Positions 1 to 64,000 of a stretch of DNA of 64,000 nucleotides are shown piece after piece (the first letter of the stretch is position 1; each line of letters starts with the position of its first letter). The notes beneath the pieces were generated by a model that ran no database searches, was not told the DNA's origin, and was given only the letters and a program-made list of their open reading frames with translations. Position numbers and translations under genes: made by a program. Source of the stretch: an uncultured Prevotellaceae bacterium (lineage in GTDB: Bacteria; Bacteroidota; Bacteroidia; Bacteroidales; Muribaculaceae); the NCBI GenBank assembly GCA_900317325.1, contig ONGE01000001.1, positions 97,891 through 161,890 of the forward strand. Reading direction: 5' to 3'.

Positions 1-2
1 CC

Positions 3-824
3 GTCTCGATGGGTATCGGACTGGGGAACAAGAACTTGAACCTGCCCGGGTTCTCCTACGGTCTCCATTTTCCTGGTGACGACACTGATTACGGTCCTGA
101 TACAGAAACGCTCAAGCTCCAATTCCGCTCTGCGACAGCTGTGGGCGTGGAGGGAGCCTATTTCTTCAATCCCTACATCGGTATCGGCGGACGTCTTCGC
201 GTCAAGAGCACGCCTATCAATGGCTGGTCACAATTTGCCAATATCGAGAGAGAAAGTATGGAAGACATCACCCATGATCCCGATTATCTGGGCGCCATCC
301 AATACTTTGACCTCGAGATTGAAAGTGACCACATTACCGAATTCGCGGCCGATGCCGGCCTATACTTCAGCCTGCCGCTATCCAGCCGTTTTGCCATCGG
401 CTCCAAGTTACTCATTGGCCGCAGCATTATGGACGACATTGATGTGAATTCCAAATTCGTTGGAAAAGTGCTTCACTATGATGGAGATGACCATTTCTCG
501 GTAGACGAAGAACACGTTGCCTACTGTGACTGGGACTACATTGATGTCCATGCCTCCAACTCGATGAAATTCGGTACAGGCCTGTCTCTTACCTGGGCTT
601 ATAAAAACGCATTCTCGTGGCGCGTGTTCTGTGATTATGATTATTCCCACAAAACCTATACAGCCACCTACGCCCCGTTCATATACTTGGAAGATTTTTG
701 TCCAGATCTGCGTAATTATTACATTACTGAATACAACTGGGATCCCGTGCAGGAGTTCAAATCCAGTGCGAGCAAACACCTGCACCAGTGGGTACTGGGC
801 GGATCGCTGTGCATCTCCTTTTAA
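3..824 (+). CDS. Outer-membrane beta-barrel-like protein, 5' truncated
   Basis: The frame is open from the left edge, so the gene probably begins upstream; the ATG at 9 is only the first one inside the window and is not followed by a signal peptide. The 271 visible residues alternate polar and aromatic/hydrophobic positions and are rich in Gly, Tyr, Phe and Asp, in strand-like stretches (for example around AYFFNPYIGIGGRLRV and DAGLYFSLPLSSRFAIGSK). The chain ends in a strand finishing SLCISF, and a terminal Phe is typical of outer-membrane barrels. The family is not recognised; it could be the C-terminal barrel half of a longer envelope protein. A nonamer repeat array starts directly after its stop codon. 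Confidence 0.55.
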   Translation, partial: VSMGIGLGNKNLNLPGFSYGLHFPGDDTDYGPDTETLKLQFRSATAVGVEGAYFFNPYIGIGGRLRVKSTPINGWSQFANIERESMEDITHDPDYLGAIQYFDLEIESDHITEFAADAGLYFSLPLSSRFAIGSKLLIGRSIMDDIDVNSKFVGKVLHYDGDDHFSVDEEHVAYCDWDYIDVHASNSMKFGTGLSLTWAYKNAFSWRVFCDYDYSHKTYTATYAPFIYLEDFCPDLRNYYITEYNWDPVQEFKSSASKHLHQWVLGGSLCISF

Positions 825-869
825 CCAATTGGACCAATTGGACTTATTAGACCAATTTGACCAATTCAA
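825..869. repeat. Intergenic nonamer array, CCAATTNGA type (5 units)
   Basis: Five consecutive 9-nt units close to CCAATTGGA/CCAATTTGA begin at the base after the TAA of the upstream gene and run to just before fmt. The same nonamer family occurs at 41194-41274 and 41872-41925. The array fills nearly the whole gap to fmt and creates a spurious TTG start at 857. Confidence 0.8.
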
Positions 870-880
870 CCAACAACAAT

Positions 881-1861
881 ATGACTAAAGAGGATTTGAA
901 GATTGTTTTTTTCGGGACCCCCGACTTTGCTGTCGAGAGCCTGAGTCGTCTCGTTGACGGTGGCTATAACGTGGCTGCCGTGGTCACCATGCCCGACAAG
1001 CCTGCTGGACGCGGCCGCCAGCTGCAACAGAGCGATGTGAAGCGCTATGCTGTGAAACACGGCCTGCCAGTGCTGCAGCCCGTGAGCCTCAAGGACGAGG
1101 CCTTTATCGAGGAGTTGCGCGCATTCAATGCCCAGCTGTTCATCGTCATCGCCTTCAGGATGCTGCCCGAGGCCGTGTGGCAAATGCCGCCGTTGGGCAC
1201 CTTCAATCTGCACGCCTCGCTGCTGCCGCGTTACCGCGGCGCCGCCCCCATCAACTGGGCCGTTATGAACGGCGACACCGAGACAGGCGTGACCACTTTT
1301 TTCCTCAAGCATGAAATCGACACGGGCGACGTCATCCAGCAGCGCTCCTGCCCCATCGGCCGTCAAGAGAACGTGGAGGACATCCACGACCGCCTGATGG
1401 TCATGGGTGCCGACATGGTGCTCGAGACCGTCGATGCCATCATCGCCGGCACAGTCAAGCCTATCCCGCAGGACCAGTTGCTCACAGCAGGCCAGCAAGC
1501 CACTCCGGCACCCAAGATTTTCAAGGACACCTGCCGCATTGACTGGAGCCGTCCCGCCGAGTCTCTGTATAACCACATCCGCGGCCTGTCGCCCTACCCT
1601 GCAGCCTGGACGACACTAGAGAACGAGGATGGCAAGGAGGCCGTTACCCTCAAGGTCTATACCACCGGCGAGCCTGAACCGTTCACCGCCAGTGAAACCC
1701 CTGTTCCCGGCACCATCAAGGCCGACCGCAAAACCATGCGCGTGGCCTGTGCCGACGGCTGGCTGCAATTGATTTCCCTGCAGCAGTCAGGCAAGAAGCG
1801 AATGGAGACCGACGCGTTCCTGCGCGGCTTCGTGCTCTCGCCAACCGCACATTGCCAGTAA
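881..1861 (+). CDS. fmt: Methionyl-tRNA formyltransferase
   Basis: Transfers a formyl group from 10-formyl-tetrahydrofolate to Met-tRNAfMet for translation initiation in the cytoplasm. The 326-residue protein has the N-terminal formyltransferase fold starting IVFFGTPDFAVESL, the family signature NLHASLLPRYRGAAPINW with the catalytic His, and the substrate loop DTGDVI. The C-terminal domain (from about residue 205, ending at LRGF) is the OB-fold tRNA-binding part. Length is normal. The frame is open from a TTG at 857, but that stretch lies in a repeat array and reads N/S/T-rich; the ATG at 881 begins directly before the conserved core, so I chose it. A GC-rich hairpin pair follows the stop. 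Confidence 0.96.
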   Translation: MTKEDLKIVFFGTPDFAVESLSRLVDGGYNVAAVVTMPDKPAGRGRQLQQSDVKRYAVKHGLPVLQPVSLKDEAFIEELRAFNAQLFIVIAFRMLPEAVWQMPPLGTFNLHASLLPRYRGAAPINWAVMNGDTETGVTTFFLKHEIDTGDVIQQRSCPIGRQENVEDIHDRLMVMGADMVLETVDAIIAGTVKPIPQDQLLTAGQQATPAPKIFKDTCRIDWSRPAESLYNHIRGLSPYPAAWTTLENEDGKEAVTLKVYTTGEPEPFTASETPVPGTIKADRKTMRVACADGWLQLISLQQSGKKRMETDAFLRGFVLSPTAHCQ

Positions 1862-1877
1862 TCACACAGCACATTCT

Positions 1878-1943
1878 ACAGGCGATTGCTATCGCCTGTG
1901 AGACACAAGAGAGGCGCCCCAGTTCGGGACGCCCCTCTTTTTC
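1878..1943. terminator. Double hairpin with T-tract between fmt and the convergent protease gene
   Basis: Two stem-loops lie in series. The first is ACAGGCGAT-TGCT-ATCGCCTGT (1878-1899). The second pairs GAGGCGCCCC with GGGACGCCCCTC (about 1909-1938) and is followed by TTTTT on the plus strand. It ends fmt and probably also the minus-strand protease transcript. The second hairpin is closely repeated at 5691-5721 behind the paralogous protease. Confidence 0.75.
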
Positions 1944-1959
1944 AGTAGTATTCACATGC

Positions 1960-1979
1960 CAGACCGTTTTGACGGTCTG
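1960..1979 (-). terminator. Stem-loop directly downstream of protease gene 1
   Basis: Perfect 7-bp stem CAGACCG / CGGTCTG with a 6-nt loop, 15 nt past the stop codon of the minus-strand C10 protease. A near copy (CAGACC / GGTCTG) sits at 5741-5760 behind the second protease, so this 3' flank was duplicated with the gene. Confidence 0.55.
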
Positions 1980-1994
1980 ATGAGAACGTCAGCA

Positions 1995-4900
1995 TCATTC
2001 AATCACCAGAAGTCGGTTGGTGCTAACGACATTAGGCTTCGATGCATTGGCGCTGGTGGATACCAGGTTGATCATTGCCGTAACGTCCGAGACGTTGATT
2101 TCGCCATCTCCATTAACGTCGCCACAGATCGGGCAAACCTCACCACCAGCTACCACAGCATTGATAACGGCAGTCACGTCCGAGATGTTGATAGCGCCAT
2201 CGTGGTTCGCGTCACCACGCTCGTAGCCATGACCGTTCTCGAACAGGGTTACTTCCTCGACGTTGCTCCAGTCGCTCTCGGTGCCGTCGGCATAATAAGC
2301 CTTCACCTTATAGAGGAAGGTGCCCTCGGCCGTGAGGTCGTTCACGATGTAGCTCTTGTTGGTAATGCCCTCAATCAAGCGATAGTTGGCATCGCCGGTC
2401 TCGGTAGCTTTGAGCTTGGCAGTCTCGGTAATGTCACCGGGATAAACCGTAATGCTCTTGATAGCGATATAGTTGGCACGACCTTGTACTCTTACCTGAT
2501 CGCTGGACGAGCAGTTCAAGACGACAGTGATGGTCTGGAATTCATCCTCATCAGTCGAACCGAGGGTGTAGTCCTGGTATGCCGAGTTGGTTGCAATGCG
2601 TACCTGGCCTACACCATAATTGGACGGATAGTAAGATTTCACGTTAACCACTACAGTCACCTTGTCATAGCCGGTAAGGTCAAGCGTCGGGCTTATAATA
2701 GAACCATAGGTCGTCGTCGACCACCAACCGGAGCCTGTCGTTGCGCCGGTGATAACAAAGCCGTCGTTGATGTAGAGATAGTTCTCGGCCGTCCAGCCCT
2801 CGGGCAGGTATTGCGAAGCCGTGCTGGCGCAGTTGGGCAACTGATTATTATCGTTGGTAACAGCTTCGATGCCGGTGAGGTCGCAAACACTGACGGGATC
2901 GGGAGTCACGGGCTCGGCGGGCTTAGCCGATACCTCGAGGGTGTAGCTGGTCACGTTGTTGTCGGGTGTCTCGTCGGTCCATTCGGCACAGAATCTGGTC
3001 AAGTTGATGTAGCTCTCATTAGCGGGCAGCATCACGGGAGCATACTTCACGAGGTCAGCCTGGCCGTTGAGCGTTACGGTAACGGGCTGAGCATTGGGAC
3101 TGGTGAGAGTCACGGTGCCCGTGTGGATGCCGAATGCCGTCGGCGTGTAGGTCACGTTGACAGTAGCATTGTCAGCCTCACCCGATACGATCTCGGTCTT
3201 GTCGATGGTGAAGCCCTCGCCCTCAACTGCCAACGACACGTTACCCTCGAGGAATGCGCTGTTCACAACAAACGACTTGGTGACAGGTGTACCAACGGTG
3301 GTGACAAAGTCGAGAGTCGTGGGATTAGCGGTAATGGTGGGTGTCGTGGTTGCGATACCGCTGAGCGTAACAGTAACGGGCTGTGCACCATTGCTGGTCA
3401 GAGTGACAGTGCCCGTAGAAGAGCCGCCAGTGGTAGGACGATACGTCACGGTAACCTCTGCACCTTCGGCAGCAGCGGCCCTGGTGATGTTAGTCTTGTT
3501 GATTGAGAAGCCATTGCCCGAAACGGCCAGCGAAACATTAGCGGTCAAGTCGGTTCCAGTCACGGTAAATGTCTTGGTCACCTCATCGCCGACATTGGCG
3601 TTGAACGACAGTGACCTGGGATTAGCTGCCAATGTTGGAACACCAACGGCTGTACCACTGAGGGCCACGGTAACATCTTGTGCACCGTTGCATTTCAGCA
3701 CAACGTTGCCATTGTAAGTGCCACTGGCAGTGGGATTGAAAGTAACGGTAACCGTTACAGTTTTACCATTGACAGCATTACGGGTGATGTTCGTCTTATC
3801 AATGGTGTAGCCTGTTCCGCTGCACGACAGGGTAACCACGCTACCTGAAGTCAGGTTGGAACCTGTCACGTCAAAGGTCTGGGTTACAGGAGTGCCGACG
3901 TTGGTTGAGAAATTCAACGATGTGGGATTAACCGTCAACTTGGGCACGGTGGTGGAAGTACCCGTGAGACTGATGGTCTGACTCTGGGCGTTAGAACTGC
4001 TCACGGTAATCGTTCCGGTCTGAGTGCCGGCAGCTGTGGGAGCATAGGTTACAGTGACCTGGGCGCCAGCCTTGGCCTGGGCTGCCGTCAGGGTATTGGG
4101 AGACACACTGTAAACCGCGCTGCCGCTCTTGGAAATGGTGACATCACCCAGCAGGTTGGAACCAGTTACAGTGAAGGTCTGGGTATAAGTCTCACCCGTG
4201 TTGCCGGTGAATGACAACGAGGTGGGAGTTACACTCAATTCAGGAACGGTAGAAGCACCACCGGGGGGCTGGATGCCCACGATAGCCTGCTGTTGAGAGC
4301 TGAAGGTGTAACCGCCGTAGGTGAATGAGTTCATCGCATACCAGCTGTTACCATCACCACTCCAACCGAAGTTCACGTGGTACTTGCCATCGCTGTCACG
4401 GTAACCATCCACGTTGAAGGCGTGACCGCCACCCTGGGTATCAACACCCAGATAAACAACGGGACGGCCTGCAGCCATCTCATTCTGAATCAAAGCGCCC
4501 CAGTTGGCCTCGCTATAAGACGACTTGTTGGCCAATCGGGTGTTGGAATCATAACCCAAAGTCTTGAACATGGTAGCAATGATCTGTGAGTTGGTGGTGT
4601 AGATACCACTGCCACCGGCAGCTTCTGTACCATACATCATCTTCTCAAGCTGACCCACATAACGCATCAGCGTGGCCACGGCATTGGACTGAGTTGAGTT
4701 GTAACTGGTGTAAGTATCCTTCATGTTTGCCCAATCAAAGGTAGTGGCAGCCACCGAAGGATAAGTGAAGTTTACACTCTGATAATATGATAATTCAAGG
4801 GCAGCAGTGTAAGAGGCTACTGCAGGAACCTGAGTGGTCGGGTATTTCCAGTAGTACAGCACCATCGATGCCGAAGTTGCGGGGCAACCCGTCAAGCACT

Positions 4901-5417
4901 GGTAAGATTTATTGTTATAGGTGAAAGCGCACTGACTCCAGTACGGGGCCATCTGATCCCATTTCGCCGTAAGCAGCGGGCCGTAGGTGACAGCACGCAA
5001 CTTGGGAGTCAATGACTGTGAAGGTTTCTCGACCTGAATGTTGGGATGATTATGAAGGTACTCGATTTCCCCCTTGTACTGGTCGAGCACGGCTTGCATC
5101 GACGGCGCCAGGCGGTTGATATCCTTCAGCGGCTCATCACCGACCATGAGGATTTCCTCAGCACGGTCGTCACCTGCCACAACCAGGAAGGTGGACGAGG
5201 TGTTGAAGATATAATACACGGGCTTATTCAGCTTGGTATCGCCAATCTCGGTCTTGAGCAAGACGGGCTTTAAAGCTGAGGAAGCCATCATTTTACCTGC
5301 ATACATTTGATTCAGGTAACTTTGAGCTGTTCTCTGGGCCTTTGCCAAATCGACAGGTGCGGCCGACAGAGACAATGTCGCAATAGCGACAGTCAACAAA
5401 AGCAAAAATTTTTTCAT
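1995..5417 (-). CDS. Secreted C10 (streptopain-family) cysteine protease with Ig-like repeats and dockerin-like tail
   Basis: A 1140-residue exported protease. The start at 5417 gives a signal peptide (MKKFLLLLTVAIATLSLSAA); the frame is open for 32 further codons upstream, but these lie in the promoter region. A Spi-type propeptide (about residues 21-145) precedes the papain-like domain, with nucleophile C178 in LTGCPATS, H332 in GGGHAFNVDGY and the following NFGWSGDG segment. Four repeats of about 97 residues follow (391-487, 491-588, 593-688, 692-786), each starting P-x-L/I-x-x-x-PTSL-x-F. After them come an Fn3-like module (about 792-850), a beta-rich region and a second Fn3-like module. 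The last 60 residues hold two dockerin-like calcium loops (GDANHDGAINISDV and GDVNGDGEINVSDV). Presumably it degrades proteins outside the cell or on its surface; the substrate is unknown. It is paralogous to the next gene. Confidence 0.92.
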   Translation of the reverse strand: MKKFLLLLTVAIATLSLSAAPVDLAKAQRTAQSYLNQMYAGKMMASSALKPVLLKTEIGDTKLNKPVYYIFNTSSTFLVVAGDDRAEEILMVGDEPLKDINRLAPSMQAVLDQYKGEIEYLHNHPNIQVEKPSQSLTPKLRAVTYGPLLTAKWDQMAPYWSQCAFTYNNKSYQCLTGCPATSASMVLYYWKYPTTQVPAVASYTAALELSYYQSVNFTYPSVAATTFDWANMKDTYTSYNSTQSNAVATLMRYVGQLEKMMYGTEAAGGSGIYTTNSQIIATMFKTLGYDSNTRLANKSSYSEANWGALIQNEMAAGRPVVYLGVDTQGGGHAFNVDGYRDSDGKYHVNFGWSGDGNSWYAMNSFTYGGYTFSSQQQAIVGIQPPGGASTVPELSVTPTSLSFTGNTGETYTQTFTVTGSNLLGDVTISKSGSAVYSVSPNTLTAAQAKAGAQVTVTYAPTAAGTQTGTITVSSSNAQSQTISLTGTSTTVPKLTVNPTSLNFSTNVGTPVTQTFDVTGSNLTSGSVVTLSCSGTGYTIDKTNITRNAVNGKTVTVTVTFNPTASGTYNGNVVLKCNGAQDVTVALSGTAVGVPTLAANPRSLSFNANVGDEVTKTFTVTGTDLTANVSLAVSGNGFSINKTNITRAAAAEGAEVTVTYRPTTGGSSTGTVTLTSNGAQPVTVTLSGIATTTPTITANPTTLDFVTTVGTPVTKSFVVNSAFLEGNVSLAVEGEGFTIDKTEIVSGEADNATVNVTYTPTAFGIHTGTVTLTSPNAQPVTVTLNGQADLVKYAPVMLPANESYINLTRFCAEWTDETPDNNVTSYTLEVSAKPAEPVTPDPVSVCDLTGIEAVTNDNNQLPNCASTASQYLPEGWTAENYLYINDGFVITGATTGSGWWSTTTYGSIISPTLDLTGYDKVTVVVNVKSYYPSNYGVGQVRIATNSAYQDYTLGSTDEDEFQTITVVLNCSSSDQVRVQGRANYIAIKSITVYPGDITETAKLKATETGDANYRLIEGITNKSYIVNDLTAEGTFLYKVKAYYADGTESDWSNVEEVTLFENGHGYERGDANHDGAINISDVTAVINAVVAGGEVCPICGDVNGDGEINVSDVTAMINLVSTSANASKPNVVSTNRLLVIE

Positions 5418-5482
5418 AAGCGAAAAATGGTAATTAATTACAATATATGAATTGGTTAATCTTCGGTCTATGTTTGGACTGG

Positions 5483-5514
5483 CAAAAATACAACACTCAA
5501 TCGGAAATAACAAA
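5483..5514 (-). promoter_or_regulatory. Bacteroidetes promoter for protease gene 1
   Basis: On the minus strand TTTG (5514-5511) is followed by exactly 20 nt and TATTTTTG (5490-5483), matching the Bacteroidetes -33/-7 consensus TTTG-N19-21-TAnnTTTG. The implied start of transcription leaves a leader of about 60 nt before the ATG at 5417. The element and its surroundings recur upstream of the second protease. The rest of the 5418-5773 gap holds only the terminator of the next gene. Confidence 0.8.
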
Positions 5515-5690
5515 TTATTTCTTTTTATTTATCAATATTTCACGACAAAAGGTGATATACCGAAACAAGTAGCCCAAAATCCCCAGGGGTGACTGCTTCA
5601 TCGACCAGAACCGCCCCACCGGGATTCTATACAGCAGCGCATAACCACTGAGCACCTGCTCACATGGATTGCAATCGCCAGCATGACACA

Positions 5691-5760
5691 AGAGGGGCGC
5701 CCCGAATCGGGACGCCCCTCTATTTTCAGTATTCACACGGCAGACCATCAAAACGGTCTG
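5691..5760 (-). terminator. Terminator hairpins behind protease gene 2
   Basis: GAGGGGCGCCCC pairs with GGGACGCCCCTC across a short loop (5692-5720), and a second stem CAGACC / GGTCTG lies at 5741-5760, close to the stop of the minus-strand gene ending at 5774. Both are diverged copies of the 1909-1943 and 1960-1979 hairpins. Confidence 0.7.
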
Positions 5761-5773
5761 TCAGGAATTGTCA

Positions 5774-8700
5774 TTAAAACTCAACAAGGCGGTTGATGTT
5801 AACGGCCTGAACCTTGGGAGCATTGGTGCTGTTGGCCACCAGGTTGATCATTGCGGTTACATCCGAGATGTTGACATTTCCATCGCCATTGAGGTCACCA
5901 CAGATCGGGCAAACCTCACCACCGGCAACTACTGCATTGATCACGGCAGTCACATCAGAGATGTTGACAGCGCCATCGTGGTTCACGTCACCAAGCTCAT
6001 AGCCATGGCCGTTCTCGAACAGGGTTACCTCCTCGATGTTACTCCAATCGCTCTCGGTGCCATCCTGGTACAGAGCCTTAACCCTGTAGAGGAAGGTACC
6101 CTCGGCGGTCAGATTCTCAACGTTGTAGAACCTGTCGGTGATGCCAGTGATCAGACGGCTGTTCTCATCGCCGGTCTCCTGGGCAAGGAGCATGGTGTAG
6201 GTTGCGTTGGTGTCGCCAGCATAGATCTTGATGTCCTGGATGGCGAACAGGTTCTCAACACCCTCAAATACCACCTGGTCGTTCTCGGCAACATCAAGCA
6301 CTACGGTATAGGTGTTGAAGTTATCGGTGCCAAGAACAACTTCCTGTGATCCGGCACTGGTCTTCACGCGGATGGTTGCAGCGCCATAATAGCTTGCATA
6401 GTAGGAATAAGCACTCATCACAACGGTTACCTTGTCATAGCCGGTGAAGTCATAGGTCTTAGAAGTGACACCGCAAGCGTTGCTGCTCAGGTAACCCGAG
6501 ATGATGTATCCGTTATTGATCCACAGACCAGTCTGGGCAGTCCAACCATCAGGCAGATAGTCACTTGCCGAGCTGGCAACGTTGGTCAACTGGTTACTCG
6601 AGTTAGTCACTGAAGTCAAGCTGGTGAAGTCGGCATCCTCGAGCAGGACGGGATCGAGAATCACGGGAGTTTCGGGCTTGAGCGTCACCTCAAGGGTGTA
6701 GCTTTCCACGTTAGCCTCGGGGGTAGCATCGGTCCAGTCGGCACGGAACTTGGTCAAGTTGATGAACTGCTCGTTGGCGGGCAGCATTACGGGAGTATAC
6801 TTGGCAAGATTAGCAGTACCGTTCAGGGCGACTGTCACATCTTCGGCACCAGCACTGGTCAGTGTGATCATAGCATTGTCGGTGCCAAGAGCGGTCGGGG
6901 TATAGGTAACGGTAACGTCCACGCCGTTCAAGGCATCGGCGGCGGTGATGGTCATCGGCTCGATGCTGTAAACGCCATTCTCGTCGTTCAATGCCAGGTT
7001 CACATCACCGGTAAGGTTGGAACCGGAAACATGGAAGGTGGCAGTGGTGGGCTCGCCAATATTGGTGGTCAGGTCAAGAGCAGCGGGATTCACCACGATG
7101 GTGGGATCGCTGTTCTCCAGGAGGGTCACTTGCTTAACCTCGCTGTCGGCGACACCGCCATTGATGTAGTTGGCCACAACATAGAAGTTGAACGTGCCGG
7201 CCTCGGTGAGACCAGTAACGGTATAGCTCTTGCTGGTGATACCGGTAATCACACGATAAGTGGCGTCACCGGTTTCGCTGGCCTTGAGCTGATTAGCAGC
7301 GGTGGGATCACCGGCATAAATCTTCACGTACCTCATGTCGGGCATACCCGAGGTGGTGATCCTAACACGGTCGCTAGTGTTGCAATCCAGAACGAAGGTG
7401 TACCAGCTGAACGAGTTACCGGACAGGTTAACGGTCTTGGTCTGGGCGTTGGTAGCCACAGTCATGGTGTTGTTGGACTGGTAGGGCTCAGAGTAAACCA
7501 TCACGGTCACCTTGTCATAGCCAGTGAGGTCGTAGGTTGCAGTCTGCACATAGGACGAGCTGCTTGATGACAAGTAGGCGGCACTATTGGAGCTATAATA
7601 GGTCAGACCGTTCTGCGACCATCCAGAAGGAATTGCGGCCGAAGAAGTCCAGTCGACAGAGTCAATCAGCGCATAGGGGGGCATGAACGGCTGGTCGCTC
7701 ACATAGAGGGTGTAACTCTCCACGTTAGCGGCAGGAGTCTCGTCGGTCCAGCTAGCGGTGAACGAGGTGGAGGTGATATTGCTGGCATCGAGCAATACGG
7801 GATCGTAAGTCTCGAGGTCGGCGTTACCGTTGATCTTGAGCGTCACGGTCTCGGCACCGGTGCTGGTCAAGGTGACAGTAGCCTCGTGGGAACCGAATGT
7901 TGCAGGATTATAGGTAACAGTTACAGTAGCTTCGTTCTGGGCCTGAGTTGCACTGACACTGGTGGTGCTCAGTGAGAAGGCATTGCTGCCGCTGAGGCTC
8001 AAGTTCACATTGTCGGTGAGGTTGGCACCCTTAACGGTGAAGGTTGCGGTGACAGCATTGCCCACAATGGTGTTCATCATGAGCGAGGTGGGGTTAACCG
8101 TGATCCTGGGATCGGTGAGAGCACCTGCGGGGGGCTCAATACCGATAATCATGGCCTCGCCATAGTTGAAGACATAAGAACCAGACTGGCCGGTTGCACC
8201 GGTAGCGGTGGTGAAGTTGTGCAGCGTGCAATAGCCGTTGCTGTCGCCGCTCCAGCCCCAGTTCACATAGTACTGACCGTTGGCGTTGCAGCCAAACACG
8301 TTGAAGGCGTGACCCGAAACGCTGTAGCCACCACTGACATCATAGGCCAGATACTCGATGGGACGACCGTTGTGCAACTCGTTCAACATATACTCGTTCC
8401 ACTCGGCGTCGGTATACTGTTGCGGGCCATTAGTGTAGGTCCAACCCGAGCTAACAAGCTCGGTGAGCAGGAGGTACTGGGCATCGGTGTAACCCATGTT
8501 GAGGCAGCCCTGGTAAATCTCGGGGTCGTTGGCACCACTGGCACTGGTGCTGTACTGGTAATCGGGAATTGCCTGGCCGGCATAGCGCATCAGCCATGCC
8601 ACGGCATCGGCCTGGGCCGATGTGTAGTTGTAATTGGACGGTCCGGTATATTCGTCGATGATGTTATCCCAATCGGCTTGGCGCTCGGGCAGAGCAGCAG

Positions 8701-9304
8701 CACTGAGGCCGCCGGTACCCGAAAGCGCTGCTACAGCGGGATAGGTCTCGGGCCATTTCCACTTGTAGTAGCACATGGACAGCGAGGTGGCCGGGCAACC
8801 GGTAACAGCATGCCTACCGCCGCTGGACGGGCACTGGTTATTATAAGGAGCACTCTGGTCCCAGTTGGCGTTTACCAGCGGTGCAACGGGCGTGGTAGCA
8901 AACTTGGGCAGCTTCACGGGCACCATGGTACCTGCCTTGAGACCGTCAATCTGATATTTGTACTTGTTGAGCAACCACTGCATGCCGGGAGGAACGTTGT
9001 TCATGTCGAGAGCACCTTCCTCACCGTACATCAGGATCTGGGGTGCCAGGTCATCACCGGCAACCACTACATAGGACCTTTCGGTGTTGAAGATGTAGTA
9101 GTCCACAGCACTGGGCCTGGCAACCGATTTTTCAGCCTTGACAAGCTGAAGGTTAGAAGCCGCAGAGGCTTTAAGACGGCCAGCGGTCACTTGTTTTCTA
9201 AGAAACGCGTTGGCAGCGGCCTGAGCCTGTGACGTGGTCACATCGGCGGCCGACAGTGACAATGTCGCCATAGCGACAGTCATCAAAAGCAAGAATTTTT
9301 TCAT
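5774..9304 (-). CDS. Secreted C10 (streptopain-family) cysteine protease, tandem paralogue with dockerin-like tail
   Basis: An 1176-residue paralogue of the neighbouring protease. The ATG at 9304 gives the signal peptide MKKFLLLMTVAMATLSLSAA; the frame is open 26 codons further upstream, through the promoter. Catalytic C170 is in VTGCPATS and H332 in SGHAFNVFGC, followed by VNWGWSGDSNGY. The architecture behind the catalytic domain differs from the sister protein: one Ig-like repeat, Fn3-like module, beta-rich segment, a second Ig-like repeat, Fn3-like module, beta-rich segment, then the paired dockerin-like loops (GDVNHDGAVNISDV and GDLNGDGNVNISDV). The two proteins are most alike at the signal peptide, the last Fn3-like module and the dockerin end, and less alike in the middle. 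This suggests duplication followed by module shuffling. Its own promoter and terminator make it a separate transcription unit. Confidence 0.92.
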   Translation of the reverse strand: MKKFLLLMTVAMATLSLSAADVTTSQAQAAANAFLRKQVTAGRLKASAASNLQLVKAEKSVARPSAVDYYIFNTERSYVVVAGDDLAPQILMYGEEGALDMNNVPPGMQWLLNKYKYQIDGLKAGTMVPVKLPKFATTPVAPLVNANWDQSAPYNNQCPSSGGRHAVTGCPATSLSMCYYKWKWPETYPAVAALSGTGGLSAAALPERQADWDNIIDEYTGPSNYNYTSAQADAVAWLMRYAGQAIPDYQYSTSASGANDPEIYQGCLNMGYTDAQYLLLTELVSSGWTYTNGPQQYTDAEWNEYMLNELHNGRPIEYLAYDVSGGYSVSGHAFNVFGCNANGQYYVNWGWSGDSNGYCTLHNFTTATGATGQSGSYVFNYGEAMIIGIEPPAGALTDPRITVNPTSLMMNTIVGNAVTATFTVKGANLTDNVNLSLSGSNAFSLSTTSVSATQAQNEATVTVTYNPATFGSHEATVTLTSTGAETVTLKINGNADLETYDPVLLDASNITSTSFTASWTDETPAANVESYTLYVSDQPFMPPYALIDSVDWTSSAAIPSGWSQNGLTYYSSNSAAYLSSSSSSYVQTATYDLTGYDKVTVMVYSEPYQSNNTMTVATNAQTKTVNLSGNSFSWYTFVLDCNTSDRVRITTSGMPDMRYVKIYAGDPTAANQLKASETGDATYRVITGITSKSYTVTGLTEAGTFNFYVVANYINGGVADSEVKQVTLLENSDPTIVVNPAALDLTTNIGEPTTATFHVSGSNLTGDVNLALNDENGVYSIEPMTITAADALNGVDVTVTYTPTALGTDNAMITLTSAGAEDVTVALNGTANLAKYTPVMLPANEQFINLTKFRADWTDATPEANVESYTLEVTLKPETPVILDPVLLEDADFTSLTSVTNSSNQLTNVASSASDYLPDGWTAQTGLWINNGYIISGYLSSNACGVTSKTYDFTGYDKVTVVMSAYSYYASYYGAATIRVKTSAGSQEVVLGTDNFNTYTVVLDVAENDQVVFEGVENLFAIQDIKIYAGDTNATYTMLLAQETGDENSRLITGITDRFYNVENLTAEGTFLYRVKALYQDGTESDWSNIEEVTLFENGHGYELGDVNHDGAVNISDVTAVINAVVAGGEVCPICGDLNGDGNVNISDVTAMINLVANSTNAPKVQAVNINRLVEF

Positions 9305-9368
9305 AAGCAAAAAATGGTAATTAATTACAATATAAAATATATGAAATTTTGGTCTATGCTTGGACTGG

Positions 9369-9400
9369 CAAAAATACAACACTCAGCCGTAAATAACAAA
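9369..9400 (-). promoter_or_regulatory. Bacteroidetes promoter for protease gene 2
   Basis: On the minus strand TTTG (9400-9397), 20 nt, TATTTTTG (9376-9369): the same spacing and -7 octamer as the promoter at 5483-5514. Flanking bases (GGTCTATG and TTGGACTGGC next to it on the plus strand) are also conserved between the copies. I see nothing else in the 9305-9606 gap apart from AT-rich sequence. Confidence 0.8.
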
Positions 9401-9606
9401 TAATTTCTTCATATTCGTCGATATTTTTCAACAAATGATGACACACCGGAATAAGTCATTACCAGTCTATTGAAAATCCACAACCAACATAAACAACTGA
9501 ATAACAACAGATTTTCAAAACCACTAATCTAAATTCAGAAATTAAACTTACAAACCGAAACTTAGAATTTATAAGCCAATTGATATGTGGTATGGAAGGT
9601 TTTGAG

Positions 9607-9614
9607 TAATTTTG
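9607..9614 (+). promoter_or_regulatory. -7 element upstream of the CDF transporter
   Basis: TAATTTTG fits TAnnTTTG, but no TTTG lies at the right distance upstream, so only the -7 box is supported. It ends 10 nt before the ATG at 9625, which would leave a leader of only a few bases. Confidence 0.45.
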
Positions 9615-9624
9615 TGCCCTGACA

Positions 9625-10566
9625 ATGAATGACGACCGTAATATCAATATGCATGCTACAAGGCAGAACCGCGAGGAGAAGCGTTGCACCCTCGTGGGCA
9701 TGACCTGTGACATCGGCTTGTCGGCACTGAAAATTGCCTCGGGTATCCTTGGCCGTTCCAGCGCCATTCTGGCCGACGGCATCCATTCCATCAGCGACAC
9801 CGTGACCGATGTCCTGGTCTATGCTATGGTGAGGCTGTCGGGTAAGGGGGTTGATGAGCGTTACCGCTATGGTCGCGGCAAGTACGAGACGCTGGCGGCC
9901 TTCCTGATCAGCATCATCCTGGTGGTAGTCGCCATCGGGCTCATGAGCGACGGCTTGCAGGATGTGTGGACGGCTCTCAACGGCGAGACGCTGGAGCGCC
10001 CTCACAATATCGCCCTGACGGTGGGTATCGTCGCGGTCATCATCAAGGAAGGGTTGTACCGATACACGCGCCACAAGGGCAACAAGACCGGCAGTTCGGC
10101 CCTCAAGGCCTACGCCTGGCATCACCGTGCCGACGCCTTGTCAACGGCCGCGACGCTGCTCGGCGTAGCAGGTGCCATGTTCCTGGGCGAGCGTTGGCGC
10201 GTGCTTGACCCGATTGCCGCTATCGCCGTGAGTGTGCTCATCCTCGTGCTGGCCTACCGCATGGGACGCCCCGCTGTAGAGGAGTTACTCGAGGTATCCC
10301 TGCCTCCCGAGGAACAGGACCGCATCGCCACCGTGGTGACCGGAACTCCGGGGGTCAAGGCGTTTCACAACCTGCGCACCCGCCGCAACGGCAACCTGCG
10401 TGTGGTGGATATCCATGTCAAGGTCGATGGCGACATGAGCGTCGCCAAGTCCCACGATATCACCCGTGACATCGAGCAACGGTTGAACGACGAGCTGGGC
10501 GAGGTGATGACCAACATTCATGTCGAGCCTTACCACGGCCACAACCAGTGCGAGAAAAACAATTAA
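9625..10566 (+). CDS. Cation diffusion facilitator (CDF) family metal transporter
   Basis: An inner-membrane divalent-cation/proton antiporter of the CDF family, 313 residues. The N-terminal half carries the transmembrane helices with the family metal-site pattern: ILADGIHSISDTVTD in TM2 and AWHHRADALSTAATL in TM5, each supplying His/Asp ligands. The C-terminal cytoplasmic domain (about residues 215-313) has the ferredoxin-like fold and ends with VEPYHGHN. The metal (Zn, Fe, Mn or other) cannot be read from the sequence with confidence. A second Met at codon 9 is an alternative start. An ABC ATPase/permease pair follows 49 bp later in the same direction. Confidence 0.92.
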   Translation: MNDDRNINMHATRQNREEKRCTLVGMTCDIGLSALKIASGILGRSSAILADGIHSISDTVTDVLVYAMVRLSGKGVDERYRYGRGKYETLAAFLISIILVVVAIGLMSDGLQDVWTALNGETLERPHNIALTVGIVAVIIKEGLYRYTRHKGNKTGSSALKAYAWHHRADALSTAATLLGVAGAMFLGERWRVLDPIAAIAVSVLILVLAYRMGRPAVEELLEVSLPPEEQDRIATVVTGTPGVKAFHNLRTRRNGNLRVVDIHVKVDGDMSVAKSHDITRDIEQRLNDELGEVMTNIHVEPYHGHNQCEKNN

Positions 10567-10572
10567 ACAATT

Positions 10573-10589
10573 TTCTGGAACGTCCAGAA
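10573..10589. terminator. Small hairpin between CDF gene and ABC ATPase
   Basis: TTCTGGA-ACG-TCCAGAA is a perfect 7-bp stem with a 3-nt loop just after the CDF stop codon. It lacks a T-tract, so it may be an attenuating or mRNA-stability element rather than a full terminator. Confidence 0.4.
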
Positions 10590-10615
10590 TATCCCGATTC
10601 TAACAACAGTAAGAT

Positions 10616-11260
10616 TTGAAACAGATCACGTTACAGAATACCCTGCCCCGCGTGTTTGCCGGCCATGACGGCATCAGCAGCGAGATTTGGCGACAAGACG
10701 TCACGCTGGAGCGAGGCAAGCGTTACCTCATCAGCGCCGAGAGCGGCACGGGCAAATCATCGATGTGCAGCTACATCTACGGCTACCGTCAGGACTACAG
10801 CGGTGTCATCGCCTTCGACGGGCAGGATATCCGCCAGCTCACCGTTGCTCAGTGGTGCGACATCAGGCAGCGCCACATCGCCTATCTGCCGCAGGAGATG
10901 CGCCTGTTTGCCGAACTCACGGCGATGGAGAATGTCGAGCTCAAGAACGACCTGACGGGCTTCAAGAGCCGCGACGAGATATGCCGCCTGTTCCAGGCCC
11001 TGGGTATCGAGGACAAGCAGGACAGCCTGGTAGCTAAACTCTCGATCGGTCAGCAGCAGCGTGTTGCCATCATCCGCGCGTTGTGCCAGCCGTGTGATTT
11101 CATCATGCTTGACGAGCCTGTGAGCCATCTCGACGACGAGAACAACCGCATTGCCGCCGACTTGATTACCCAGGAGGCCGCCCGTCAGGGTGCAGGCATC
11201 ATCGCCACCTCGGTGGGCAACCACCTCAAAATGCAAGTGGATTTCACGTTCAATTTATAA
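10616..11260 (+). CDS. ABC transporter ATP-binding protein
   Basis: A 214-residue ATPase subunit that pairs with the permease encoded 47 bp downstream. Walker A is AESGTGKSS (around residue 43), the signature is LSIGQQQR, and Walker B with D-loop is FIMLDEPVSHLD. Size and motifs fit the LolD/MacB-like class of ATPases that serve FtsX-type permeases. The start is TTG at 10616 (MKQITLQN); no ATG lies before the conserved core, so a non-ATG start is likely. The switch region reads IIATSVGNHL where the family normally has a His after the last strand, so the H-loop histidine seems to be missing. Substrate unknown. Confidence 0.88.
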   Translation: MKQITLQNTLPRVFAGHDGISSEIWRQDVTLERGKRYLISAESGTGKSSMCSYIYGYRQDYSGVIAFDGQDIRQLTVAQWCDIRQRHIAYLPQEMRLFAELTAMENVELKNDLTGFKSRDEICRLFQALGIEDKQDSLVAKLSIGQQQRVAIIRALCQPCDFIMLDEPVSHLDDENNRIAADLITQEAARQGAGIIATSVGNHLKMQVDFTFNL

Positions 11261-11261
11261 A

Positions 11262-11288
11262 GACCTTCAGGACCTTAAAGACTTTAAG
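11262..11288. repeat. Intergenic nonamer triplet, GACYTTMAR type
   Basis: Three 9-nt units in a row: GACCTTCAG, GACCTTAAA, GACTTTAAG, directly after the ATPase stop. The period matches the other intergenic arrays in this window but the unit differs. Confidence 0.6.
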
Positions 11289-11307
11289 GCCCCTCATCAT
11301 ATAACTC

Positions 11308-12504
11308 ATGAACAATATCATCTGGAAGCTGCTGCGGCAGCACATCAGCAAGGGACAGCTCATCGGCTTTGCCATCGCCAACCTCATCGGCCTGACCATC
11401 GTGTTGCTCGCGGTGCAGTTCTACCGCGACGTGAGGCCCGTGTTCAACGACGAGGAGAGCTTCATCAGCAAGGATTACCTGATCATCACCCGTGCCGTGA
11501 CCGGTGCCGGAGCGATGATGGGCAGCAACGGCGAATTCAGCGATGACGATATCAGCGACCTCGAGAGCCAGCCCTGGTGCCGTCAGGTGGGCCGTTTCCT
11601 GAACAGCGACTTTGCCGTCGATGCGCGGCTGGGCGTGGGCAGCGGGCACGCGATGCACACCCAGTTCTTCTTCGAGGCCATCCCCGACGAGTTCATCGAC
11701 ATCGACCCCAATGCCTGGGGCTTCAACCCCAATGATCCTGTGGTGCCTGTAGTCATCTCGCGCGACTACCTGTCGCTCTACAATTTCGGCTTCGCGGCCA
11801 CCCAGGGAATGCCCAAGATCAGCGAGGGACAGGCCGAGATGCTGCCGCTGGAGTTCACCCTGAGCGGCAACGGCCAGCGCCTGGACATGCCCGGTCGCAT
11901 CGTGGGTTTCTCCAACCGATTGAACACTGTCATCGTGCCGCAGGAATTCATGGAATGGGCCAACCAGCGCTTCGGCACTGGCGAAATCCAGCACCCGCAG
12001 CGTCTCATCGTCGAGGTGAACAGCCCTGGTGATGTAAAAATCGAGAAATACATGGAGGACCACCACTACGAGGTGGCAGGCGACAAGATGTCATCGAGCA
12101 AGGCCAATTATTTCCTCACCGTTATCAGCAGCATCGTCATCGCCGTGGGCATCATCATCAGCCTGCTGGCCTTCTTTGTACTGATGCTCAGCATCTACCT
12201 GCTGTTGCAGAAGAACACCCGCAAGTTGCAAGACCTGCTGTTGCTGGGCTTCTCGCCTAACCAGGTCTCCAAGCCTTATATCCTGCTCGTGGTGGGGCTC
12301 AATGCCATTGTCCTCGTGCTTGCCATCGTGCTCATGCTGATCGGCCGTCTAGCCTATATGGACATGATTCACGCCTTCGGGGTCAGCGGCTCGTCGATAT
12401 TTGTCGCCGTGCTCGTGGGTCTGCTCATCATGGGCGCCATCACGGCGGGCAACATCATCGCCATTCGCCGCAAGGTCGCCTCGCTGTGGCTCCACGAGAA
12501 ATAA
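11308..12504 (+). CDS. ABC transporter permease, FtsX/MacB type
   Basis: A 398-residue inner-membrane protein with one N-terminal helix (about residues 13-35), a long periplasmic domain (about 36-265), and three C-terminal helices (about 270-295, 328-352, 360-385). This is the 1+3 helix layout of FtsX-like permeases (LolC/E, MacB). It lies directly behind its ATPase partner and the two probably form a mechanotransmission-type ABC system acting on an envelope substrate that cannot be named. The chain ends with a short basic cytoplasmic tail (IAIRRKVASLWLHEK). A strong hairpin terminator follows at 12534. Confidence 0.85.
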   Translation: MNNIIWKLLRQHISKGQLIGFAIANLIGLTIVLLAVQFYRDVRPVFNDEESFISKDYLIITRAVTGAGAMMGSNGEFSDDDISDLESQPWCRQVGRFLNSDFAVDARLGVGSGHAMHTQFFFEAIPDEFIDIDPNAWGFNPNDPVVPVVISRDYLSLYNFGFAATQGMPKISEGQAEMLPLEFTLSGNGQRLDMPGRIVGFSNRLNTVIVPQEFMEWANQRFGTGEIQHPQRLIVEVNSPGDVKIEKYMEDHHYEVAGDKMSSSKANYFLTVISSIVIAVGIIISLLAFFVLMLSIYLLLQKNTRKLQDLLLLGFSPNQVSKPYILLVVGLNAIVLVLAIVLMLIGRLAYMDMIHAFGVSGSSIFVAVLVGLLIMGAITAGNIIAIRRKVASLWLHEK

Positions 12505-12533
12505 CATCGCCATCCCCCACCCTGCGATAAAAC

Positions 12534-12567
12534 AAGGCTGTGTCATCATTCAATGACACAGCCTTTT
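12534..12567. terminator. Bidirectional terminator between ABC permease and trxB
   Basis: A 13-bp perfect stem, AAGGCTGTGTCAT with ATGACACAGCCTT, closes a 6-nt loop and has T/A runs on its flanks. It sits between the convergent ABC permease gene and trxB. Confidence 0.88.
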
Positions 12568-12589
12568 CAGTTCTATACTGCGTGCTGGG

Positions 12590-13519
12590 TTACCGGTTAA
12601 GGTATTCCTTCACGTCGATGGCGGCGCGGCAACCACCGGCAGCGGCCACGATGGCCTGGCGGTAGTGCGGGTCGGCAACATCACCGGCGGCAAACACGCC
12701 CTCGACGTTGGTGGCTGTGTTGTGGCCCGTCAATTTGATGTAGCCCTGCTCATCAAGGTCAATCTGCCCTCCCAGGAAGTCGGTGTTGGGACGGTGGCCG
12801 ATGGCCAGGAAAAAGCCGTCGATGGCGATATCGAACAGTTCCTCCTTGTCGGTGCCCTTGAAGCGCACCAGGTGGGCGCCTTCCACACCATTGTCACCGA
12901 ACAAGCCCACGGTGTTGGTGTTGAACAGGATTTCGATCTTGTCGTTCTCCTTGACGCGCTGCTGCATGGCCTCGCTGGCACGCAGGTAGTCCTTGCGGAC
13001 GATGAGATAGACCTTGCTGGCCAGGTGGCTCAGGTAGTCGGCCTCCTCACAGGCGGTGTCGCCGCCACCCACGACGGCAACGACCTTCTTGCGGTAGAAG
13101 AAGCCGTCACAGGTCGCACAGGCCGATACGCCCTGCCCCGCATATTTTGTCTCGTCGGGCAGACCCAGGTACTTGGCCGTGGCGCCAGTGGCCACGATCA
13201 CGGTGTCGGCAGTCATCTGCTCGCCACCGTCGAGGGTGATGAGGAACGGGCGCTGGCTCATGTCGATGCCGGCCACGAGGCCCGATTTCATCTTCGCTCC
13301 CAGGTTAACGGCTTGCTGGCGCATGTTGTCCATCAACTGAAAGCCGTCAACACCCTCGGGGAAGCCCGGGAAATTCTCGATCGTGGTCGTCTGAGTGAGC
13401 TGGCCGCCCACCTGCAGTCCCTCGATGAGGAGACAGTCGATGGCCGAACGCACCAAATATATCGCAGCGGTGTAACCAGCTGGGCCGGAACCGATAATCA
13501 AACACTTTGTATGATTCAT
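12590..13519 (-). CDS. trxB: Thioredoxin reductase (NADPH)
   Basis: A flavoprotein that reduces thioredoxin with NADPH, cytoplasmic, 309 residues (normal length). The FAD-binding motif GSGPAGYTAAIY is at residue 10, the redox-active pair is C134/C137 in SACATCDGFF, the NADPH motif is VVGGGDTACEEA, and the second FAD segment GVFAAGDVAD is near the C-terminus. The start at 13519 leaves one codon stretch (MNHTK) before the first beta strand. Heptamer repeats occupy the gap to the next gene upstream. Confidence 0.96.
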   Translation of the reverse strand: MNHTKCLIIGSGPAGYTAAIYLVRSAIDCLLIEGLQVGGQLTQTTTIENFPGFPEGVDGFQLMDNMRQQAVNLGAKMKSGLVAGIDMSQRPFLITLDGGEQMTADTVIVATGATAKYLGLPDETKYAGQGVSACATCDGFFYRKKVVAVVGGGDTACEEADYLSHLASKVYLIVRKDYLRASEAMQQRVKENDKIEILFNTNTVGLFGDNGVEGAHLVRFKGTDKEELFDIAIDGFFLAIGHRPNTDFLGGQIDLDEQGYIKLTGHNTATNVEGVFAAGDVADPHYRQAIVAAAGGCRAAIDVKEYLNR

Positions 13520-13525
13520 AATTGG

Positions 13526-13581
13526 TTAGAAGTTAGGAGTTAGGAATTAGGAGTTAGGAATTAGGAATTAGGAGTTAGAAG
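13526..13581. repeat. Intergenic heptamer array TTAGGAR, 8 units
   Basis: Eight consecutive 7-nt units alternate TTAGGAG and TTAGGAA with TTAGAAG at both ends, immediately upstream of trxB. Confidence 0.85.
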
Positions 13582-13597
13582 TAGCAACTGTTCTCTT

Positions 13598-13625
13598 TTA
13601 ACTATTAACTGTTAACTGTTAACTA
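13598..13625. repeat. Intergenic heptamer array TTAACTR, 4 units
   Basis: Four 7-nt units TTAACTA, TTAACTG, TTAACTG, TTAACTA. The last unit overlaps the stop codon of the thioredoxin-family gene that ends at 13623. Confidence 0.8.
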
Positions 13626-14753
13626 TTTCAACACCTCGTCGAGGTAATCGTAGAAGGCAGGATCCTCGCCCACGATGACCTTGGCCACCTTGCCTTCGGG
13701 GTCAATGACGACCTTAGTGGGAAATCCACGTACAGCGTACATATCCACGGGGTTGTCACCCTTTTCCTTGTCCCAATAGACATGCAGCCAGGGTATCTCA
13801 TGCTTGGCAACAGCGGCTTTCCACTTCTCGACGGTGTCGTTGCAGTCCACACCCAGGATTTCGAGTTTGTCCTGATATTTGGCATAGTATTCCTTCATCT
13901 TGGGCATACCCTTGATGCACCAGCTGCACCACGAGCCCCAGAAGTCGAGAATCACCCACTTGCCACGCAGCGAACTCAGAGCCAACGGCTTGCCGTTGAT
14001 GTCATTGAGCGTGAAGTCGGGGGCCAAATTACCCTCAAGTCCCTCTTGGAGTGACTGACTGGCTTCTTCCTTCTCGGCAGCGGCAAGCATTGCCTTATAG
14101 AGATTGGCGGCAACACTGCCACGGGCACGCTCGGTCAGCAAAGCCGCACCCTCTTTCATGTGCTCGGCATCACTGCCCAAATCGGAGAGCAGCACAGCCG
14201 ATGCGTCAGCATCGGGATGAGCCTTGACATAGCCCAGTACAACATCAGCCAGAGCCTGTTCCAGAGCGGGATATTTCTCCTCATACTCCTTGTTTATCTC
14301 CTCCAAGGGGACTCCTTGACTATACTTGGTCTGACACTCCTTTACGAAGGCACGAACCGCCTCTTGAGGAGCCTTGATCAGATTAGAGGCCTCGTTATAG
14401 TCACAATAGGGCTGTGAGCCGCCCATGGTGTAATCGTCGCCTGCGCCCTCGATGATCGCATGTTCACCCGGTAAAGCAGGAATGGCAAACCCATTTTCAG
14501 CACTCAATTGGCCATCTTTCAAGCCGAACATATAGAAGAATCCCACATCATCCAGGTCAAACGTCATGTTGAACTTGTCACCATCGATAGCACGAATCTC
14601 CTGAACCAGCATATCACCGTTTGCATTCATAAGAAAGACCTTCACCGAGTCACCCAGCCCCTTTAAGGAGCCGTTTACCGTGAATTTACCTTCCTGGGCC
14701 ATTGCGCCCAGCGCCATCATGCCCGCAAGCATGTACAAAAATAATTTCTTCAT
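13623..14753 (-). CDS. DUF4369 plus TlpA/AhpC-TSA thioredoxin-like secreted protein
   Basis: A 376-residue exported thiol-disulfide protein. The ATG at 14753 gives the signal sequence MKKLFLYMLAGMMALGAMA; an in-frame ATG three codons earlier is less likely. Residues about 20-130 are a DUF4369-type beta domain (GKFTVNGSLKGLGDSVKVFL), followed by a helical linker. The C-terminal half is a TlpA-like thioredoxin domain beginning LAPDFTLNDINGKPLAL, with the active site WCSWC in FWGSWCSWCIKGMP and the cis-Pro region VRGFPTKVVID. It likely works in the periplasm with the neighbouring TrxB/DsbD-type redox genes. The gene upstream is a paralogue lacking the thioredoxin half. Confidence 0.9.
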   Translation of the reverse strand: MKKLFLYMLAGMMALGAMAQEGKFTVNGSLKGLGDSVKVFLMNANGDMLVQEIRAIDGDKFNMTFDLDDVGFFYMFGLKDGQLSAENGFAIPALPGEHAIIEGAGDDYTMGGSQPYCDYNEASNLIKAPQEAVRAFVKECQTKYSQGVPLEEINKEYEEKYPALEQALADVVLGYVKAHPDADASAVLLSDLGSDAEHMKEGAALLTERARGSVAANLYKAMLAAAEKEEASQSLQEGLEGNLAPDFTLNDINGKPLALSSLRGKWVILDFWGSWCSWCIKGMPKMKEYYAKYQDKLEILGVDCNDTVEKWKAAVAKHEIPWLHVYWDKEKGDNPVDMYAVRGFPTKVVIDPEGKVAKVIVGEDPAFYDYLDEVLK

Positions 14754-14791
14754 ATCAGACATTTTATTTTAGTTTCATTAAAATCAGAATG

Positions 14792-14822
14792 CAAATCTAC
14801 ATATAAGCGTGAGATTTGCAAA
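14792..14822 (-). promoter_or_regulatory. Promoter of the DUF4369-thioredoxin gene
   Basis: On the minus strand TTTG (14822-14819), 19 nt, TAGATTTG (14799-14792). The element falls inside an inverted repeat GCAAATCT / AGATTTGC (14791-14798 and 14812-14819), which could be an operator. Confidence 0.6.
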
Positions 14823-14839
14823 ATGAAAACACATTAATT

Positions 14840-15487
14840 TTAATATTGAGGCATCATCAGACTTCTCTCTTTTGCCGCGGGAAGTTTTGACTTATACAAG
14901 TTGGCGGCCACACTATTATTCACTTGCTCGAGCAGCGCATAATGGCCAATCTCAAGAGTCTCATCATCGGCAAAGATTCCCAGCAGTGCTGCCGATGCTT
15001 CCTGTTCGGGATGATTCTCGACATACGCCAATAAGGCATCTTCATATTTTTCAAGCACTTCCAGATACCGATCACTATGAGCATCCACTTCAAAAAGCTC
15101 AATCGCTTGAGGCTCGATAGCCTGAACAGCCTCATCATAATCAATATAAAACTGCGAACCACCCAAACCGTAATAAGGTTCACCCTCCATATAAAAAAGG
15201 ACCGTATCACCAGGAATGGCTGGTACTGTATGATGCCTCTGATAACCCTCTTGGCCGTCGTCCACAATGAGCAACGCAGCATCCTTCAGATCAAACGACA
15301 ACTCCAACATCTCGGCACTCGCGGCACGAGTCTCCTCGTATAGGAGTTGATAGTCACAATCAATGATCTGTAATGTCACCGAGTCGCCCTCGCATAAAAA
15401 CCAGCCCTGCACAGTGAATTTCCCCCCCCCGGCCATGGCGCCCAGCGCCATCATGCCCACAAGCATGGCCAGCATCAATCTTCTCAT
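14840..15487 (-). CDS. DUF4369-domain secreted protein lacking the thioredoxin domain
   Basis: 215 residues with signal peptide MRRLMLAMLVGMMALGAMA. It aligns by eye with the N-terminal half of the next gene downstream: GGGKFTVQGWFLCEGDSVTLQI, GGSQFYIDYDEA and NSVAANLYKSKLPAAKE correspond to matching segments there. The similarity stops where the paralogue begins its thioredoxin domain, and the protein ends LMMPQY. The 86 bp between the genes cannot hold the missing domain. Either it is a decayed duplicate or a stand-alone DUF4369 protein. A run of nine G on the coding strand (15422-15430) lies right after the signal peptide region and encodes G-G-G. Confidence 0.75.
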   Translation of the reverse strand: MRRLMLAMLVGMMALGAMAGGGKFTVQGWFLCEGDSVTLQIIDCDYQLLYEETRAASAEMLELSFDLKDAALLIVDDGQEGYQRHHTVPAIPGDTVLFYMEGEPYYGLGGSQFYIDYDEAVQAIEPQAIELFEVDAHSDRYLEVLEKYEDALLAYVENHPEQEASAALLGIFADDETLEIGHYALLEQVNNSVAANLYKSKLPAAKERSLMMPQY

Positions 15488-15519
15488 TATAACAAGTATC
15501 TTTAGTTATTATCTTTCGG

Positions 15520-15551
15520 CAAAGTTAGTAACAATCAAATTGATATGCAAA
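15520..15551 (-). promoter_or_regulatory. Promoter of the DUF4369-only gene
   Basis: On the minus strand TTTG (15551-15548), 20 nt, TAACTTTG (15527-15520): a full consensus match 33 nt before the start codon. Confidence 0.75.
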
Positions 15552-15581
15552 TCTGTCAATAAAATACTCATCCCTAGGTCT

Positions 15582-15718
15582 CACGCTAAGCCGCTAAGCC
15601 ACGAAGTGTTTATTAAACATTTGCTCGCTAGAGGCTCGCAAAAAAATAATTATCCTTAATATTTTGCGTGCCTCTCGCGAGCAAACATATGTTCTTAGCG
15701 CCTTAGCGGCTTTGCGTG
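15582..15718. repeat. Long imperfect inverted repeat (about 137 bp)
   Basis: Left arm 15582-15642 and right arm 15662-15718 are near reverse complements. The outer part pairs CACGCTAAGCCGCTAAG with CTTAGCGGCTTTGCGTG; the inner part pairs TTTGCTCGCTAGAGGCTCGC with GCGTGCCTCTCGCGAGCAAA. The loop is about 20 nt and AT-rich. The outer arms themselves contain repeated CTAAG/TTAGCG units. No ORF or transposase is present. It may be a miniature mobile element or a structured RNA. Confidence 0.75.
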
Positions 15719-15796
15719 CACATAACGCCGGCGAGTACACAAACAGAAAAACGCACAAAATCACCATAGAATTTTTCTACTAAAAGCTTTTTTCAT

Positions 15797-15804
15797 TAAT
15801 TTTG
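15797..15804 (+). promoter_or_regulatory. -7 element upstream of dsbD
   Basis: TAATTTTG matches TAnnTTTG, 34 nt before the dsbD ATG. The -33 region is a T-run and is only a partial match. Confidence 0.5.
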
Positions 15805-15838
15805 CAGGTTGAACTATAACCAAAAACCAAAGTAGAAG

Positions 15839-17917
15839 ATGAAGAGAATTGCGACATTGTTGACGATGGTGACGGTGGTGATGATGGCCGTTGCCCAGAT
15901 GGCTAATCCTGTCACATTTACTTCCCAGCTTAAAACGACCAATGGTTCCAGCGAGGGCGAGATTGTCTTTACCGGCAAGATCGACAAGGGCTGGCATGTG
16001 TATTCAACCAACCTGGGCGACGCCGGCCCCACCGAGGCCAGCATCACCTTCCACAAGAAGGATGGTGTGGAGCCTGTGGGCAAACTGAAAGCCGTGGGCA
16101 AGGAAATCTCGCAATTTGACGAGTTGTTCGGCGCCAAGCTGCGCTACTTCGAGAACAACGTGCAGTTTGTGCAAAAGGTGAAGTTCACCAAGCCCAACTA
16201 TGACATCGACTGCGACCTGGAATACGGCGCGTGCAACGACCAGTCGTGCCTGCCGCCATCGAGCTCAAGCCTGAAGAAGGCCGGCAAGTCGCCCGCCGTT
16301 GACGGCGAGGCCGACAAGAACAAGGAGGAAGAGGACAAGGCAAAGGCCGAAGCCGAAGCCAAGGCCAAAGCCGACTCGCTCGCAGCCCTGGCCGCCCTGG
16401 CTGCCGACAGTGCAGCGATGGGGGCTCCCGTCGACAGTGCAGCACTCGCAGCCCTGGACCACGACGCGCTGTGGAAACCCGTGGTGGGTGACATCCAGCG
16501 CATCGACGGCACCGACGGCGGCAGCAGCAGCCGCTCGCTGTGGTGGATTTTCCTGATGGGCATACTGGGCGGCCTGGTGGCCCTGTTCACCCCGTGCGTG
16601 TGGCCCATCATCCCGATGACGGTGAGCTTCTTCCTCAAGCGTGCCAAGAATGACAAGAAAAAAGGCATCAAGGATGCCATCACCTACGGCATCTCGATTG
16701 TCGTCATCTACCTGGCTCTGGGCCTGATCGTGACTGCCATCTTCGGCCCCAGTGCCCTGAACGCCCTGTCGACCAATGCGGTGTTCAACATCTTCCTGTG
16801 TCTGCTGCTGGTAGTGTTCGCGCTGTCGTTCTTCGGCATGTTCGAGATCAAGCTGCCCAGCAAGTGGTCTAACGCCGTCGACAACAAGGCCAGCAACACC
16901 AGCGGCCTGCTGTCCATCTTCCTGATGGCCTTCACCCTGGCCCTCGTGTCGTTCTCGTGCACGGGTCCCATCATCGGTTTCCTGCTCGTGGATTTCGCCA
17001 CCAGCGGCAACTTCTGGGGTCCCGCCATCGGCATGCTGGGCTTTGCATTGGCCCTGGCGCTGCCGTTCACGCTGTTTGCCCTCTTCCCCTCGTGGCTGAA
17101 GTCGGCTCCCAAGTCGGGCGGCTGGATGAACATCCTCAAGGTGACCCTCGGCTTCATCGAGTTGGCCTTTGCCTGCAAATTCTTCTCGGTGGCCGACCTG
17201 GCCTACGGCTGGCACCTGATGGACCGTGAGGTGTTCCTGTGCCTGTGGATCGCCATCTTCGGTCTGCTGGGCCTCTACCTCATCGGCAAACTCAAGTTCC
17301 AGAGCGACATCGTCATGCCCGGCGACGAGAGCAGGCCCATGCCCGTGATCTGCATCATGGGCGGACTGATCTCGCTGGCCTTCGCCATCTATATGATTCC
17401 TGGCCTGTGGGGCGCACCGTGCAAGGCCGTGAGCGCTTTTGCACCGCCCATGAACACCCAGGACTTCAACCTTAACACCAAGGAGGTGCGCGCCGCCTAC
17501 ACCGACTACGAGCAGGGCATGGCCGCCGCTGCCGCTGCCGGCAAGCCCGTGTTCCTGGACTTCACCGGATTTGGCTGCGTGAACTGCCGCAAGATGGAGG
17601 CCGCCGTGTGGACCGATCCCAGCGTGGCCGACAAGCTGAACAAGGACTATGTGCTCATCTCGCTCTTTGTCGATGACAAGCGCCCGCTTCCCGAGCCCGT
17701 CGAGGTGACCGAGGCAACCGGTGAGAAACGCACGCTGCGCACCATCGGCGACAAGTGGAGCTACCTGCAGCGCTACAAGTTCGGCAGCAACACCCAGCCG
17801 TTCTACGTCTGTGTGGACCCGCAGGGCAACGCCCTGAGCGGCTCGTTCAGCTACAAGGAGGACGTCCCCGCCTTCCTCGACTTCCTCACCGGCGCCCTTG
17901 ACCAGTTCCGACAATAA
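15839..17917 (+). CDS. dsbD: Protein-disulfide reductase, DsbD family
   Basis: A 692-residue inner-membrane protein passing electrons from cytoplasmic thioredoxin to periplasmic thiol proteins. Order of domains: signal peptide (1-20); periplasmic nDsbD-like domain with C132/C137 in YGACNDQSCLPP; an Ala/Lys/Glu-rich linker of about 60 residues; a transmembrane domain of about eight helices with the two redox cysteines in LFTPCVWPIIP and FSCTGPIIG; and a C-terminal thioredoxin-like domain with the pair CVNC in FTGFGCVNCRKME. All redox motifs are present. It may supply reductant to the DUF4369-thioredoxin protein encoded nearby. Confidence 0.93.
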   Translation: MKRIATLLTMVTVVMMAVAQMANPVTFTSQLKTTNGSSEGEIVFTGKIDKGWHVYSTNLGDAGPTEASITFHKKDGVEPVGKLKAVGKEISQFDELFGAKLRYFENNVQFVQKVKFTKPNYDIDCDLEYGACNDQSCLPPSSSSLKKAGKSPAVDGEADKNKEEEDKAKAEAEAKAKADSLAALAALAADSAAMGAPVDSAALAALDHDALWKPVVGDIQRIDGTDGGSSSRSLWWIFLMGILGGLVALFTPCVWPIIPMTVSFFLKRAKNDKKKGIKDAITYGISIVVIYLALGLIVTAIFGPSALNALSTNAVFNIFLCLLLVVFALSFFGMFEIKLPSKWSNAVDNKASNTSGLLSIFLMAFTLALVSFSCTGPIIGFLLVDFATSGNFWGPAIGMLGFALALALPFTLFALFPSWLKSAPKSGGWMNILKVTLGFIELAFACKFFSVADLAYGWHLMDREVFLCLWIAIFGLLGLYLIGKLKFQSDIVMPGDESRPMPVICIMGGLISLAFAIYMIPGLWGAPCKAVSAFAPPMNTQDFNLNTKEVRAAYTDYEQGMAAAAAAGKPVFLDFTGFGCVNCRKMEAAVWTDPSVADKLNKDYVLISLFVDDKRPLPEPVEVTEATGEKRTLRTIGDKWSYLQRYKFGSNTQPFYVCVDPQGNALSGSFSYKEDVPAFLDFLTGALDQFRQ

Positions 17918-17928
17918 AACAAAAAGGA

Positions 17929-17998
17929 AAACAATAAGTACAACAAATACAATGATTTAAATAATTGTCATTATTGTATTTATTGTTTTCTTTTTAGA
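17929..17998. repeat. Mirror-arranged nonamer array / inverted repeat
   Basis: Three 9-nt units of the form ACAAYRANT (ACAATAAGT, ACAACAAAT, ACAATGATT) are followed after a short AT stretch by inverted units (about TCATTATTG, TATTTATTG, TTTTCTTTT), so the region can fold into one long imperfect hairpin. It fills the gap between dsbD and the next gene and could terminate dsbD. Confidence 0.55.
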
Positions 17999-18013
17999 AA
18001 AACTATAGATAGA

Positions 18014-19324
18014 ATGATTGAAGAGAAGATTAGAGAACAGATTATCGCGCTGATGAAACGCGAGGTGGTTCCTGCCGTGGGATGTACCGAGCCCATGGCA
18101 GTGGCCTTGTGTGTGAGCCGCGCCACCGAGGTGCTGGGCTGCCGTCCTGAGAAAATCACCGTCCTGCTGAGTGCCAACATCCTGAAGAACGCCATGGGTG
18201 TGGGCATCCCTGGCACCGGCATGATAGGCCTGCCCATCGCCATCGCACTGGGCGCCATCGTCGGCAAGAGCGAGTACAAGCTCGAGGTGCTCAAGGACAT
18301 CACCCCCGAGGCCCTAGAAGAGGGCAAGCGCTTCATCGACGAGGACCGCATCGTTATCAACCTGAAAGAGGACTGCTGCGACAAGCTCTATGTCGAAGCC
18401 ATCTGCGAGGGCGGCGGACACACCGCCAGCGCCATCATTCAGGGTTCGCACACTGGCTTTGTGAGTACCTCCTATGATAACGCCATCATGCTCATCGACG
18501 ATATGCCCGACGGCATTTCCCGCGACAGCAGCGATGACGATATCGCGCTGAACCTGCGTCTGGTCTATGACTTCGCCATGACGGCCCCGCTCAACGAGAT
18601 CAAGTTCATCCTCGAGACCCGTGACTACAACCTCAAAGCTGCCCAGGAATCGCTCAAATACAATTACGGGCACTGCCTGGGCAAGACCATGGACCGGCCG
18701 CTGAGCCACGGCATCTTCGGCAACACCATCTTCTCTCGCATCCTCTCCAAGACCGCCCTCGCCACCGATGCACGCATGGGCGGCGCCTTGATTCCCGTGA
18801 TGAGCAACAGCGGCTCGGGCAACCAGGGCATCTGCGCAACCAATCCCGTGGCCGTCTATGCCATGGAGAACGAGAACACCGAGGAGGAACTTATCCGTGC
18901 TCTCACCCTGAGCCACCTCACGGCCATCTACATCAAGCAGAGCCTGGGCAAACTAAGCGCCCTGTGTGGCTGCGTCGTGGCCTCGATAGGCAGTTCTTGT
19001 GGCATCACCTACTTGATGGGCGGCAGCTTTGAACGCATCTGCTATGCGGTCAAAAACATGATTGCCAACCTCACGGGCATGATCTGTGACGGTGCCAAGC
19101 CCAGCTGTGCCCTGAAGATTGCCTCGGGCGTATCGACTGCCCTGCTGAGTGCCGTTCTCGCCATGGAGGGCCGCCACGTCACCAGCGCCGAGGGCATTAT
19201 CGACGACGATGTGGACCGCAGCATCCGCAACCTCACCATCATCGGTGCCGACGCCATGTGCGCCACCGACCAGATGGTCCTCGACATCATGACCAGCAAG
19301 AAACAACAAGCCACCAACAAATAA
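18014..19324 (+). CDS. L-cysteine desulfidase / UPF0597 family protein (serine dehydratase alpha-like)
   Basis: A 436-residue cytoplasmic enzyme of the family that includes CyuA (YhaM), which breaks cysteine into pyruvate, ammonia and sulfide using a 4Fe-4S cluster. Diagnostic segments are VVPAVGCTEPMAVAL with C24, the glycine-rich IPGTGMIGLPIAIALGA, NSGSGNQGICATNP, and SALCGCVVASIGSSCGITYLMGG. The several conserved Cys are consistent with an iron-sulfur site. The substrate (Cys or Ser) is inferred from family only. It follows dsbD after a repeat-rich gap and ends before a GC-rich hairpin. Confidence 0.88.
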   Translation: MIEEKIREQIIALMKREVVPAVGCTEPMAVALCVSRATEVLGCRPEKITVLLSANILKNAMGVGIPGTGMIGLPIAIALGAIVGKSEYKLEVLKDITPEALEEGKRFIDEDRIVINLKEDCCDKLYVEAICEGGGHTASAIIQGSHTGFVSTSYDNAIMLIDDMPDGISRDSSDDDIALNLRLVYDFAMTAPLNEIKFILETRDYNLKAAQESLKYNYGHCLGKTMDRPLSHGIFGNTIFSRILSKTALATDARMGGALIPVMSNSGSGNQGICATNPVAVYAMENENTEEELIRALTLSHLTAIYIKQSLGKLSALCGCVVASIGSSCGITYLMGGSFERICYAVKNMIANLTGMICDGAKPSCALKIASGVSTALLSAVLAMEGRHVTSAEGIIDDDVDRSIRNLTIIGADAMCATDQMVLDIMTSKKQQATNK

Positions 19325-19406
19325 AAAAGACTCCCCCCTGCAATCACTGCTGTGGGATGTCTTATCACTATTGTATCAATTAAGATAGTATAACTGGTAT
19401 CATCAC

Positions 19407-19432
19407 GTCCGTGCCTAGTTTTAGGCACGGAC
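19407..19432. terminator. Hairpin downstream of the desulfidase gene
   Basis: An 11-bp perfect stem, GTCCGTGCCTA / TAGGCACGGAC, with a 4-nt loop and a weak T-rich flank on the plus side. It lies 82 nt after the desulfidase stop and is the probable terminator of that unit. Confidence 0.65.
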
Positions 19433-19720
19433 TATGTTTTACATGGTTGACAACACAACCAGCATCAACGATCCGGCTGCCATCAGTCAACATTTCACTT
19501 ATTCGGTATCCTATACTTGGTCTCAGTTATGATATTCACCCTATTCTATCTCGTGTACTTTTCATCCTTGATTCATCACTTCAAATTCTATGCCATAAGT
19601 GATGAATACACGGCAAAGATAATAAAAAAATGCAATAGATACTTACATTTATTCCAAAAAAAATGCACCTACAGCCTACAAATTATCATTTAAGATAGGA
19701 AGACCCCCACAGAAAACAAT
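19433..19720. other. Gene-free stretch with inverted repeat and a possible minus-strand promoter
   Basis: No convincing ORF. A perfect 11-bp inverted repeat ATTCATCACTT / AAGTGATGAAT (19571-19607, 15-nt loop) lies just downstream of a minus-strand TATCTTTG box (19621-19614). Together with the GC-rich hairpin at 19407-19432 this could delimit a roughly 200-nt minus-strand RNA, but the -33 box is not convincing. Confidence 0.35.
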
Positions 19721-19750
19721 CAGGGCGCGCCGAATTCCTCGGCACGCCCT
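19721..19750 (-). terminator. Terminator of the SusCD lipoprotein unit
   Basis: CAGGGCG-c-GCCGA pairs with TCGGC-a-CGCCCTG around a 5-nt loop; on the minus strand it is followed by a T-rich run. It lies 37 nt past the stop of the last gene in the unit. Confidence 0.8.
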
Positions 19751-19786
19751 GAGATATCAGAGTTTATCGTGTTAACCTATTCCAGA

Positions 19787-20287
19787 TCAGAATCCGGCAT
19801 AGCGTACACCATGGATGTAATAGATCGTACCGGGATCGTCGGTAAACTCGATCTTGTACTCAATGGCATCGGTCGGCATGCCGTTCACGTTCTTGCCACC
19901 GTTCTCGATGATTTTGCCATCGGTGATGGTGCAGAACTCTTCACCTGCATCAGAATCGTAGATATACACTTTCTGGCAAGAGAAGGTCTTAGCATTGAGG
20001 TCAATGGGCACCTTAATGGTATAACCCCAGAAATTGTTACCATCGCTCAACCACATCTGATCAGCATCATCGTTGGCGGTATTGTAGGTGTACATGTCCC
20101 ACTGGCCAATGCCATAAGGATCCTCATCCACTTCGCCATTCTCGATGATGTCGGCTACAACTACCCAATGGCCGGCCATCTTCTCAACAGCCGTTCCACC
20201 AGCAGGCTCGTCGGTCTCGGTATTGCATGATGCGAAACCGAGGCACAACCCGAGGGTCAAAGCAAAAATTGAAATATATTTCTTCAT
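19787..20287 (-). CDS. Surface lipoprotein, putative calycin-like lipid-binding family
   Basis: 166 residues from the ATG at 20287 (three further in-frame codons upstream start with another Met). Lipoprotein signal MKKYISIFALTLGLCLGFASC with the lipobox Cys, then an acidic stretch (NTETDEPAGG) resembling a Bacteroidetes surface-export signal. The mature part is beta-rich, starting AGHWVVVADI and containing DQMWLSDGNNFWGYTIKVPI. Such small lipoproteins are often the last gene of SusC/SusD units in Bacteroidales and are annotated as lipid-binding; that assignment is from context and memory, not from a motif. Predicted to sit on the outer membrane with the SusCD pair. Confidence 0.7.
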   Translation of the reverse strand: MKKYISIFALTLGLCLGFASCNTETDEPAGGTAVEKMAGHWVVVADIIENGEVDEDPYGIGQWDMYTYNTANDDADQMWLSDGNNFWGYTIKVPIDLNAKTFSCQKVYIYDSDAGEEFCTITDGKIIENGGKNVNGMPTDAIEYKIEFTDDPGTIYYIHGVRYAGF

Positions 20288-20311
20288 AATCTGCAATATT
20301 AAGAATTAGTG

Positions 20312-21028
20312 TTATTGGAGAATGATGTGGAACTGCATCGATCCTGCATAATCCATGTCGAAGGTCACAGTCTGGGTTTCGGGATCATACGAACCATCAT
20401 ATAAATCGTCGTAACTATCACCCCAGCCAGGAACAACAGCTGAAAGTGCAAAAATCTCATTGTCACCAGTGAGCTGGAGGTAGCCATTCATAGCATATCT
20501 GGGACCATAGCCAGCACGCACGTCATAGTAACCACCCATCATGTCACTAATAGAGAAGATACCCGGAACGATTCTTTCGATGCTGACAGGATAACCTGAG
20601 AACGGTACGGTTGCACCACTGGAGAACGAATAGCGATAAGAACCTTCCTGAACGGTATAGTCACCCGACATGTCGGTAGTCACGCTCGGGTCATAGACGC
20701 ATACCGTACGCTCAACCGAAGCAGGATATCCATCACTGCCCACGGCCGAATAAGTAATGTAATAGAATCCCGGGGAGTTGGGATCAACATCATCGGCACC
20801 TTCAACAATGATTTTGTTGGTGATATCCTCGCCAGCGAGGGTGCCAGTGCAACCAGGGTCAACAAAAGTGCTGCCAATAGGCACCAGCATAAATTCGTCA
20901 CCCTGCAGTTGAAGGTCGGCATAGTAAGTCAAGCGAGAATCGGTCAGCTCGTCTTTGTCATCGTTACACGATGTCAAGCCAAGCAGCACACCCGCCATCA
21001 ATAAGCCAAATAAATATATCTTTTTCAT
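20312..21028 (-). CDS. Surface lipoprotein with Ig-like domain (DUF5011/DUF5012-like)
   Basis: 238 residues with lipoprotein signal MKKIYLFGLLMAGVLLGLTSC and acidic +2 region (NDDKDE) suited to surface display. Residues about 35-115 form an immunoglobulin-like domain typical of SusE-position proteins, with the motif GSTFVDPGCTGTLAGEDIT and the end strand YPASVERTVCVYD. The C-terminal half is beta-rich with many Tyr/Gly. By position between SusD and the last lipoprotein it probably helps bind the glycan taken up by the SusCD pair. Confidence 0.78.
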   Translation of the reverse strand: MKKIYLFGLLMAGVLLGLTSCNDDKDELTDSRLTYYADLQLQGDEFMLVPIGSTFVDPGCTGTLAGEDITNKIIVEGADDVDPNSPGFYYITYSAVGSDGYPASVERTVCVYDPSVTTDMSGDYTVQEGSYRYSFSSGATVPFSGYPVSIERIVPGIFSISDMMGGYYDVRAGYGPRYAMNGYLQLTGDNEIFALSAVVPGWGDSYDDLYDGSYDPETQTVTFDMDYAGSMQFHIILQ

Positions 21029-21075
21029 ATTTAATCGATTTTATGTTATTCTACTATTTATATGGTAGTTCACAA

Positions 21076-22557
21076 TTACTTGGCGTCCCAGAATACACGA
21101 TCGCTGAGCAATTTGGCCGCAGGGGTATTCTTGTTCAGCTGACGAGCAGTGCTGGGATAAGGCACGCGCTTGCACAGGCCACCAGCCTGGATATAGTTCA
21201 GAGCAGGAACAATCATCTGGCCAGCGCTGTAAACGGTAGGATCCTCAAAGACCTGTCTTGCAGGAGCGGCGCAGGTAGTAGGCACATCGGTGCGGCGAAC
21301 CTCACTCCATGCCTCCATGTGGTCACGATAGAACAGGGCGGCCCACTTCTGCATGTAAATCAGGTTCAGGCGGTCGCCATCGCTGGCCTGGGCATCCCAG
21401 TTGACACGGTTGCCAGCCAGGAACGAGCCAACGCTCATGCCACGCGAAGCGAAGTCGGCAGCAACACCAGCCTCATAGGCAGCCTTAGCGGCAGCCTTGT
21501 TGCCCCAGCGCAGCTGGGTCTCGGCGATGAGGAACTGGAGCTCACTCTGGGTGAAGAAGTAGATGGGAGCGAAGGTAGCGGGCGCATAGTCGATGGCGCT
21601 CACGTCCTTGTTCTTCCATTCAACACCCCAAGATTTATAAACGGTCTTGGCACCGGGAATCTGACCTACATACTCACCAGCGTCATTCTTCATGATAGCA
21701 TACTCCATGCGCGGGTCGTTGGTAGCCATGTAGTAGCTCACGATAGGATAGGAAGCCACGTGATTCTTGGTACCCAGGGCGCGAGCCACATCATACCAGG
21801 GGTTGTACTGGCCCTCGGCGTTGCTGTAAACGTCCCAAGCCACGTTGCCGTTGAAGAAGTTGTTGGCATTGACCAGGGCAACAGCCTTGCTCTGATACTC
21901 GGCGGCATTGATACCACCGTCGATCAGACGCAGATACATGCGCAGACGCAGAGCGTTGGCAAAACCACGCCACTGGTTCAAGTTCTTGTTGAGCAGCGGG
22001 TCGGTAAGGGTCATGGGAAGACCCTCGAGGAGATCCTCGGCTTCATCCATCTCGGCAAGAACGCCCTTATATACGTCCTCGCCCTTGTCCCAAACGGGAT
22101 TGGAATTAGCGCTACCCTGCAGGGCCTCGGAATAGGGCACCTGATCCAGGTTGTCCACCAGAATCTGGAAGGCATAGGCACGCAAGACGGTGCAAGCAAA
22201 CAGGTCGCTCGGGTTCTCGGTGCGATCCATCACGTCCTTGATGTCGGCCAAAGCGCCGGCATAGAGCGTGCGGTAGCAACGGTCGAACAGGTTGGTCGAC
22301 TCATCAATGTTCAGCTCGGCCTCGTTGTTGTACTGGTTGGCCTCGGGACGCTGCTCAAAGTACTGGGCAAAGAAGCCACTGTAGTTGAACATGGCATCGC
22401 CCACAGCTGCAGCGACAGCATTCTCAGCAGCCGGGAACACCAGGTCGGGCGTGACGTCACTGCTCGACGGGTAGTTGGGGTCGTCGTTAATGTCAAGATT
22501 ACATGACGACAGGCTCAACACAGCTGCAAAAGTCAGTAATAAATATATCTTTTTCAT
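21076..22557 (-). CDS. SusD/RagB family nutrient-binding lipoprotein (SusD-like_2 type)
   Basis: A 493-residue outer-membrane lipoprotein that forms the lid of the SusC transporter. Lipobox SLSSC at residue 19 follows MKKIYLLLTFAAVL. The start of the mature protein, NLDINDDPNYPSSSDVTPDLVFPAAENAVA, and the segment YFEQRPEANQYN are characteristic of the SusD-like_2 subgroup. TPR-like helices follow (for example VLRAYAFQILVDNLDQVPYSEAL) with ELQFLIAETQLRWGNKAAAKAAYEAGV towards the C-terminus. It lies 18 bp downstream of the SusC gene in the same transcript. The glycan or other ligand cannot be deduced. Confidence 0.94.
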   Translation of the reverse strand: MKKIYLLLTFAAVLSLSSCNLDINDDPNYPSSSDVTPDLVFPAAENAVAAAVGDAMFNYSGFFAQYFEQRPEANQYNNEAELNIDESTNLFDRCYRTLYAGALADIKDVMDRTENPSDLFACTVLRAYAFQILVDNLDQVPYSEALQGSANSNPVWDKGEDVYKGVLAEMDEAEDLLEGLPMTLTDPLLNKNLNQWRGFANALRLRMYLRLIDGGINAAEYQSKAVALVNANNFFNGNVAWDVYSNAEGQYNPWYDVARALGTKNHVASYPIVSYYMATNDPRMEYAIMKNDAGEYVGQIPGAKTVYKSWGVEWKNKDVSAIDYAPATFAPIYFFTQSELQFLIAETQLRWGNKAAAKAAYEAGVAADFASRGMSVGSFLAGNRVNWDAQASDGDRLNLIYMQKWAALFYRDHMEAWSEVRRTDVPTTCAAPARQVFEDPTVYSAGQMIVPALNYIQAGGLCKRVPYPSTARQLNKNTPAAKLLSDRVFWDAK

Positions 22558-22575
22558 GTCTGTTTCAGTTTTTGA

Positions 22576-25500
22576 TTAGAATTTAACCTGTACATTGAAA
22601 CCAAACTTGCGTGAACTCGGGTTGGCCGAGAACTCACCGTAGTTACCTTCCAAGTCATTACCGAAGGTAGAAGTCTCGGGATCGATAAAGGTGTTGCTCT
22701 TGGGCGTCCACAAGAACAGGTTGTTACCGAAGAACGACAGGTTCACACCAGTGATGAAGCAATTAGCAAACCACTTGGTGGGCATCTGCCAGGAGAGGAT
22801 CACACTACGCAGTTTCACGTAGCTCTTGTCAACGAGGAATGCACGGTCCAGGTCGGGACCACCAGCATCCCAGTAGGTGAAGATACCCGTCTCGTCGAGC
22901 GGAGTGGTGTTCTCATCGTACACGGGGTTACCATTCTCATCGGTGCCAATCTCCTGTACCGAGTTGGGAACGATGAACGGGTTACGGCTGTTGAAGGCCG
23001 TCTGGATTGCGTTACCGGTAAAGTAGCTGATGTCCTTGGTGCGCGAGTAGAGCAAACCACCATGACGAACGTCGAGGTTGGCGGTCAGGCTAACGCCCTT
23101 GTAGCTCAGCGTGGTACCGAAGCCCATCAAATACTTGTAGTTCATGCTGCCGACAATCTGCTGCTCGGGGTTAACCAGCGGCTGACCCTCGCCGTCGCAG
23201 ATGATCTTGCCGTCCTCGGTCATCTGGGGAACGTAAGCCTTGAATACGCCAAGGGGCTCACCCTCGATAGCGTAGAGGCTCGTACCGCCGCTCAGACCGT
23301 AGATGGTAGCGATGCCGCCCAACTCCTCAGGCAGCTTGATAACCTTACTCCAGTTCTTGGTGTAGTTCCAGTTGATATCCCACTGGAAGTCGCCGATCTT
23401 GACGGGAGTCACGTTAACCAACAGCTCGACACCACGGTTGCGGATCTTACCCAGGTTCATGTTCTGGGCAGTGTAACCGGTGGCGGGATCCATGTTCAGC
23501 GAGAAGATCTGCTTGTCGGTATTGCGATCGTAGTAAGCAGCATCGAAGCTGAAGCGGTTCTGGAAGAAGGCCATGTTCAAACCAAGCTCGAACTCAGTGG
23601 TCATCTCAGGACTCAGATTCTGGCTACCCAGCACATTGCCCATCGAGTAAGCATTCACGCCCACCTTGGTGAAGGGGAACGAGCTACCGTTACCGAAACC
23701 GCTGGTTGCGGCTGCAGCCTGGGCATATACAGAGTTGGTCATGTAAACACCGGCATCGTTACCAGTGCGACCCCAAGCCACGCGGAACTTACCGAAGGTG
23801 AGAATGTCACGCTGTTCGGGCTTGAGCAGCTCGCTGAACAGGAACGACAAGCTCACACCGGGATAGAAGTAGGAGCGGTTGTCCCTGGGAAGGGTTGATG
23901 ACCAGTCGTTACGGCCTTGCAGGGTCAAGTAAACCATGTTCCTCCATGCGAACTCGGCACTGCCGAATACGGCCAGATAACGACGCTTCCACTCAGACTG
24001 CGAGGTCGAGGGAATCTCGGCGCTGTTACCCAGGTTGTACCACATGGGGATGGTCAGGTTGGTTACCGTCGAGCCCAGATACTTGTAGCTGCGCTCATTG
24101 CCGTTGAAACCGAGCTGAGCATTCACGTGCCAGTCTTCCAGAATCTGCTGATCGTAGGTCAACATGAAGTTCTGGTCGATCTCACGACGACGGGTGATGC
24201 TCTGCGATACCTCACCGGTGAGGTCCTTCAAAGCGTCTTCATAGTTGGGGGTATCCTTGAACAATGCCGACATGTTGGGCGAACCAAAGTTGTGGTGACC
24301 CGTGTTGGTATCCAAACCGAAGCGGTAGGTTGCCGTGAAGTATTTCAAGAATGCATAGTCGAGCTGCAGGTTGCCGTAGAAGCGCTCCTGCTCATACTCG
24401 TTCTGGTAATTATTAATAATGTAGTACGGGTTGGTAACACCGTAGGGGGTGTAGTAGTAACCCGGGGTGTTGAACGGATTGTCCAGATCCTTCATCTCAA
24501 CGATAGAGATGTCACGCGGTGTCTGCATGATACTGTTGTACATCGAACCCGTCTTCTGACCGGTGGTCACGAAGTGGTTGCGCTGGAAGGCATAGTTCAG
24601 CGAGGTGCTGAAGGTGAAGTTACCCTCGCGGTGGCTACCACGGGCCGATACCGTGTACTTGGTATAGGTGTCGGCATCCTCGGGGATGATACCGTTATCG
24701 TTAATCTGCGACAGCGAAACGAAGTAGGTGCTCTTGTCGGTTGCACCATTGAACGAGATGCTGTTGTTGTAACGGAAACCGGTAGCGAAGAAGTCCTTAA
24801 TGTTGCTCTTGATGGGAAGGTAGGACTTCATGTTCTGGCTACTGTTGTAAACCCAACCGTAAAGCTGCTGAGATCCGTCAAAGGCAGGACCCCACGAACC
24901 GTTCTCAATCTCGGTGTGGTCGCCATACCAACCCATACCGAACTGGTTCTGCATCTGCGGCAGACGCATTACAGACTCCCACTGCAGGCCACCGTTGTAC
25001 TCGATGCCCACGCCACGGTTCTGCTTGGAACCTTTCTTGGTGGTGATCAGGATGACACCGGCACCGGCACGGCTACCGTACAGGGCGGTAGCGGCAGCAC
25101 CCTTCAGAATGGTCATGCTCTCAACGTCGTTGGGGTTAACGGCGCTGGCACCGTTACCGAAGTCGTAACCGCTGTTCAGACCATCACTGCTGTAAGTTGC
25201 CGAGTTGTTCAGGGGCACACCGTCCACTACATACAGCGGCTGGTTGCTGCCCGAGAGCGAGCTCACACCACGAATGATAACCGACTTGGAGGTACCAGGG
25301 TCGGATGATGTCTCAGCGATCTGGACACCGGCCACCTTACCTGCAAGGCTCGACATAATGTCGTTGGTGCGTGCCTGGGCGATGACGTCACCCTTAATGG
25401 GAGTGGCCGACACACCCAGCGCCTTGGCTTCACGCTTGATACCCATCGCAGTAACCACGATTTCATCAAGCGCCGTGTTGTCCTCCTCAAGGGCAACGGT

Positions 25501-25764
25501 CACATAACTCGAAACCGCAACGACCTGGGTCTTGTAACCCAAGCAACTGATTCGGAGTTGCGTCACGTTGTCATTGACGGTTACTGTGAATTGACCGTCG
25601 ATGTCGGTGGCGGTGCCTTGAGACGAGCCGATTGCTTGCACAGTGGCACCAATCAGCGGCTCATTGTCACTAGCACTGACGACTTTACCGTTCACGGTCT
25701 TGTTGGCATATGCGCTCATCGCAATGAGGCATATCACCATGAGAGTTGATAAAAGTCTCTTCAT
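22576..25764 (-). CDS. SusC/RagA family TonB-linked outer-membrane transporter
   Basis: 1062 residues. Signal peptide (1-20), carboxypeptidase-regulatory-like beta domain (about 22-105, NGKVVSASDNEPLIGATVQA), a TonB-box-like LDEIVVTAMG, then the plug domain with VAGVQIAETSSDPG, RGVSSLSGSNQPLYVVDGVP and KGAAATALYGSRAGAGVILITTK. A 22-strand barrel follows, ending FGFNVQVKF with a terminal Phe. No STN domain is present, so direct control through an anti-sigma factor is unlikely. It is the first gene of the unit SusC-SusD-lipoprotein-lipoprotein. Confidence 0.96.
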   Translation of the reverse strand: MKRLLSTLMVICLIAMSAYANKTVNGKVVSASDNEPLIGATVQAIGSSQGTATDIDGQFTVTVNDNVTQLRISCLGYKTQVVAVSSYVTVALEEDNTALDEIVVTAMGIKREAKALGVSATPIKGDVIAQARTNDIMSSLAGKVAGVQIAETSSDPGTSKSVIIRGVSSLSGSNQPLYVVDGVPLNNSATYSSDGLNSGYDFGNGASAVNPNDVESMTILKGAAATALYGSRAGAGVILITTKKGSKQNRGVGIEYNGGLQWESVMRLPQMQNQFGMGWYGDHTEIENGSWGPAFDGSQQLYGWVYNSSQNMKSYLPIKSNIKDFFATGFRYNNSISFNGATDKSTYFVSLSQINDNGIIPEDADTYTKYTVSARGSHREGNFTFSTSLNYAFQRNHFVTTGQKTGSMYNSIMQTPRDISIVEMKDLDNPFNTPGYYYTPYGVTNPYYIINNYQNEYEQERFYGNLQLDYAFLKYFTATYRFGLDTNTGHHNFGSPNMSALFKDTPNYEDALKDLTGEVSQSITRRREIDQNFMLTYDQQILEDWHVNAQLGFNGNERSYKYLGSTVTNLTIPMWYNLGNSAEIPSTSQSEWKRRYLAVFGSAEFAWRNMVYLTLQGRNDWSSTLPRDNRSYFYPGVSLSFLFSELLKPEQRDILTFGKFRVAWGRTGNDAGVYMTNSVYAQAAAATSGFGNGSSFPFTKVGVNAYSMGNVLGSQNLSPEMTTEFELGLNMAFFQNRFSFDAAYYDRNTDKQIFSLNMDPATGYTAQNMNLGKIRNRGVELLVNVTPVKIGDFQWDINWNYTKNWSKVIKLPEELGGIATIYGLSGGTSLYAIEGEPLGVFKAYVPQMTEDGKIICDGEGQPLVNPEQQIVGSMNYKYLMGFGTTLSYKGVSLTANLDVRHGGLLYSRTKDISYFTGNAIQTAFNSRNPFIVPNSVQEIGTDENGNPVYDENTTPLDETGIFTYWDAGGPDLDRAFLVDKSYVKLRSVILSWQMPTKWFANCFITGVNLSFFGNNLFLWTPKSNTFIDPETSTFGNDLEGNYGEFSANPSSRKFGFNVQVKF

Positions 25765-26081
25765 ACAGTAAACAATTAGTTAACCCACGGGCAACTCCAA
25801 GCGAGCGCAGAACCGGGAACTGCCTGTGGATTGATGTTGATTATCTCTAAAAAGTTGTGAACAGCAAGTGCGCTCTTCTTACTGATTTTTGTCTTTACAA
25901 AAACGACAGTCCGGAAAAAAGGAAAAGCCACGACACAAGGCAGCAATAGCCGTAGTGTGCCAGCCATATTACTGAATGCCGTTAGCAAATGAGTCTTTCC
26001 AAACATCGAATTTAAGGTCTTTATACCACAAAATTTCATTCACTTATCCCCCGTCAAGCGACAGAGAGACCTGCAAAGATA
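25765..26081 (-). promoter_or_regulatory. Long leader and promoter of the SusCD unit
   Basis: On the minus strand a TATCTTTG -7 box lies at 26081-26074, with ATTG about 18 nt further upstream as a weak -33. If used, it gives a leader of about 300 nt before the SusC ATG. The leader holds an 87-codon ORF (25776-26039) without recognisable features. Long leaders of SusC operons in Bacteroides can be targets of antisense or structured-RNA control; nothing specific is visible here. The remaining stretch to the terminator at 26231 is AT-rich and empty. Confidence 0.45.
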
Positions 26082-26230
26082 AACATTTTTTCACTCAAGC
26101 AATAACTTATAATTAAAAAAAATGAAAAAAACACCAAGTATTCAACCAATACAAGCTATTTCTAAGTATAAGCATTCTCGCCAATGGCATTCAAATTCTA
26201 GGGTTTATGCCTGTCTGTGACCAGTTTACA

Positions 26231-26273
26231 TAAAATCACGAAGGGCAACCTGGTGTTGTCCTTCGTGATTTTA
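26231..26273. terminator. Strong hairpin terminator behind GH97
   Basis: An 18-bp stem with one mismatch, AAAATCACGAAGG-g-CAAC against GTTG-t-CCTTCGTGATTTT, with A/T runs on both sides. It is about 106 nt past the GH97 stop on the minus strand and separates this unit from the SusCD unit. Confidence 0.88.
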
Positions 26274-26378
26274 TGGTCTGTTAACTTTTCGCCAGACGGG
26301 AACCAACAAAAATTTTGTGGTTCTGCGGACTGTTCCCATCGGCCTGTTCAGCGATGACAGTCGTAGCTTACCGCTTTT

Positions 26379-28361
26379 TTAATATTTGAGTATTTGGATG
26401 GCGGCACCACCGCCGGGGGCAAGATGCAGATGGAGGACACCGGTCTTGTCCACGTCGAGGCGACGGATGGTCATGGGATAAGGATTGGTGCGATAGTCGG
26501 CATCGGGACCGTCCTCATAGATGATGGCCATGTAGCGGCCGTCGGCGAGGAAGTCGAGCGGCAACTCCAGGTCACGGGCCTGGGCATCGGTCACACTGCC
26601 CACATACCAGTTGTCGGTGCCGCGTTCCTGGCGCACATAGGTCACATACTGACCCATCGCGGCATGAGGCACGAGGGTGCGCTCCCAGTTGGTGGGCACG
26701 TCCTCGATGAACTTGAAGGCGGGCTGATGCTCGTAGTTCTCGATCTGGTCGGCAGCCATGTGACCCGGGCTGTAGATGACGATGTACTCGGCCAGCTGAT
26801 GGGCCAGCGTGTTCTGCGGACGCGTGCCGGGCACCGAGTCGTTGCGGTACTCAAAGATGCCGGGCGTGAAGTCCATCGGGCCGCCCAAACCGCGTGTGAA
26901 CGGCAGGATGCACTCGTGGTAAGGCGGATTGCCGCCACGACGGTCAAAGGCGTTGTACTCCTGGCCGCGCATGCTCTCAGTAGCAATGAGGTTGGGCCAC
27001 GTGCGCTGGATGCCGCTGGGAATGGCGCCCTCGTGGTTGACGATCATCAGGTGATAGCGGGCAGCCGTCTCGATGACCTTGCGGAAGTGCTGAATGCCCC
27101 ACTGCGAGTGCTGCAACTCGCCGTTATAGAAGTGGGAGTTGACATAACCCGTCTTGACCGTATTGATGCCCAGCGACTCATAGAGGCGGTAGGCATCCTC
27201 GAGCTGGTTCTCGTAGTTCTGGGCTGCACCACCCGTCTCGTTGTGGGCAATGATGCGCACGCCACGCTCGGCGCCATAGCGGCACAAGCTCTGCAGGTCA
27301 TAATCGGGATAGGCCCGGGTGAACGAGAAACCGTCGCCGTGCTTGGTCCAATCGGTGTCCCAGCCATAGTTCCAACCCTCGACCAGCACGCCGCCCAAAC
27401 CATGACGAGCGGCGAAGTCGATGTAGCGCTTGGTGTTCTCGGTCGTGGCACCGTGGCGGTCACCCTGCGACCAGGTCCAGCGCTGTTTCTGCAGCGCCCA
27501 CCAGATGCCCACATACTTGGTGGGCTTGATCCACGAGGTGTCCTCGATCTTGCACGGGTCATTGAGGTTCAACGGCATGCGCGAGAGCAGGATATCGGCA
27601 GCCGTGCGGCCGATGATCACGGCACGCCACGGCGACACACGGGTGTCCCTCACCCTCACTTTATCGCCATTTTTCCAGGGCACGAGGTCGGCCTTGAGCG
27701 TTGTTCCCTGATGCGAGAAATTCATGGTCGAGTAGTCGGTGAGATTGGCATCCATGATGGCCATGTAGAGTCTATCGTTCACCTCCAGGGCGACAGGACC
27801 CGACATGTTGCTCTTCTGACTCACGGGCTCACGGGTATAGATGCCCTCGTAGTAAGGCGTCAAGGCAGGAATCGACCACGCCTGGGCGTCGCTGGGCAGA
27901 GCGAACTCGGTTGCCTCGTCCATGATCACAAAGTCCTGCAGACCTCGCTGGCGCGGGAACTCGTAGCGGAAAGCGACACCGTCGTCAAAGGCGCGGAACA
28001 CCACGCCCAACTGACGTTTTTGCCCGCCCTTTTCCTGCAGCATCACGCGCAGCTCGTTGTAACGGTTGCGCACCTGAGCATCCTCGCCCCAAGGCTGGCT
28101 CCAGGTCTCGTCGAACGATGCACGCGTCACCTTGCCCATCTTGAAGTTGTCCTTGAAGTCGCCGTCCTTGAGCACAAAGCCCAGTCCGGAACGATTGATA
28201 ACGGCCTCACTGCCGCGCACGACCTGGTACCAGGCCTTGCCGCCGTCAACACCCACGGTCACCGTGAGCGACCCGTCGGGCGAACTCACCTTCACGTCCT
28301 TAGCACTTGCCATCGTGCTCATTGTCAAGCAAATCAAGGCAAAAAACAAAAATCTTTTCAT
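26379..28361 (-). CDS. Glycoside hydrolase family 97 (SusB-like alpha-glucosidase)
   Basis: 660 residues from the ATG at 28361, which starts directly at the signal peptide MKRFLFFALICLTMSTMASA; an in-frame ATG lies five codons upstream. The N-terminal beta-sandwich (DVKVSSPDGSLTVTVGVDGGKAWY) is followed by the catalytic barrel with TKYVGIWWALQKQRWTW, GVLVEGWNYGWDTDW, TVKTGYVNSHFYNGE, MIVNHEGAIPSGIQRTWPN and ATESMRGQEYNAFD. Retaining GH97 enzymes have an Asp at the TVKTGYV position; here it is Gly-Tyr, which fits the inverting SusB type. A calcium-site Glu-rich pattern is also present. Expected role is releasing glucose from starch oligosaccharides in the periplasm. It is last in the unit GH13, regulator, GH97. 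Confidence 0.93.
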   Translation of the reverse strand: MKRFLFFALICLTMSTMASAKDVKVSSPDGSLTVTVGVDGGKAWYQVVRGSEAVINRSGLGFVLKDGDFKDNFKMGKVTRASFDETWSQPWGEDAQVRNRYNELRVMLQEKGGQKRQLGVVFRAFDDGVAFRYEFPRQRGLQDFVIMDEATEFALPSDAQAWSIPALTPYYEGIYTREPVSQKSNMSGPVALEVNDRLYMAIMDANLTDYSTMNFSHQGTTLKADLVPWKNGDKVRVRDTRVSPWRAVIIGRTAADILLSRMPLNLNDPCKIEDTSWIKPTKYVGIWWALQKQRWTWSQGDRHGATTENTKRYIDFAARHGLGGVLVEGWNYGWDTDWTKHGDGFSFTRAYPDYDLQSLCRYGAERGVRIIAHNETGGAAQNYENQLEDAYRLYESLGINTVKTGYVNSHFYNGELQHSQWGIQHFRKVIETAARYHLMIVNHEGAIPSGIQRTWPNLIATESMRGQEYNAFDRRGGNPPYHECILPFTRGLGGPMDFTPGIFEYRNDSVPGTRPQNTLAHQLAEYIVIYSPGHMAADQIENYEHQPAFKFIEDVPTNWERTLVPHAAMGQYVTYVRQERGTDNWYVGSVTDAQARDLELPLDFLADGRYMAIIYEDGPDADYRTNPYPMTIRRLDVDKTGVLHLHLAPGGGAAIQILKY

Positions 28362-28414
28362 TTTATTTGGATTCATTTGTTAATTATTCTGTTTACAAAC
28401 GCAAATCTTCTGTA

Positions 28415-30055
28415 TCAGGTATCAATGGATTTGACGCGGGTTTCGAAGTCGTCCTTGTTCAAGGCGCGGGCCTTGAGTTTGGAACGGTAGGTGTAGATGG
28501 TCGTCAGGCTGGCGCGCAGGATGTTGGCGATGCTCTGGTTATCGGTGATGCCGATGCGGATGAGCGCCAGCACACGTGATTCGGTCGTGAGGCGTTTGCC
28601 CTGCTTGACCTCGATTTTGCCGTCTTCCTGCAACAACTTGTTGACCTCATCGACGAAGTTCGGGAAAATGTTCAGGAACGCGTTGTCAAAGTTCTCATAG
28701 AACAGTTGGGCGTTTTCGTTACCCGAATGAGTGCTCTTGAGTTCACGGGCCAGGTCCTCGGTCTTGCGGTCACGGAAGAGGCGGTAAAGGGCCTTGCGCT
28801 GCTCCTCGCCACGGTCAATGAACTTGCTCGACAAAGCCAGGAATCGGGCGATATACTCCTCCTTGAGTTTCTCGCGCTCCTGCAACAGGCTGTTACTCTG
28901 GTGCAGCTGCTCGACCGTGTCGCCCAACTGGGCATTGACTTGAGTCAGTTGCTCATTGATGGCCTTCTTCTGCTCATTCAGGCGACGATAACGCTTCAAC
29001 AGCTGATAGATGGCGATGACGCCCGCCACCAGCAACAACGCGATGACCGAAATGATGCCCAGCAGCCGCATCATGCTGCGGCGGTTGCGGTCCTGCTTGG
29101 TCTGGTAGGCATCAAGGATTTTGGGCACGATGCGTGAGGACTGGATATTGCGCAGGCGCGTGCCGTAGAAGTTGGCGTCGTCCACCGCCACGCGCATGTA
29201 GCGATAAGCCCTGTCGATATCGCCCTCGTCGAACAGCCGGTCGGCGATCATCCTCAAGGACGTGTTCTCGCGGATGCTGCCCTCCAGGTCGCTCTCGGCA
29301 CTCTTGATCAGGAACTCCATCTGCTTTTCCTTGTCACCCAACTGACCATAGTGGAACGACATGGTGCTTGTGATGATGGAATACAAGCGGTCGCCGCTGT
29401 GGTAATTACGCATCAGCTTCTCCAGCAAGGCAATAGCCTCCTGGGTTTGGCCACTGTCGGCACGGTTCTCGGCGACCGTGAGTTTGAAGTCCACATCGTC
29501 ATGAGGTCCGTTGACGGCAGTCATGCGGCGGCGCATGTCGATAAGCCTGTGCACACTTTCATCGGCATACTGGGTACCCTGCATGTACTCGGCCTGATAG
29601 ATGAGCAGGTCGGTTCGGGTACGGTAATAGCGGATGAGCTGAGCAGGCGACAGGCGGGTGGTATCAATCCGGTCCAGCGCCTGATGGGCTTCATCCATCA
29701 GGCAAGCCGTGGAGAGGATGTGCGCCAGATTCAACCGACTCTCGTTGAGCAGAGCCTCATCGCCCATTGCCTGAGCCAGACGCAGGCATTCGGTGACATA
29801 GGCGTAAGCCGAATCATATTGATAAGCGGCATACTCCTCATACAGCCGTTTCATCGCCTCATAGCGTCCAGCGGGAGCAGTCACACCGGCTAAATCAGCC
29901 TTCATTTGAGCCAACCTTGCCTCTTTAGCAGCAATGATTTGCGGTTGAGCTGCGATCAAGCTGTCCAAGCGAAGGAAAGCATCGGGTTGAGCCGCCGACA
30001 CACCGATGGTGGCCGTGACAGCCATCACCACAAGTATCAACCACCGTTTGAACAT
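28415..30055 (-). CDS. SusR-like membrane-spanning TPR transcriptional regulator (DUF6377 type)
   Basis: 546 residues from the ATG at 30055; a GTG three codons earlier (30064) is possible. Signal sequence, then a periplasmic TPR-like helical domain (about 45-300), one transmembrane helix (about 330-355, GIISVIALLLVAGVIAIYQLL), a coiled coil (about 358-405), and a C-terminal cytoplasmic DUF6377/HTH region. The tail RVLALIRIGITDNQSIANILRASLTTIYTYRSKLKARAL has the form of a LuxR-like helix-turn-helix. Size and layout match SusR, the maltose-sensing activator of the starch locus in Bacteroides thetaiotaomicron. Its position between a GH13 and a GH97 gene supports control of alpha-glucan use. Confidence 0.88.
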   Translation of the reverse strand: MFKRWLILVVMAVTATIGVSAAQPDAFLRLDSLIAAQPQIIAAKEARLAQMKADLAGVTAPAGRYEAMKRLYEEYAAYQYDSAYAYVTECLRLAQAMGDEALLNESRLNLAHILSTACLMDEAHQALDRIDTTRLSPAQLIRYYRTRTDLLIYQAEYMQGTQYADESVHRLIDMRRRMTAVNGPHDDVDFKLTVAENRADSGQTQEAIALLEKLMRNYHSGDRLYSIITSTMSFHYGQLGDKEKQMEFLIKSAESDLEGSIRENTSLRMIADRLFDEGDIDRAYRYMRVAVDDANFYGTRLRNIQSSRIVPKILDAYQTKQDRNRRSMMRLLGIISVIALLLVAGVIAIYQLLKRYRRLNEQKKAINEQLTQVNAQLGDTVEQLHQSNSLLQEREKLKEEYIARFLALSSKFIDRGEEQRKALYRLFRDRKTEDLARELKSTHSGNENAQLFYENFDNAFLNIFPNFVDEVNKLLQEDGKIEVKQGKRLTTESRVLALIRIGITDNQSIANILRASLTTIYTYRSKLKARALNKDDFETRVKSIDT

Positions 30056-30088
30056 TCTGATCACTCCTTAAAAAATTAATATGATTGA

Positions 30089-31990
30089 TTAACTCCTCAA
30101 AATAATGTCAATCAGCGCCGTTACATCGCCGATATTGACCTCGCCGTCGCCGTTCACGTCGGCATCAGGCTCATAGACGCTCTCAGGAGTTGCACTCAGG
30201 ATAATAGAGATCAAGGCCGTCACGTCACCGATGTTGACCTCGCCGTCCTGATTCACATCGCCCTCAAGCGTGTGGCTTGCAGGTTCTCCCTTGTAATAGA
30301 CCTTATAGCCACCAGCGGGAACGCTGAAACTCTGCGAAGCATTGAAATTCACGGGCGTGGCCGTCAATCCCGCCGAGATGTTCTCAACGTCGATGGCCAA
30401 CTTCCACTCGCCCGCCTCGAGGCCCGACACGACGGTGTTGACCGCACTTGTGCCCAAGTTGAGCAGCACCAGAGCCGTCTGAGCGTTGTGGTGACGCGTA
30501 TAGGCAATCAGGTTGTTATTGCCCGTGTTGAGGAAGGTCACCTCACTGGCACGGTCGCCATTGTCGATAAGGGCATCGCAACTGTGCTTGAGGGCAGTGA
30601 GGGCCTTGACGGTGTTGAGCATCTTGTTGTCAACAGAATTCCAGTTGATGGGCGTGCGGTTGAAGTAATCGAGCTTGCGCGACATCAGGTAACCCGTTTC
30701 CTGACCGTTGTACAGCATCGGCATGCCATACAGGGTAAAGGTCAATACAGTGAAGGCATAAGCGTTGTTGCCATACTGCGATGTCATTGAACTGTTGTAG
30801 TTCTGGTCGTGGTTGGTGAGGTAAACCATGCGGCTGATGTCGGTGAAACGCAGGTCTCCCACCAAATTGCGGCACTGGTTGAGCACCCCGGCGGGATTGC
30901 TCTTGTTGTTGACCAAAGCCGACTGGAAACCCCAGGCATAGTCATAGTCCCAGCCACACACGAGCAGACGCTGCACGCTGTTGGCCATATCACCCTCGCC
31001 CAGCATGTAGATGGTCTTGCCGGGTTTGTATTCTTTCAGCGCCTTGATGGCACGGGTCCAGAACGAAGTGGGAATCGTGTTGCTGCTGATATAGTCACAA
31101 CGGAAACCGTCGATGTCAACCTGGTCGATCCAGTACTCCATCGCCTCGATCATCGCCAGTTGAGTGGCCTCCTTGCTATAGTCCAACTGATAAACGTCAC
31201 CATAACCGTTGGGGCTGGTGAGCGTCGAGTTATAGTATTCACGATGCTGTGTAATCCACACGTTGTCCTTGGCGGTGTGGTTGGCCACCCAGTCGAGCCA
31301 CACCTGCATGCCACGCTGATGAGCTGCAGCGACAAAAGCCTTGAGATCGGCGATGGTGCCGAAGTCGCTGTTCACGGCATGGTAGTCGCGCGGAGCATAG
31401 GGGCTGCCCAGCGACCCGATGCGGCCCTGCACGCCACGGGGATGGATGGGCATGAGCCAGACGATATCGATGCCCAAGTCCTTGAGGTAGTCGAGCCTTT
31501 GCTGAGCAGCAGCCAGCGTTCCTTGGCTTGTGAAATTGTACAGGTCAAGCTCATAGATGACGTTCTTGTTAGGAACAAAGGTGGAGGGTCCAGCACCAAT
31601 GATCTTGGTCAACTGGCCCATCACATAGTAGCCGTGGTTGGTGAACGAACCGTCAACACGACCGCCCTGGTTGTTCCAAGTGAAGATGAGGCCTGTGGGC
31701 ACCGTGAGTGTGCCCGTGTAGGTCCACTTATAGATCTTTTTGCCGCTCTGGGTGTCGCCCATGTAGGTCATTGCCGGACCAGGCCAGTCGGTGCCCACAT
31801 AGGTGCGGCCATCAGTATTGCCGGCCCACACCCAAATCTTGGGCGAGTCAGTTACCGTGGCATCGGCCTCAAAGAACACACATACCTCACTGTCACCAGC
31901 AATTGTCGGCTCATAAACTGCAGCCTGAACAAATTGAGATGAAATCAAGAGGACGAATAACGTCAATAGTCTCAGAATCTTGGTCGTCAT
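30089..31990 (-). CDS. Secreted GH13 alpha-amylase with N-terminal starch-binding module and dockerin-like tail
   Basis: 633 residues. Signal peptide (1-23); an N-terminal CBM26-like starch-binding module (about 30-130, WVWAGNTDGRTYVGTDWPG); a GH13 barrel with DIVWLMPIHPRG, WLDWVANHT, nucleophile D299 in DGFRCDY, acid/base E332 in MLGEGD and D395 in LTNHDQN; a C-terminal beta domain; and two dockerin-like loops (GDVNQDGEVNIGDV and ADVNGDGEVNIGDV) at the end. It hydrolyses starch to maltooligosaccharides, probably at the cell surface or outside. First gene of the GH13-regulator-GH97 unit. There is no lipobox, so the anchoring mode is open. Confidence 0.93.
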   Translation of the reverse strand: MTTKILRLLTLFVLLISSQFVQAAVYEPTIAGDSEVCVFFEADATVTDSPKIWVWAGNTDGRTYVGTDWPGPAMTYMGDTQSGKKIYKWTYTGTLTVPTGLIFTWNNQGGRVDGSFTNHGYYVMGQLTKIIGAGPSTFVPNKNVIYELDLYNFTSQGTLAAAQQRLDYLKDLGIDIVWLMPIHPRGVQGRIGSLGSPYAPRDYHAVNSDFGTIADLKAFVAAAHQRGMQVWLDWVANHTAKDNVWITQHREYYNSTLTSPNGYGDVYQLDYSKEATQLAMIEAMEYWIDQVDIDGFRCDYISSNTIPTSFWTRAIKALKEYKPGKTIYMLGEGDMANSVQRLLVCGWDYDYAWGFQSALVNNKSNPAGVLNQCRNLVGDLRFTDISRMVYLTNHDQNYNSSMTSQYGNNAYAFTVLTFTLYGMPMLYNGQETGYLMSRKLDYFNRTPINWNSVDNKMLNTVKALTALKHSCDALIDNGDRASEVTFLNTGNNNLIAYTRHHNAQTALVLLNLGTSAVNTVVSGLEAGEWKLAIDVENISAGLTATPVNFNASQSFSVPAGGYKVYYKGEPASHTLEGDVNQDGEVNIGDVTALISIILSATPESVYEPDADVNGDGEVNIGDVTALIDIILRS

Positions 31991-32019
31991 AATATCAATC
32001 GATTTTGTTGGAATTTTTG

Positions 32020-32027
32020 CAAAGTTA
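32020..32027 (-). promoter_or_regulatory. -7 element of the starch unit
   Basis: TAACTTTG on the minus strand, 29 nt before the GH13 start codon. No TTTG is found at the expected -33 distance, as might suit an activator-dependent promoter. The rest of the 31991-32256 gap is AT-rich with nothing recognisable. Confidence 0.5.
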
Positions 32028-32256
32028 ATGAATTAATGGCGCATGGCATCATCTCTAACAAAAAATCTAACCCATCAATACGCACAACAACATCATTACC
32101 ACCATTTTAGATAAGTAATGACCTCAAAAAAATCTAACCTGTTTACATACCTGCAAGTATGAAAAGAGACGATAAAAACAGCATCCCATCACACTTTTTT
32201 ACTCAAATCCCGACACGAGAAGGAGTGAAGAACATCGATAATCAAGATTTTCTGTG

Positions 32257-32264
32257 TATATTTG
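32257..32264 (+). promoter_or_regulatory. -7 element of the Ntn-hydrolase gene
   Basis: TATATTTG matches TAnnTTTG 29 nt before the ATG at 32294; the -33 side is weak. Confidence 0.45.
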
Positions 32265-32293
32265 CCTCCACAAACAACAAAAAACTGATTGAC

Positions 32294-33445
32294 ATGAAAA
32301 AGAGACTGTTGATTGCCCTGGTGGCAATAGTAGGAATTATCCTGGCCGCCGACGCCTGCACGTCGGCCATCGTCAGTGGCAAGCTGACCGCAAACGGCCG
32401 TCCCTTGATATGGAAGAACCGTGACACCAACGACCTGAACAACCGCGTGGAGCGCATCAAGGCCCATGACGGACTGATGGAGTTCGTCGCCCTGTTCGAC
32501 GCACGCGACCTGCAGGACACGGCCGCCTGGATGGGATTCAACGAGGCAGGATTCGCCATCATGAACACAGCCTCCTACAACCTGAACGGCAACGACGGCG
32601 TGAAGAACATGGACCGTGAGGGAGAACTCATGCGCTATGCCCTGGAACGCTGCAAGACTGTTGACGATTTCGAGAACCTGCTCAAGACGAGGCCCAAGCC
32701 GTTGGGCGTAGAAGCCAACTTCGGCGTCATCGACGCTCAAGGCAACGGTGCCTACTTCGAGACCGGCAATTTTAAATATGTGAAGTTTGACCTGGCTGAT
32801 GCCCCCAATGGCATCTTGACACGCACCAACTACTCCTACAGCGGCGTGAAGGACAAGGGTATGGGCTATGTTCGCGAGAAAAACGAGAAAACGTTGCTCG
32901 CACCCCATATCGAGGCCCAGGACATCACCCCGGCTGTATTTACCGAGGAGTTGTCCCGCACCTTCTATAATTCACTCATCGGCCGAGACTATACCCGCAG
33001 CGGCGACAATTGGATCGTGGATCAGGACTTCATCCCGCGTCGCATCTCCACCGCTAGCGTGGTGATTGAGGGTGTACTGCCAGGCGAAAATCCGCTGTTG
33101 ACGACGATGTGGATCGCCTTGGGATATCCCCCTTGTGCCGAGGTCTATCCCGTGTGGGTAGGCGAAGACGGAGTGGCTCCTGAGCTGACGGGCACCACCG
33201 CCGATAACCACTCGGTGCAGTGCGACAAGGTCAACAAGCGCAAGGAGGAAGTCTTCCCCGTGGTTCGCGGCAACGGCAAGCAGTACCTGAATCTGTCCAA
33301 ACTCTACAACAACGAGGGCACCGGCTACTGCCAGACGCTGGCCTTGAAAAACCGCCAAGCCTACAAACGCGGCTACGAGGAAATCGCACGCCGCAGGGCC
33401 GTCTTCAACAAAACAAAGAAGAAAAATAAAAGAATCCTGATCTAA
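32294..33445 (+). CDS. Secreted Ntn-hydrolase, C45/acyl-coenzyme A:6-APA acyltransferase-like
   Basis: 383 residues from the ATG at 32294; the frame is open 45 codons further upstream but that part covers the promoter and has no signal. The signal peptide MKKRLLIALVAIVGIILAADA would be cut before C22, exposing the nucleophile Cys in CTSAIVSGKLTANGRPLIWKNRDTND, the N-terminal pattern of this family. The segments MGFNEAGFAIMNTASYN and ANFGVIDAQGNGAYFETG are also typical. Likely an amidase or acyltransferase in the periplasm; the substrate is unknown. A basic tail (KKKNKRILI) ends the chain. Confidence 0.8.
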   Translation: MKKRLLIALVAIVGIILAADACTSAIVSGKLTANGRPLIWKNRDTNDLNNRVERIKAHDGLMEFVALFDARDLQDTAAWMGFNEAGFAIMNTASYNLNGNDGVKNMDREGELMRYALERCKTVDDFENLLKTRPKPLGVEANFGVIDAQGNGAYFETGNFKYVKFDLADAPNGILTRTNYSYSGVKDKGMGYVREKNEKTLLAPHIEAQDITPAVFTEELSRTFYNSLIGRDYTRSGDNWIVDQDFIPRRISTASVVIEGVLPGENPLLTTMWIALGYPPCAEVYPVWVGEDGVAPELTGTTADNHSVQCDKVNKRKEEVFPVVRGNGKQYLNLSKLYNNEGTGYCQTLALKNRQAYKRGYEEIARRRAVFNKTKKKNKRILI

Positions 33446-33460
33446 GGTTAAAGGATAGCT

Positions 33461-33940
33461 GTGGAAGATATCCGTATCGATCTGTGCAGTGTCACATCGG
33501 GTACCTATATGCGGCACCTGTGCACTTTATTCCTTGCCGACAACTGGTTGTGGATGGTGCTGCCCGTAGCGGTGTGCGCCGCGTTGGCGGTGTGGATTGA
33601 TGTGCGATTTGTCATCGTCGCGCTGATGGTGTTGTTGGTCGTGCTACCCATGATACTTGCCCTGCTCTATTTCTACTATGGCTTTTCCCCCGAGGCCCGC
33701 TGGTCGATCATGGAAAAGACGGCGTCACTCTCCGACGAGGGCCTCAACCTGTCATTCACCGACGAGCGCATGAAAAAACACGCCATCCGGTGGGATGACG
33801 TGCGCTATATCATTGAAAAGGATGATGTGATCATGCTGATGCTCAAAGGGCATCGCTACACTTGCCTGATGTTACCGACTTCAGTTGTAAATCCAGACGT
33901 CGCGCAGCGCCTCAGGCAGTTCGTCACGCAAGGACATTAA
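33461..33940 (+). CDS. Two-helix membrane protein, YcxB-like C-terminal domain
   Basis: 159 residues starting at GTG 33461. Two adjacent transmembrane helices (about 29-45 and 50-70) are followed by a soluble beta-rich domain containing WSIMEKTASLSDEGLNLSF and IRWDDVRYIIEKDDVIMLML, which resembles the YcxB-like fold of small bacterial membrane proteins. Function unknown. The last 60 bp overlap the 3' end of the convergent gene ending at 33881. Confidence 0.7.
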   Translation: MEDIRIDLCSVTSGTYMRHLCTLFLADNWLWMVLPVAVCAALAVWIDVRFVIVALMVLLVVLPMILALLYFYYGFSPEARWSIMEKTASLSDEGLNLSFTDERMKKHAIRWDDVRYIIEKDDVIMLMLKGHRYTCLMLPTSVVNPDVAQRLRQFVTQGH

Positions 33941-34822
33941 CTGGCTATAATCGTCGCTGCGGGCGACGTACACACACATCATTCCCTTGTAGTCCAGCAT
34001 CTTCATGTGAGGCACGAGTGCTGCATACTTCTGCTTGAAAGCATCAAGTTCCTGCTGATTGCGCAAGGTGGCAATCACCATATAATATTTACCGGCGGCA
34101 TTACCTACCGATGCGATGGTGGAATGAGACTCGACAACTTCAAAAGAGGCAGGCATCGCGCCCTCCTCGACGGTCACACCCAATGACTGATGCTGAGGAG
34201 CCGTGACAGTGGGAGTCATTCCAGCTGTATTCAGATTCGCGCGATCCACGATAATCGGTGTAGAAAGCATCAAACCCAAACCCAGAACAACGGCCACCGA
34301 AGCAGCTACGCGTATCGCCTTACGGGCAAACAGACCGCGCTCGGCCACAATAGCGGCAGGACGCTGGTCTAAGTCGGCCTCGAGACGAGCACGTTCCAGT
34401 GCTGTAATAGTCTGAATCTCGACATCGGCCAGTCCATAAAACTTGTCGCTGGCCTCCAAATCATTGAACGGCACGAACTCATTGTAACGGTCCTCGCGAC
34501 GGCAGAAGTAACCTAACCGTCCCATCGACACCTCACTACCTTTCAACAACTGCTTGCCGAAAGCCGCCACACTGTCATTGATGAAACGCATGGCCTCATC
34601 ATAGCTCAGTCCTTCACGACGCACAAGCGACTGTGCCAGCAGACCATCGTTGTGGGTCACGCCGGCGTTGAAGCCTATCGTGCGGCAGGGACGCGTCAGC
34701 AATGAGCGATCCTCGTCATAGGCTGCACTGTCATAGTTAGCGATGAACGCGCCCCATCCGGGGACGACCACACAATCGTGGCACGCCACCAAGTATTCAA
34801 TATGTTCGATTATAGAAAACAT
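33881..34822 (-). CDS. HU-CCDC81 and SPOR domain protein
   Basis: 313 residues from the ATG at 34822 (a GTG lies one codon before it). Two N-terminal HU-CCDC81-type domains (about 1-130; VPGWGAFIANYDSA and LGYFCRREDRYNEFVPF), a linker, one transmembrane helix (about 168-190), and a C-terminal SPOR-like domain (YYMVIATLRNQQELDAFKQK) that would face the periplasm and could bind denuded peptidoglycan. Such proteins are common in Bacteroidales; the HU part suggests a link between nucleoid or DNA and the division site, but that is inference. Its 3' end overlaps the convergent gene by 60 bp. Confidence 0.82.
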   Translation of the reverse strand: MFSIIEHIEYLVACHDCVVVPGWGAFIANYDSAAYDEDRSLLTRPCRTIGFNAGVTHNDGLLAQSLVRREGLSYDEAMRFINDSVAAFGKQLLKGSEVSMGRLGYFCRREDRYNEFVPFNDLEASDKFYGLADVEIQTITALERARLEADLDQRPAAIVAERGLFARKAIRVAASVAVVLGLGLMLSTPIIVDRANLNTAGMTPTVTAPQHQSLGVTVEEGAMPASFEVVESHSTIASVGNAAGKYYMVIATLRNQQELDAFKQKYAALVPHMKMLDYKGMMCVYVARSDDYSQLMSLRDELPEALRDVWIYN

Positions 34823-34826
34823 CACA

Positions 34827-34857
34827 CAAAGGTAGGGACTTTAGCGGGCCCCACAAA
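34827..34857 (-). promoter_or_regulatory. Promoter of the HU-CCDC81 gene
   Basis: On the minus strand TTTG (34857-34854), 19 nt, TACCTTTG (34834-34827). The -7 box ends only 4 nt before the ATG at 34822, so the transcript would begin at or very near the start codon. Confidence 0.7.
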
Positions 34858-34915
34858 ATTTTAGAGCCCAAAAAGCGCGAAAAAAGTTATTAACACAGGT
34901 CGCATCAACGGTGGT

Positions 34916-35506
34916 TCAGCGGCTGAACACAGCACGGTAGGCTTCGGCCTTCTTTTCCAGAGCCAACGGGTATGCTCTTGAGGTAGAAGGCATGCGCCAC
35001 AAGGTGAAACGGTGTCCACCGACCTCGGTGTCAACAGGTTGGCCGATAGACGGAATTTCCACCCCGGCCTGAGCAGCGATGACACCCGTCGCTTTCTCAC
35101 CCGTGGTGACCACGGTCGTGATGGTGGGGTGCGCATCAAGCAGGGCAGCAAGGTCAATCGGCTCTACAATGTCAAGGAATTTGTCGCTGGCGTTGTCCTT
35201 GAGGCGACGAACGGCCATTCCCGTGTCCCACAACGCGATTCTCTCGCTGGTAAGGAATGACTTGATGGCATCCAGGTCAAAACGCTTCAACTCATTGTCC
35301 CACAAGGCATCACGGTCGCCATCAAAAAAGATGACACCCATCACGCGCCAGAAGTCGTTCATCTTGTTCGGGTAGTAGAACGGCATTGACCAGCGCACAG
35401 GTTTGGGCGGGAAAGTGCCCAAAAACAAGATGCGGGCCCCATCAGGGATAAAAGGCGCCCAAGGGTGACGCTCGATAGCAGGTTCAGTAGGTTCAGCAGT
35501 TTTCAT
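34916..35506 (-). CDS. Uracil-DNA glycosylase family protein
   Basis: 196 residues, cytoplasmic base-excision repair enzyme of the UDG superfamily. The first motif region is RILFLGTFPPKPVRWSMPFYYPNKMNDFWRVMG, and the C-terminal motif is MPSTSRAYP, in place of the HPS-type loop. VVTTGEKAT is the third core strand. The exact subfamily (mismatch or hypoxanthine glycosylase type) and the base removed cannot be fixed by eye. It starts at 35506, and a divergent gene for capsule export begins 120 bp away. Confidence 0.82.
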   Translation of the reverse strand: MKTAEPTEPAIERHPWAPFIPDGARILFLGTFPPKPVRWSMPFYYPNKMNDFWRVMGVIFFDGDRDALWDNELKRFDLDAIKSFLTSERIALWDTGMAVRRLKDNASDKFLDIVEPIDLAALLDAHPTITTVVTTGEKATGVIAAQAGVEIPSIGQPVDTEVGGHRFTLWRMPSTSRAYPLALEKKAEAYRAVFSR

Positions 35507-35582
35507 GGCAACAAAGAAAATGAAAAAAACACTTTTTGACCATCTTTTTAGTGAAAAAAAAGTTGATTATTGCAATTTTTAT

Positions 35583-35590
35583 TAACTTTG
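35583..35590 (+). promoter_or_regulatory. -7 element of the polysaccharide export gene
   Basis: TAACTTTG, 35 nt before the ATG at 35626. A TTG at 35563 is 17 nt upstream, slightly short of the usual spacing. Confidence 0.5.
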
Positions 35591-35625
35591 CATTTTAGAA
35601 CAACAAACAATAAAACATCAAACAT

Positions 35626-36438
35626 ATGAAAATCAAACACCTACTTTTAATCGCAGCGGCAGCACTGATGCTTGTCTCGTGCGGAACTTCGGGTCAAGAG
35701 GTAGTTTACATGCAGAATATTGATCAGATTCCGCCAGCCGCATTAGCTACAGCTTACACTCAAGGTGCCGGTGACTTCACCATCAAGCCCGGTGACATGT
35801 TGCACATCAACGTTGCAGGTTCCAACGAGGACGCCGTTAAGCCCTTTAACAAGATTCAGTACATCAGCACGATTGGTAACGCTTCTTACAGTGTGGGCGA
35901 CCGTACCACCATCTTCTACCTTGTTGACGACGGCGGCAATATCGACTTCCCCGTGTTGGGCAGATTGCATGTCATGGGCATGACTAAGCTCAAACTCGAA
36001 GAGTACATCACCTCACTGATCTATCCGCGCTACTTGACCGAGAAGCCTGCCGTGGAAATCCGTATCCAGAACTTTAAGGTTTACTGCCTCGGCGAGTTTG
36101 CCACTCCCGGCATCATTCAAGCCGAGAATGGCCGTCTCAACCTGATTGAGGCCATCGCCATGTGCCACGATCTGACAATGCAGGGCCGTCGCGACAACGT
36201 GATGCTGATTCGCACCGACCCCACCGGTCAACGCACCGTCAAACGCTTCGACCTCAGCGATGCCAATATCATGCTCCAGCCCGAATTCCAGCTGCAGCAG
36301 AACGACATTCTCTATGTTGAGCCCAACAAATACAAGAAAAGAACCGTATGGAGCCTGCCGCCTCTCTATGGCGCAGCTGTCAGCATCTTCGGAACCAGCA
36401 TGACTGTTCTCAACTTCATCCTGTTATTGACAAAATAA
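35626..36438 (+). CDS. Polysaccharide export lipoprotein (Wza/BexD-like)
   Basis: 270 residues. Lipoprotein signal ending LMLVSC (Cys19). The Poly_export domain follows (about 45-145; FTIKPGDMLHINVAGSNEDA and GNIDFPVLGRLHVMGMTKLKLEEYI), then an SLBB-type segment (VYCLGEFATPGIIQAENGRLNLIEAIAMC), and a C-terminal hydrophobic helix (about 245-265). This is the outer-membrane channel component for capsule or exopolysaccharide export. No tyrosine kinase/Wzc partner is adjacent; rfbC is about 3 kb away on the other strand. Confidence 0.9.
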   Translation: MKIKHLLLIAAAALMLVSCGTSGQEVVYMQNIDQIPPAALATAYTQGAGDFTIKPGDMLHINVAGSNEDAVKPFNKIQYISTIGNASYSVGDRTTIFYLVDDGGNIDFPVLGRLHVMGMTKLKLEEYITSLIYPRYLTEKPAVEIRIQNFKVYCLGEFATPGIIQAENGRLNLIEAIAMCHDLTMQGRRDNVMLIRTDPTGQRTVKRFDLSDANIMLQPEFQLQQNDILYVEPNKYKKRTVWSLPPLYGAAVSIFGTSMTVLNFILLLTK

Positions 36439-36463
36439 TTGAACACATAGTGTACTCCACACG

Positions 36464-36498
36464 AACGGCTTGTCCCTGTCAGGGATGAGCCGTTTTTG
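36464..36498 (+). terminator. Terminator of the export lipoprotein gene
   Basis: AACGGCT-tg-TCCCT pairs with AGGGA-tg-AGCCGTT, followed by TTTT; 26 nt after the stop. Confidence 0.88.
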
Positions 36499-36603
36499 TT
36501 ACGTAATCCTGCCATTTTGTCAGTTTTCAACCTTGGCACAAGTGTTGAGGGGATGTTGCTGAAACACAAAACAACCAGCAATCAAGAAAGGAGAAACAAT
36601 CAT

Positions 36604-39192
36604 ATGAATTTCAACAATTTTACTATCAAAGCCCAAGAGGTTATCCAGAAAGCCGTCCAGTTGACCCGCGCAAGCGGTAATCAGGCGGTTGAACCCGAGC
36701 ACCTGCTCAAGGCCGTCATGACCGAAGGCGATGCCGTGGTTCGCTTCATCTTCCAGAAACTGGACATCAACCCCATGAACGTGGAGCGCCAATTGGAAGA
36801 GGCTCTCCAGAAGCTGCCGCACGTGAGCGGCGGCGAGCCCTACTTGAGCAACGACGCCAGCCGGGTGCTCGAGAAGGCCAACGACATCGCCAGCAAGGGC
36901 GGTGACCAGTATGTGACTGTCGAGGCGCTGCTGATGGCATTGTTCGACGTCAAGACAAACGTGTCGGCCATTCTCAAGGACGCAGGCATGACCCGCGGCG
37001 ACCTTCAGGCCGCCATCGACGAGTTGCGCAAGGGCAAGAATGCCACCTCGCAGAGTGCCGAGGAGCAGTACAACGCCTTGAACAAGTATGCCGTCAACCT
37101 CAACGAGCGTGCCCGTCAGGGTAAACTCGACCCCGTCATCGGCCGCGACGACGAGATCCGCCGCGTGTTGCAGATCCTGAGCCGTCGCACCAAGAACAAC
37201 CCCATCCTCATCGGTGAGCCGGGTACCGGCAAAACCGCCATCGTCGAAGGCTTGGCCCAGCGCATCGTGCGCGGGGACGTGCCCGAGAACCTGAAGATGA
37301 AACAGGTTTATTCGCTTGACATGGGTGCACTGATTGCCGGTGCCAAGTATCAAGGCGAATTTGAGGAACGCCTCAAATCGGTCATCAACGAGATTACCCA
37401 GGCCAACGGAGAAATCATCCTGTTCATCGACGAGATTCACACCCTTGTGGGCGCGGGGAAGAGCAGTGGTGCGATGGATGCCGCCAACATCCTCAAGCCG
37501 GCCCTGGCCCGTGGCGACCTGCGCAGCATCGGCGCCACCACCCTCGACGAGTACCAAAAGTACTTCGAGAAAGACAAGGCGCTGGAACGCCGATTCCAGA
37601 TTGTCATGGTCGATGAGCCCGACGAGGAAAGCAGCATCGCCATCTTGCGAGGCCTAAAAGAGAAATACGAGAACCACCACAAGGTGCGCATCAAGGATGA
37701 CGCTATCATCGCTGCAGTGCAGCTGAGCCAGCGCTACATCAGCGACCGTTTCTTGCCCGACAAGGCCATTGACCTGATTGATGAGGCCGCTGCCAAACTG
37801 CGCATCGAGATGGACAGTGTGCCGCAAGGTCTTGACGAGATTTCGCGCAAGATTTCCCAACTCGAGATCGAGCGCGCCGCCATCAAGCGTGATGGTGACG
37901 AGGCCCGCATCGCTGACCTGGACAAGCAGATTGCTGAACTCAAGGAGCGCGAGAGCGACTACAACGCCAAGTGGAAAAGCGAGAAAGAACTGATCAACCG
38001 CATCCAGCAGAATAAGATCGACATCGAGCAGCTCAACTTCGACGCCGAGCGCGCCGAACGCAACGGCGACTACGGCCGTGTGGCCGAGATACGCTACTCC
38101 CTGATTAAGCAGAAGGAAGATGAGAACCGCGAGATTCAGGACCGTCTGCGCGACATGCAGGGCGACAAGGCGCTCATCAAGGAGGAGGTTGACAGCGACG
38201 ACATCGCCGAGATTGTGGCCCGCTGGACCGGCATCCCCGTGACCAAGATGCTCCAGAGCGAGAAGGAGAAACTGCTCCATCTCGAGGAGGAACTCCACAA
38301 GCGTGTCGTGGGCCAGGACGATGCCATCAAGGCCATCAGCGACGCTGTTCGCCGCAGCCGCGCCGGCCTGAACGATCCTCGCCGCCCCATCGGTTCTTTC
38401 ATCTTCCTGGGTACCACGGGTGTGGGCAAGACCGAGTTGGCCAAGGCACTTGCCGACTACATGTTCAACGACGAGAACATGATGACGCGCATCGACATGA
38501 GCGAGTACCAAGAGAAATTCTCGGTCACCAGGCTCATCGGTTCGCCTCCCGGCTACGTCGGCTACGACGAGGGTGGACAACTCACCGAGGCCGTCAGGCG
38601 CAAGCCTTATTCGGTAGTGCTGTTCGACGAGATCGAGAAAGCCAACCCCGACGTGTTCAACGTCCTGTTGCAAGTGCTCGATGACGGCCGTTTGACCGAC
38701 AACAAGGGCCGCACAGTCAACTTCAAGAACACCATCATCATCATGACGAGCAACCTGGGCTCCAGCCTCATCCGTGAGCGCTTCGAGCACCTGACGCCCG
38801 ACAATCGCGACGAGATCATCGATCGTACCCGCAACGATGTGATGGGGATGTTGAAGCAGACCATACGTCCCGAGTTCCTGAACCGCATCGACGAGACCAT
38901 CATGTTCACGCCGCTCGACGAGGAACAGATACGCCAAATCGTTGCCTTGCAACTCACTGGTGTAAAGAAGATGCTGGCCCACAACGGCATCACCCTCGAG
39001 GCTACCGATGCCGCCATCAACCTGCTGGCCAAGGCGGGCTACGACCCCGAATTCGGTGCCCGTCCCGTCAAGCGCGCCATCCAGGCCCTGGTGCTCAACC
39101 GCTTGAGCAAGGACATCATCGCCATGCGCGTGAACCGCGACCGTCCCATCATCATCGATGCCAACGGCGACGAGCTGGTATTCAAGAACTGA
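36604..39192 (+). CDS. clpB: ATP-dependent disaggregase ClpB
   Basis: 862 residues, normal for ClpB. It extracts proteins from aggregates together with DnaK in the cytoplasm. The N-domain ([17 protein letters not shown]) is followed by AAA-1 with Walker A GEPGTGKT and Walker [15 protein letters not shown], a coiled-coil M-domain (about 400-530, rich in charged heptads), and AAA-2 with Walker [18 protein letters not shown] and the sensor-2 GARPVKRAI. The start at 36604 begins the conserved N-domain; the frame is open from 36496 but that part includes the terminator and leader. AAGGAG 10-15 nt before the ATG is an unusual, good Shine-Dalgarno match for this phylum. A heat-inducible promoter could not be identified. 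Confidence 0.97.
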
Positions 39193-39218
39193 TTCTTCAG
39201 AAGATTTGTCAATAACAG

Positions 39219-39252
39219 GGTGAGCCATCACTGGATTCAGTGATGGCTCACC
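39219..39252. terminator. Bidirectional terminator between clpB and rfbC
   Basis: A perfect 14-bp stem, GGTGAGCCATCACT / AGTGATGGCTCACC, with a 6-nt loop, between convergent clpB and rfbC. Confidence 0.9.
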
Positions 39253-39302
39253 TTATTTTCTTATTAATGTGTCTAATCTATCGGGAATCGGGGCGAAGTG
39301 AC

Positions 39303-39860
39303 TCAGAACTCAAGGAATTCGGGTGTCATCTCGCTCAGGGGAAGGCCCTTCTTGTCCTTGTCGCTCAAGATCATCTCTTCGCGGGGAATACGCCAGTCAA
39401 TGCCCAGGGCAGGGTCATCAAAGCGCAACGTCGCCTCGCTCTGCGGGGCATAGATGTTGTCCACCTTGTATTGGAACTGCGCCTCATCACTCAATACCAC
39501 AAAGCCATGGGCAAAGCCACGCGGGATGAACAGCTGACGGCCCGATTCGGCACTCAGGTCCACAGCCACATGCTTGCCCCATGTGGGGCTGCCGTGACGC
39601 AGGTCCACGACGACATCCAGCACCGTGCCCATCGAGACTCGCACCAGTTTAGCCTGGCTCCATTCTCCGCGCTGGAAATGCAGGCCGCGCAGCACGCCCT
39701 TGGTCGAGAACGACTCGTTGTCCTGCACGAAGTCCACGTGTCCCACGTGAGCGTCAAAATCGGCCTGCCTGAACACTTCGCTGAAGTATCCACGCTTGTC
39801 ACCGAAGCGCTTAGGCTCAATCACCCACACGCCCTTGATATCCTGTTCGGTAAAAATCAT
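39303..39860 (-). CDS. rfbC: dTDP-4-dehydrorhamnose 3,5-epimerase
   Basis: 185 residues, cupin-fold enzyme of dTDP-L-rhamnose synthesis. Diagnostic parts: GVWVIEPKRFGDKRGYFSEVFRQ, the catalytic His in KGVLRGLHFQ, VDLRHGSPTWGKH, FIPRGFAHGFVVLSDEAQFQYKVDN, and DPALGIDWRIP. No other rml genes are nearby. The neighbouring gene is divergent with only 118 bp between the start codons. Confidence 0.95.
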   Translation of the reverse strand: MIFTEQDIKGVWVIEPKRFGDKRGYFSEVFRQADFDAHVGHVDFVQDNESFSTKGVLRGLHFQRGEWSQAKLVRVSMGTVLDVVVDLRHGSPTWGKHVAVDLSAESGRQLFIPRGFAHGFVVLSDEAQFQYKVDNIYAPQSEATLRFDDPALGIDWRIPREEMILSDKDKKGLPLSEMTPEFLEF

Positions 39861-39941
39861 AATCTAATTGCAACTGACAGTATTCACGTGCAAAATTAGC
39901 CATTTTCGGTCTATGATGCAACATAATTCAAGAAAAACGAG

Positions 39942-39949
39942 TACTTTTG
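39942..39949 (+). promoter_or_regulatory. -7 element of the GlmU-like gene
   Basis: TACTTTTG, 29 nt before the ATG at 39979; the -33 side is not clear. Confidence 0.45.
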
Positions 39950-39978
39950 CCCCGCAAAATCATAAAAAGAGGCTCACA

Positions 39979-41175
39979 ATGAAGAAGACAGCACTCAACG
40001 TCATACTGTTCGACGACAACGAGGTGCGCAAGCACCTGATGCCGTTCACCTACACGCGCCCCACAGCGATGCTTCGCGTGGGCATCACCACCATCGGCGA
40101 GAAATGGCAGGCCCTGCTGGGCGAGGCCAACTACAGCTACCTCACCGTCCCCTACCTCAAGAAGAAATTCCCGCTGCGCGTGCGCCGCACCACCAACCTG
40201 CTGGTGGCTGGACACGTCATCCCCACGCCCGATCTGGCCCGTCAAGTGCTGGCCCTCGAGCCCGGTGACGCTTTGATGGTGGGCGAGGAGCTCATCGCCT
40301 TCAACGGCAGTGCCCACGACTACGATGCCCGTCACTACACCCGCGTGCTCTATCCCAGCGAAGCACCGCTGATCGTCAAGCACCTGTATGACCTCTTCGA
40401 GTTCAACCGTGAGGTGCTGGCCGAGGACTTTGAGCGACTGACGGCAGGACGTGAGTCACAGCCCCTGTCGAGCACCAACACCGTCATCGGCGATCCGTCA
40501 CGCATCTTCATCGAGGAGGGCGCCTATGTCGAGAGCGCCATGCTCAACACCAACGAGGGCCCCATCTACATCGGGCGTAACGTTGAGGTGATGGAGGGAG
40601 CCTGCATCCGCGGCGGCTTTGCCGCCTGCCACGACGCCAAGGTGCGCATCGGAGCCAAGGTCTATGGCGCAACTACCCTCGGACCCCATGTCAAGATCGG
40701 CGGCGAGGTCGAGAACACCATTTTCATCGGCTACAGCAACAAGGCACACGACGGCTTCCTCGGCGATGCCGTCATCGGCGAGTGGTGCAACATCGGCGGC
40801 GGTACCACGGCCAGCAACCTCAAGAACGACTACGGCGAAATCAAGTTGTGGAACTACGCCAGCAAGCGTTTCGAGCGCACTGGCCTGCAATTCTGCGGAC
40901 TATTCATGGGCGACCACAGCAAGATAGGCGTCAACGGCATGATCAACACCGCCACCGTCCTCGGCGTGGGCGTCAACATCCACGGAGCCGGTTTCCCGCG
41001 CAACTTCGTCGCCTCGTTCCAGGAGGGCAGCTCAGTCGCCGGTTTCAAGGACGTCCCCCTCGAGACCTTCTACACCATCGCCGAGCGCGTGATGAAACGT
41101 CGCAACATCCCTCTCACCGACATCGACCGCGACATCTACAAAGCCATCTACAACATCCGCGACCGCTACAAGTAA
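39979..41175 (+). CDS. GlmU-family putative sugar nucleotidyltransferase
   Basis: 398 residues from the ATG at 39979; the frame is open upstream to 39868, but those codons overlap the promoter. The start MKKTALNVILFDDNEVRKHLMPFTYTRPTAMLRVG is the hallmark of a Bacteroidetes family with a degenerate nucleotidyltransferase N-domain. Residues about 175-360 form a left-handed beta-helix of hexapeptide repeats (GPIYIGRNVEVMEGA, GPHVKIGGEVENTIF, GEWCNIGGGTTASNLKNDYG) like the acetyltransferase half of GlmU. A role in making UDP-linked amino sugars is inferred from family. The gene is followed by a nonamer array and the broken four-helix gene. Confidence 0.85.
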   Translation: MKKTALNVILFDDNEVRKHLMPFTYTRPTAMLRVGITTIGEKWQALLGEANYSYLTVPYLKKKFPLRVRRTTNLLVAGHVIPTPDLARQVLALEPGDALMVGEELIAFNGSAHDYDARHYTRVLYPSEAPLIVKHLYDLFEFNREVLAEDFERLTAGRESQPLSSTNTVIGDPSRIFIEEGAYVESAMLNTNEGPIYIGRNVEVMEGACIRGGFAACHDAKVRIGAKVYGATTLGPHVKIGGEVENTIFIGYSNKAHDGFLGDAVIGEWCNIGGGTTASNLKNDYGEIKLWNYASKRFERTGLQFCGLFMGDHSKIGVNGMINTATVLGVGVNIHGAGFPRNFVASFQEGSSVAGFKDVPLETFYTIAERVMKRRNIPLTDIDRDIYKAIYNIRDRYK

Positions 41176-41193
41176 CCAGTCAATCAAATTTGG

Positions 41194-41274
41194 CCAATTG
41201 GACTAATTAGTCTAATTCGACCAATTTGACCAATTCGCCCAATTCGTCCAATAAGTCCAATAAGTCCAATCAAG
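41194..41274. repeat. Intergenic nonamer array, CCAATTNGA type (9 units)
   Basis: Exactly nine 9-nt units in phase (CCAATTGGA, CTAATTAGT, CTAATTCGA, CCAATTTGA, CCAATTCGC, CCAATTCGT, CCAATAAGT twice, CCAATCAAG). It precedes the broken four-helix-bundle gene, and a sister array follows that gene. Confidence 0.85.
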
Positions 41275-41291
41275 CAACAGCCACTGCAATC

Positions 41292-41861
41292 ATGAGCGAC
41301 GACGACTTCCTCCCCCAGCGGGGGAACTACCGCTAACTCATTGCCTATCAAAAGGCCGAGTGCATCTACGACATCACCTACTACTTCGCTCATCACTTCC
41401 TGTCTAAAGGCGACCGCACCATTGACCAAATGGTCCAGGCAGCACGCAGTGGCAAACAGAACATCGCCGAAGGCTGTTCAGCATCAACAACATCACGAGA
41501 AACCGAGTTAAAGCTCATCAACGTAGCCCGAGCCAGTTTCCAAGAACTGCTGGTTGACTATGAAGACTACCTGCGTGTCAAGAACCTTGAACAGTGGGAC
41601 AGCGACCATCCCAAAGCCATCCACTCACGACAAGTCAGCCTCCAGCACAACGACTCGGCTTTCTACCGTGAAGCCATCACCCGCACGAGCGACGTGAATA
41701 TCGCCAACATCGCCATCACCCTACTCCATCAAGAAGATTACCTGTTGCGCAAACTCATCGACCGCCTCAAGCAAGCCTTCCTTGAGCAAGGCGGCATCCG
41801 CGAAGAAATGTATCGCGCCCGCACCCAATACCGTCAAAACCACCCCAACAAACCCGACTAA
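41292..41861 (+). pseudogene. Four-helix-bundle suffix-domain protein interrupted by an in-frame stop
   Basis: From the ATG at 41292 the frame reads MSDDDFLPQRGNYR, a TAA at 41334-41336, then LIAYQKAECIYDITYYFAHHF and on without a gap to the stop at 41861. The part after the stop matches the 23S rRNA-intervening-sequence / four-helix-bundle family with its suffix domain (MVQAARSGKQNIAEG, then KLINVARASFQELLVDYEDYL). A Bacteroidetes member would have one sense codon where the TAA stands. If translated from the next Met (41430, 143 residues) the first helix would be lost. Role of the family is unclear; in other bacteria members sit within rRNA intervening sequences, but here it is not in an rRNA gene. 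Confidence 0.8.
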
Positions 41862-41871
41862 GACAACCACC

Positions 41872-41925
41872 CCAATCACCCCAATCAGTCAAATCACCCC
41901 AATTTGACCAATCAGCCCAATTGAT
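41872..41925. repeat. Intergenic nonamer array, CCAATTNGA type (6 units)
   Basis: Six 9-nt units in phase (CCAATCACC, CCAATCAGT, CAAATCACC, CCAATTTGA, CCAATCAGC, CCAATTGAT) starting 10 nt after the stop of the broken four-helix gene. From here to the tracrRNA terminator (42001) nothing else is seen. Confidence 0.8.
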
Positions 41926-42000
41926 AGAAAACAACCCAGCAGAGCCAAAATACGGCACCGTCCTGCCTCTTTTTTTGCAGAATAAAAACTAGTTATAAAA

Positions 42001-42083
42001 TAAAAAACTCCCACCGAAGCGGGAGTATAGGTGTTACCCTTCGGCCATGAAGGCCTTATTGTGATAAGATGTAGGAATCTTAT
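42001..42083 (-). ncRNA. tracrRNA of the type II-C CRISPR locus
   Basis: Read on the minus strand, the RNA starts about 42083. Its anti-repeat (42079-42058, containing TTCCTACATC and CACAA) pairs with the 5' part of the CRISPR repeat: GATGTAGGAA pairs fully, then two mismatches, then the TTGTGG end with one wobble. A nexus-like hairpin follows (GGCC / GGCC, 42055-42043), and then a Rho-independent terminator ACTCCC / GGGAGT (42026-42007) with six U. Length is about 80 nt. It is transcribed away from cas9, and its orientation requires crRNA from the plus strand of the array, in agreement with the array polarity. Exact ends are predicted only. Confidence 0.85.
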
Positions 42084-42088
42084 GGATG

Positions 42089-42120
42089 CAAAATTATAAC
42101 TATTATTTTGCAGAGTCAAA
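42089..42120 (-). promoter_or_regulatory. Promoter of the tracrRNA
   Basis: On the minus strand TTTG (42120-42117), exactly 20 nt, TAATTTTG (42096-42089): a full match to the Bacteroidetes consensus, ending about 6 nt before the predicted tracrRNA 5' end. It lies in the 80-bp divergent gap to cas9, whose own promoter is less clear (TTATTTTG at 42103-42110 on the plus strand). Confidence 0.85.
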
Positions 42121-42166
42121 CATTTGAAGTAAATTTACCGAAAATTAACAATTAAAACATCACTTT

Positions 42167-45100
42167 ATGGAAAGAATACTAGGAATTGACACAGGAACTA
42201 ACAGCCTTGGATGGGCAATAATTGAAAAGAATGATAACGGTGAAACCAAATTATTGCACAAAGGAACAAACATATTTACCGAAGGTGTAAAAATCGAAAA
42301 AGGCATTGAATCATCTAAAGCCGCCGAGCGCACCGAGCACAGGGCTTTACGAAAGCACTATTGGCGGCGAAAAGTAAGGAAAATTCGCCTACTTACAGTG
42401 CTAGTTAAGAATCGTTTATGCCCTCCTGTTGACACCGAGCAATTGCGCGATTGGCGTCTGAAGGGCATCTATCCTCATGATGAAGAATTCTTGGACTGGC
42501 AACGCACTGAAGATAAGAATAATGTAAATCCCTATCAGTTCAGGCACATCTGTTTGACACAAAAATTGGATTTATCAAACTTGACTCAACGATATATCTT
42601 GGGGCGAGCCCTGTATCACCTGAACCAACGCCGAGGATTTCTGAGCAACCGAAAAGAGACGACCAAGGCATCCGAGGGAGCAGTCAGCGAAGGAATCAGC
42701 AGCCTGACTGCCGAGATGCAAGCTGCAGGATGTGAGTTTTTAGGCGAATACTTCTACCGTCTCTATCAATCAGGAGAGAAAATCAGGAACCACTATACCG
42801 CACGCAATGAGCATTATCTTAAAGAATTCAATGCTATTTGCGAGAAACAACAATTGCCCGAAGATTTGGTGACCGACCTCAGGCGCGCCATCTTCTTCCA
42901 GCGCCCGCTAAAGTCTCAGAAAGGCACTGTCGGCACATGCGCTTTTGAAAAGGGCAAGACTCGCTGTCCGGCATCACATCCCCTGTTTGAGGAGTTCCGT
43001 CTTTACAGTTTCCTGAACAATATCAAAATCAAGACGCCTGATGATGCCGATATGCGCTACTTGACGGGTGATGAAAAGGCTGCCATCCTGCCCCTTTTCA
43101 AGAAATATCGGAAAAGCAAGCACACCTTTAATTTTGAGGACATCGCCAAGAAACTTGCCGGTAAAGGAAAATACATGTATTTCCGTGACAAGGATGACAA
43201 GCCTTACCAGTTCAATTACCAAATGGATACTCCTGTGCCCATTAGCACAGTTACTGCTCAACTCGAAGAAATCTTCGGTGAAAATTGGCTGGAAGGTGCT
43301 TGCGAAGTCTATACTCTCGCCGATGGGAAAACGCCGTTCCAGATCATGAACGATATCTGGCATGCCCTGTTCTTCTTTGACGATGAAGAGAAACTGAAAT
43401 TATTTGCCATAGATCGCCTGCAGTTGAGTGATGAGGATGCCGAAAAATTTGCTCATATCTCAATGCCCAATGATTATGCCTCGCTCAGCCTCAAGGCCAT
43501 CCGCAAGATATTGCCTTTCCTCAAAGATTATGGCCTCATCTATTCACAAGCCGTCTTTCTGGCCAACCTAGATGAAGTGTTGCCTTCTTATTTCATAAGG
43601 CATGAGGACGAACATCAAAAGGCCATCAACGAGGCTATTGATGTCATTCTTTCCTATGGTAGCAAGCAAGATGAGCGTCCACTTGAGATCTATTTCAAGG
43701 ATTACTTGATGACAAGATATGAAGAATATGGCATCAAAGAAGATTTGCCGAAACTTTATCACCCGTCGATGATGGAGCAGTACCCTCGTGTGCAACCCAG
43801 TGATGCCGGCATCTACCAGTTGGGCTCTCCTCGCATCAGCAGCGTGAGGAATCCGATGGCAATGCGCTCCATGTTCAGGTTGCGCAAGGTGGTGAATCTG
43901 CTCTTGGCAAAAGGATATATTGACAAGGACACCAAGGTTCACATCGAGTTTTCTAGAGACCTCAACGATGCTAACCGCCGTTGGGCGATTCAGCAGTGGC
44001 AACGCCAACAGGAGAAAAACAAAGAGGAAATCAGGAAGAGAATTCAGGAAGATGCCCACATCGACAATCCTACCGATACCGACATCCTGAAGTACCAGTT
44101 ATGGGAAGAGCAGAACCACATCTGTATTTATACAGGCAATCAAATCGGGATTTCTGATTTCCTGTGTTCAAATCCCAAATATGATATCGAGCACACTGTT
44201 CCCCAAAGTGCAGGCGGAGACAGCACCAAGATGAACCTGACATTATGTGAGTGCGCTTATAACCGCAAGACAAAAAAGACTAAACTGCCATCAGAACTGC
44301 CCCATCACGAAGCAATGTTGCAACGCATCGAGCACTGGAATGAGCGGGCCGAAGAGCTGAGCAAGCGCATTCGCAAACTCAAGGGTAGCCGTGCCGCGAC
44401 AAAAGAGGAAAAGGACAGCATCATTCGCCGTCGCCACCAGCTGTCGCTGGAACGGGATTACTGTAGGGGCAAGTACAAGAGATTCACAATGACCGAAGTA
44501 CCCGAGGGCTTCTCGCGCCGTCAGGGAACCGATATCAGTGTCATCTCACGCTATGCCCGCATGTACCTGAAGTCAGTCTTTGACAGAGTCTATATTGTCA
44601 AGGGCATCGCCACATCCGATTTCAGGAAGATGTGGGGCATACAGGAAGAATATACGGCCAAGGAGCGTGTCAATCATGTTCACCACTGCATTGATGCCAT
44701 CACCATCGCTTGCATTGATAAAGTGCAATACGACAAACTGGCTCAATTCTATCATGAAGAGGATGACTATCGACAGGGCAAGGGCAAGAAACCGCAATTC
44801 GAGAAACCGTGGCCAACATTTGTCGCCGACATCAAACACATTCAGGACGAACTCCTTGTAGCACATTACGCCAAGGACAATATGCCCAAGCATACAAAAA
44901 AGAAAGGAGGCTATAACTTCATTCAAGGTGATACAGCCCGAGGCTCACTCCATAACGATACCTATTATGGGGCCATTGAACTTGAAGGTGACATCAAATA
45001 TGTTGTCCGCAAGAGTCTGGATATGCTCGAGGCAAAAGATGTGGACAAGATTGTGGATGAAGAGGTTAAGCGCAAAGTCAATGAGGCGATTGCTGCCCAT

Positions 45101-45778
45101 GGCAGCCTCAAGGCAGCCGTCGAAGCAACCATCTGGATGAATGAGGAAAAACATATTCCCATCAAAAAAGTAAGACTGTTTGCAAACGCTGTTACCCGAC
45201 CCATCAACATCCGCCAGCATCGCGACAAGTCAAGGCATGAGCATAAACGTCAATTCCATGTGCAGAACGACCGCAACTACATGATGGCAATCTATGTCGG
45301 CCTTGATGAACGCGGCAAGGAGAAACGCGCATTTGAACTCATCAGTAACATCAGGGCCGCCAACTTCTACCGAAGGAGTGGACAAAATGCTGCAGAGAAT
45401 AAGCAGCTGGTGCCCGATGCCAAAAATGGATTACCATTAAAATATGAATTAAAAATCGGCACAATGGTTCTCTTGTATGAGAACAATCCTGACGAGATTT
45501 GGAATGCAAATCAACAAGAATTGCAACGTCGATTATATAAGGTGACAGGTCTTTCATCAATGCTTATTCAGTCTCATGCCTATGGAATAATGGCAATGAT
45601 ACATAATCAGGATGCAAGGCCTAGCAGCATTATTAAACTAAAGAATGGAGCGTATACCTCCGGAGAAGAATTCCGCCCAGGCATTAAGATGCTACATACT
45701 CAATTCAAGGCTCTTATTAATGGTGTGGACTTTGAACTGAATGACTTGGGAGAAATCAGGAGAATAAGCAATGATTAA
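42167..45778 (+). CDS. cas9: Type II-C CRISPR RNA-guided endonuclease Cas9
   Basis: 1203 residues. RuvC-I is ILGIDTGTNSLGW with D8. An Arg-rich bridge helix follows (ERTEHRALRKHYWRRK), then the alpha-helical recognition lobe. RuvC-II is KVHIEFSRDLND with E594; the HNH domain is ICIYTGNQIG...YDIEHTVPQS with H676 and the later NRKTKKTK segment; RuvC-III is VNHVHHCIDAITIA with H840 and D843. All catalytic residues are present, so the nuclease should be active. The C-terminal part (about 980-1203) is the wedge/PAM-interacting region. The lack of csn2 or cas4 makes it II-C. The last 8 nt overlap cas1. Size is mid-range for Cas9 and above many II-C proteins. PAM unknown. Confidence 0.97.
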   Translation: MERILGIDTGTNSLGWAIIEKNDNGETKLLHKGTNIFTEGVKIEKGIESSKAAERTEHRALRKHYWRRKVRKIRLLTVLVKNRLCPPVDTEQLRDWRLKGIYPHDEEFLDWQRTEDKNNVNPYQFRHICLTQKLDLSNLTQRYILGRALYHLNQRRGFLSNRKETTKASEGAVSEGISSLTAEMQAAGCEFLGEYFYRLYQSGEKIRNHYTARNEHYLKEFNAICEKQQLPEDLVTDLRRAIFFQRPLKSQKGTVGTCAFEKGKTRCPASHPLFEEFRLYSFLNNIKIKTPDDADMRYLTGDEKAAILPLFKKYRKSKHTFNFEDIAKKLAGKGKYMYFRDKDDKPYQFNYQMDTPVPISTVTAQLEEIFGENWLEGACEVYTLADGKTPFQIMNDIWHALFFFDDEEKLKLFAIDRLQLSDEDAEKFAHISMPNDYASLSLKAIRKILPFLKDYGLIYSQAVFLANLDEVLPSYFIRHEDEHQKAINEAIDVILSYGSKQDERPLEIYFKDYLMTRYEEYGIKEDLPKLYHPSMMEQYPRVQPSDAGIYQLGSPRISSVRNPMAMRSMFRLRKVVNLLLAKGYIDKDTKVHIEFSRDLNDANRRWAIQQWQRQQEKNKEEIRKRIQEDAHIDNPTDTDILKYQLWEEQNHICIYTGNQIGISDFLCSNPKYDIEHTVPQSAGGDSTKMNLTLCECAYNRKTKKTKLPSELPHHEAMLQRIEHWNERAEELSKRIRKLKGSRAATKEEKDSIIRRRHQLSLERDYCRGKYKRFTMTEVPEGFSRRQGTDISVISRYARMYLKSVFDRVYIVKGIATSDFRKMWGIQEEYTAKERVNHVHHCIDAITIACIDKVQYDKLAQFYHEEDDYRQGKGKKPQFEKPWPTFVADIKHIQDELLVAHYAKDNMPKHTKKKGGYNFIQGDTARGSLHNDTYYGAIELEGDIKYVVRKSLDMLEAKDVDKIVDEEVKRKVNEAIAAHGSLKAAVEATIWMNEEKHIPIKKVRLFANAVTRPINIRQHRDKSRHEHKRQFHVQNDRNYMMAIYVGLDERGKEKRAFELISNIRAANFYRRSGQNAAENKQLVPDAKNGLPLKYELKIGTMVLLYENNPDEIWNANQQELQRRLYKVTGLSSMLIQSHAYGIMAMIHNQDARPSSIIKLKNGAYTSGEEFRPGIKMLHTQFKALINGVDFELNDLGEIRRISND

Positions 45779-46658
45779 GCAGACGCTGATGTTCACTTCA
45801 CCAGTTGCCTTATCCCTAAAATATGGGCAACTGGTGGTGAAGAGCCTCGAAGATGATAAAACCCTCACAAGGCCAGTCGAAGATATCGGCTTTGTCGTCA
45901 TTGACAATCCCATGATATCATTAACCATTCCGTTGCTGAATGAACTGGCGGCCAATAATGTGGCGGTCATCATCTGTGACAAGAAGCAGATGCCTCAGGC
46001 TATGCTGCAGCCGCTTGCGGGCAACACGACCCTTCAAGAAACTTATAAGTTCCAGATTGAGGCATCATCACCGCTCAAAAAGCAGATGTGGAAGCAATTG
46101 GTAGAGGCCAAAATCAAGAATCAGGCTGCTTTACTTGACCGGGTGGGTAAAGAGGGGAAAATGTTGAAACCCTTTTATTCAAATGTGAAATCAGGCGACA
46201 CCGATAACCGAGAAGGTGCTGCCGCCCGTGTCTACTGGTCACAGTTGTTTGATGACAGTTTCAAGCGTGAACGTGAAGGAGACTCGCCCAATCAGTTCCT
46301 GAATTATGGCTATACCATTCTTAGGGCGGCAGTGGCCAGAGCTCTAGTCGGATCAGGATTGTATCCCGCATTTGGCATCTTTCACCGCAACAGGTACAAT
46401 GCCTTTCCCCTTGCCGATGACGTGATGGAGCCTTACCGTCCATTTGTGGACGAGGTGGTTTATGCCCTCTGCCAGAACGACAAGAATACCGATTTAGACA
46501 AAAATGTAAAGAGCTGACTGCTTCGGGTATTGTTTGCAGATGTAAAAATCGGAAGAATGACGCGACCACTGGAGGTTGCATTGTCGTTGACAACGGCTTC
46601 AGTGGTCAAGATGTTCAAGGGTGACACCCAAAAGCTTTCTCTCCCCCAGATGGCATGA
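45771..46658 (+). pseudogene. cas1: CRISPR integrase Cas1, interrupted by an in-frame TGA
   Basis: The ORF runs from the ATG at 45771 (overlapping the cas9 end) to a TGA at 46515-46517, giving 248 residues. The same frame continues past that TGA with LLRVLFADVKIGRMTRPLEV and on to QKLSLPQMA and a stop at 46656-46658, which overlaps the cas2 ATG as ATGA. The restored length of 295 codons is normal for a type II Cas1. The likely metal ligands E148 (DNREGAAARVYW), H205 (FGIFHRNRYN) and E220 lie before the stop; the lost 47 residues are the C-terminal helices. So spacer integration is probably impaired unless the stop is read through or is a sequencing error. Confidence 0.9.
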
Positions 46659-47002
46659 GTGAAAATAGAATAAATGCTTATCGCATCATGTGGCTTTTTG
46701 TCTTCTTTGATTTACCTGTCGTAACCAAGAAACAAAGGAAAGCAGCAACGCTGTTTCGTAATAACTTGATGAAGGATGGCTTTGTCATGTTCCAGTATTC
46801 GATTTACATCAGGCACTGCGGGTCGCTAGAGAGTCTGCAGGTGCACGCTAAACGAGTAAAACTGTTTGTTCCAAATGAGGGGAAAGTGAGTGTATTAAGT
46901 GTGACTGATAAACAATATGGTGATATCATCAATTATTGGGGCAAGAAAGAAAAAGGCAAAAAGCCCCCAACTAAACCTGTGCAGTTAGAAATAATTTGGT
47001 AA
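46655..47002 (+). CDS. cas2: CRISPR-associated protein Cas2
   Basis: 115 residues; forms the central dimer of the Cas1-Cas2 integration complex. The ferredoxin-like start YRIMWLFVFFDLPVVTKKQRK contains the conserved Asp after the first strand, followed by FRNNLMKDGFVMFQYSIYIRHC and the VLSVTDKQYGDI strand. The ATG overlaps the original cas1 stop codon by ATGA, implying translational coupling that is now broken by the premature stop in cas1. The array begins 88 bp downstream. Confidence 0.94.
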   Translation: MSENRINAYRIMWLFVFFDLPVVTKKQRKAATLFRNNLMKDGFVMFQYSIYIRHCGSLESLQVHAKRVKLFVPNEGKVSVLSVTDKQYGDIINYWGKKEKGKKPPTKPVQLEIIW

Positions 47003-47090
47003 TTTTGCCACTAAATACTGCATCTATTGCCACTTCTTAATTGAAGATTGATTCATATCTTATTGGAAATAAGACGGATATCCGAATTAG
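47003..47090 (+). promoter_or_regulatory. CRISPR leader
   Basis: An 88-nt AT-rich stretch between the cas2 stop and the first repeat. Because the degenerate repeat is at the far end of the array, this side should be the leader. No consensus promoter is visible, so the array may be transcribed with the cas operon or from a weak internal start. Confidence 0.6.
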
Positions 47091-47503
47091 GTTGTGGTTT
47101 GATGTAGGAACCAGATAAGATACAACAGCGATTACGGTTACTATGGCTCATCCTCTGTTGTGGTTTGATGTAGGAACCAGATAAGATACAACGCCGATGA
47201 GAGCTCAGGCTATGACGGCACGGTTGTGGTTTGATGTAGGAACCAGATAAGATACAACGAGGGTTAGTAATTTCCTCGGCATTAATCGGTTGTGGTTTGA
47301 TGTAGGAACCAGATAAGATACAACTCTTCAATGCGACCTATGGCGATGACTCGGTTGTGGTTTGATGTAGGAACCAGATAAGATACAACACGACGAGAAG
47401 CTCATACGCTTGCGCATAGTTGTGGTTTGATGTAGGAACCAGATAAGATACAACCATAATTTCAGAAAAATAGATATTGATAGGTTGTGGCTTGATGTAG
47501 GAA
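47091..47503 (+). CRISPR. CRISPR array, type II-C, 36-bp repeat, 6 spacers
   Basis: Six identical 36-bp repeats start at 47091, 47157, 47223, 47289, 47354 and 47419. They begin GTTGTGGTTTGATGTAGGAA and end CCAGATAAGATACAAC. A seventh repeat at 47484 has one change within its first 20 nt and diverges after that, marking the old end. Spacers are 30, 30, 30, 29, 29 and 29 nt long from the leader side. The 5' part of the repeat pairs with the tracrRNA anti-repeat, so the plus strand is the crRNA strand. None of the spacers was recognised. Confidence 0.97.
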
Positions 47504-47524
47504 ACTAAAGAGTTACATATAACA

Positions 47525-47564
47525 AACTTGGGCAACGGGCTTTTTAGGGCCTGTTGTCCAAGTT
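47525..47564. terminator. Hairpin terminating the array and the convergent C69 gene
   Basis: AACTTGG-g-CAAC pairs with GTTG-t-CCAAGTT, with a second inner pairing GGGC/GGGCC region and T-run in the loop. It lies between the CRISPR array and the minus-strand dipeptidase gene. Confidence 0.7.
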
Positions 47565-47605
47565 GTTGTTTATTGGTTGTTTGGGTTGTTTGAGAGAGTG
47601 GCGGG

Positions 47606-49219
47606 TTAGAAGCCTTTCCAGGTTTGGAGCCAGAAGTCGTGGGCCATCTGTTGCCAGCGGTAGGCGGCGGCGCCGAGCATGTCCTGGGTGTAGTTGTTGA
47701 GGTAACGGGCGGCTTTGTCCTTTTCCTGGGCGTTGAGTTGCTGCCAGGTGGTTTCCACCATGGGGAGTTCGCTCAGGCCTTTCTCGAGGAAATGGTCGCG
47801 GGCGGGCTCAAGGGTCTTGCGGAAAACGCCCCAGCGCAGCGAAGCCAATCGGTTGGCCTTGCGGAACTGCCACAGGGGGCTGTTATCGTCCTCGGCGCTG
47901 TGGCCGCAGATTTTCAGCGATGCGGGCAGGTCGGTGTTGCCGCAGAAGACGGGGAACCTGGGGCTCTCGCCGGGGTTGTCGAAGGCGATCCATGCCACAC
48001 CGCCCACCTCGTCGGGGAGCCAGGAGCGCAGCTGGATGACGGTGCTGTAGGAGCACCAGGGAACGCTGACGGTGCGTGTCCACTTCATCGCCGAGTCACC
48101 CATGGCGTAATACATGGCCAACTGCTCGTTGGTGATCCAGGGGTTGGCAACGGGCGAGACGATGCTGTCAGGCTGATTCTCGACGAGGTTGCCCTGCTTG
48201 TCCTTGCGCTTGGGGTTGGGGATCTTGTGGCGGGCACTCAGGTCGAGCGCTGTGCCCTCGTAGTAGCTGCCCAGCAGTCGCGACACGTCCTCGACGCTCA
48301 CCTTCTTGTCGGGCTTGACGCTCACGGGCAGGTTCTCGATGCTGTCGTCCAGTCCCAGCGACGGAGCGAGCTGCTGCATGATGTAGAGTTCGCGGGTGCT
48401 GTAGTTCTTGACTTCTTTCTTGTAGTTGGTGCCGCTGTAGGCCTTCCAGAAGCAGAAAGGTTCCTTGCCGTCCCACAGTTTCAGTTTGCGGGCCACGTCA
48501 AACACGTTGTCCGAGGCCATATAGTGGTCGGGGTCGCTCAGGTCGAGGGCACCGATGCGCGAGATATTGGCCGAAACGGCGATCTCGTCATCGGGGATGC
48601 GCACGGCAGCCCACACGGCTCCCACCTTCTTGGGACCCTCGCCGAAGACCTCGAACAGCCACGCCTCGTCCTTGTCGGCAATGGTGAGGCACTCGCCGCT
48701 GTCGCCATAGCCGTATTTCTTGGCCAAGTCACCCATCAGGCGGATGGCCTCGCGCGCCGTGGTGCAACGCTCCAGGGCGATGCGCGAGAGTTCCTCGATC
48801 ATGAAAATGCCCGCCTTGTTGCGCAACGTGTCGCGTCCCGAGATTGTCGTCTCGCCCATGGCCAACTGCTTCTCGTTGAGGCAGGGATAGGCGGTGTCGA
48901 GGAAGCGATAGGTGTGGCGCACCTGCGGGATGACGCCCAGGCGCGGCATATTGGTGCTGTCGGCAGCGCTGCGGGTATGGAAGCGGTTCTTGTAAACTGC
49001 GGTGACCGTGTCGCGCTCGTAGTCGCGGGCCGGCACGATGGCCATCCAGGTGCGGTAGCGCGCGTCACAGGTGTGTGACGTGATGACCGAGCCGTCGGCA
49101 CTGGCCTTCTTGCCCACCATGATGCTGGTGCAGGATTCTGTCATGCGCTCAGCGTCCTGAGCGTGGATTGCGGTAGCGAAAGCCATCATCAGCAGGATGG
49201 CGATAAAGCATTTCTTCAT
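47606..49219 (-). CDS. Secreted C69 family dipeptidase
   Basis: 537 residues, Ntn-hydrolase of peptidase family C69 (dipeptidase A-like). The signal peptide MKKCFIAILLMMAFATAIHA is followed after a short stretch by the nucleophile C30 in TESCTSIMVGKKASADGSVI. In the maturation of this family the new N-terminus is that Cys. Other family segments: HTCDARYRTW, MGETTISGRD, DSGECLTIADKDEAWLFEV, and AVWAAVRIPDDEIAVSANISRI. Probably cleaves dipeptides in the periplasm. It has its own promoter, and the next genes on the same strand end 209 bp upstream. Confidence 0.92.
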   Translation of the reverse strand: MKKCFIAILLMMAFATAIHAQDAERMTESCTSIMVGKKASADGSVITSHTCDARYRTWMAIVPARDYERDTVTAVYKNRFHTRSAADSTNMPRLGVIPQVRHTYRFLDTAYPCLNEKQLAMGETTISGRDTLRNKAGIFMIEELSRIALERCTTAREAIRLMGDLAKKYGYGDSGECLTIADKDEAWLFEVFGEGPKKVGAVWAAVRIPDDEIAVSANISRIGALDLSDPDHYMASDNVFDVARKLKLWDGKEPFCFWKAYSGTNYKKEVKNYSTRELYIMQQLAPSLGLDDSIENLPVSVKPDKKVSVEDVSRLLGSYYEGTALDLSARHKIPNPKRKDKQGNLVENQPDSIVSPVANPWITNEQLAMYYAMGDSAMKWTRTVSVPWCSYSTVIQLRSWLPDEVGGVAWIAFDNPGESPRFPVFCGNTDLPASLKICGHSAEDDNSPLWQFRKANRLASLRWGVFRKTLEPARDHFLEKGLSELPMVETTWQQLNAQEKDKAARYLNNYTQDMLGAAAYRWQQMAHDFWLQTWKGF

Positions 49220-49248
49220 ATCTGTATTGACGGTTAATTGTTATGGGG

Positions 49249-49279
49249 CAAAGGTAGTGTTTTTTTTCGGATTGCCAAG
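49249..49279 (-). promoter_or_regulatory. Promoter of the C69 dipeptidase gene
   Basis: On the minus strand CTTG (49279-49276), 19 nt, TACCTTTG (49256-49249), 30 nt before the start codon. Confidence 0.6.
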
Positions 49280-49291
49280 CCACGTCATCCC

Positions 49292-49328
49292 ACAAAAAAA
49301 GCAGCCCCGCTGCCGAGAGCAGGGCTGC
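49292..49328 (-). terminator. Terminator of the esterase-fucosidase unit
   Basis: GCAGCCCTGCT pairs with AGCGGGGCTGC on the minus strand, followed by seven T. Confidence 0.85.
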
Positions 49329-49355
49329 CATCATATCAAGCCTTCAAGGCAGGAA

Positions 49356-49424
49356 TCACTTCTTGATGTACTTCTTGCCGTTGTGGATGTACAAACCGGG
49401 AGCGCCGGGAGCAGCAACACGGTC
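49356..49424 (-). pseudogene. Relic of the C-terminus of a secreted protein
   Basis: Directly behind the fucosidase stop, a different minus-strand frame reads DRVAAPGAPGLYIHNGKKYI and ends K-K-stop. The pattern P-G-L-Y-I-x-N-G-K-K resembles the last strand of C-terminal sorting domains in Bacteroidetes secreted proteins. Only about 22 codons remain, between the fucosidase stop and the terminator, so it looks like what is left after a deletion. Confidence 0.5.
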
Positions 49425-49428
49425 TCAT

Positions 49429-50739
49429 CTACTTGAGTGACACTTCCAATATCGTGTCAATGCCTGTGGGGACAGCGGGCAGCAGGACGGTGATGCCGTC
49501 GCCACTGGCGGTGTAGCGCAACTTGGTCTTGTCGCTGAACAGGCGAACCTGCTTGACACGCTTGCCGCTCAAGGGCAGGTACAGGGCATTGTCCTTGAGG
49601 TTGAGGATGTGGACATACAGGGTATTGCCGCGCTGCGTGGTCACGCCCCAGTCGTGCGGAGGGATGAGGCCGCCGCGGGTGCCGTAGATGCTCTCGCCGT
49701 TGACGCGCATCCACTCGCCCAACTGGTGCAGGCGCTCCACGGCCTCGTCGGGCAAGCAGCCGTCGGGCCGCGGTCCCACGTTGATGAGCAGGTTGCCGTT
49801 ACGCCCGGCAGCACGCACGAGGGTGCGGATGATTTCGTCGGCACTCTTGTAGGCCTTATCGGTGATACGGTAACCCCAGGTGTAGTTCATCGTCATACAA
49901 GTCTCGAGCGGCAGCTGGCTGATGCCGCTCTCGCCCGAATAGCCGGCGGTGTTCTCGCCGGGAACGTCCTGCTCAAAGATCTGGATATCCTCGCCGGGGA
50001 AAGGCACCTCGTGGTGGTTGTTGCCAATCAGGCAGGCGGGCTGCAGTCGATGGATGAGGGCATACTGCTCGTCCAGTTGCCAGTCAAACGGCACGGGGTC
50101 GGTGTCATGTTCCCACTTGCCGTCGAACCAGATGGCGCCCACGGGGCCGTAGTTGGTGAGCAACTCGGTCAACTGGTCGTTCATGAAACGGTAGTACTGT
50201 GGCCAGTTGGTCGTGGCGGGGTCATGGGGCATATCATTCTGGTGACGGCCCAGCGGATAGTCCAAGCGGTGCCAGTCGAGGTGGGAATAATAGAAATGCA
50301 ACTTGATGCTGTGCCGCTGGCAGGCATCGGCGAGTTCCTTGAGCACATCGCGCTTGAAGGGGGTGGCATCCACGATGTTGTAGTCGCTGGCAGCGCTCTT
50401 GAACATCGAGAAACCGTCGTGGTGACGCGAGGTGATGCAGATGTAACGCGCACCGGCATCCTTGATGGCACGCACCCACGCGTCGGCATCGAAGCGCGAG
50501 GGATAGAAGCCTGCAGGCAGCTGGGCATACTCGTCACGGTCGATTTTCTTGTTGTGCATCACCCACTCGCCGTCGGCAAGCATCGAATAGACGCCCCAAT
50601 GGATGAACACGCCCAGTTTATTGTCCTGGAACTCCTGGCGCGCCTTGAGGTTCTCTTGGGTAGGTACATAAGCGGCTTGCTGAGCCAGGCCGCACAGCCA
50701 TGAGATGGCCAAAATCAGGGAAAAAGCTGTTTTTTTCAT
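49429..50739 (-). CDS. Alpha-L-fucosidase, GH29
   Basis: 436 residues. Signal peptide (1-20), then the GH29 barrel: KLGVFIHWGVYSMLADGEWV, RYICITSRHHDGFSMF, LHFYYSHLDWHRLDYP, and the nucleophile D206 in VGAIWFDGKWE. The C-terminal beta-sandwich contains NGNLLINVGPRPDG and ends VPTGIDTILEVSLK. It removes fucose from host or dietary glycans in the periplasm. The gene starts 11 nt behind the broken carboxylesterase, so both are on one transcript; no fucose-use genes are nearby. Confidence 0.95.
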   Translation of the reverse strand: MKKTAFSLILAISWLCGLAQQAAYVPTQENLKARQEFQDNKLGVFIHWGVYSMLADGEWVMHNKKIDRDEYAQLPAGFYPSRFDADAWVRAIKDAGARYICITSRHHDGFSMFKSAASDYNIVDATPFKRDVLKELADACQRHSIKLHFYYSHLDWHRLDYPLGRHQNDMPHDPATTNWPQYYRFMNDQLTELLTNYGPVGAIWFDGKWEHDTDPVPFDWQLDEQYALIHRLQPACLIGNNHHEVPFPGEDIQIFEQDVPGENTAGYSGESGISQLPLETCMTMNYTWGYRITDKAYKSADEIIRTLVRAAGRNGNLLINVGPRPDGCLPDEAVERLHQLGEWMRVNGESIYGTRGGLIPPHDWGVTTQRGNTLYVHILNLKDNALYLPLSGKRVKQVRLFSDKTKLRYTASGDGITVLLPAVPTGIDTILEVSLK

Positions 50740-50750
50740 ATAGTCAATGG

Positions 50751-52473
50751 TTATTTTGATTTCTTTTTAGAACGGCGGCGCAGCTTGACTATGAGCCATA
50801 CCAACAGCAGCACGACAGCGAGTAACGAGCCGATGGTGATTCCGGCATACCATGGTGCCTTGTCTAGCAAGTCGCTGAAAACGGGCGAGATGTATTCCTT
50901 CAAGAGCGGGCTGATATAAACAAGTTGCCCCGGCAACTTATCGTTGTTATAAACAGTAATCGAGGTTTTATCCAGAATCATTGTCGCACCCTGCAGCGAT
51001 TCATAGGCAGGCCAGTAATGTGATGGCGTGCTGGGATTGCCTGTCGCGGCAAAGTTGACCCACATCTGCTGCACCTCACTTGCCAATGCCGAGTCAGTCA
51101 CTTCATCGGTTTTTATCTGGCGTCCCGTGTTCAGGACATAACACACCTCAGAGGCGTGACAGGCCCCATAATAAGTGCCCTGTGGGCTGGTCTGCAGTTT
51201 TTGGCGCCAAAGATACATGTAGGTCTTGCCACCTGATTGAGCATGTCGCTTTGCCATCTCAATTGCAGGGCCGCGGAACATCAAGTCATTCAAGAACGCT
51301 TGCGCCGTCTGGGGTCCTTCCATGTGTTCATCCTGGTCACGGAAATACTTGAAATAACTGTTGGCACTATTGCTCTCGGCACTGTCGAGCGACATCATGA
51401 TGTAACGGCACCACAGTTCAGCGGCAAGATCAAACTTGCGCTCGCCGCCCATGGCGTCAATCCAATATCGGACCTCGTCGGCATTGGAGCCGATGAGCAT
51501 ATCGATAGTTGAGTTGAAGCCATCGAAACGGCTGTAGGGGTTCTCGGGGATGAGGTCACCGTCGCGCTCGGGGAAACGGAAGAACTTGCCCACCTCGTCG
51601 TTGAGAGCGATTATCTCGTCGGTGGATAGCGCCTTCAACTCGGCCACCGTCTTGGCTCCCGTTGCATCGAGCACGCGTCTGGTCAACGACTGGCAGTCCT
51701 CACGGCTGCTGGTAAAGGCCACGCTGCCGCTCTGCATGATGGCACGACGGAACAGGCCCTGCGCCTCGTCGATACTGGCCAGCAGCGACCGCGATGTTCC
51801 TTTTTACCCACCGCAGCGCCTCGACCTGGTCGAGAATGCCCAGATTGCCGCTGTAGGCATAGTCCTTGCCGTCGGGCAACGAGGAAAGGTCCAGGAAGCC
51901 CAACAGGCCCAATCGGTAATTGATTGAAACCATGACGACCTCGGGGTGAGCCTTGACAAATTTATCACCCCAGTCACGCGGATTGGCCGTGCCGTTGTTC
52001 ACATAGGAGCCCCCGTGAATCCACACCATCACGGGGCGGCGGGCACTGCGCATGCCGTCGGCTGCCGTCCACACGTTCAGGGTCAGGCAGTCCTCGCCCT
52101 GTGGATAGAGCGAAGCGGCATTACCTTGGGAACGCCACTGGATAGACGTGTGGCCAAAATGTTTAGCCTCACGCACCAGGCGGCTGTCGGGCTCAGGCTT
52201 GGCCACCTGCCAGCGGCGGTCGCCCGTGGGCTGCAAAGCGTATGGTATACCCTTGAATGCAAGCAGGTTGCTGTCGCGCTCGCCCACAAACACACCATTT
52301 GACGCCTCAACGGCCAGCGAATCAGGGTATTCCCCCTCAATCACCTTGTTCTCACCGTACAGCGCCATCATCTTCTGCTCCAATGCCGACGGCCCTTCAG
52401 GCCGCTCCTCCTGCTTGGAACCACAAGCCCCCAACACCAGAAGAAGAATCATATAAACTGTGATCCGTTTCAT
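50751..52473 (-). pseudogene. Type B carboxylesterase, disrupted by a frame-shifting deletion of the nucleophile elbow
   Basis: The 5' part (52473 to about 51790) encodes lipoprotein signal KRITVYMILLLVLGAC and an esterase N-domain: LAFKGIPYALQPTGDRRW, GEDCLTLNVWTA, MVWIHGGSYVNNG and GNLGILDQVEALRWVKRNIA. It then changes frame. The next frame resumes LLASIDEAQGLFRRAIMQSG and runs to 50751, with the catalytic-His motif GACHASEV and a C-terminal transmembrane helix plus basic tail. A normal family member would have about 25 residues (FGGDP...GESAGG) between NIA and LLASI. These, including the nucleophile Ser, are missing here, so no active esterase can be made. Confidence 0.88.
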
Positions 52474-52498
52474 ATCCACCTAGAATTAATCTTGCGTG

Positions 52499-52506
52499 CA
52501 AAGTTA
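52499..52506 (-). promoter_or_regulatory. -7 element of the esterase-fucosidase unit
   Basis: TAACTTTG on the minus strand, 25 nt before the esterase start. Confidence 0.5.
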
Positions 52507-52569
52507 ATGAAAGCGAAGCACATCAGCAAAAAAAACAGGGCACTCTTCATGCAAGAGCGAGAAAAGTTG

Positions 52570-52577
52570 TACCTTTG
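52570..52577 (+). promoter_or_regulatory. -7 element of ftsY
   Basis: TACCTTTG, 27 nt before the ftsY ATG; -33 box not clear. Confidence 0.5.
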
Positions 52578-52604
52578 TACCCAAATACAAAAAAGTAACG
52601 TAAT

Positions 52605-53573
52605 ATGGGACTGTTTAAGAAGTTATTCTCGCGTGAGAAGAAGGAGACCCTCGACAAGGGCCTGGAGAAGACTAAACAGGGCGTGTTTGAGAAAATCAAG
52701 CATGCCGTGGCCGGCAAATCGACGGTTGACGACGATGTGCTCGACAACCTGGAGGAAGTGTTCGTCACCAGCGACGTGGGCGTTGACACGACCGTCAAAA
52801 TCATCGAGCGTCTGCAGGAACGCGTGGCACGCGACAAATATGTAGGCACCGAGGAGCTGAACGAGCTGCTGTGTGACGAAATCTCACAGATGCTGGCCGA
52901 CAACAATAACGCCGAACTCGAGGATTTCACTGTCCCCGAGGACAGCAAGCCCTACGTCATCATGGTCGTGGGTGTGAACGGTGTGGGCAAGACCACCACC
53001 ATCGGCAAACTCGCTTACCAGTTCAAGCAGGCCGGCAACAAGGTGGTGCTTGGCGCTGCCGACACCTATCGTGCCGCTGCCGATGAGCAGTTGGAAATCT
53101 GGGGCAACCGCGTGGGCGTTCCCGTGATCAAGCACAAGATGGGCACCGACCCCGCCGCCGTGGCCTATGACGCCGTCCAGAGCGCCGTGGCCCAGCATGC
53201 CGACGTGGTCATCATCGACACCGCCGGCCGCCTGCACAACAACGTGAGCTTGATGAACCAGCTGACCAAGATCAAGAACACCATGCGCAAGGTGCTGCCC
53301 GAGGCCCCGCAGGAAGTGCTGCTCGTGCTCGACGGCTCGACAGGCCAGAATGCCTTTGAGCAGGCCAAGCAGTTCTCGGCCGCTACCGAGGTCAATGCCC
53401 TGGCCATCACCAAGCTTGACGGCACCGCCAAGGGCGGCGTTGTCATCGGCGTGAGCGACCAGTTCCAGATTCCCGTGAAGTACATCGGCCTGGGCGAGCA
53501 GATGACCGACCTGCAGATTTTCAACAAGAAGGAATTCGTGAAATCGCTGTTCGGTGTAACCAAGGAAGAATAG
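52605..53573 (+). CDS. ftsY: Signal recognition particle receptor FtsY
   Basis: 322 residues; the membrane-associated SRP receptor GTPase that docks ribosome-SRP complexes at the translocon. The A-domain is short. The N-domain (LEEVFVTSDVGVDTTVKII) precedes the G-domain with VGVNGVGKTTTIGKLA (P-loop), DTYRAAADEQL, IDTAGRLHNN and TKLDGTAKGG, then the closing GLGEQMTDLQIFN segment. Length is typical for Bacteroidetes. rimO follows 30 bp later, probably on the same transcript. Confidence 0.97.
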   Translation: MGLFKKLFSREKKETLDKGLEKTKQGVFEKIKHAVAGKSTVDDDVLDNLEEVFVTSDVGVDTTVKIIERLQERVARDKYVGTEELNELLCDEISQMLADNNNAELEDFTVPEDSKPYVIMVVGVNGVGKTTTIGKLAYQFKQAGNKVVLGAADTYRAAADEQLEIWGNRVGVPVIKHKMGTDPAAVAYDAVQSAVAQHADVVIIDTAGRLHNNVSLMNQLTKIKNTMRKVLPEAPQEVLLVLDGSTGQNAFEQAKQFSAATEVNALAITKLDGTAKGGVVIGVSDQFQIPVKYIGLGEQMTDLQIFNKKEFVKSLFGVTKEE

Positions 53574-53603
53574 TCCCTATAGGAACTATAATAACACATC
53601 TCG

Positions 53604-54899
53604 ATGAGGAAAAACAAGATCGACATCATCTCGCTGGGCTGTTCCAAGAACCTTGTGGACAGCGAGCAGTTGATGCGCCAGTTTCAGGCAGCAGGCTACA
53701 AGGTGGCCCACAACGCAGATCGCATCGACGGCGAGACCGTCGTGGTCAACACCTGCGGCTTTATTGCCGATGCCCAGCAGGAATCTATCGACACCATCCT
53801 CTCGCTGGGCGAAGCCAAGCGGCAAGGCAAAATCCGCAACCTGATCGTCATGGGTTGCCTGGCCGAGCGTTTCCGCGCCGACCTCATCGAGGCGTTGCCC
53901 GAGGTGGACCGCTTCTACGGCAAGTTTGACTGGAAAGGCATGCTAGCCGACCTGGGTCATGCCTATCGTGCCGATCTTGCCCGCGAGCGTTACCTCACAA
54001 CCCCACCCCACTACTGTTACCTCAAGATTTCGGAAGGCTGCAACCGCTTCTGCGCCTTCTGCGCCATTCCCCTGATAACCGGCCGTCACACCTCGGTGCC
54101 GATGCAGCAACTGCTCGACGAGGTGCGCCAGCTGACCGAGCGCGGCGTCAAGGAATTCAACGTCATCGCCCAAGACCTCTCGTCCTACGGTCTGGACTTG
54201 GAAAACCGCATGATGCTGCCCGAGCTCATCGACCGCATGGCCGACATCCAGGGCGTGGAGTGGATACGCCTGCACTACGCCTACCCCACCCAATTCCCCT
54301 ATGACATCCTGCCCGTGATGGCCAACCGCGACAACGTGTGCAGCTACCTGGACATCGCCCTGCAGCACATCAGCGACAAGGTGTTGACCAACATGCGTCG
54401 CCACATCACCCGCCAAGAGACCCTCGACCTGCTGGCACGTCTGCGCCGCGAGGTGCCGGGCATCCACATCCGCACCACCCTGATGGTGGGCTTCCCCGGC
54501 GAGGGCGAACAGGAGTTCGAGGAGCTGATGGACTTTGTGCGCGAGGCACGCTTCGAGCGCATGGGAGCCTTTGCCTACAGCGAGGAGAACGGCACCTGGG
54601 CCGCTCAGAACCTGAGCGACGACACCCCTCAGGAGGTCAAGCAAGACCGCTTGCAACGCCTCATGTCACTGCAAGAAGACATCTCGCTCGACATCCAGGA
54701 GCACAAGGTGGGCCAGACCCTACGTGTCATCGTGGATCGCGAGGAGGACGACTACTACATCGGCCGTACCGAGTGGGACAGTCCCGAGGTGGATCCCGAA
54801 GTACTCATCTCCAAGGACAAACCGTTGACCGTCGGCGAGTTCGCCCAGGTGCACATCAAGCAAGCATTGCCGTTTGAGTTGATCGGCAGCGCTGAATAA
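53604..54899 (+). CDS. rimO: Ribosomal protein uS12 methylthiotransferase RimO
   Basis: 431 residues, radical-SAM enzyme that methylthiolates the conserved Asp of ribosomal protein uS12. The N-terminal UPF0004 domain starts KIDIISLGCSKNLVDSEQLM with its first cluster Cys. The radical-SAM triad is CNRFCAFC in KISEGCNRFCAFCAIP, and a C-terminal TRAM domain follows (about 365-431, VGQTLRVIVDREEDDYYIGRTEWD, as expected for RimO). Downstream of ftsY in the same direction. Confidence 0.96.
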   Translation: MRKNKIDIISLGCSKNLVDSEQLMRQFQAAGYKVAHNADRIDGETVVVNTCGFIADAQQESIDTILSLGEAKRQGKIRNLIVMGCLAERFRADLIEALPEVDRFYGKFDWKGMLADLGHAYRADLARERYLTTPPHYCYLKISEGCNRFCAFCAIPLITGRHTSVPMQQLLDEVRQLTERGVKEFNVIAQDLSSYGLDLENRMMLPELIDRMADIQGVEWIRLHYAYPTQFPYDILPVMANRDNVCSYLDIALQHISDKVLTNMRRHITRQETLDLLARLRREVPGIHIRTTLMVGFPGEGEQEFEELMDFVREARFERMGAFAYSEENGTWAAQNLSDDTPQEVKQDRLQRLMSLQEDISLDIQEHKVGQTLRVIVDREEDDYYIGRTEWDSPEVDPEVLISKDKPLTVGEFAQVHIKQALPFELIGSAE

Positions 54900-54929
54900 C
54901 CAGCACACTTTTTTTCCGCCTATTATATG

Positions 54930-54952
54930 CGATAGCCACTAGTTGGCTGTCG
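54930..54952. terminator. Weak hairpin behind rimO
   Basis: CGATAGCCA / TGGCTGTCG (one wobble) around a 5-nt loop, 30 nt after the stop; no clear T-tract. Confidence 0.4.
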
Positions 54953-55019
54953 TGCAATCGTTTGCGCAATAATTTAAGAAAAATTCCTTATTAAAAAAAT
55001 GTATTAGTGAAAAAATTAG

Positions 55020-55027
55020 TAACTTTG
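55020..55027 (+). promoter_or_regulatory. -7 element of the large dockerin protein gene
   Basis: TAACTTTG; it would give an 80-90 nt AT-rich leader before the ATG at 55115. The -33 box is not evident. Confidence 0.5.
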
Positions 55028-55114
55028 AGCGACTTAAAAACTACAAAGTTTCAGGTAGGAGAACAAACCAACTTTATTCACATGTTTAATTAATAAAATT
55101 CAAGTTTATTTTTC

Positions 55115-57610
55115 ATGAAGAGATTAACGTTAATTTTATCAATGTTGATTGCGCTCGTTAGCTACAATGCTAATGCAGCGATGTACATTGTGGGCAACGT
55201 TCCCTTCGGCGATTGGCACACCTACACTGGTGCTGAGATGACCGACAACGGGAATGGCGTCTACACTTATGTGACCGATCAGATCAATGGTACCGTCTGG
55301 TTTGTCTTTGCCGACAACCTGACCCCTGGTCCCAATGATGATTGGAATACGTTCAACGGCAACTACCGTTATGGTCCTCTCACCTCAGGCCAGGCCGTCA
55401 GCCCCAATGTTGAGTACACGACCCAGAAATCAACCAACGGCAGCGTGTCCTACAGTTTTGAAGGCGCAGCAGGTCAATCCTACCAGTTCACCTTCGATAC
55501 CAACACGATGAAGTTCAAGGTTGAAGGTTATGTTCCTCCCGTAGAGATCGACGTCTACAGTGTAGCCGGCGAACCCGCTGCTGTATTTGGCGAGACGTGG
55601 AACGAGAAAGCCACCGCAACCGAGATGACGCTTGTCAACGGTCTCTACACCTGGACCAAGAACGGTGTTGAGCTGAGCAGCGGCACCACGATTGCCTTCA
55701 AGGTTGTGGGCAACCACGACTGGGGTCATGCATGGCCTACAGACAATTACACCTACGACATCACCGAGAACGGCATCTACGACCTGGTGTTCACCATTGA
55801 CCCCGATACCAAGGATGTTGGCTTCACCGCCACCAAGGTTCAGGACGGCCCTGTTGTAGATCCCATCACTGGCGATCTGTTTATGCTGGGTAATGTGAAC
55901 GGCAATAACTGGGCTGGCAATGTCGGTGTCGAGATGGCCTCTGCCGATGAGGATGTTTACACCCTCACCAATGTTACCATCGCCGACAGCGGTGACGGCT
56001 ACGGCTACTTCAGCTTCAGCTCCAAGTTGGGAGAGAACGCCGATGACTGGGGCTTCGCCGCCTATCGTCGTGGCGCTGTTGAGGACGGCACCCTCGTTGA
56101 GGACGGTGTACAGGCCGTGCTCGATGCATGGGGCACCAGCAACGCCTTCAAGGCTGTTCCGGGTGTTTATGATGTAGAGGTAGGTCTGAGCAGCAACTAT
56201 GTTGTGCTGACCAAGAAGGGCGAGATCGTTCCCGAGGTTGACCCCGTTTACATCATGGGTAACGTGAACGACCTCACTTGGGATGCCATCAGTGGTGTTG
56301 AGATGACCTATGACGAGACCGCCAAGGTTTACACCGCCGAGATCAATGTAACTGATGCCAACAATGGCAAGGGCTACTTCGGCTTCACTAAGAAGCTGGC
56401 CGATCCCGAGAGCGAGACTCCTTGGGATGACATCGCTGGTTATCGCTTCGGTCCCATGTGCGATCCCGAGGCCGAGAACTGGGTAATGACCGAGAATCTG
56501 CTGAATGTTGACTGCGAACTCGATATGGAGGGCAGCAAGAGCATCGAGATTCCCGCTGGTGCTTGGACCGTTACCGTTGACCTCAACAACGGTTTGTTCA
56601 AGATCAACGGCACCTGGCCCACCGACACTGTTGAGCCCACCGCTCCCGAGGTTTACCTCTTCGGTGACGTGAACAACCTCGCTTGGGATCCCACCCAGGG
56701 CGTCCTGATGGAGTATGCCGAGGGCATCTACACTGGTGTTGTTACCGCAACTCCGCGTGAGGGTCAGCAGGCTGCTTACATTGGCTTCACCAAGAAGCTC
56801 GCCGACGCTGAGAGCGAGACTCCTTGGGACGACATCGCCGGTTATCGCTTCGGCCCCATGGGCGAGGGTGAGAATTGGCAAATGACCGAGGAACTCCTGG
56901 GTGTTGAGTGCGCCCTGGCTACCGACGGCAGCTATCTGTCAGTTGCTATCCCCGCTGGTGAGTGGACCTTCTCCATCAACCTGGAGAACAACACCTTCTG
57001 CATCAATGGTGAGTGGCCCGTTGACACTGTTACTCCCGAGCCCTACACTGGTGACATCTTCATCATGGGTAACGTGAACGACTTCACTTGGGACGCCATC
57101 AGTGGTGTTCAGATGACCTACGACGCCGAGAACGAGGTTTACACCGCCGAGATCAACGTTGCCGACGTGAACGAAGGCAAGGGTTACTTCGGCTTCACCA
57201 AGAAGCTCGCCGATGCTGAGAGCGCAACACCTTGGGATGACATCGCAGCCTTCCGCTTCGGTCCCGTTTGCGATCCCGAGAGCGAGAACTGGGTACTTAC
57301 CGAGGAGCTGATTGGCGTTGACTGCGCTCTGGCTACCGATGGCAGCTACAAGAGCATCGAGGTTGCCGCTGGCAAGTGGGCTGTTACCGTTGACATGGTT
57401 AACAACACCTTCAACATCAAGAAGGCTGGCATGATTGGCGACGTGAACAGCGATAACACGGTGAACATCACCGACGTTACCATCCTGATCAACGCTGTGA
57501 TGAGCGAGAACTTCTCAACCATCAACTTCGACAACTCAGACATGAACGGTGACGGTAACATCAACATCACCGACGTTACCATGCTGATCAATGCCGTGAT
57601 GTCCATGTAA
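55115..57610 (+). CDS. Secreted repeat protein with SusE/F-like beta modules and dockerin-like tail
   Basis: 831 residues. Signal peptide (1-21) and no lipobox. Six beta modules of about 100-135 residues follow, each opening with a pattern like Y-I-M-G-N-V-N-x-x-x-W and closing with a strand before a Pro-rich linker (about 22-137, 145-246, 252-370, 378-510, 520-640, 650-770). Modules 4, 5 and 6 are very alike: GYFGFTKKLAD, PWDDIAGYRFGP and ENWVMTE recur nearly unchanged. The end carries two dockerin-like loops, GDVNSDNTVNITDV and SDMNGDGNINITDV. The modules recall the starch-binding domains of SusE/SusF, but no aromatic platform could be proved. Possibly a surface glycan-binding or adhesion protein. 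It forms a single-gene unit with its own promoter and terminator. Confidence 0.78.
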   Translation: MKRLTLILSMLIALVSYNANAAMYIVGNVPFGDWHTYTGAEMTDNGNGVYTYVTDQINGTVWFVFADNLTPGPNDDWNTFNGNYRYGPLTSGQAVSPNVEYTTQKSTNGSVSYSFEGAAGQSYQFTFDTNTMKFKVEGYVPPVEIDVYSVAGEPAAVFGETWNEKATATEMTLVNGLYTWTKNGVELSSGTTIAFKVVGNHDWGHAWPTDNYTYDITENGIYDLVFTIDPDTKDVGFTATKVQDGPVVDPITGDLFMLGNVNGNNWAGNVGVEMASADEDVYTLTNVTIADSGDGYGYFSFSSKLGENADDWGFAAYRRGAVEDGTLVEDGVQAVLDAWGTSNAFKAVPGVYDVEVGLSSNYVVLTKKGEIVPEVDPVYIMGNVNDLTWDAISGVEMTYDETAKVYTAEINVTDANNGKGYFGFTKKLADPESETPWDDIAGYRFGPMCDPEAENWVMTENLLNVDCELDMEGSKSIEIPAGAWTVTVDLNNGLFKINGTWPTDTVEPTAPEVYLFGDVNNLAWDPTQGVLMEYAEGIYTGVVTATPREGQQAAYIGFTKKLADAESETPWDDIAGYRFGPMGEGENWQMTEELLGVECALATDGSYLSVAIPAGEWTFSINLENNTFCINGEWPVDTVTPEPYTGDIFIMGNVNDFTWDAISGVQMTYDAENEVYTAEINVADVNEGKGYFGFTKKLADAESATPWDDIAAFRFGPVCDPESENWVLTEELIGVDCALATDGSYKSIEVAAGKWAVTVDMVNNTFNIKKAGMIGDVNSDNTVNITDVTILINAVMSENFSTINFDNSDMNGDGNINITDVTMLINAVMSM

Positions 57611-57644
57611 TGGAACCTCATCGGTCACCACAAGTGACTGACAC

Positions 57645-57678
57645 AAAAAACAGGAGCCCAAACGGGTTCCTGTTTTTT
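57645..57678. terminator. Bidirectional terminator behind the dockerin repeat protein and DUF805 gene 1
   Basis: AAAAAACAGGA-g-CCC pairs with GGG-t-TCCTGTTTTTT around AAAC; suited to both the plus-strand gene and the convergent DUF805 gene. Confidence 0.9.
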
Positions 57679-57727
57679 CATTCGGTTCGTCCTGTCGCCA
57701 ATGCTGACGAGCGAAGGATGTAACGGT

Positions 57728-58345
57728 TTACTGATACTTGGGCGAAGGACCGTACTTGTTCTCGGTCCACTGGCTGTCCTTTACCGCAAAAATCAAGGTG
57801 ATGATAGCCATGAACGCAGTGGCCAGAGCGCCGCAAATCATCACAGCAGCAGCAATGGGCGAGTCCATAAAGGCATTGGCCATGAGTTCAACCAAGGCCA
57901 TCTGATCACCCTCGGCCATCAACTCGCCGGCGACAGGTGCCAAGATGGCGACCAGTGCGCCATAGGTAACCAGCATAAACAAGCCGTACACCAGCACCCA
58001 CCAGCCGCTGCGGCCAGTGTCATGCAAGCGTCGCGTCAAGGCTGCCAGCTGCGCAATACTCAGTAGCAAACCGACAATCAGACCGAGGATGTTCACCATG
58101 GGAAAGACCGCACCGATGAAGTTGAACACCATCGAAACGATCATCACAAAGAGGACAAACCACCAGTACTCGCTGCGGCGGGCACGGCCAGTGAAGTCAA
58201 AGAACTTCTTGAGGCAGATCTTCACGGCCTGGACCGGTTCCAGCATGGGGCGGGCGTTCACGCGGGGTTGATACTGCGGATCGGGCTGCTGAGTCGGCTC
58301 CTGAGGATTAAACACGGGAGGTTGAGATTGTTGATTCTGTTCCAT
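57728..58345 (-). CDS. DUF805 family membrane protein 1
   Basis: 205 residues. A Pro/Gln-rich cytoplasmic N-tail of about 40 residues leads to NARPMLEPVQAVKICLKKFFDFTGRARRSEYWWFVLF, the DUF805 signature. Four hydrophobic helices follow, with LTRRLHDTGRSGWW between helices 3 and 4, and the end is TENKYGPSPKYQ. DUF805 proteins are small inner-membrane proteins of unknown function. Three paralogues lie in tandem upstream on the same strand, and all four keep the closing NKYGPSPKY motif. Confidence 0.9.
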   Translation of the reverse strand: MEQNQQSQPPVFNPQEPTQQPDPQYQPRVNARPMLEPVQAVKICLKKFFDFTGRARRSEYWWFVLFVMIVSMVFNFIGAVFPMVNILGLIVGLLLSIAQLAALTRRLHDTGRSGWWVLVYGLFMLVTYGALVAILAPVAGELMAEGDQMALVELMANAFMDSPIAAAVMICGALATAFMAIITLIFAVKDSQWTENKYGPSPKYQ

Positions 58346-58379
58346 ATCTTAAAAACGATTAATGAATGTCTTTTAAGCG

Positions 58380-58411
58380 CAAAGGTAATCAATATGATTA
58401 ACCGAGGCAAA
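58380..58411 (-). promoter_or_regulatory. Promoter of DUF805 gene 1
   Basis: On the minus strand TTTG (58411-58408), 20 nt, TACCTTTG (58387-58380): complete consensus. The start of transcription is about 28 nt before the ATG. Confidence 0.8.
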
Positions 58412-58425
58412 TGACCAACCGAAAA

Positions 58426-58455
58426 AAACTCACCGGGTGCGCACCCAGTGAGTTT
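58426..58455. terminator. Terminator of DUF805 gene 2
   Basis: AAACTCAC-c-GGGTGC / GCACCC-a-GTGAGTTT, an almost perfect 15-bp palindrome, between DUF805 gene 2 and the promoter of gene 1. Confidence 0.85.
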
Positions 58456-58497
58456 CAGGTCAACGAAGACCGTATGAATCAATTAAACATTCCTTGA

Positions 58498-59070
58498 TTA
58501 CTGATACTTGGGTGAGGGACCGTACTTGTTCTCCTCGCGATGGCTGTCGAGCAGCGAGAAGACAAACACCGCGATAGAGATGCCCAGGTTGATCAGGTAC
58601 AATAATGCCACCACGATAAACAGGCCCATCGAATTCTCCATGATTGCCTTAAACATATCAATGTCGCTGGGTGTGGGAGTAGCTTCGTAATAATTGGAAA
58701 GACCGAAAGCGGCAACCTCGGCAAACGATGCCACGACGCTCATGATAATGTTCCATACAACCCACCACCCACTGCGACCAGTGTCATGCAGGCGTCGAGT
58801 CTGAACCGCCAGCGAAGGGATAATCAGAGCAAGACCGATAACGCCTATCACAAGCATGGCAATCAAGGCAGGTGCATACCATAACATGGACCCCGCACCC
58901 TCGGAGGCACTTGAGCCAATTGCTAAAAAGATGATCATCACCAAGACCGGTATCAAGATGACAATCGTGGTAAAGAGGCAGAACCACCAGTACTCGCTGC
59001 GGCGGGCACGGCCGGTAAAGTCGGCATACTTGGACCAACAAATCTTCACGGCTTCCCAAAAGCCCAGCAT
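58498..59070 (-). CDS. DUF805 family membrane protein 2 (N-tail out of frame)
   Basis: 190 residues from the ATG at 59070 (MLGFWEAVKICWSKYADFTG), with RRSEYWWFCLF, four helices, TRRLHDTGRSGWWV and the end EENKYGPSPKYQ. The codons just before this ATG read S-A-R-P, as in the N-A-R-P-M-L of gene 1, so the coding frame once extended upstream. The ATG expected to start the N-tail (59138, reading METLEQNPVMNQDP) is now out of frame by 68 nt. The protein may therefore start at 59070 without the cytoplasmic tail, or the gene has suffered a 1-nt loss. Function unknown. Confidence 0.85.
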   Translation of the reverse strand: MLGFWEAVKICWSKYADFTGRARRSEYWWFCLFTTIVILIPVLVMIIFLAIGSSASEGAGSMLWYAPALIAMLVIGVIGLALIIPSLAVQTRRLHDTGRSGWWVVWNIIMSVVASFAEVAAFGLSNYYEATPTPSDIDMFKAIMENSMGLFIVVALLYLINLGISIAVFVFSLLDSHREENKYGPSPKYQ

Positions 59071-59332
59071 GGGACGAGCGGAGCGGGTCCCATGGCCGGA
59101 TCCTGATTCATCACGGGATTTTGTTCTAGTGTTTCCATAATGCTATGTTTTTTAGTGATTAATGATATTGTTTTTTGTTTCTTTACCCGTTAGACGCAAG
59201 CCGATTTCAAAAAACTACACAACAAACAGAGAAAAAAGACTTTTTATTATTTTCGGCAGTCAGTCAGCACACATCCCTACCCGCTCAAAGCTCCACATAC
59301 TTGGGCGAAGGGCCATACTTGTTCTCACCCTT
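58983..59332. repeat. Segmental duplication, copy A
   Basis: Copy A begins in the DUF805 signature of gene 2 and runs through the intergenic region into the 3' end of gene 3. Copy B starts 736 bp to the right. The DUF805 signature part is almost identical, the intergenic part has one 34-bp indel, and the tail codons match. Confidence 0.85.
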
Positions 59333-59806
59333 GTGGCTATCAAGCAACATGAAAACAAGTATCGTAATCGACAAACCAAGGTTGATCAAATTGACCACTC
59401 CCCACACAATAAGGGCTCCCGTGGATGCTGTAGAGAAACTGCTGGCACCAAGAGTACCTGGATCAAAGATAAAATCTTGTACGAACTGTGAGAACACGCT
59501 AACCGCATAACTGGCTACAATCCACCAACCGCTACGGCCTGTATCATGCAGACGACGTGTCGTGACAGCGAGCGACGGGACAAGGAAAACGAGTGATATG
59601 ATCGCCAGAACAATTATTAATAATACCATGGCTGCAAACGCGTCTTCATTATGTATAACATACATCGCGATGACGCCAATCAACGGCAGCAGCATAACGA
59701 GGAAAATAAACAAGCTGAACCACCAGTACTCGCTGCGGCGGGCACGGCCGGTAAAGTCGGCATACTTGGACCAACAAATCTTCACGGCTTCCCAAAAGCC
59801 CAGCAT
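59285..59806 (-). CDS. DUF805 family membrane protein 3 (N-tail out of frame)
   Basis: 173 residues from the ATG at 59806 (MLGFWEAVKICWSKYADFTG, identical to gene 2), with RRSEYWWFSLFIF, TRRLHDTGRSGWWI and the end GENKYGPSPKYVEL. The codons directly before the ATG read P-A-R-P. The upstream ATG at 59840 (METLEQNP) is out of frame by 34 nt, with a different offset from gene 2, so the two copies lost their N-tails by different indels. Its middle part is quite different from gene 2. Confidence 0.85.
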   Translation of the reverse strand: MLGFWEAVKICWSKYADFTGRARRSEYWWFSLFIFLVMLLPLIGVIAMYVIHNEDAFAAMVLLIIVLAIISLVFLVPSLAVTTRRLHDTGRSGWWIVASYAVSVFSQFVQDFIFDPGTLGASSFSTASTGALIVWGVVNLINLGLSITILVFMLLDSHKGENKYGPSPKYVEL

Positions 59807-60035
59807 GGGACGAGCCGGGATTTTGTTCTAGTGTTTCCATAATGCTATGTTTTTGTGATTAATGATATTGTTTTTTGTTTCTTCACCCGTTAGACGCAAG
59901 CCGATTTCAAAAAACTACACAACAAACAGAGAAAAAAGACTTATTGTTAATTTCGGCAGTCAGTCAGCATACATTCCTATCCGCTCAAAGCACCACATAC
60001 TTGGGCGAAGGGCCATACTTGTTCTCACCCTTGTC
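59719..60035. repeat. Segmental duplication, copy B
   Basis: Copy B of the 58983-59332 segment: signature of DUF805 gene 3, the intergenic region with CAAGCCGATTTCAAAAAAC, and the 3' end of DUF805 gene 4. Confidence 0.85.
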
Positions 60036-60647
60036 ACTGTCGCGCAACGAGAAGAGGAGAAGCAAGAGCGCAAGGGACAAATCGGCTACCTCAAACACCA
60101 ACATAGCACAACCTGCAAATCCCGAGACCTGGAAGGCTTGCCTGAACTGCTCTATCTCGCCCATGTCCATGGCCTGGCCGCCAAAGATGAAAAACGGGAC
60201 GGCAGAGCAGGCCACGCTCACGAGAAGCGACGCAACCACCCACCAGCCACTGCGCCCGATGTCGTGCAGGCGCCGCGTTTGAACCGCAAGACAGGGTATC
60301 AGCAGGACAAAGCATGCCAGCATTCCCAATGCAGCCAAGATGACAAACAACAACATCAATACGGGAGAAAGGCCTGATTCCATATCGATTACCGACATTT
60401 CATCCAATGTGGACAGAATATAAACAGGAGCTATCGGCAACAGGGTAAGCAACAGGGTGAACAAGACGAACCACCAATACTCGCGACGACGGGCGCGTCC
60501 CTGGAAGGTGGCATACTTGCTGATGCACCTGCCGACAGCGTCCTTGAAGCTCATTTTGGGCAAGAAACCGCAGGGTGCAGGCCTTGGCGCCGGCCCGCAG
60601 CCTGGCACAATATCTATTATGGGATTATTTTCTTGGACAAGTTCCAT
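59985..60647 (-). CDS. DUF805 family membrane protein 4
   Basis: 220 residues, the most divergent paralogue. The N-tail (MELVQENNPIIDIVPGCGPA) leads to SFKDAVGRCISKYATFQGRARRREYWWF, then four helices, QTRRLHDIGRSGWWV and the end GENKYGPSPKYVVL. With an intact N-tail it shows what genes 2 and 3 have lost. It is the most upstream gene on the strand and has a good promoter. Function unknown. Confidence 0.88.
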   Translation of the reverse strand: MELVQENNPIIDIVPGCGPAPRPAPCGFLPKMSFKDAVGRCISKYATFQGRARRREYWWFVLFTLLLTLLPIAPVYILSTLDEMSVIDMESGLSPVLMLLFVILAALGMLACFVLLIPCLAVQTRRLHDIGRSGWWVVASLLVSVACSAVPFFIFGGQAMDMGEIEQFRQAFQVSGFAGCAMLVFEVADLSLALLLLLFSLRDSDKGENKYGPSPKYVVL

Positions 60648-60680
60648 GAGTGAATGACCTTTTCTATATGATACTTATTG

Positions 60681-60712
60681 CAAATTTATTTCCGAGATCA
60701 ATTACCGACAAG
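60681..60712 (-). promoter_or_regulatory. Promoter of DUF805 gene 4
   Basis: On the minus strand CTTG (60712-60709), 20 nt, TAAATTTG (60688-60681). Confidence 0.6.
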
Positions 60713-60836
60713 TGTTTTGGGGCAAAAAATTGAGCCTGCGCAATATTTATATGCAATTATGTCTAAAAAATTGACACTTTAGAGACACAGCCAGGGCAAA
60801 AAAGGGCACGCTTGACCACTGCTCGGCATTTTTTTG

Positions 60837-60844
60837 TAATTTTG
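60837..60844 (+). promoter_or_regulatory. -7 element of menA
   Basis: TAATTTTG, 23 nt before the ATG, with CTTG about 22 nt upstream. Confidence 0.5.
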
Positions 60845-60867
60845 CACCCGATTTTAGCGACAAGACA

Positions 60868-61767
60868 ATGAAACGACAACTCAAGATATGGCTGGAATGC
60901 TTCAGGCTCAGGACACTACCCGTGTCGCTGAGCGGCGTGGTCATCGCCATCGGACTGGCCAAGTGGCATCACCATTTCCAATGGGTGCCGGCGCTGCTGT
61001 GCCTGGCATTCGCCCTGCTGGCACAGATTGTGTCCAACACCGCCAACGAGTACTTTGACTACCTGCAAGGGACCGACAAGCCCGGGCGCGTGGGGCCGCG
61101 ACGCGGCGTCACCGAGGGCGACATCAAGCCCACGACACTCCGGAATGTGACCTTCGGCCTGATGGCGCTGGCCTGTGCCGTGGGGTGCTGCCTCATCCCC
61201 TACGGCGGCTGGTGGCTGCTGCCTGTCGGCATCATCATCGCACTGGCCGCTCTGGCCTACAGCACGGGCCCCTACCCCCTGTCCTATCACGGCCTGGGCG
61301 AGTTGATGGTGTTCATCTTCTTCGGCATGGTTCCCGTCAACCTGACGTACTATGTGCAGGCATTGAGTTGGGATCCGCTGGTTTTACTCATGTCCATCAC
61401 CATCGGCCTGCTGGGTGTCAACGTGCTGCTGGTCAACAACTACCGCGACGTGGAAGATGACCGAGCTGCAGGCAAACGGACATCGGTGGTGATCTTCGGC
61501 CGCCCGGCCGCCGCCTATGCGTACCTGCTCAACGGCTACATCGGCATGTCGATACTGAGCGCTTTCTGGTTCATGATTGGCTGGGGCAAGGTGATGCCGT
61601 TGTGGACACTCGCCATCCCCGCGCTCTATCTGGTGATGCACACCGCCACATGGTACAAGCTGCGTCATCGCGACGGAGCCGCCCTCAATCCGCTACTGGG
61701 CGAAACCGCTCGCAATATGCTCATTTTTACGATATTACTCACTATCGCCCTCATCATTTATTCTTAA
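60868..61767 (+). CDS. menA: 1,4-dihydroxy-2-naphthoate polyprenyltransferase
   Basis: 299 residues, UbiA-superfamily integral membrane enzyme that prenylates DHNA in menaquinone synthesis. The first Asp-rich motif is NTANEYFDYLQGTDKPGRVGPRRGV and the second is LLVNNYRDVEDDRAAGKRT. About eight to nine helices are visible. Length is typical. The queA gene begins 9 bp after the stop and is probably in the same transcript; other men genes are not in the window. Confidence 0.94.
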   Translation: MKRQLKIWLECFRLRTLPVSLSGVVIAIGLAKWHHHFQWVPALLCLAFALLAQIVSNTANEYFDYLQGTDKPGRVGPRRGVTEGDIKPTTLRNVTFGLMALACAVGCCLIPYGGWWLLPVGIIIALAALAYSTGPYPLSYHGLGELMVFIFFGMVPVNLTYYVQALSWDPLVLLMSITIGLLGVNVLLVNNYRDVEDDRAAGKRTSVVIFGRPAAAYAYLLNGYIGMSILSAFWFMIGWGKVMPLWTLAIPALYLVMHTATWYKLRHRDGAALNPLLGETARNMLIFTILLTIALIIYS

Positions 61768-61776
61768 TACCCGACT

Positions 61777-63009
61777 ATGGCTCTGATTGACGACATACGC
61801 GCCTTGCGCATCGCCGACTATGACTATCCGTTGCCCGACGAACGCATCGCCAAGCATCCTCTCGCTCAGCGCGAGCAATGCAAACTGTTGTATTATAAAG
61901 GTGGAGAAATCCAGGAGCGCAAGTTCTGGGAAGTACCCTCGCTGCTCCCCGAGCGTTCAACACTCATCTACAATAACACGCGTGTGATCAACGCACGCCT
62001 CAGGTTCCGCAAGGAGACCGGCTCGACGATTGAAATCTTCTGTCTCGAGCCCGTGCTGCCTCGCGACTACGAGCAGATTTTCCAGACCACAGGCCACTGC
62101 GTGTGGCAATGTCTGGTGGGCAACAGTAAGCGTTGGAAACAGGGCGCCCTGACCCAAACCCTCACCATCGAAGGCCAGGACATCACCCTCGCGGCTACAC
62201 GCGGCGAGCAACGCGGCAACGCATGGGAAATTGCCTTTGATTGGGACAAGGATGCAGGTTGCACCTTTGCCGACGTGCTTGACGCCATCGGCGAGATTCC
62301 CATTCCGCCGTATCTGAACCGCGGCACCGAGGAGAGCGACTCGACCGACTACCAGACGGTTTACAGCCATATCGACGGCAGTGTCGCTGCGCCGACGGCG
62401 GGTCTGCACTTCACCGACGAGGTGCTGGCCGAGTGTGACCGTCGCGGCATCTCGCGCCGCGAAATCACGCTGCACGTGGGCGCCGGCACGTTCCAGCCCG
62501 TGAAGAGCGAACACATCGGGGACCACCCGATGCACTACGAGTTCATCAGCGTGCCCCGTGCCGTGATCATGGACATCATCAATGCTCCGGGACCGGTCAT
62601 CGCTGTGGGCACCACCAGCGTGCGCACCCTCGAGAGCCTGTACTACATCGGCCAGATTCTGGAAGACGCTCCCGATGCCGACGAGGAGGCGCTCACCGTG
62701 ACCCAGTGGATGCCCTACACCACCCCCTGCCAGATTTCGACCAAGAAGGCGCTGCAAAACATCGTCGATTACCTCGATCGTCATCATGCCGACACCTATA
62801 TGGGCAGCACTCAGCTCATGATCGCTCCGGGCTTTGAGTATCGCATCGTGGACGGCATGATCACCAACTTCCATCAGCCGCAATCCACGCTGCTGTTGCT
62901 GGTTGCCGCCTTTGTGGGCCAGGACAAGTGGCGCGGCATGTATGATTATGCCATGGAGCACGGCTTCAGGTTCCTGAGCTATGGCGACGCGCAGTTATTG
63001 CTGCGGTGA
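61777..63009 (+). CDS. queA: S-adenosylmethionine:tRNA ribosyltransferase-isomerase
   Basis: 410 residues; makes epoxyqueuosine from preQ1 in tRNA. Family segments are YDYPLPDERIAKHPLAQRE, LIYNNTRVINARLRFRKETG, SVAAPTAGLHFTDEVL, ITLHVGAGTFQPVKSEHIGDHPMHYE, and MITNFHQPQSTLLLLVAAFVG. It is slightly longer than the common 340-360 residues because of inserts around residues 95-150 and 285-330, as seen in other Bacteroidetes. A hairpin terminator follows at 63071. Confidence 0.95.
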   Translation: MALIDDIRALRIADYDYPLPDERIAKHPLAQREQCKLLYYKGGEIQERKFWEVPSLLPERSTLIYNNTRVINARLRFRKETGSTIEIFCLEPVLPRDYEQIFQTTGHCVWQCLVGNSKRWKQGALTQTLTIEGQDITLAATRGEQRGNAWEIAFDWDKDAGCTFADVLDAIGEIPIPPYLNRGTEESDSTDYQTVYSHIDGSVAAPTAGLHFTDEVLAECDRRGISRREITLHVGAGTFQPVKSEHIGDHPMHYEFISVPRAVIMDIINAPGPVIAVGTTSVRTLESLYYIGQILEDAPDADEEALTVTQWMPYTTPCQISTKKALQNIVDYLDRHHADTYMGSTQLMIAPGFEYRIVDGMITNFHQPQSTLLLLVAAFVGQDKWRGMYDYAMEHGFRFLSYGDAQLLLR

Positions 63010-63070
63010 TCAACGGATATAACATAGAGAACTGATTTCAGCGAAGATACTGAATTTAGAGTAATTTGTT

Positions 63071-63114
63071 TGCGACCGATTCATCTATAAAAAATGGTGA
63101 TTGGTCGCATTTTT
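63071..63114 (+). terminator. Terminator of menA-queA
   Basis: TGCGACC / GGTCGCA stem with an AT-rich loop and then TTTTT. Confidence 0.7.
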
Positions 63115-63241
63115 ATGCCCAATGGGGTGATTAGTCCGGCCTATCGCGCATAATCGTGTTAAACGTGGCACATGGTTTGCCGTCTAAAAGACAAACAAAA
63201 CGCATTTAATCACTTGTTGTACATTTAATATATCAACGATT

Positions 63242-64000
63242 ATGAAAACTTCTGTTACAAAAATCATGATGAGCTTCGCGCTCATGGGATGCCTGATCTT
63301 CGGTGCATCCGACGCCTCGGCCCAAGGCCGCAGTCGTTCACAAGGGGGCAGCGCCAGCAGCAGAAGCCAATCGGCAGCTGTCTCACCTTCAAGAAACACC
63401 AAGGCTCCGTCGATGACTCGCGACATGAGCACTTCGAGTCGAAGCAGCGCAACGCCGCAAGTCAGCCGCACGACCACCAGCACTAGCCGTCAGAGCACGA
63501 CTACGCCGCAAGTCAGCCGCACGACCACCAGCACCAGCCGTCAGAGTACGACCACGCCGCAGATCAGCCGCACGACCACCAGCACCAGCCGTCAGAGCAC
63601 GACTACGCCGCAGGTCAGCCGCACGACCACCAGCACCAGCCGTCAGAGCACGACTACGCCGCAGGTGAACCGTACGACCACCGGCACCAGCTCCAACGCT
63701 AACACCCGTCAGAGCACGGCAACGCGTTCCGAGAAGACGACCATTGTCACCACTCCCAGCAGTGGAACTCGCACAGGCAGCGGAGCCATTGATCGCGGCA
63801 CCACCAGCAGAACCACGACTACTGTGGGCACGCGCACCGACAAGAACGTCACCAGCGCAACTCCTGGCACAGCCAGCGTGCGCGACGACAAGCGCGGAAC
63901 TCGCCCCAACGGCAACGGTGGCGAAATCGATAAGCCCCGTGGAGGCAACGGTCGCGGTAAGGGCAATCACAGTGGCAGCGGTCACGGTGGCAACAACGAG
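63242..64000 (+). CDS. Secreted Ser/Thr/Arg-rich repeat protein, 3' truncated
   Basis: The frame opens at ATG 63242 and is still open at the window edge (253 codons seen). A signal peptide MKTSVTKIMMSFALMGCLIF...ASDASAQ is followed by a low-complexity, strongly basic chain of Ser, Thr, Arg, Gln and later Gly and Asn. The middle has five tandem units of 17 residues like TPQVSRTTTSTSRQSTT. The last visible part is glycine-rich and basic (PRGGNGRGKGNHSGSG). No known domain is seen. It may be a cell-surface or matrix-binding protein; the complete end is needed to judge. Confidence 0.8.
   Translation, partial: MKTSVTKIMMSFALMGCLIFGASDASAQGRSRSQGGSASSRSQSAAVSPSRNTKAPSMTRDMSTSSRSSATPQVSRTTTSTSRQSTTTPQVSRTTTSTSRQSTTTPQISRTTTSTSRQSTTTPQVSRTTTSTSRQSTTTPQVNRTTTGTSSNANTRQSTATRSEKTTIVTTPSSGTRTGSGAIDRGTTSRTTTTVGTRTDKNVTSATPGTASVRDDKRGTRPNGNGGEIDKPRGGNGRGKGNHSGSGHGGNNE
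63452..63691 (+). repeat. 51-bp coding minisatellite, 5 units
   Basis: Units start at 63452, 63503, 63554, 63605 and 63656, exactly 51 bp apart, each beginning ACGCCGCA. The first four are nearly identical and the fifth is degenerate. The unit is 17 codons, so changes in copy number would keep the frame. Confidence 0.92.

Follow-up and report, generated by a model that had tools for sequence, protein, structure and literature searches.

Background

Loci in which Cas9 stands without the genes for spacer acquisition are already known. In Campylobacter, the type II-C loci of C. coli clade 3 and of CampyICE1 lack both cas1 and cas2, while Cas9 and short arrays are kept; for CampyICE1 the authors consider that new spacers can possibly not be acquired, and that Cas1 and Cas2 borrowed from elsewhere are conceivable (PMC4607530, PMC8743540). 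Within the Bacteroidales, type I-B loci of Bacteroides fragilis carry a truncated cas1, and the authors presume the truncation to be later than the acquisition of the spacers (PMC5704556). A third case is experimental: deletion of cas1 from the II-C locus of Flavobacterium columnare was followed by acquisition in 0 of 12 cultures (PMC8092290).

Here we analyse a locus that resembles each of these systems in one respect and departs from it in another. It lies in a window of 64,000 nucleotides from contig ONGE01000001.1 of an uncultured Prevotellaceae bacterium (assembly GCA_900317325.1), the source bacterium being related to rumen Prevotella-like species. As in Campylobacter, a short array and Cas9 persist; but there the adaptation genes are absent altogether, whereas here cas1 is cut by a single stop and the rest of the gene is still standing. 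With B. fragilis it shares a truncated cas1 in a member of the same order, though that system is of type I-B and the deletion there took effector genes as well. F. columnare likewise offers a II-C locus of the Bacteroidota that has lost cas1 and in which acquisition was not seen, but the mutant was engineered in the laboratory and the mutation in the window is natural. A literature search of partial coverage returned nothing on this locus or on the cas1 hairpin described below, and a search on truncation of the Cas1 C-terminus also found nothing. The explanation that we favour, and hold to be quite probable from the sequence comparisons given here, is that of a II-C locus in which a nonsense mutation in cas1 would have abolished acquisition and spared interference, with separate deletions having struck the loci of relatives.

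Results and discussion

An in-frame TGA divides cas1

By its sequence the locus is of type II-C, with cas1 and cas2 taking up the interval from cas9 to the array. The cas9 gene (42167..45778, plus strand) is open and encodes 1203 aa that match TIGR01865 with 454.8 bits and contain the Pfam RuvC_III and HNH_4 domains. Its end is overlapped by 8 nt by the start of the cas1 frame (45771..46517, plus strand), which runs for 248 aa up to a TGA at 46515-46517. Behind this TGA the same frame continues as a remnant tail (46518..46658, plus strand) of 46 sense codons, LLRVLFADVKIGRMTRPLEVALSL...PQMA, to a second TGA at 46656-46658. This original stop and the start of cas2 form the common ATGA; cas2 itself (46655..47002, plus strand) is open, encodes 115 aa and matches TIGR01573 with 58.2 bits. 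The type II Cas1 model TIGR03639 scores the pre-stop protein at 289 bits and the frame with an X placed at the stop at 303 bits. A chance reading frame behind the TGA was ruled out because the 46 codons align with the C-terminus of 16 near-full-length relatives, and the tail is free of indels and of any second disabling change. The residues E148, H205 and E220 all precede the stop, and they are invariant in a 25-row Cas1 alignment that has the truncated window protein among its rows.

For the interval 46515-46658, the first-pass annotation had proposed that cas1 is cut by an in-frame TGA with the remainder of the gene intact up to the cas2 ATG, that the 46 sense codons end in an ATGA overlap, and that the short protein retains the three residues named above. 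The reading frames, their coordinates and the alignments bear out each of these points, and the interval proves to be the lost part together with both stops.

Among the genomes searched the stop is seen only here, and it appears young

A scan of genome contigs for Cas1 relatives returned 18 loci, 16 of them with a near-full-length protein of 294-302 aa that is free of internal stops and in each case ends in TGA; the match of the other two (L043 and L044) is limited to the first 26-27 Cas1 residues. The nearest Cas1 is that of L027, from a sister species (Prevotellaceae assembly RUG755), with 90% identity. The stop site is itself variable, with R, C, K, V, E, L or S among the relatives. Of the 397 family genomes searched, 67 gave a type II cas1 match that passed the cut-off (three being fragments at contig ends, in G127, G181 and G370), and an internal stop was seen in the window's genome alone, in a count that is blind to frameshifts. 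The frame is complete in the relatives and continues past the stop in the window, which is the mark of a nonsense pseudogene, and the window cas1 would be a case of ordinary pseudogenisation. When sites in the window were ranked by codon usage alone to look for other interrupted genes, the cas1 site came 43rd of 178.

Comparison with L027 yields a cas1 dN/dS of 0.045 for codons 1-248 and of 0.050 for the 46-codon tail, both ratios being rough because the corresponding dS values are 1.0 and 2.0. The tail behind the stop therefore still looks constrained, and so the TGA is either an error or, as judged from sequence, young relative to the separation of the species. Under the former alternative the gene would really be uninterrupted, the TGA having come from base calling or assembly or representing a minor variant. 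Its presence in only 1 of 67 genomes and the lack of decay in the tail would suit an error, and most records of the scanned relatives are MAGs or assemblies of uncultured isolates, a source that this 44-contig draft also fits. Little evidence speaks directly against an error, but the same module is frequently deleted in the genus, which makes a real loss plausible; we consider the error unlikely. A young nonsense mutation by a single substitution hence appears to be the best reading of the stop. The youth of the mutation had been asserted in the first-pass annotation, and it is supported by the full-length relatives, the apparently constrained tail, the lack of indels and the single Cas1 match in the genome. 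The annotation had also named a pattern that would speak against it, namely close relatives sharing the 248-residue form, and this was looked for among relatives at the species level and not found. A second cas1, for which it had advised a search, was not found in the window's genome (94% complete, 44 contigs), though one could sit in the part of the genome that is missing from it.

What the truncated Cas1 would lack

The predicted model of the L027 Cas1 has a mean pLDDT of 85.9, with 87-94 in the last six ten-residue blocks (residues 241-295). In this model residues 249-295, which correspond to the lost part, comprise half of the helix 244-255, the strands 257-260 and 263-266 and the helix 267-283, and in the 25-row alignment the positions P266, L267, A270, T274 and S277 are conserved at 90% or more. 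Most of this C-terminal part could be aligned by profile with solved Cas1 chains, an alignment that pairs L027 P266 with Y261 of the Streptococcus pyogenes Cas1, the numbering having been counted by hand. In a mutational scan of the S. pyogenes integrase, a contact or pairing of Y261 with Cas2 R102 is modelled and acquisition falls in the Y261A variant, while residues 234-260 broadly tolerate substitution (PMC12216489). That stretch is part of the region lost here, and its tolerance of substitution is not a tolerance of removal.

We picture the course of events as follows. One recent substitution would have created the TGA at codon 249 of cas1, leaving a 248-residue Cas1 that would lack the end of the helical domain and the Cas2-facing strands; from the model, this protein probably fails to work with Cas2. 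The TGA lies 137 nt before the cas2 start. Ribosomes would now end at that distance from a start codon that sits on the old stop, and so the translation of cas2 may fall too. Spacer acquisition would then be lost, and Cas9 would still be able to act with its six stored spacers. In the related loci, separate deletions of cas1 together with some or all of cas2 would have led to a comparable condition.

A competing possibility is that Cas1 still works as an integrase subunit in its 248-residue form, or that readthrough or a re-initiated C-terminal piece supplies enough Cas1. The three invariant residues are indeed all present, and an in-frame TTG (46530) and ATG (46557) behind the TGA offer sites for re-initiation. 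Yet the predicted model gives the lost part a fold and the alignment shows it conserved, the position aligned with the Cas2-facing residue is gone, and a short form is absent from all 16 near-full-length relatives. As for readthrough by selenocysteine, the window's genome, 94% complete, gave seven TIGR00475 (SelB) matches, none of them over the cut-off, which 2 of 14 control genomes pass; selenocysteine at the cas1 TGA is therefore unsupported, and we set it aside. Because the C-terminal strands and helix are missing, a working short Cas1 is unlikely though not impossible, even with the catalytic residues kept, and taken together these ways of preserving function strike us as very improbable.

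The interference side of the locus

Upstream of cas9, on the minus strand, lies a tracrRNA-like element (41990..42095), predicted solely from its letters, with a partial anti-repeat at about 42059-42081 and a terminator-type hairpin at about 42008-42026 that is followed by a U-run. The anti-repeat is anchored by a 10-nt exact match to part of the repeat at 42068-42077 of the plus strand, complementary on the minus strand, and the wider pairing was drawn by eye. The element folds with an MFE of -28.0 (z -3.7), and the stretch 41998-42166 is 91% identical to that of L027. Rfam gave no match within 41500-47700, and ARAGORN no tRNA in the window.

Downstream of cas2, a repeat search delineated the CRISPR array (47091..47519, plus strand) as six identical 36-nt repeats and a degenerate seventh, which gives the six spacers already counted in the first-pass annotation. 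Allowing up to 3 mismatches, these six copies of the repeat are the only ones genome-wide. Spacer 5 matches a viral contig stretch (L232, from a 40-kb contig) at 29/29 positions, inside an ORF that matches a phage replication initiation family and whose neighbouring ORFs match the RecT and RecE families. Spacer 2 matches a second viral contig (L230) at 27/30, and a third viral contig is matched over at least the last 20 nt. For the other four spacers the last 20 nt had no exact match in viral_contigs.

At 44-49% GC, the locus (41990-47520) is poorer in GC than the kilobases around it, which have 51-62%. The stretch found downstream of the locus in L027, and also beside it in L043, is on another contig (C8) in the window's genome, so the locus occupies a different chromosomal site from that in the sister. 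This displacement from the site in relatives, along with an array of 6 spacers against 13 (14 repeats) in L027, might be taken as signs of a locus that is decaying as a whole, with Cas9 and the array also out of use and cas1 merely the first gene to be hit. Against such general decay, the dN/dS values relative to L027 are 0.060 for cas9 and 0.045 for cas2; the tracrRNA-like element, the repeats and the catalytic domains are all present; and cas9 remains open, with 1196-1415 aa, in relatives whose cas1 has been deleted. We accordingly regard decay of the entire locus as improbable, and infer from the sequence record that acquisition has been lost and interference retained.

Apparent recurrent loss of cas1 in the genus

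Cas1 searches matched 24 of 101 genomes of the genus, with 20 strong full-length matches and four weak ones to other Cas1 types. Cas9 was found in 25 of the 101 genomes, and one of these loci is cut by a contig end (G037), leaving 24 that are informative: 19 with an uninterrupted cas1, the nonsense case of the window, and four stubs (G049, which is L043, G023, G087 and G009) that keep about the first 22-28 cas1 codons. Thus five of 24 are broken. The stub of G009 has a further stop inside, and the G087 genome encodes a Cas1 of a different type at another place. In the family outside the genus, Cas9 was present in 55 of the searched genomes; in 47 of them Cas1 passes the cut-off and has no stop inside, and seven of the 55 loci are cut by contig ends (G243 being judged from coordinates). 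One further genome, G293, in which cas9 itself carries a stop, belongs to neither group. By Fisher's test the excess of broken cas1 in the genus (5/24) has a p of 0.003 against 0/47 and of 0.014 against 1/48. With the window locus, which prompted the search, set aside (4/23), the values are 0.010 (0/47) and 0.035 (1/48).

A further stub is seen in L044 (HAN087), where, as in L043, the start of cas1 is joined directly to the later part of cas2. The six broken loci are scattered over a quick Cas9 tree (38 rows, with long branches flagged and L037 left out as too short), such that six changes are needed, four of them forced by well-supported branches. These distributions suggest that loss of adaptation recurs in one genus, as far as sequence can tell.

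In the order, Cas9 occurs in 149 of 393 genomes, and 80 of these loci were examined. An open cas1 on the same strand is present in 71, and L175 has it on the opposite strand; cas1 is broken in L164, L178 and L189, L193 keeps only the end of cas2 (by eye), no cas1 was found in L195 and L208, and in L160 and L166 the contig ends within the locus. In L164, from a single-contig genome (G669), the cas1 frame breaks after about residue 191 in what appears to be an internal deletion, and the gene is followed by an open cas2-like frame and by repeats. In L195, L189, L208 and L160 (the last cut by the contig end) an ORF follows cas9 where no intact cas1 is nearby. By their motifs these four ORFs might be REP-associated transposases, a suspicion that Pfam did not support, as it matched none of the four.

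Clustered deletion ends and a predicted hairpin at the start of cas1

The ends of these deletions are more interesting than the window pseudogene itself. Left ends, as estimated from alignments, fall at about cas1 nt 68-93 in G049, G023, G087, G009, HAN087 and L189, with L178, L164 and L193 as exceptions. Where they cluster (L111/L043, L112, L113, L114, L044 and L189), the right ends vary from locus to locus. The cas1 stub abuts a CRISPR repeat in L113 and L114, the repeats of L114 being oppositely oriented.

The 5' end of the window cas1 contains a predicted RNA hairpin (45792..45841, plus strand; MFE -27.6, z -3.9), and over the first 84 nt type II cas1 genes show a position-specific excess of folding in comparison with versions whose synonymous codons are permuted. 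Among 56 cas1 genes (66 from the genus, the family and named relatives, less 10 near-copies), a 60-nt fold window at cas1 nt 24 has a mean z of -1.7, with 19/56 below -2, against +0.2 (2/55) at cas2 starts and -0.2 (3/70, drawn from 17 sequences) in other ORFs; folded from the opposite strand, this cas1 window shows an excess too, at -1.1 (12/56). The signal is weaker in the loci of the order (about -0.9 over 71 loci) than in the genus and family. When 127 genes are pooled, the excess holds with clustering at 75% identity (88 clusters, p 7e-6) and not at 65% (34 clusters, p 0.08). That the hairpin is an element of the cas9 3' end was rejected, as the order signal is alike whatever the distance between cas9 and cas1: the mean z is -0.90 where they adjoin (37 loci), -0.89 at 41-300 nt (12) and -0.86 beyond 300 nt (22). 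Nor is the hairpin supported as the cause of all the deletions: of the six stubs only G049 has a strong one (z -5.4), the values for the other five lying between -1.9 and 0.1; the folded stretch, cas1 nt 10-85, extends in part past the cut.

The stretch in which the left ends gather lies at the edge of the hairpin excess, and in two loci the deletion abuts a repeat end, so that the integrase or the hairpin might conceivably take part in the removal of cas1 and cas2. One could accordingly imagine that the adaptation module of this group is repeatedly and selectively discarded, with cas1 nt 68-93 or thereabouts as a preferred left end and with the integrase or hairpin involved, an idea that we offer as speculative and, at present, rather doubtful. 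If it were true, the nonsense mutation in the window would be one more route to a state of frozen memory.

Conclusions

The apparent recurrence of cas1 loss in the genus makes the cost of adaptation testable, by comparison of the arrays of strains that have cas1 with those of strains that lack it. The window, for its part, provides a clean natural example, young as it seems, of a Cas9 locus in which the memory is kept and the ability to learn has probably been lost.
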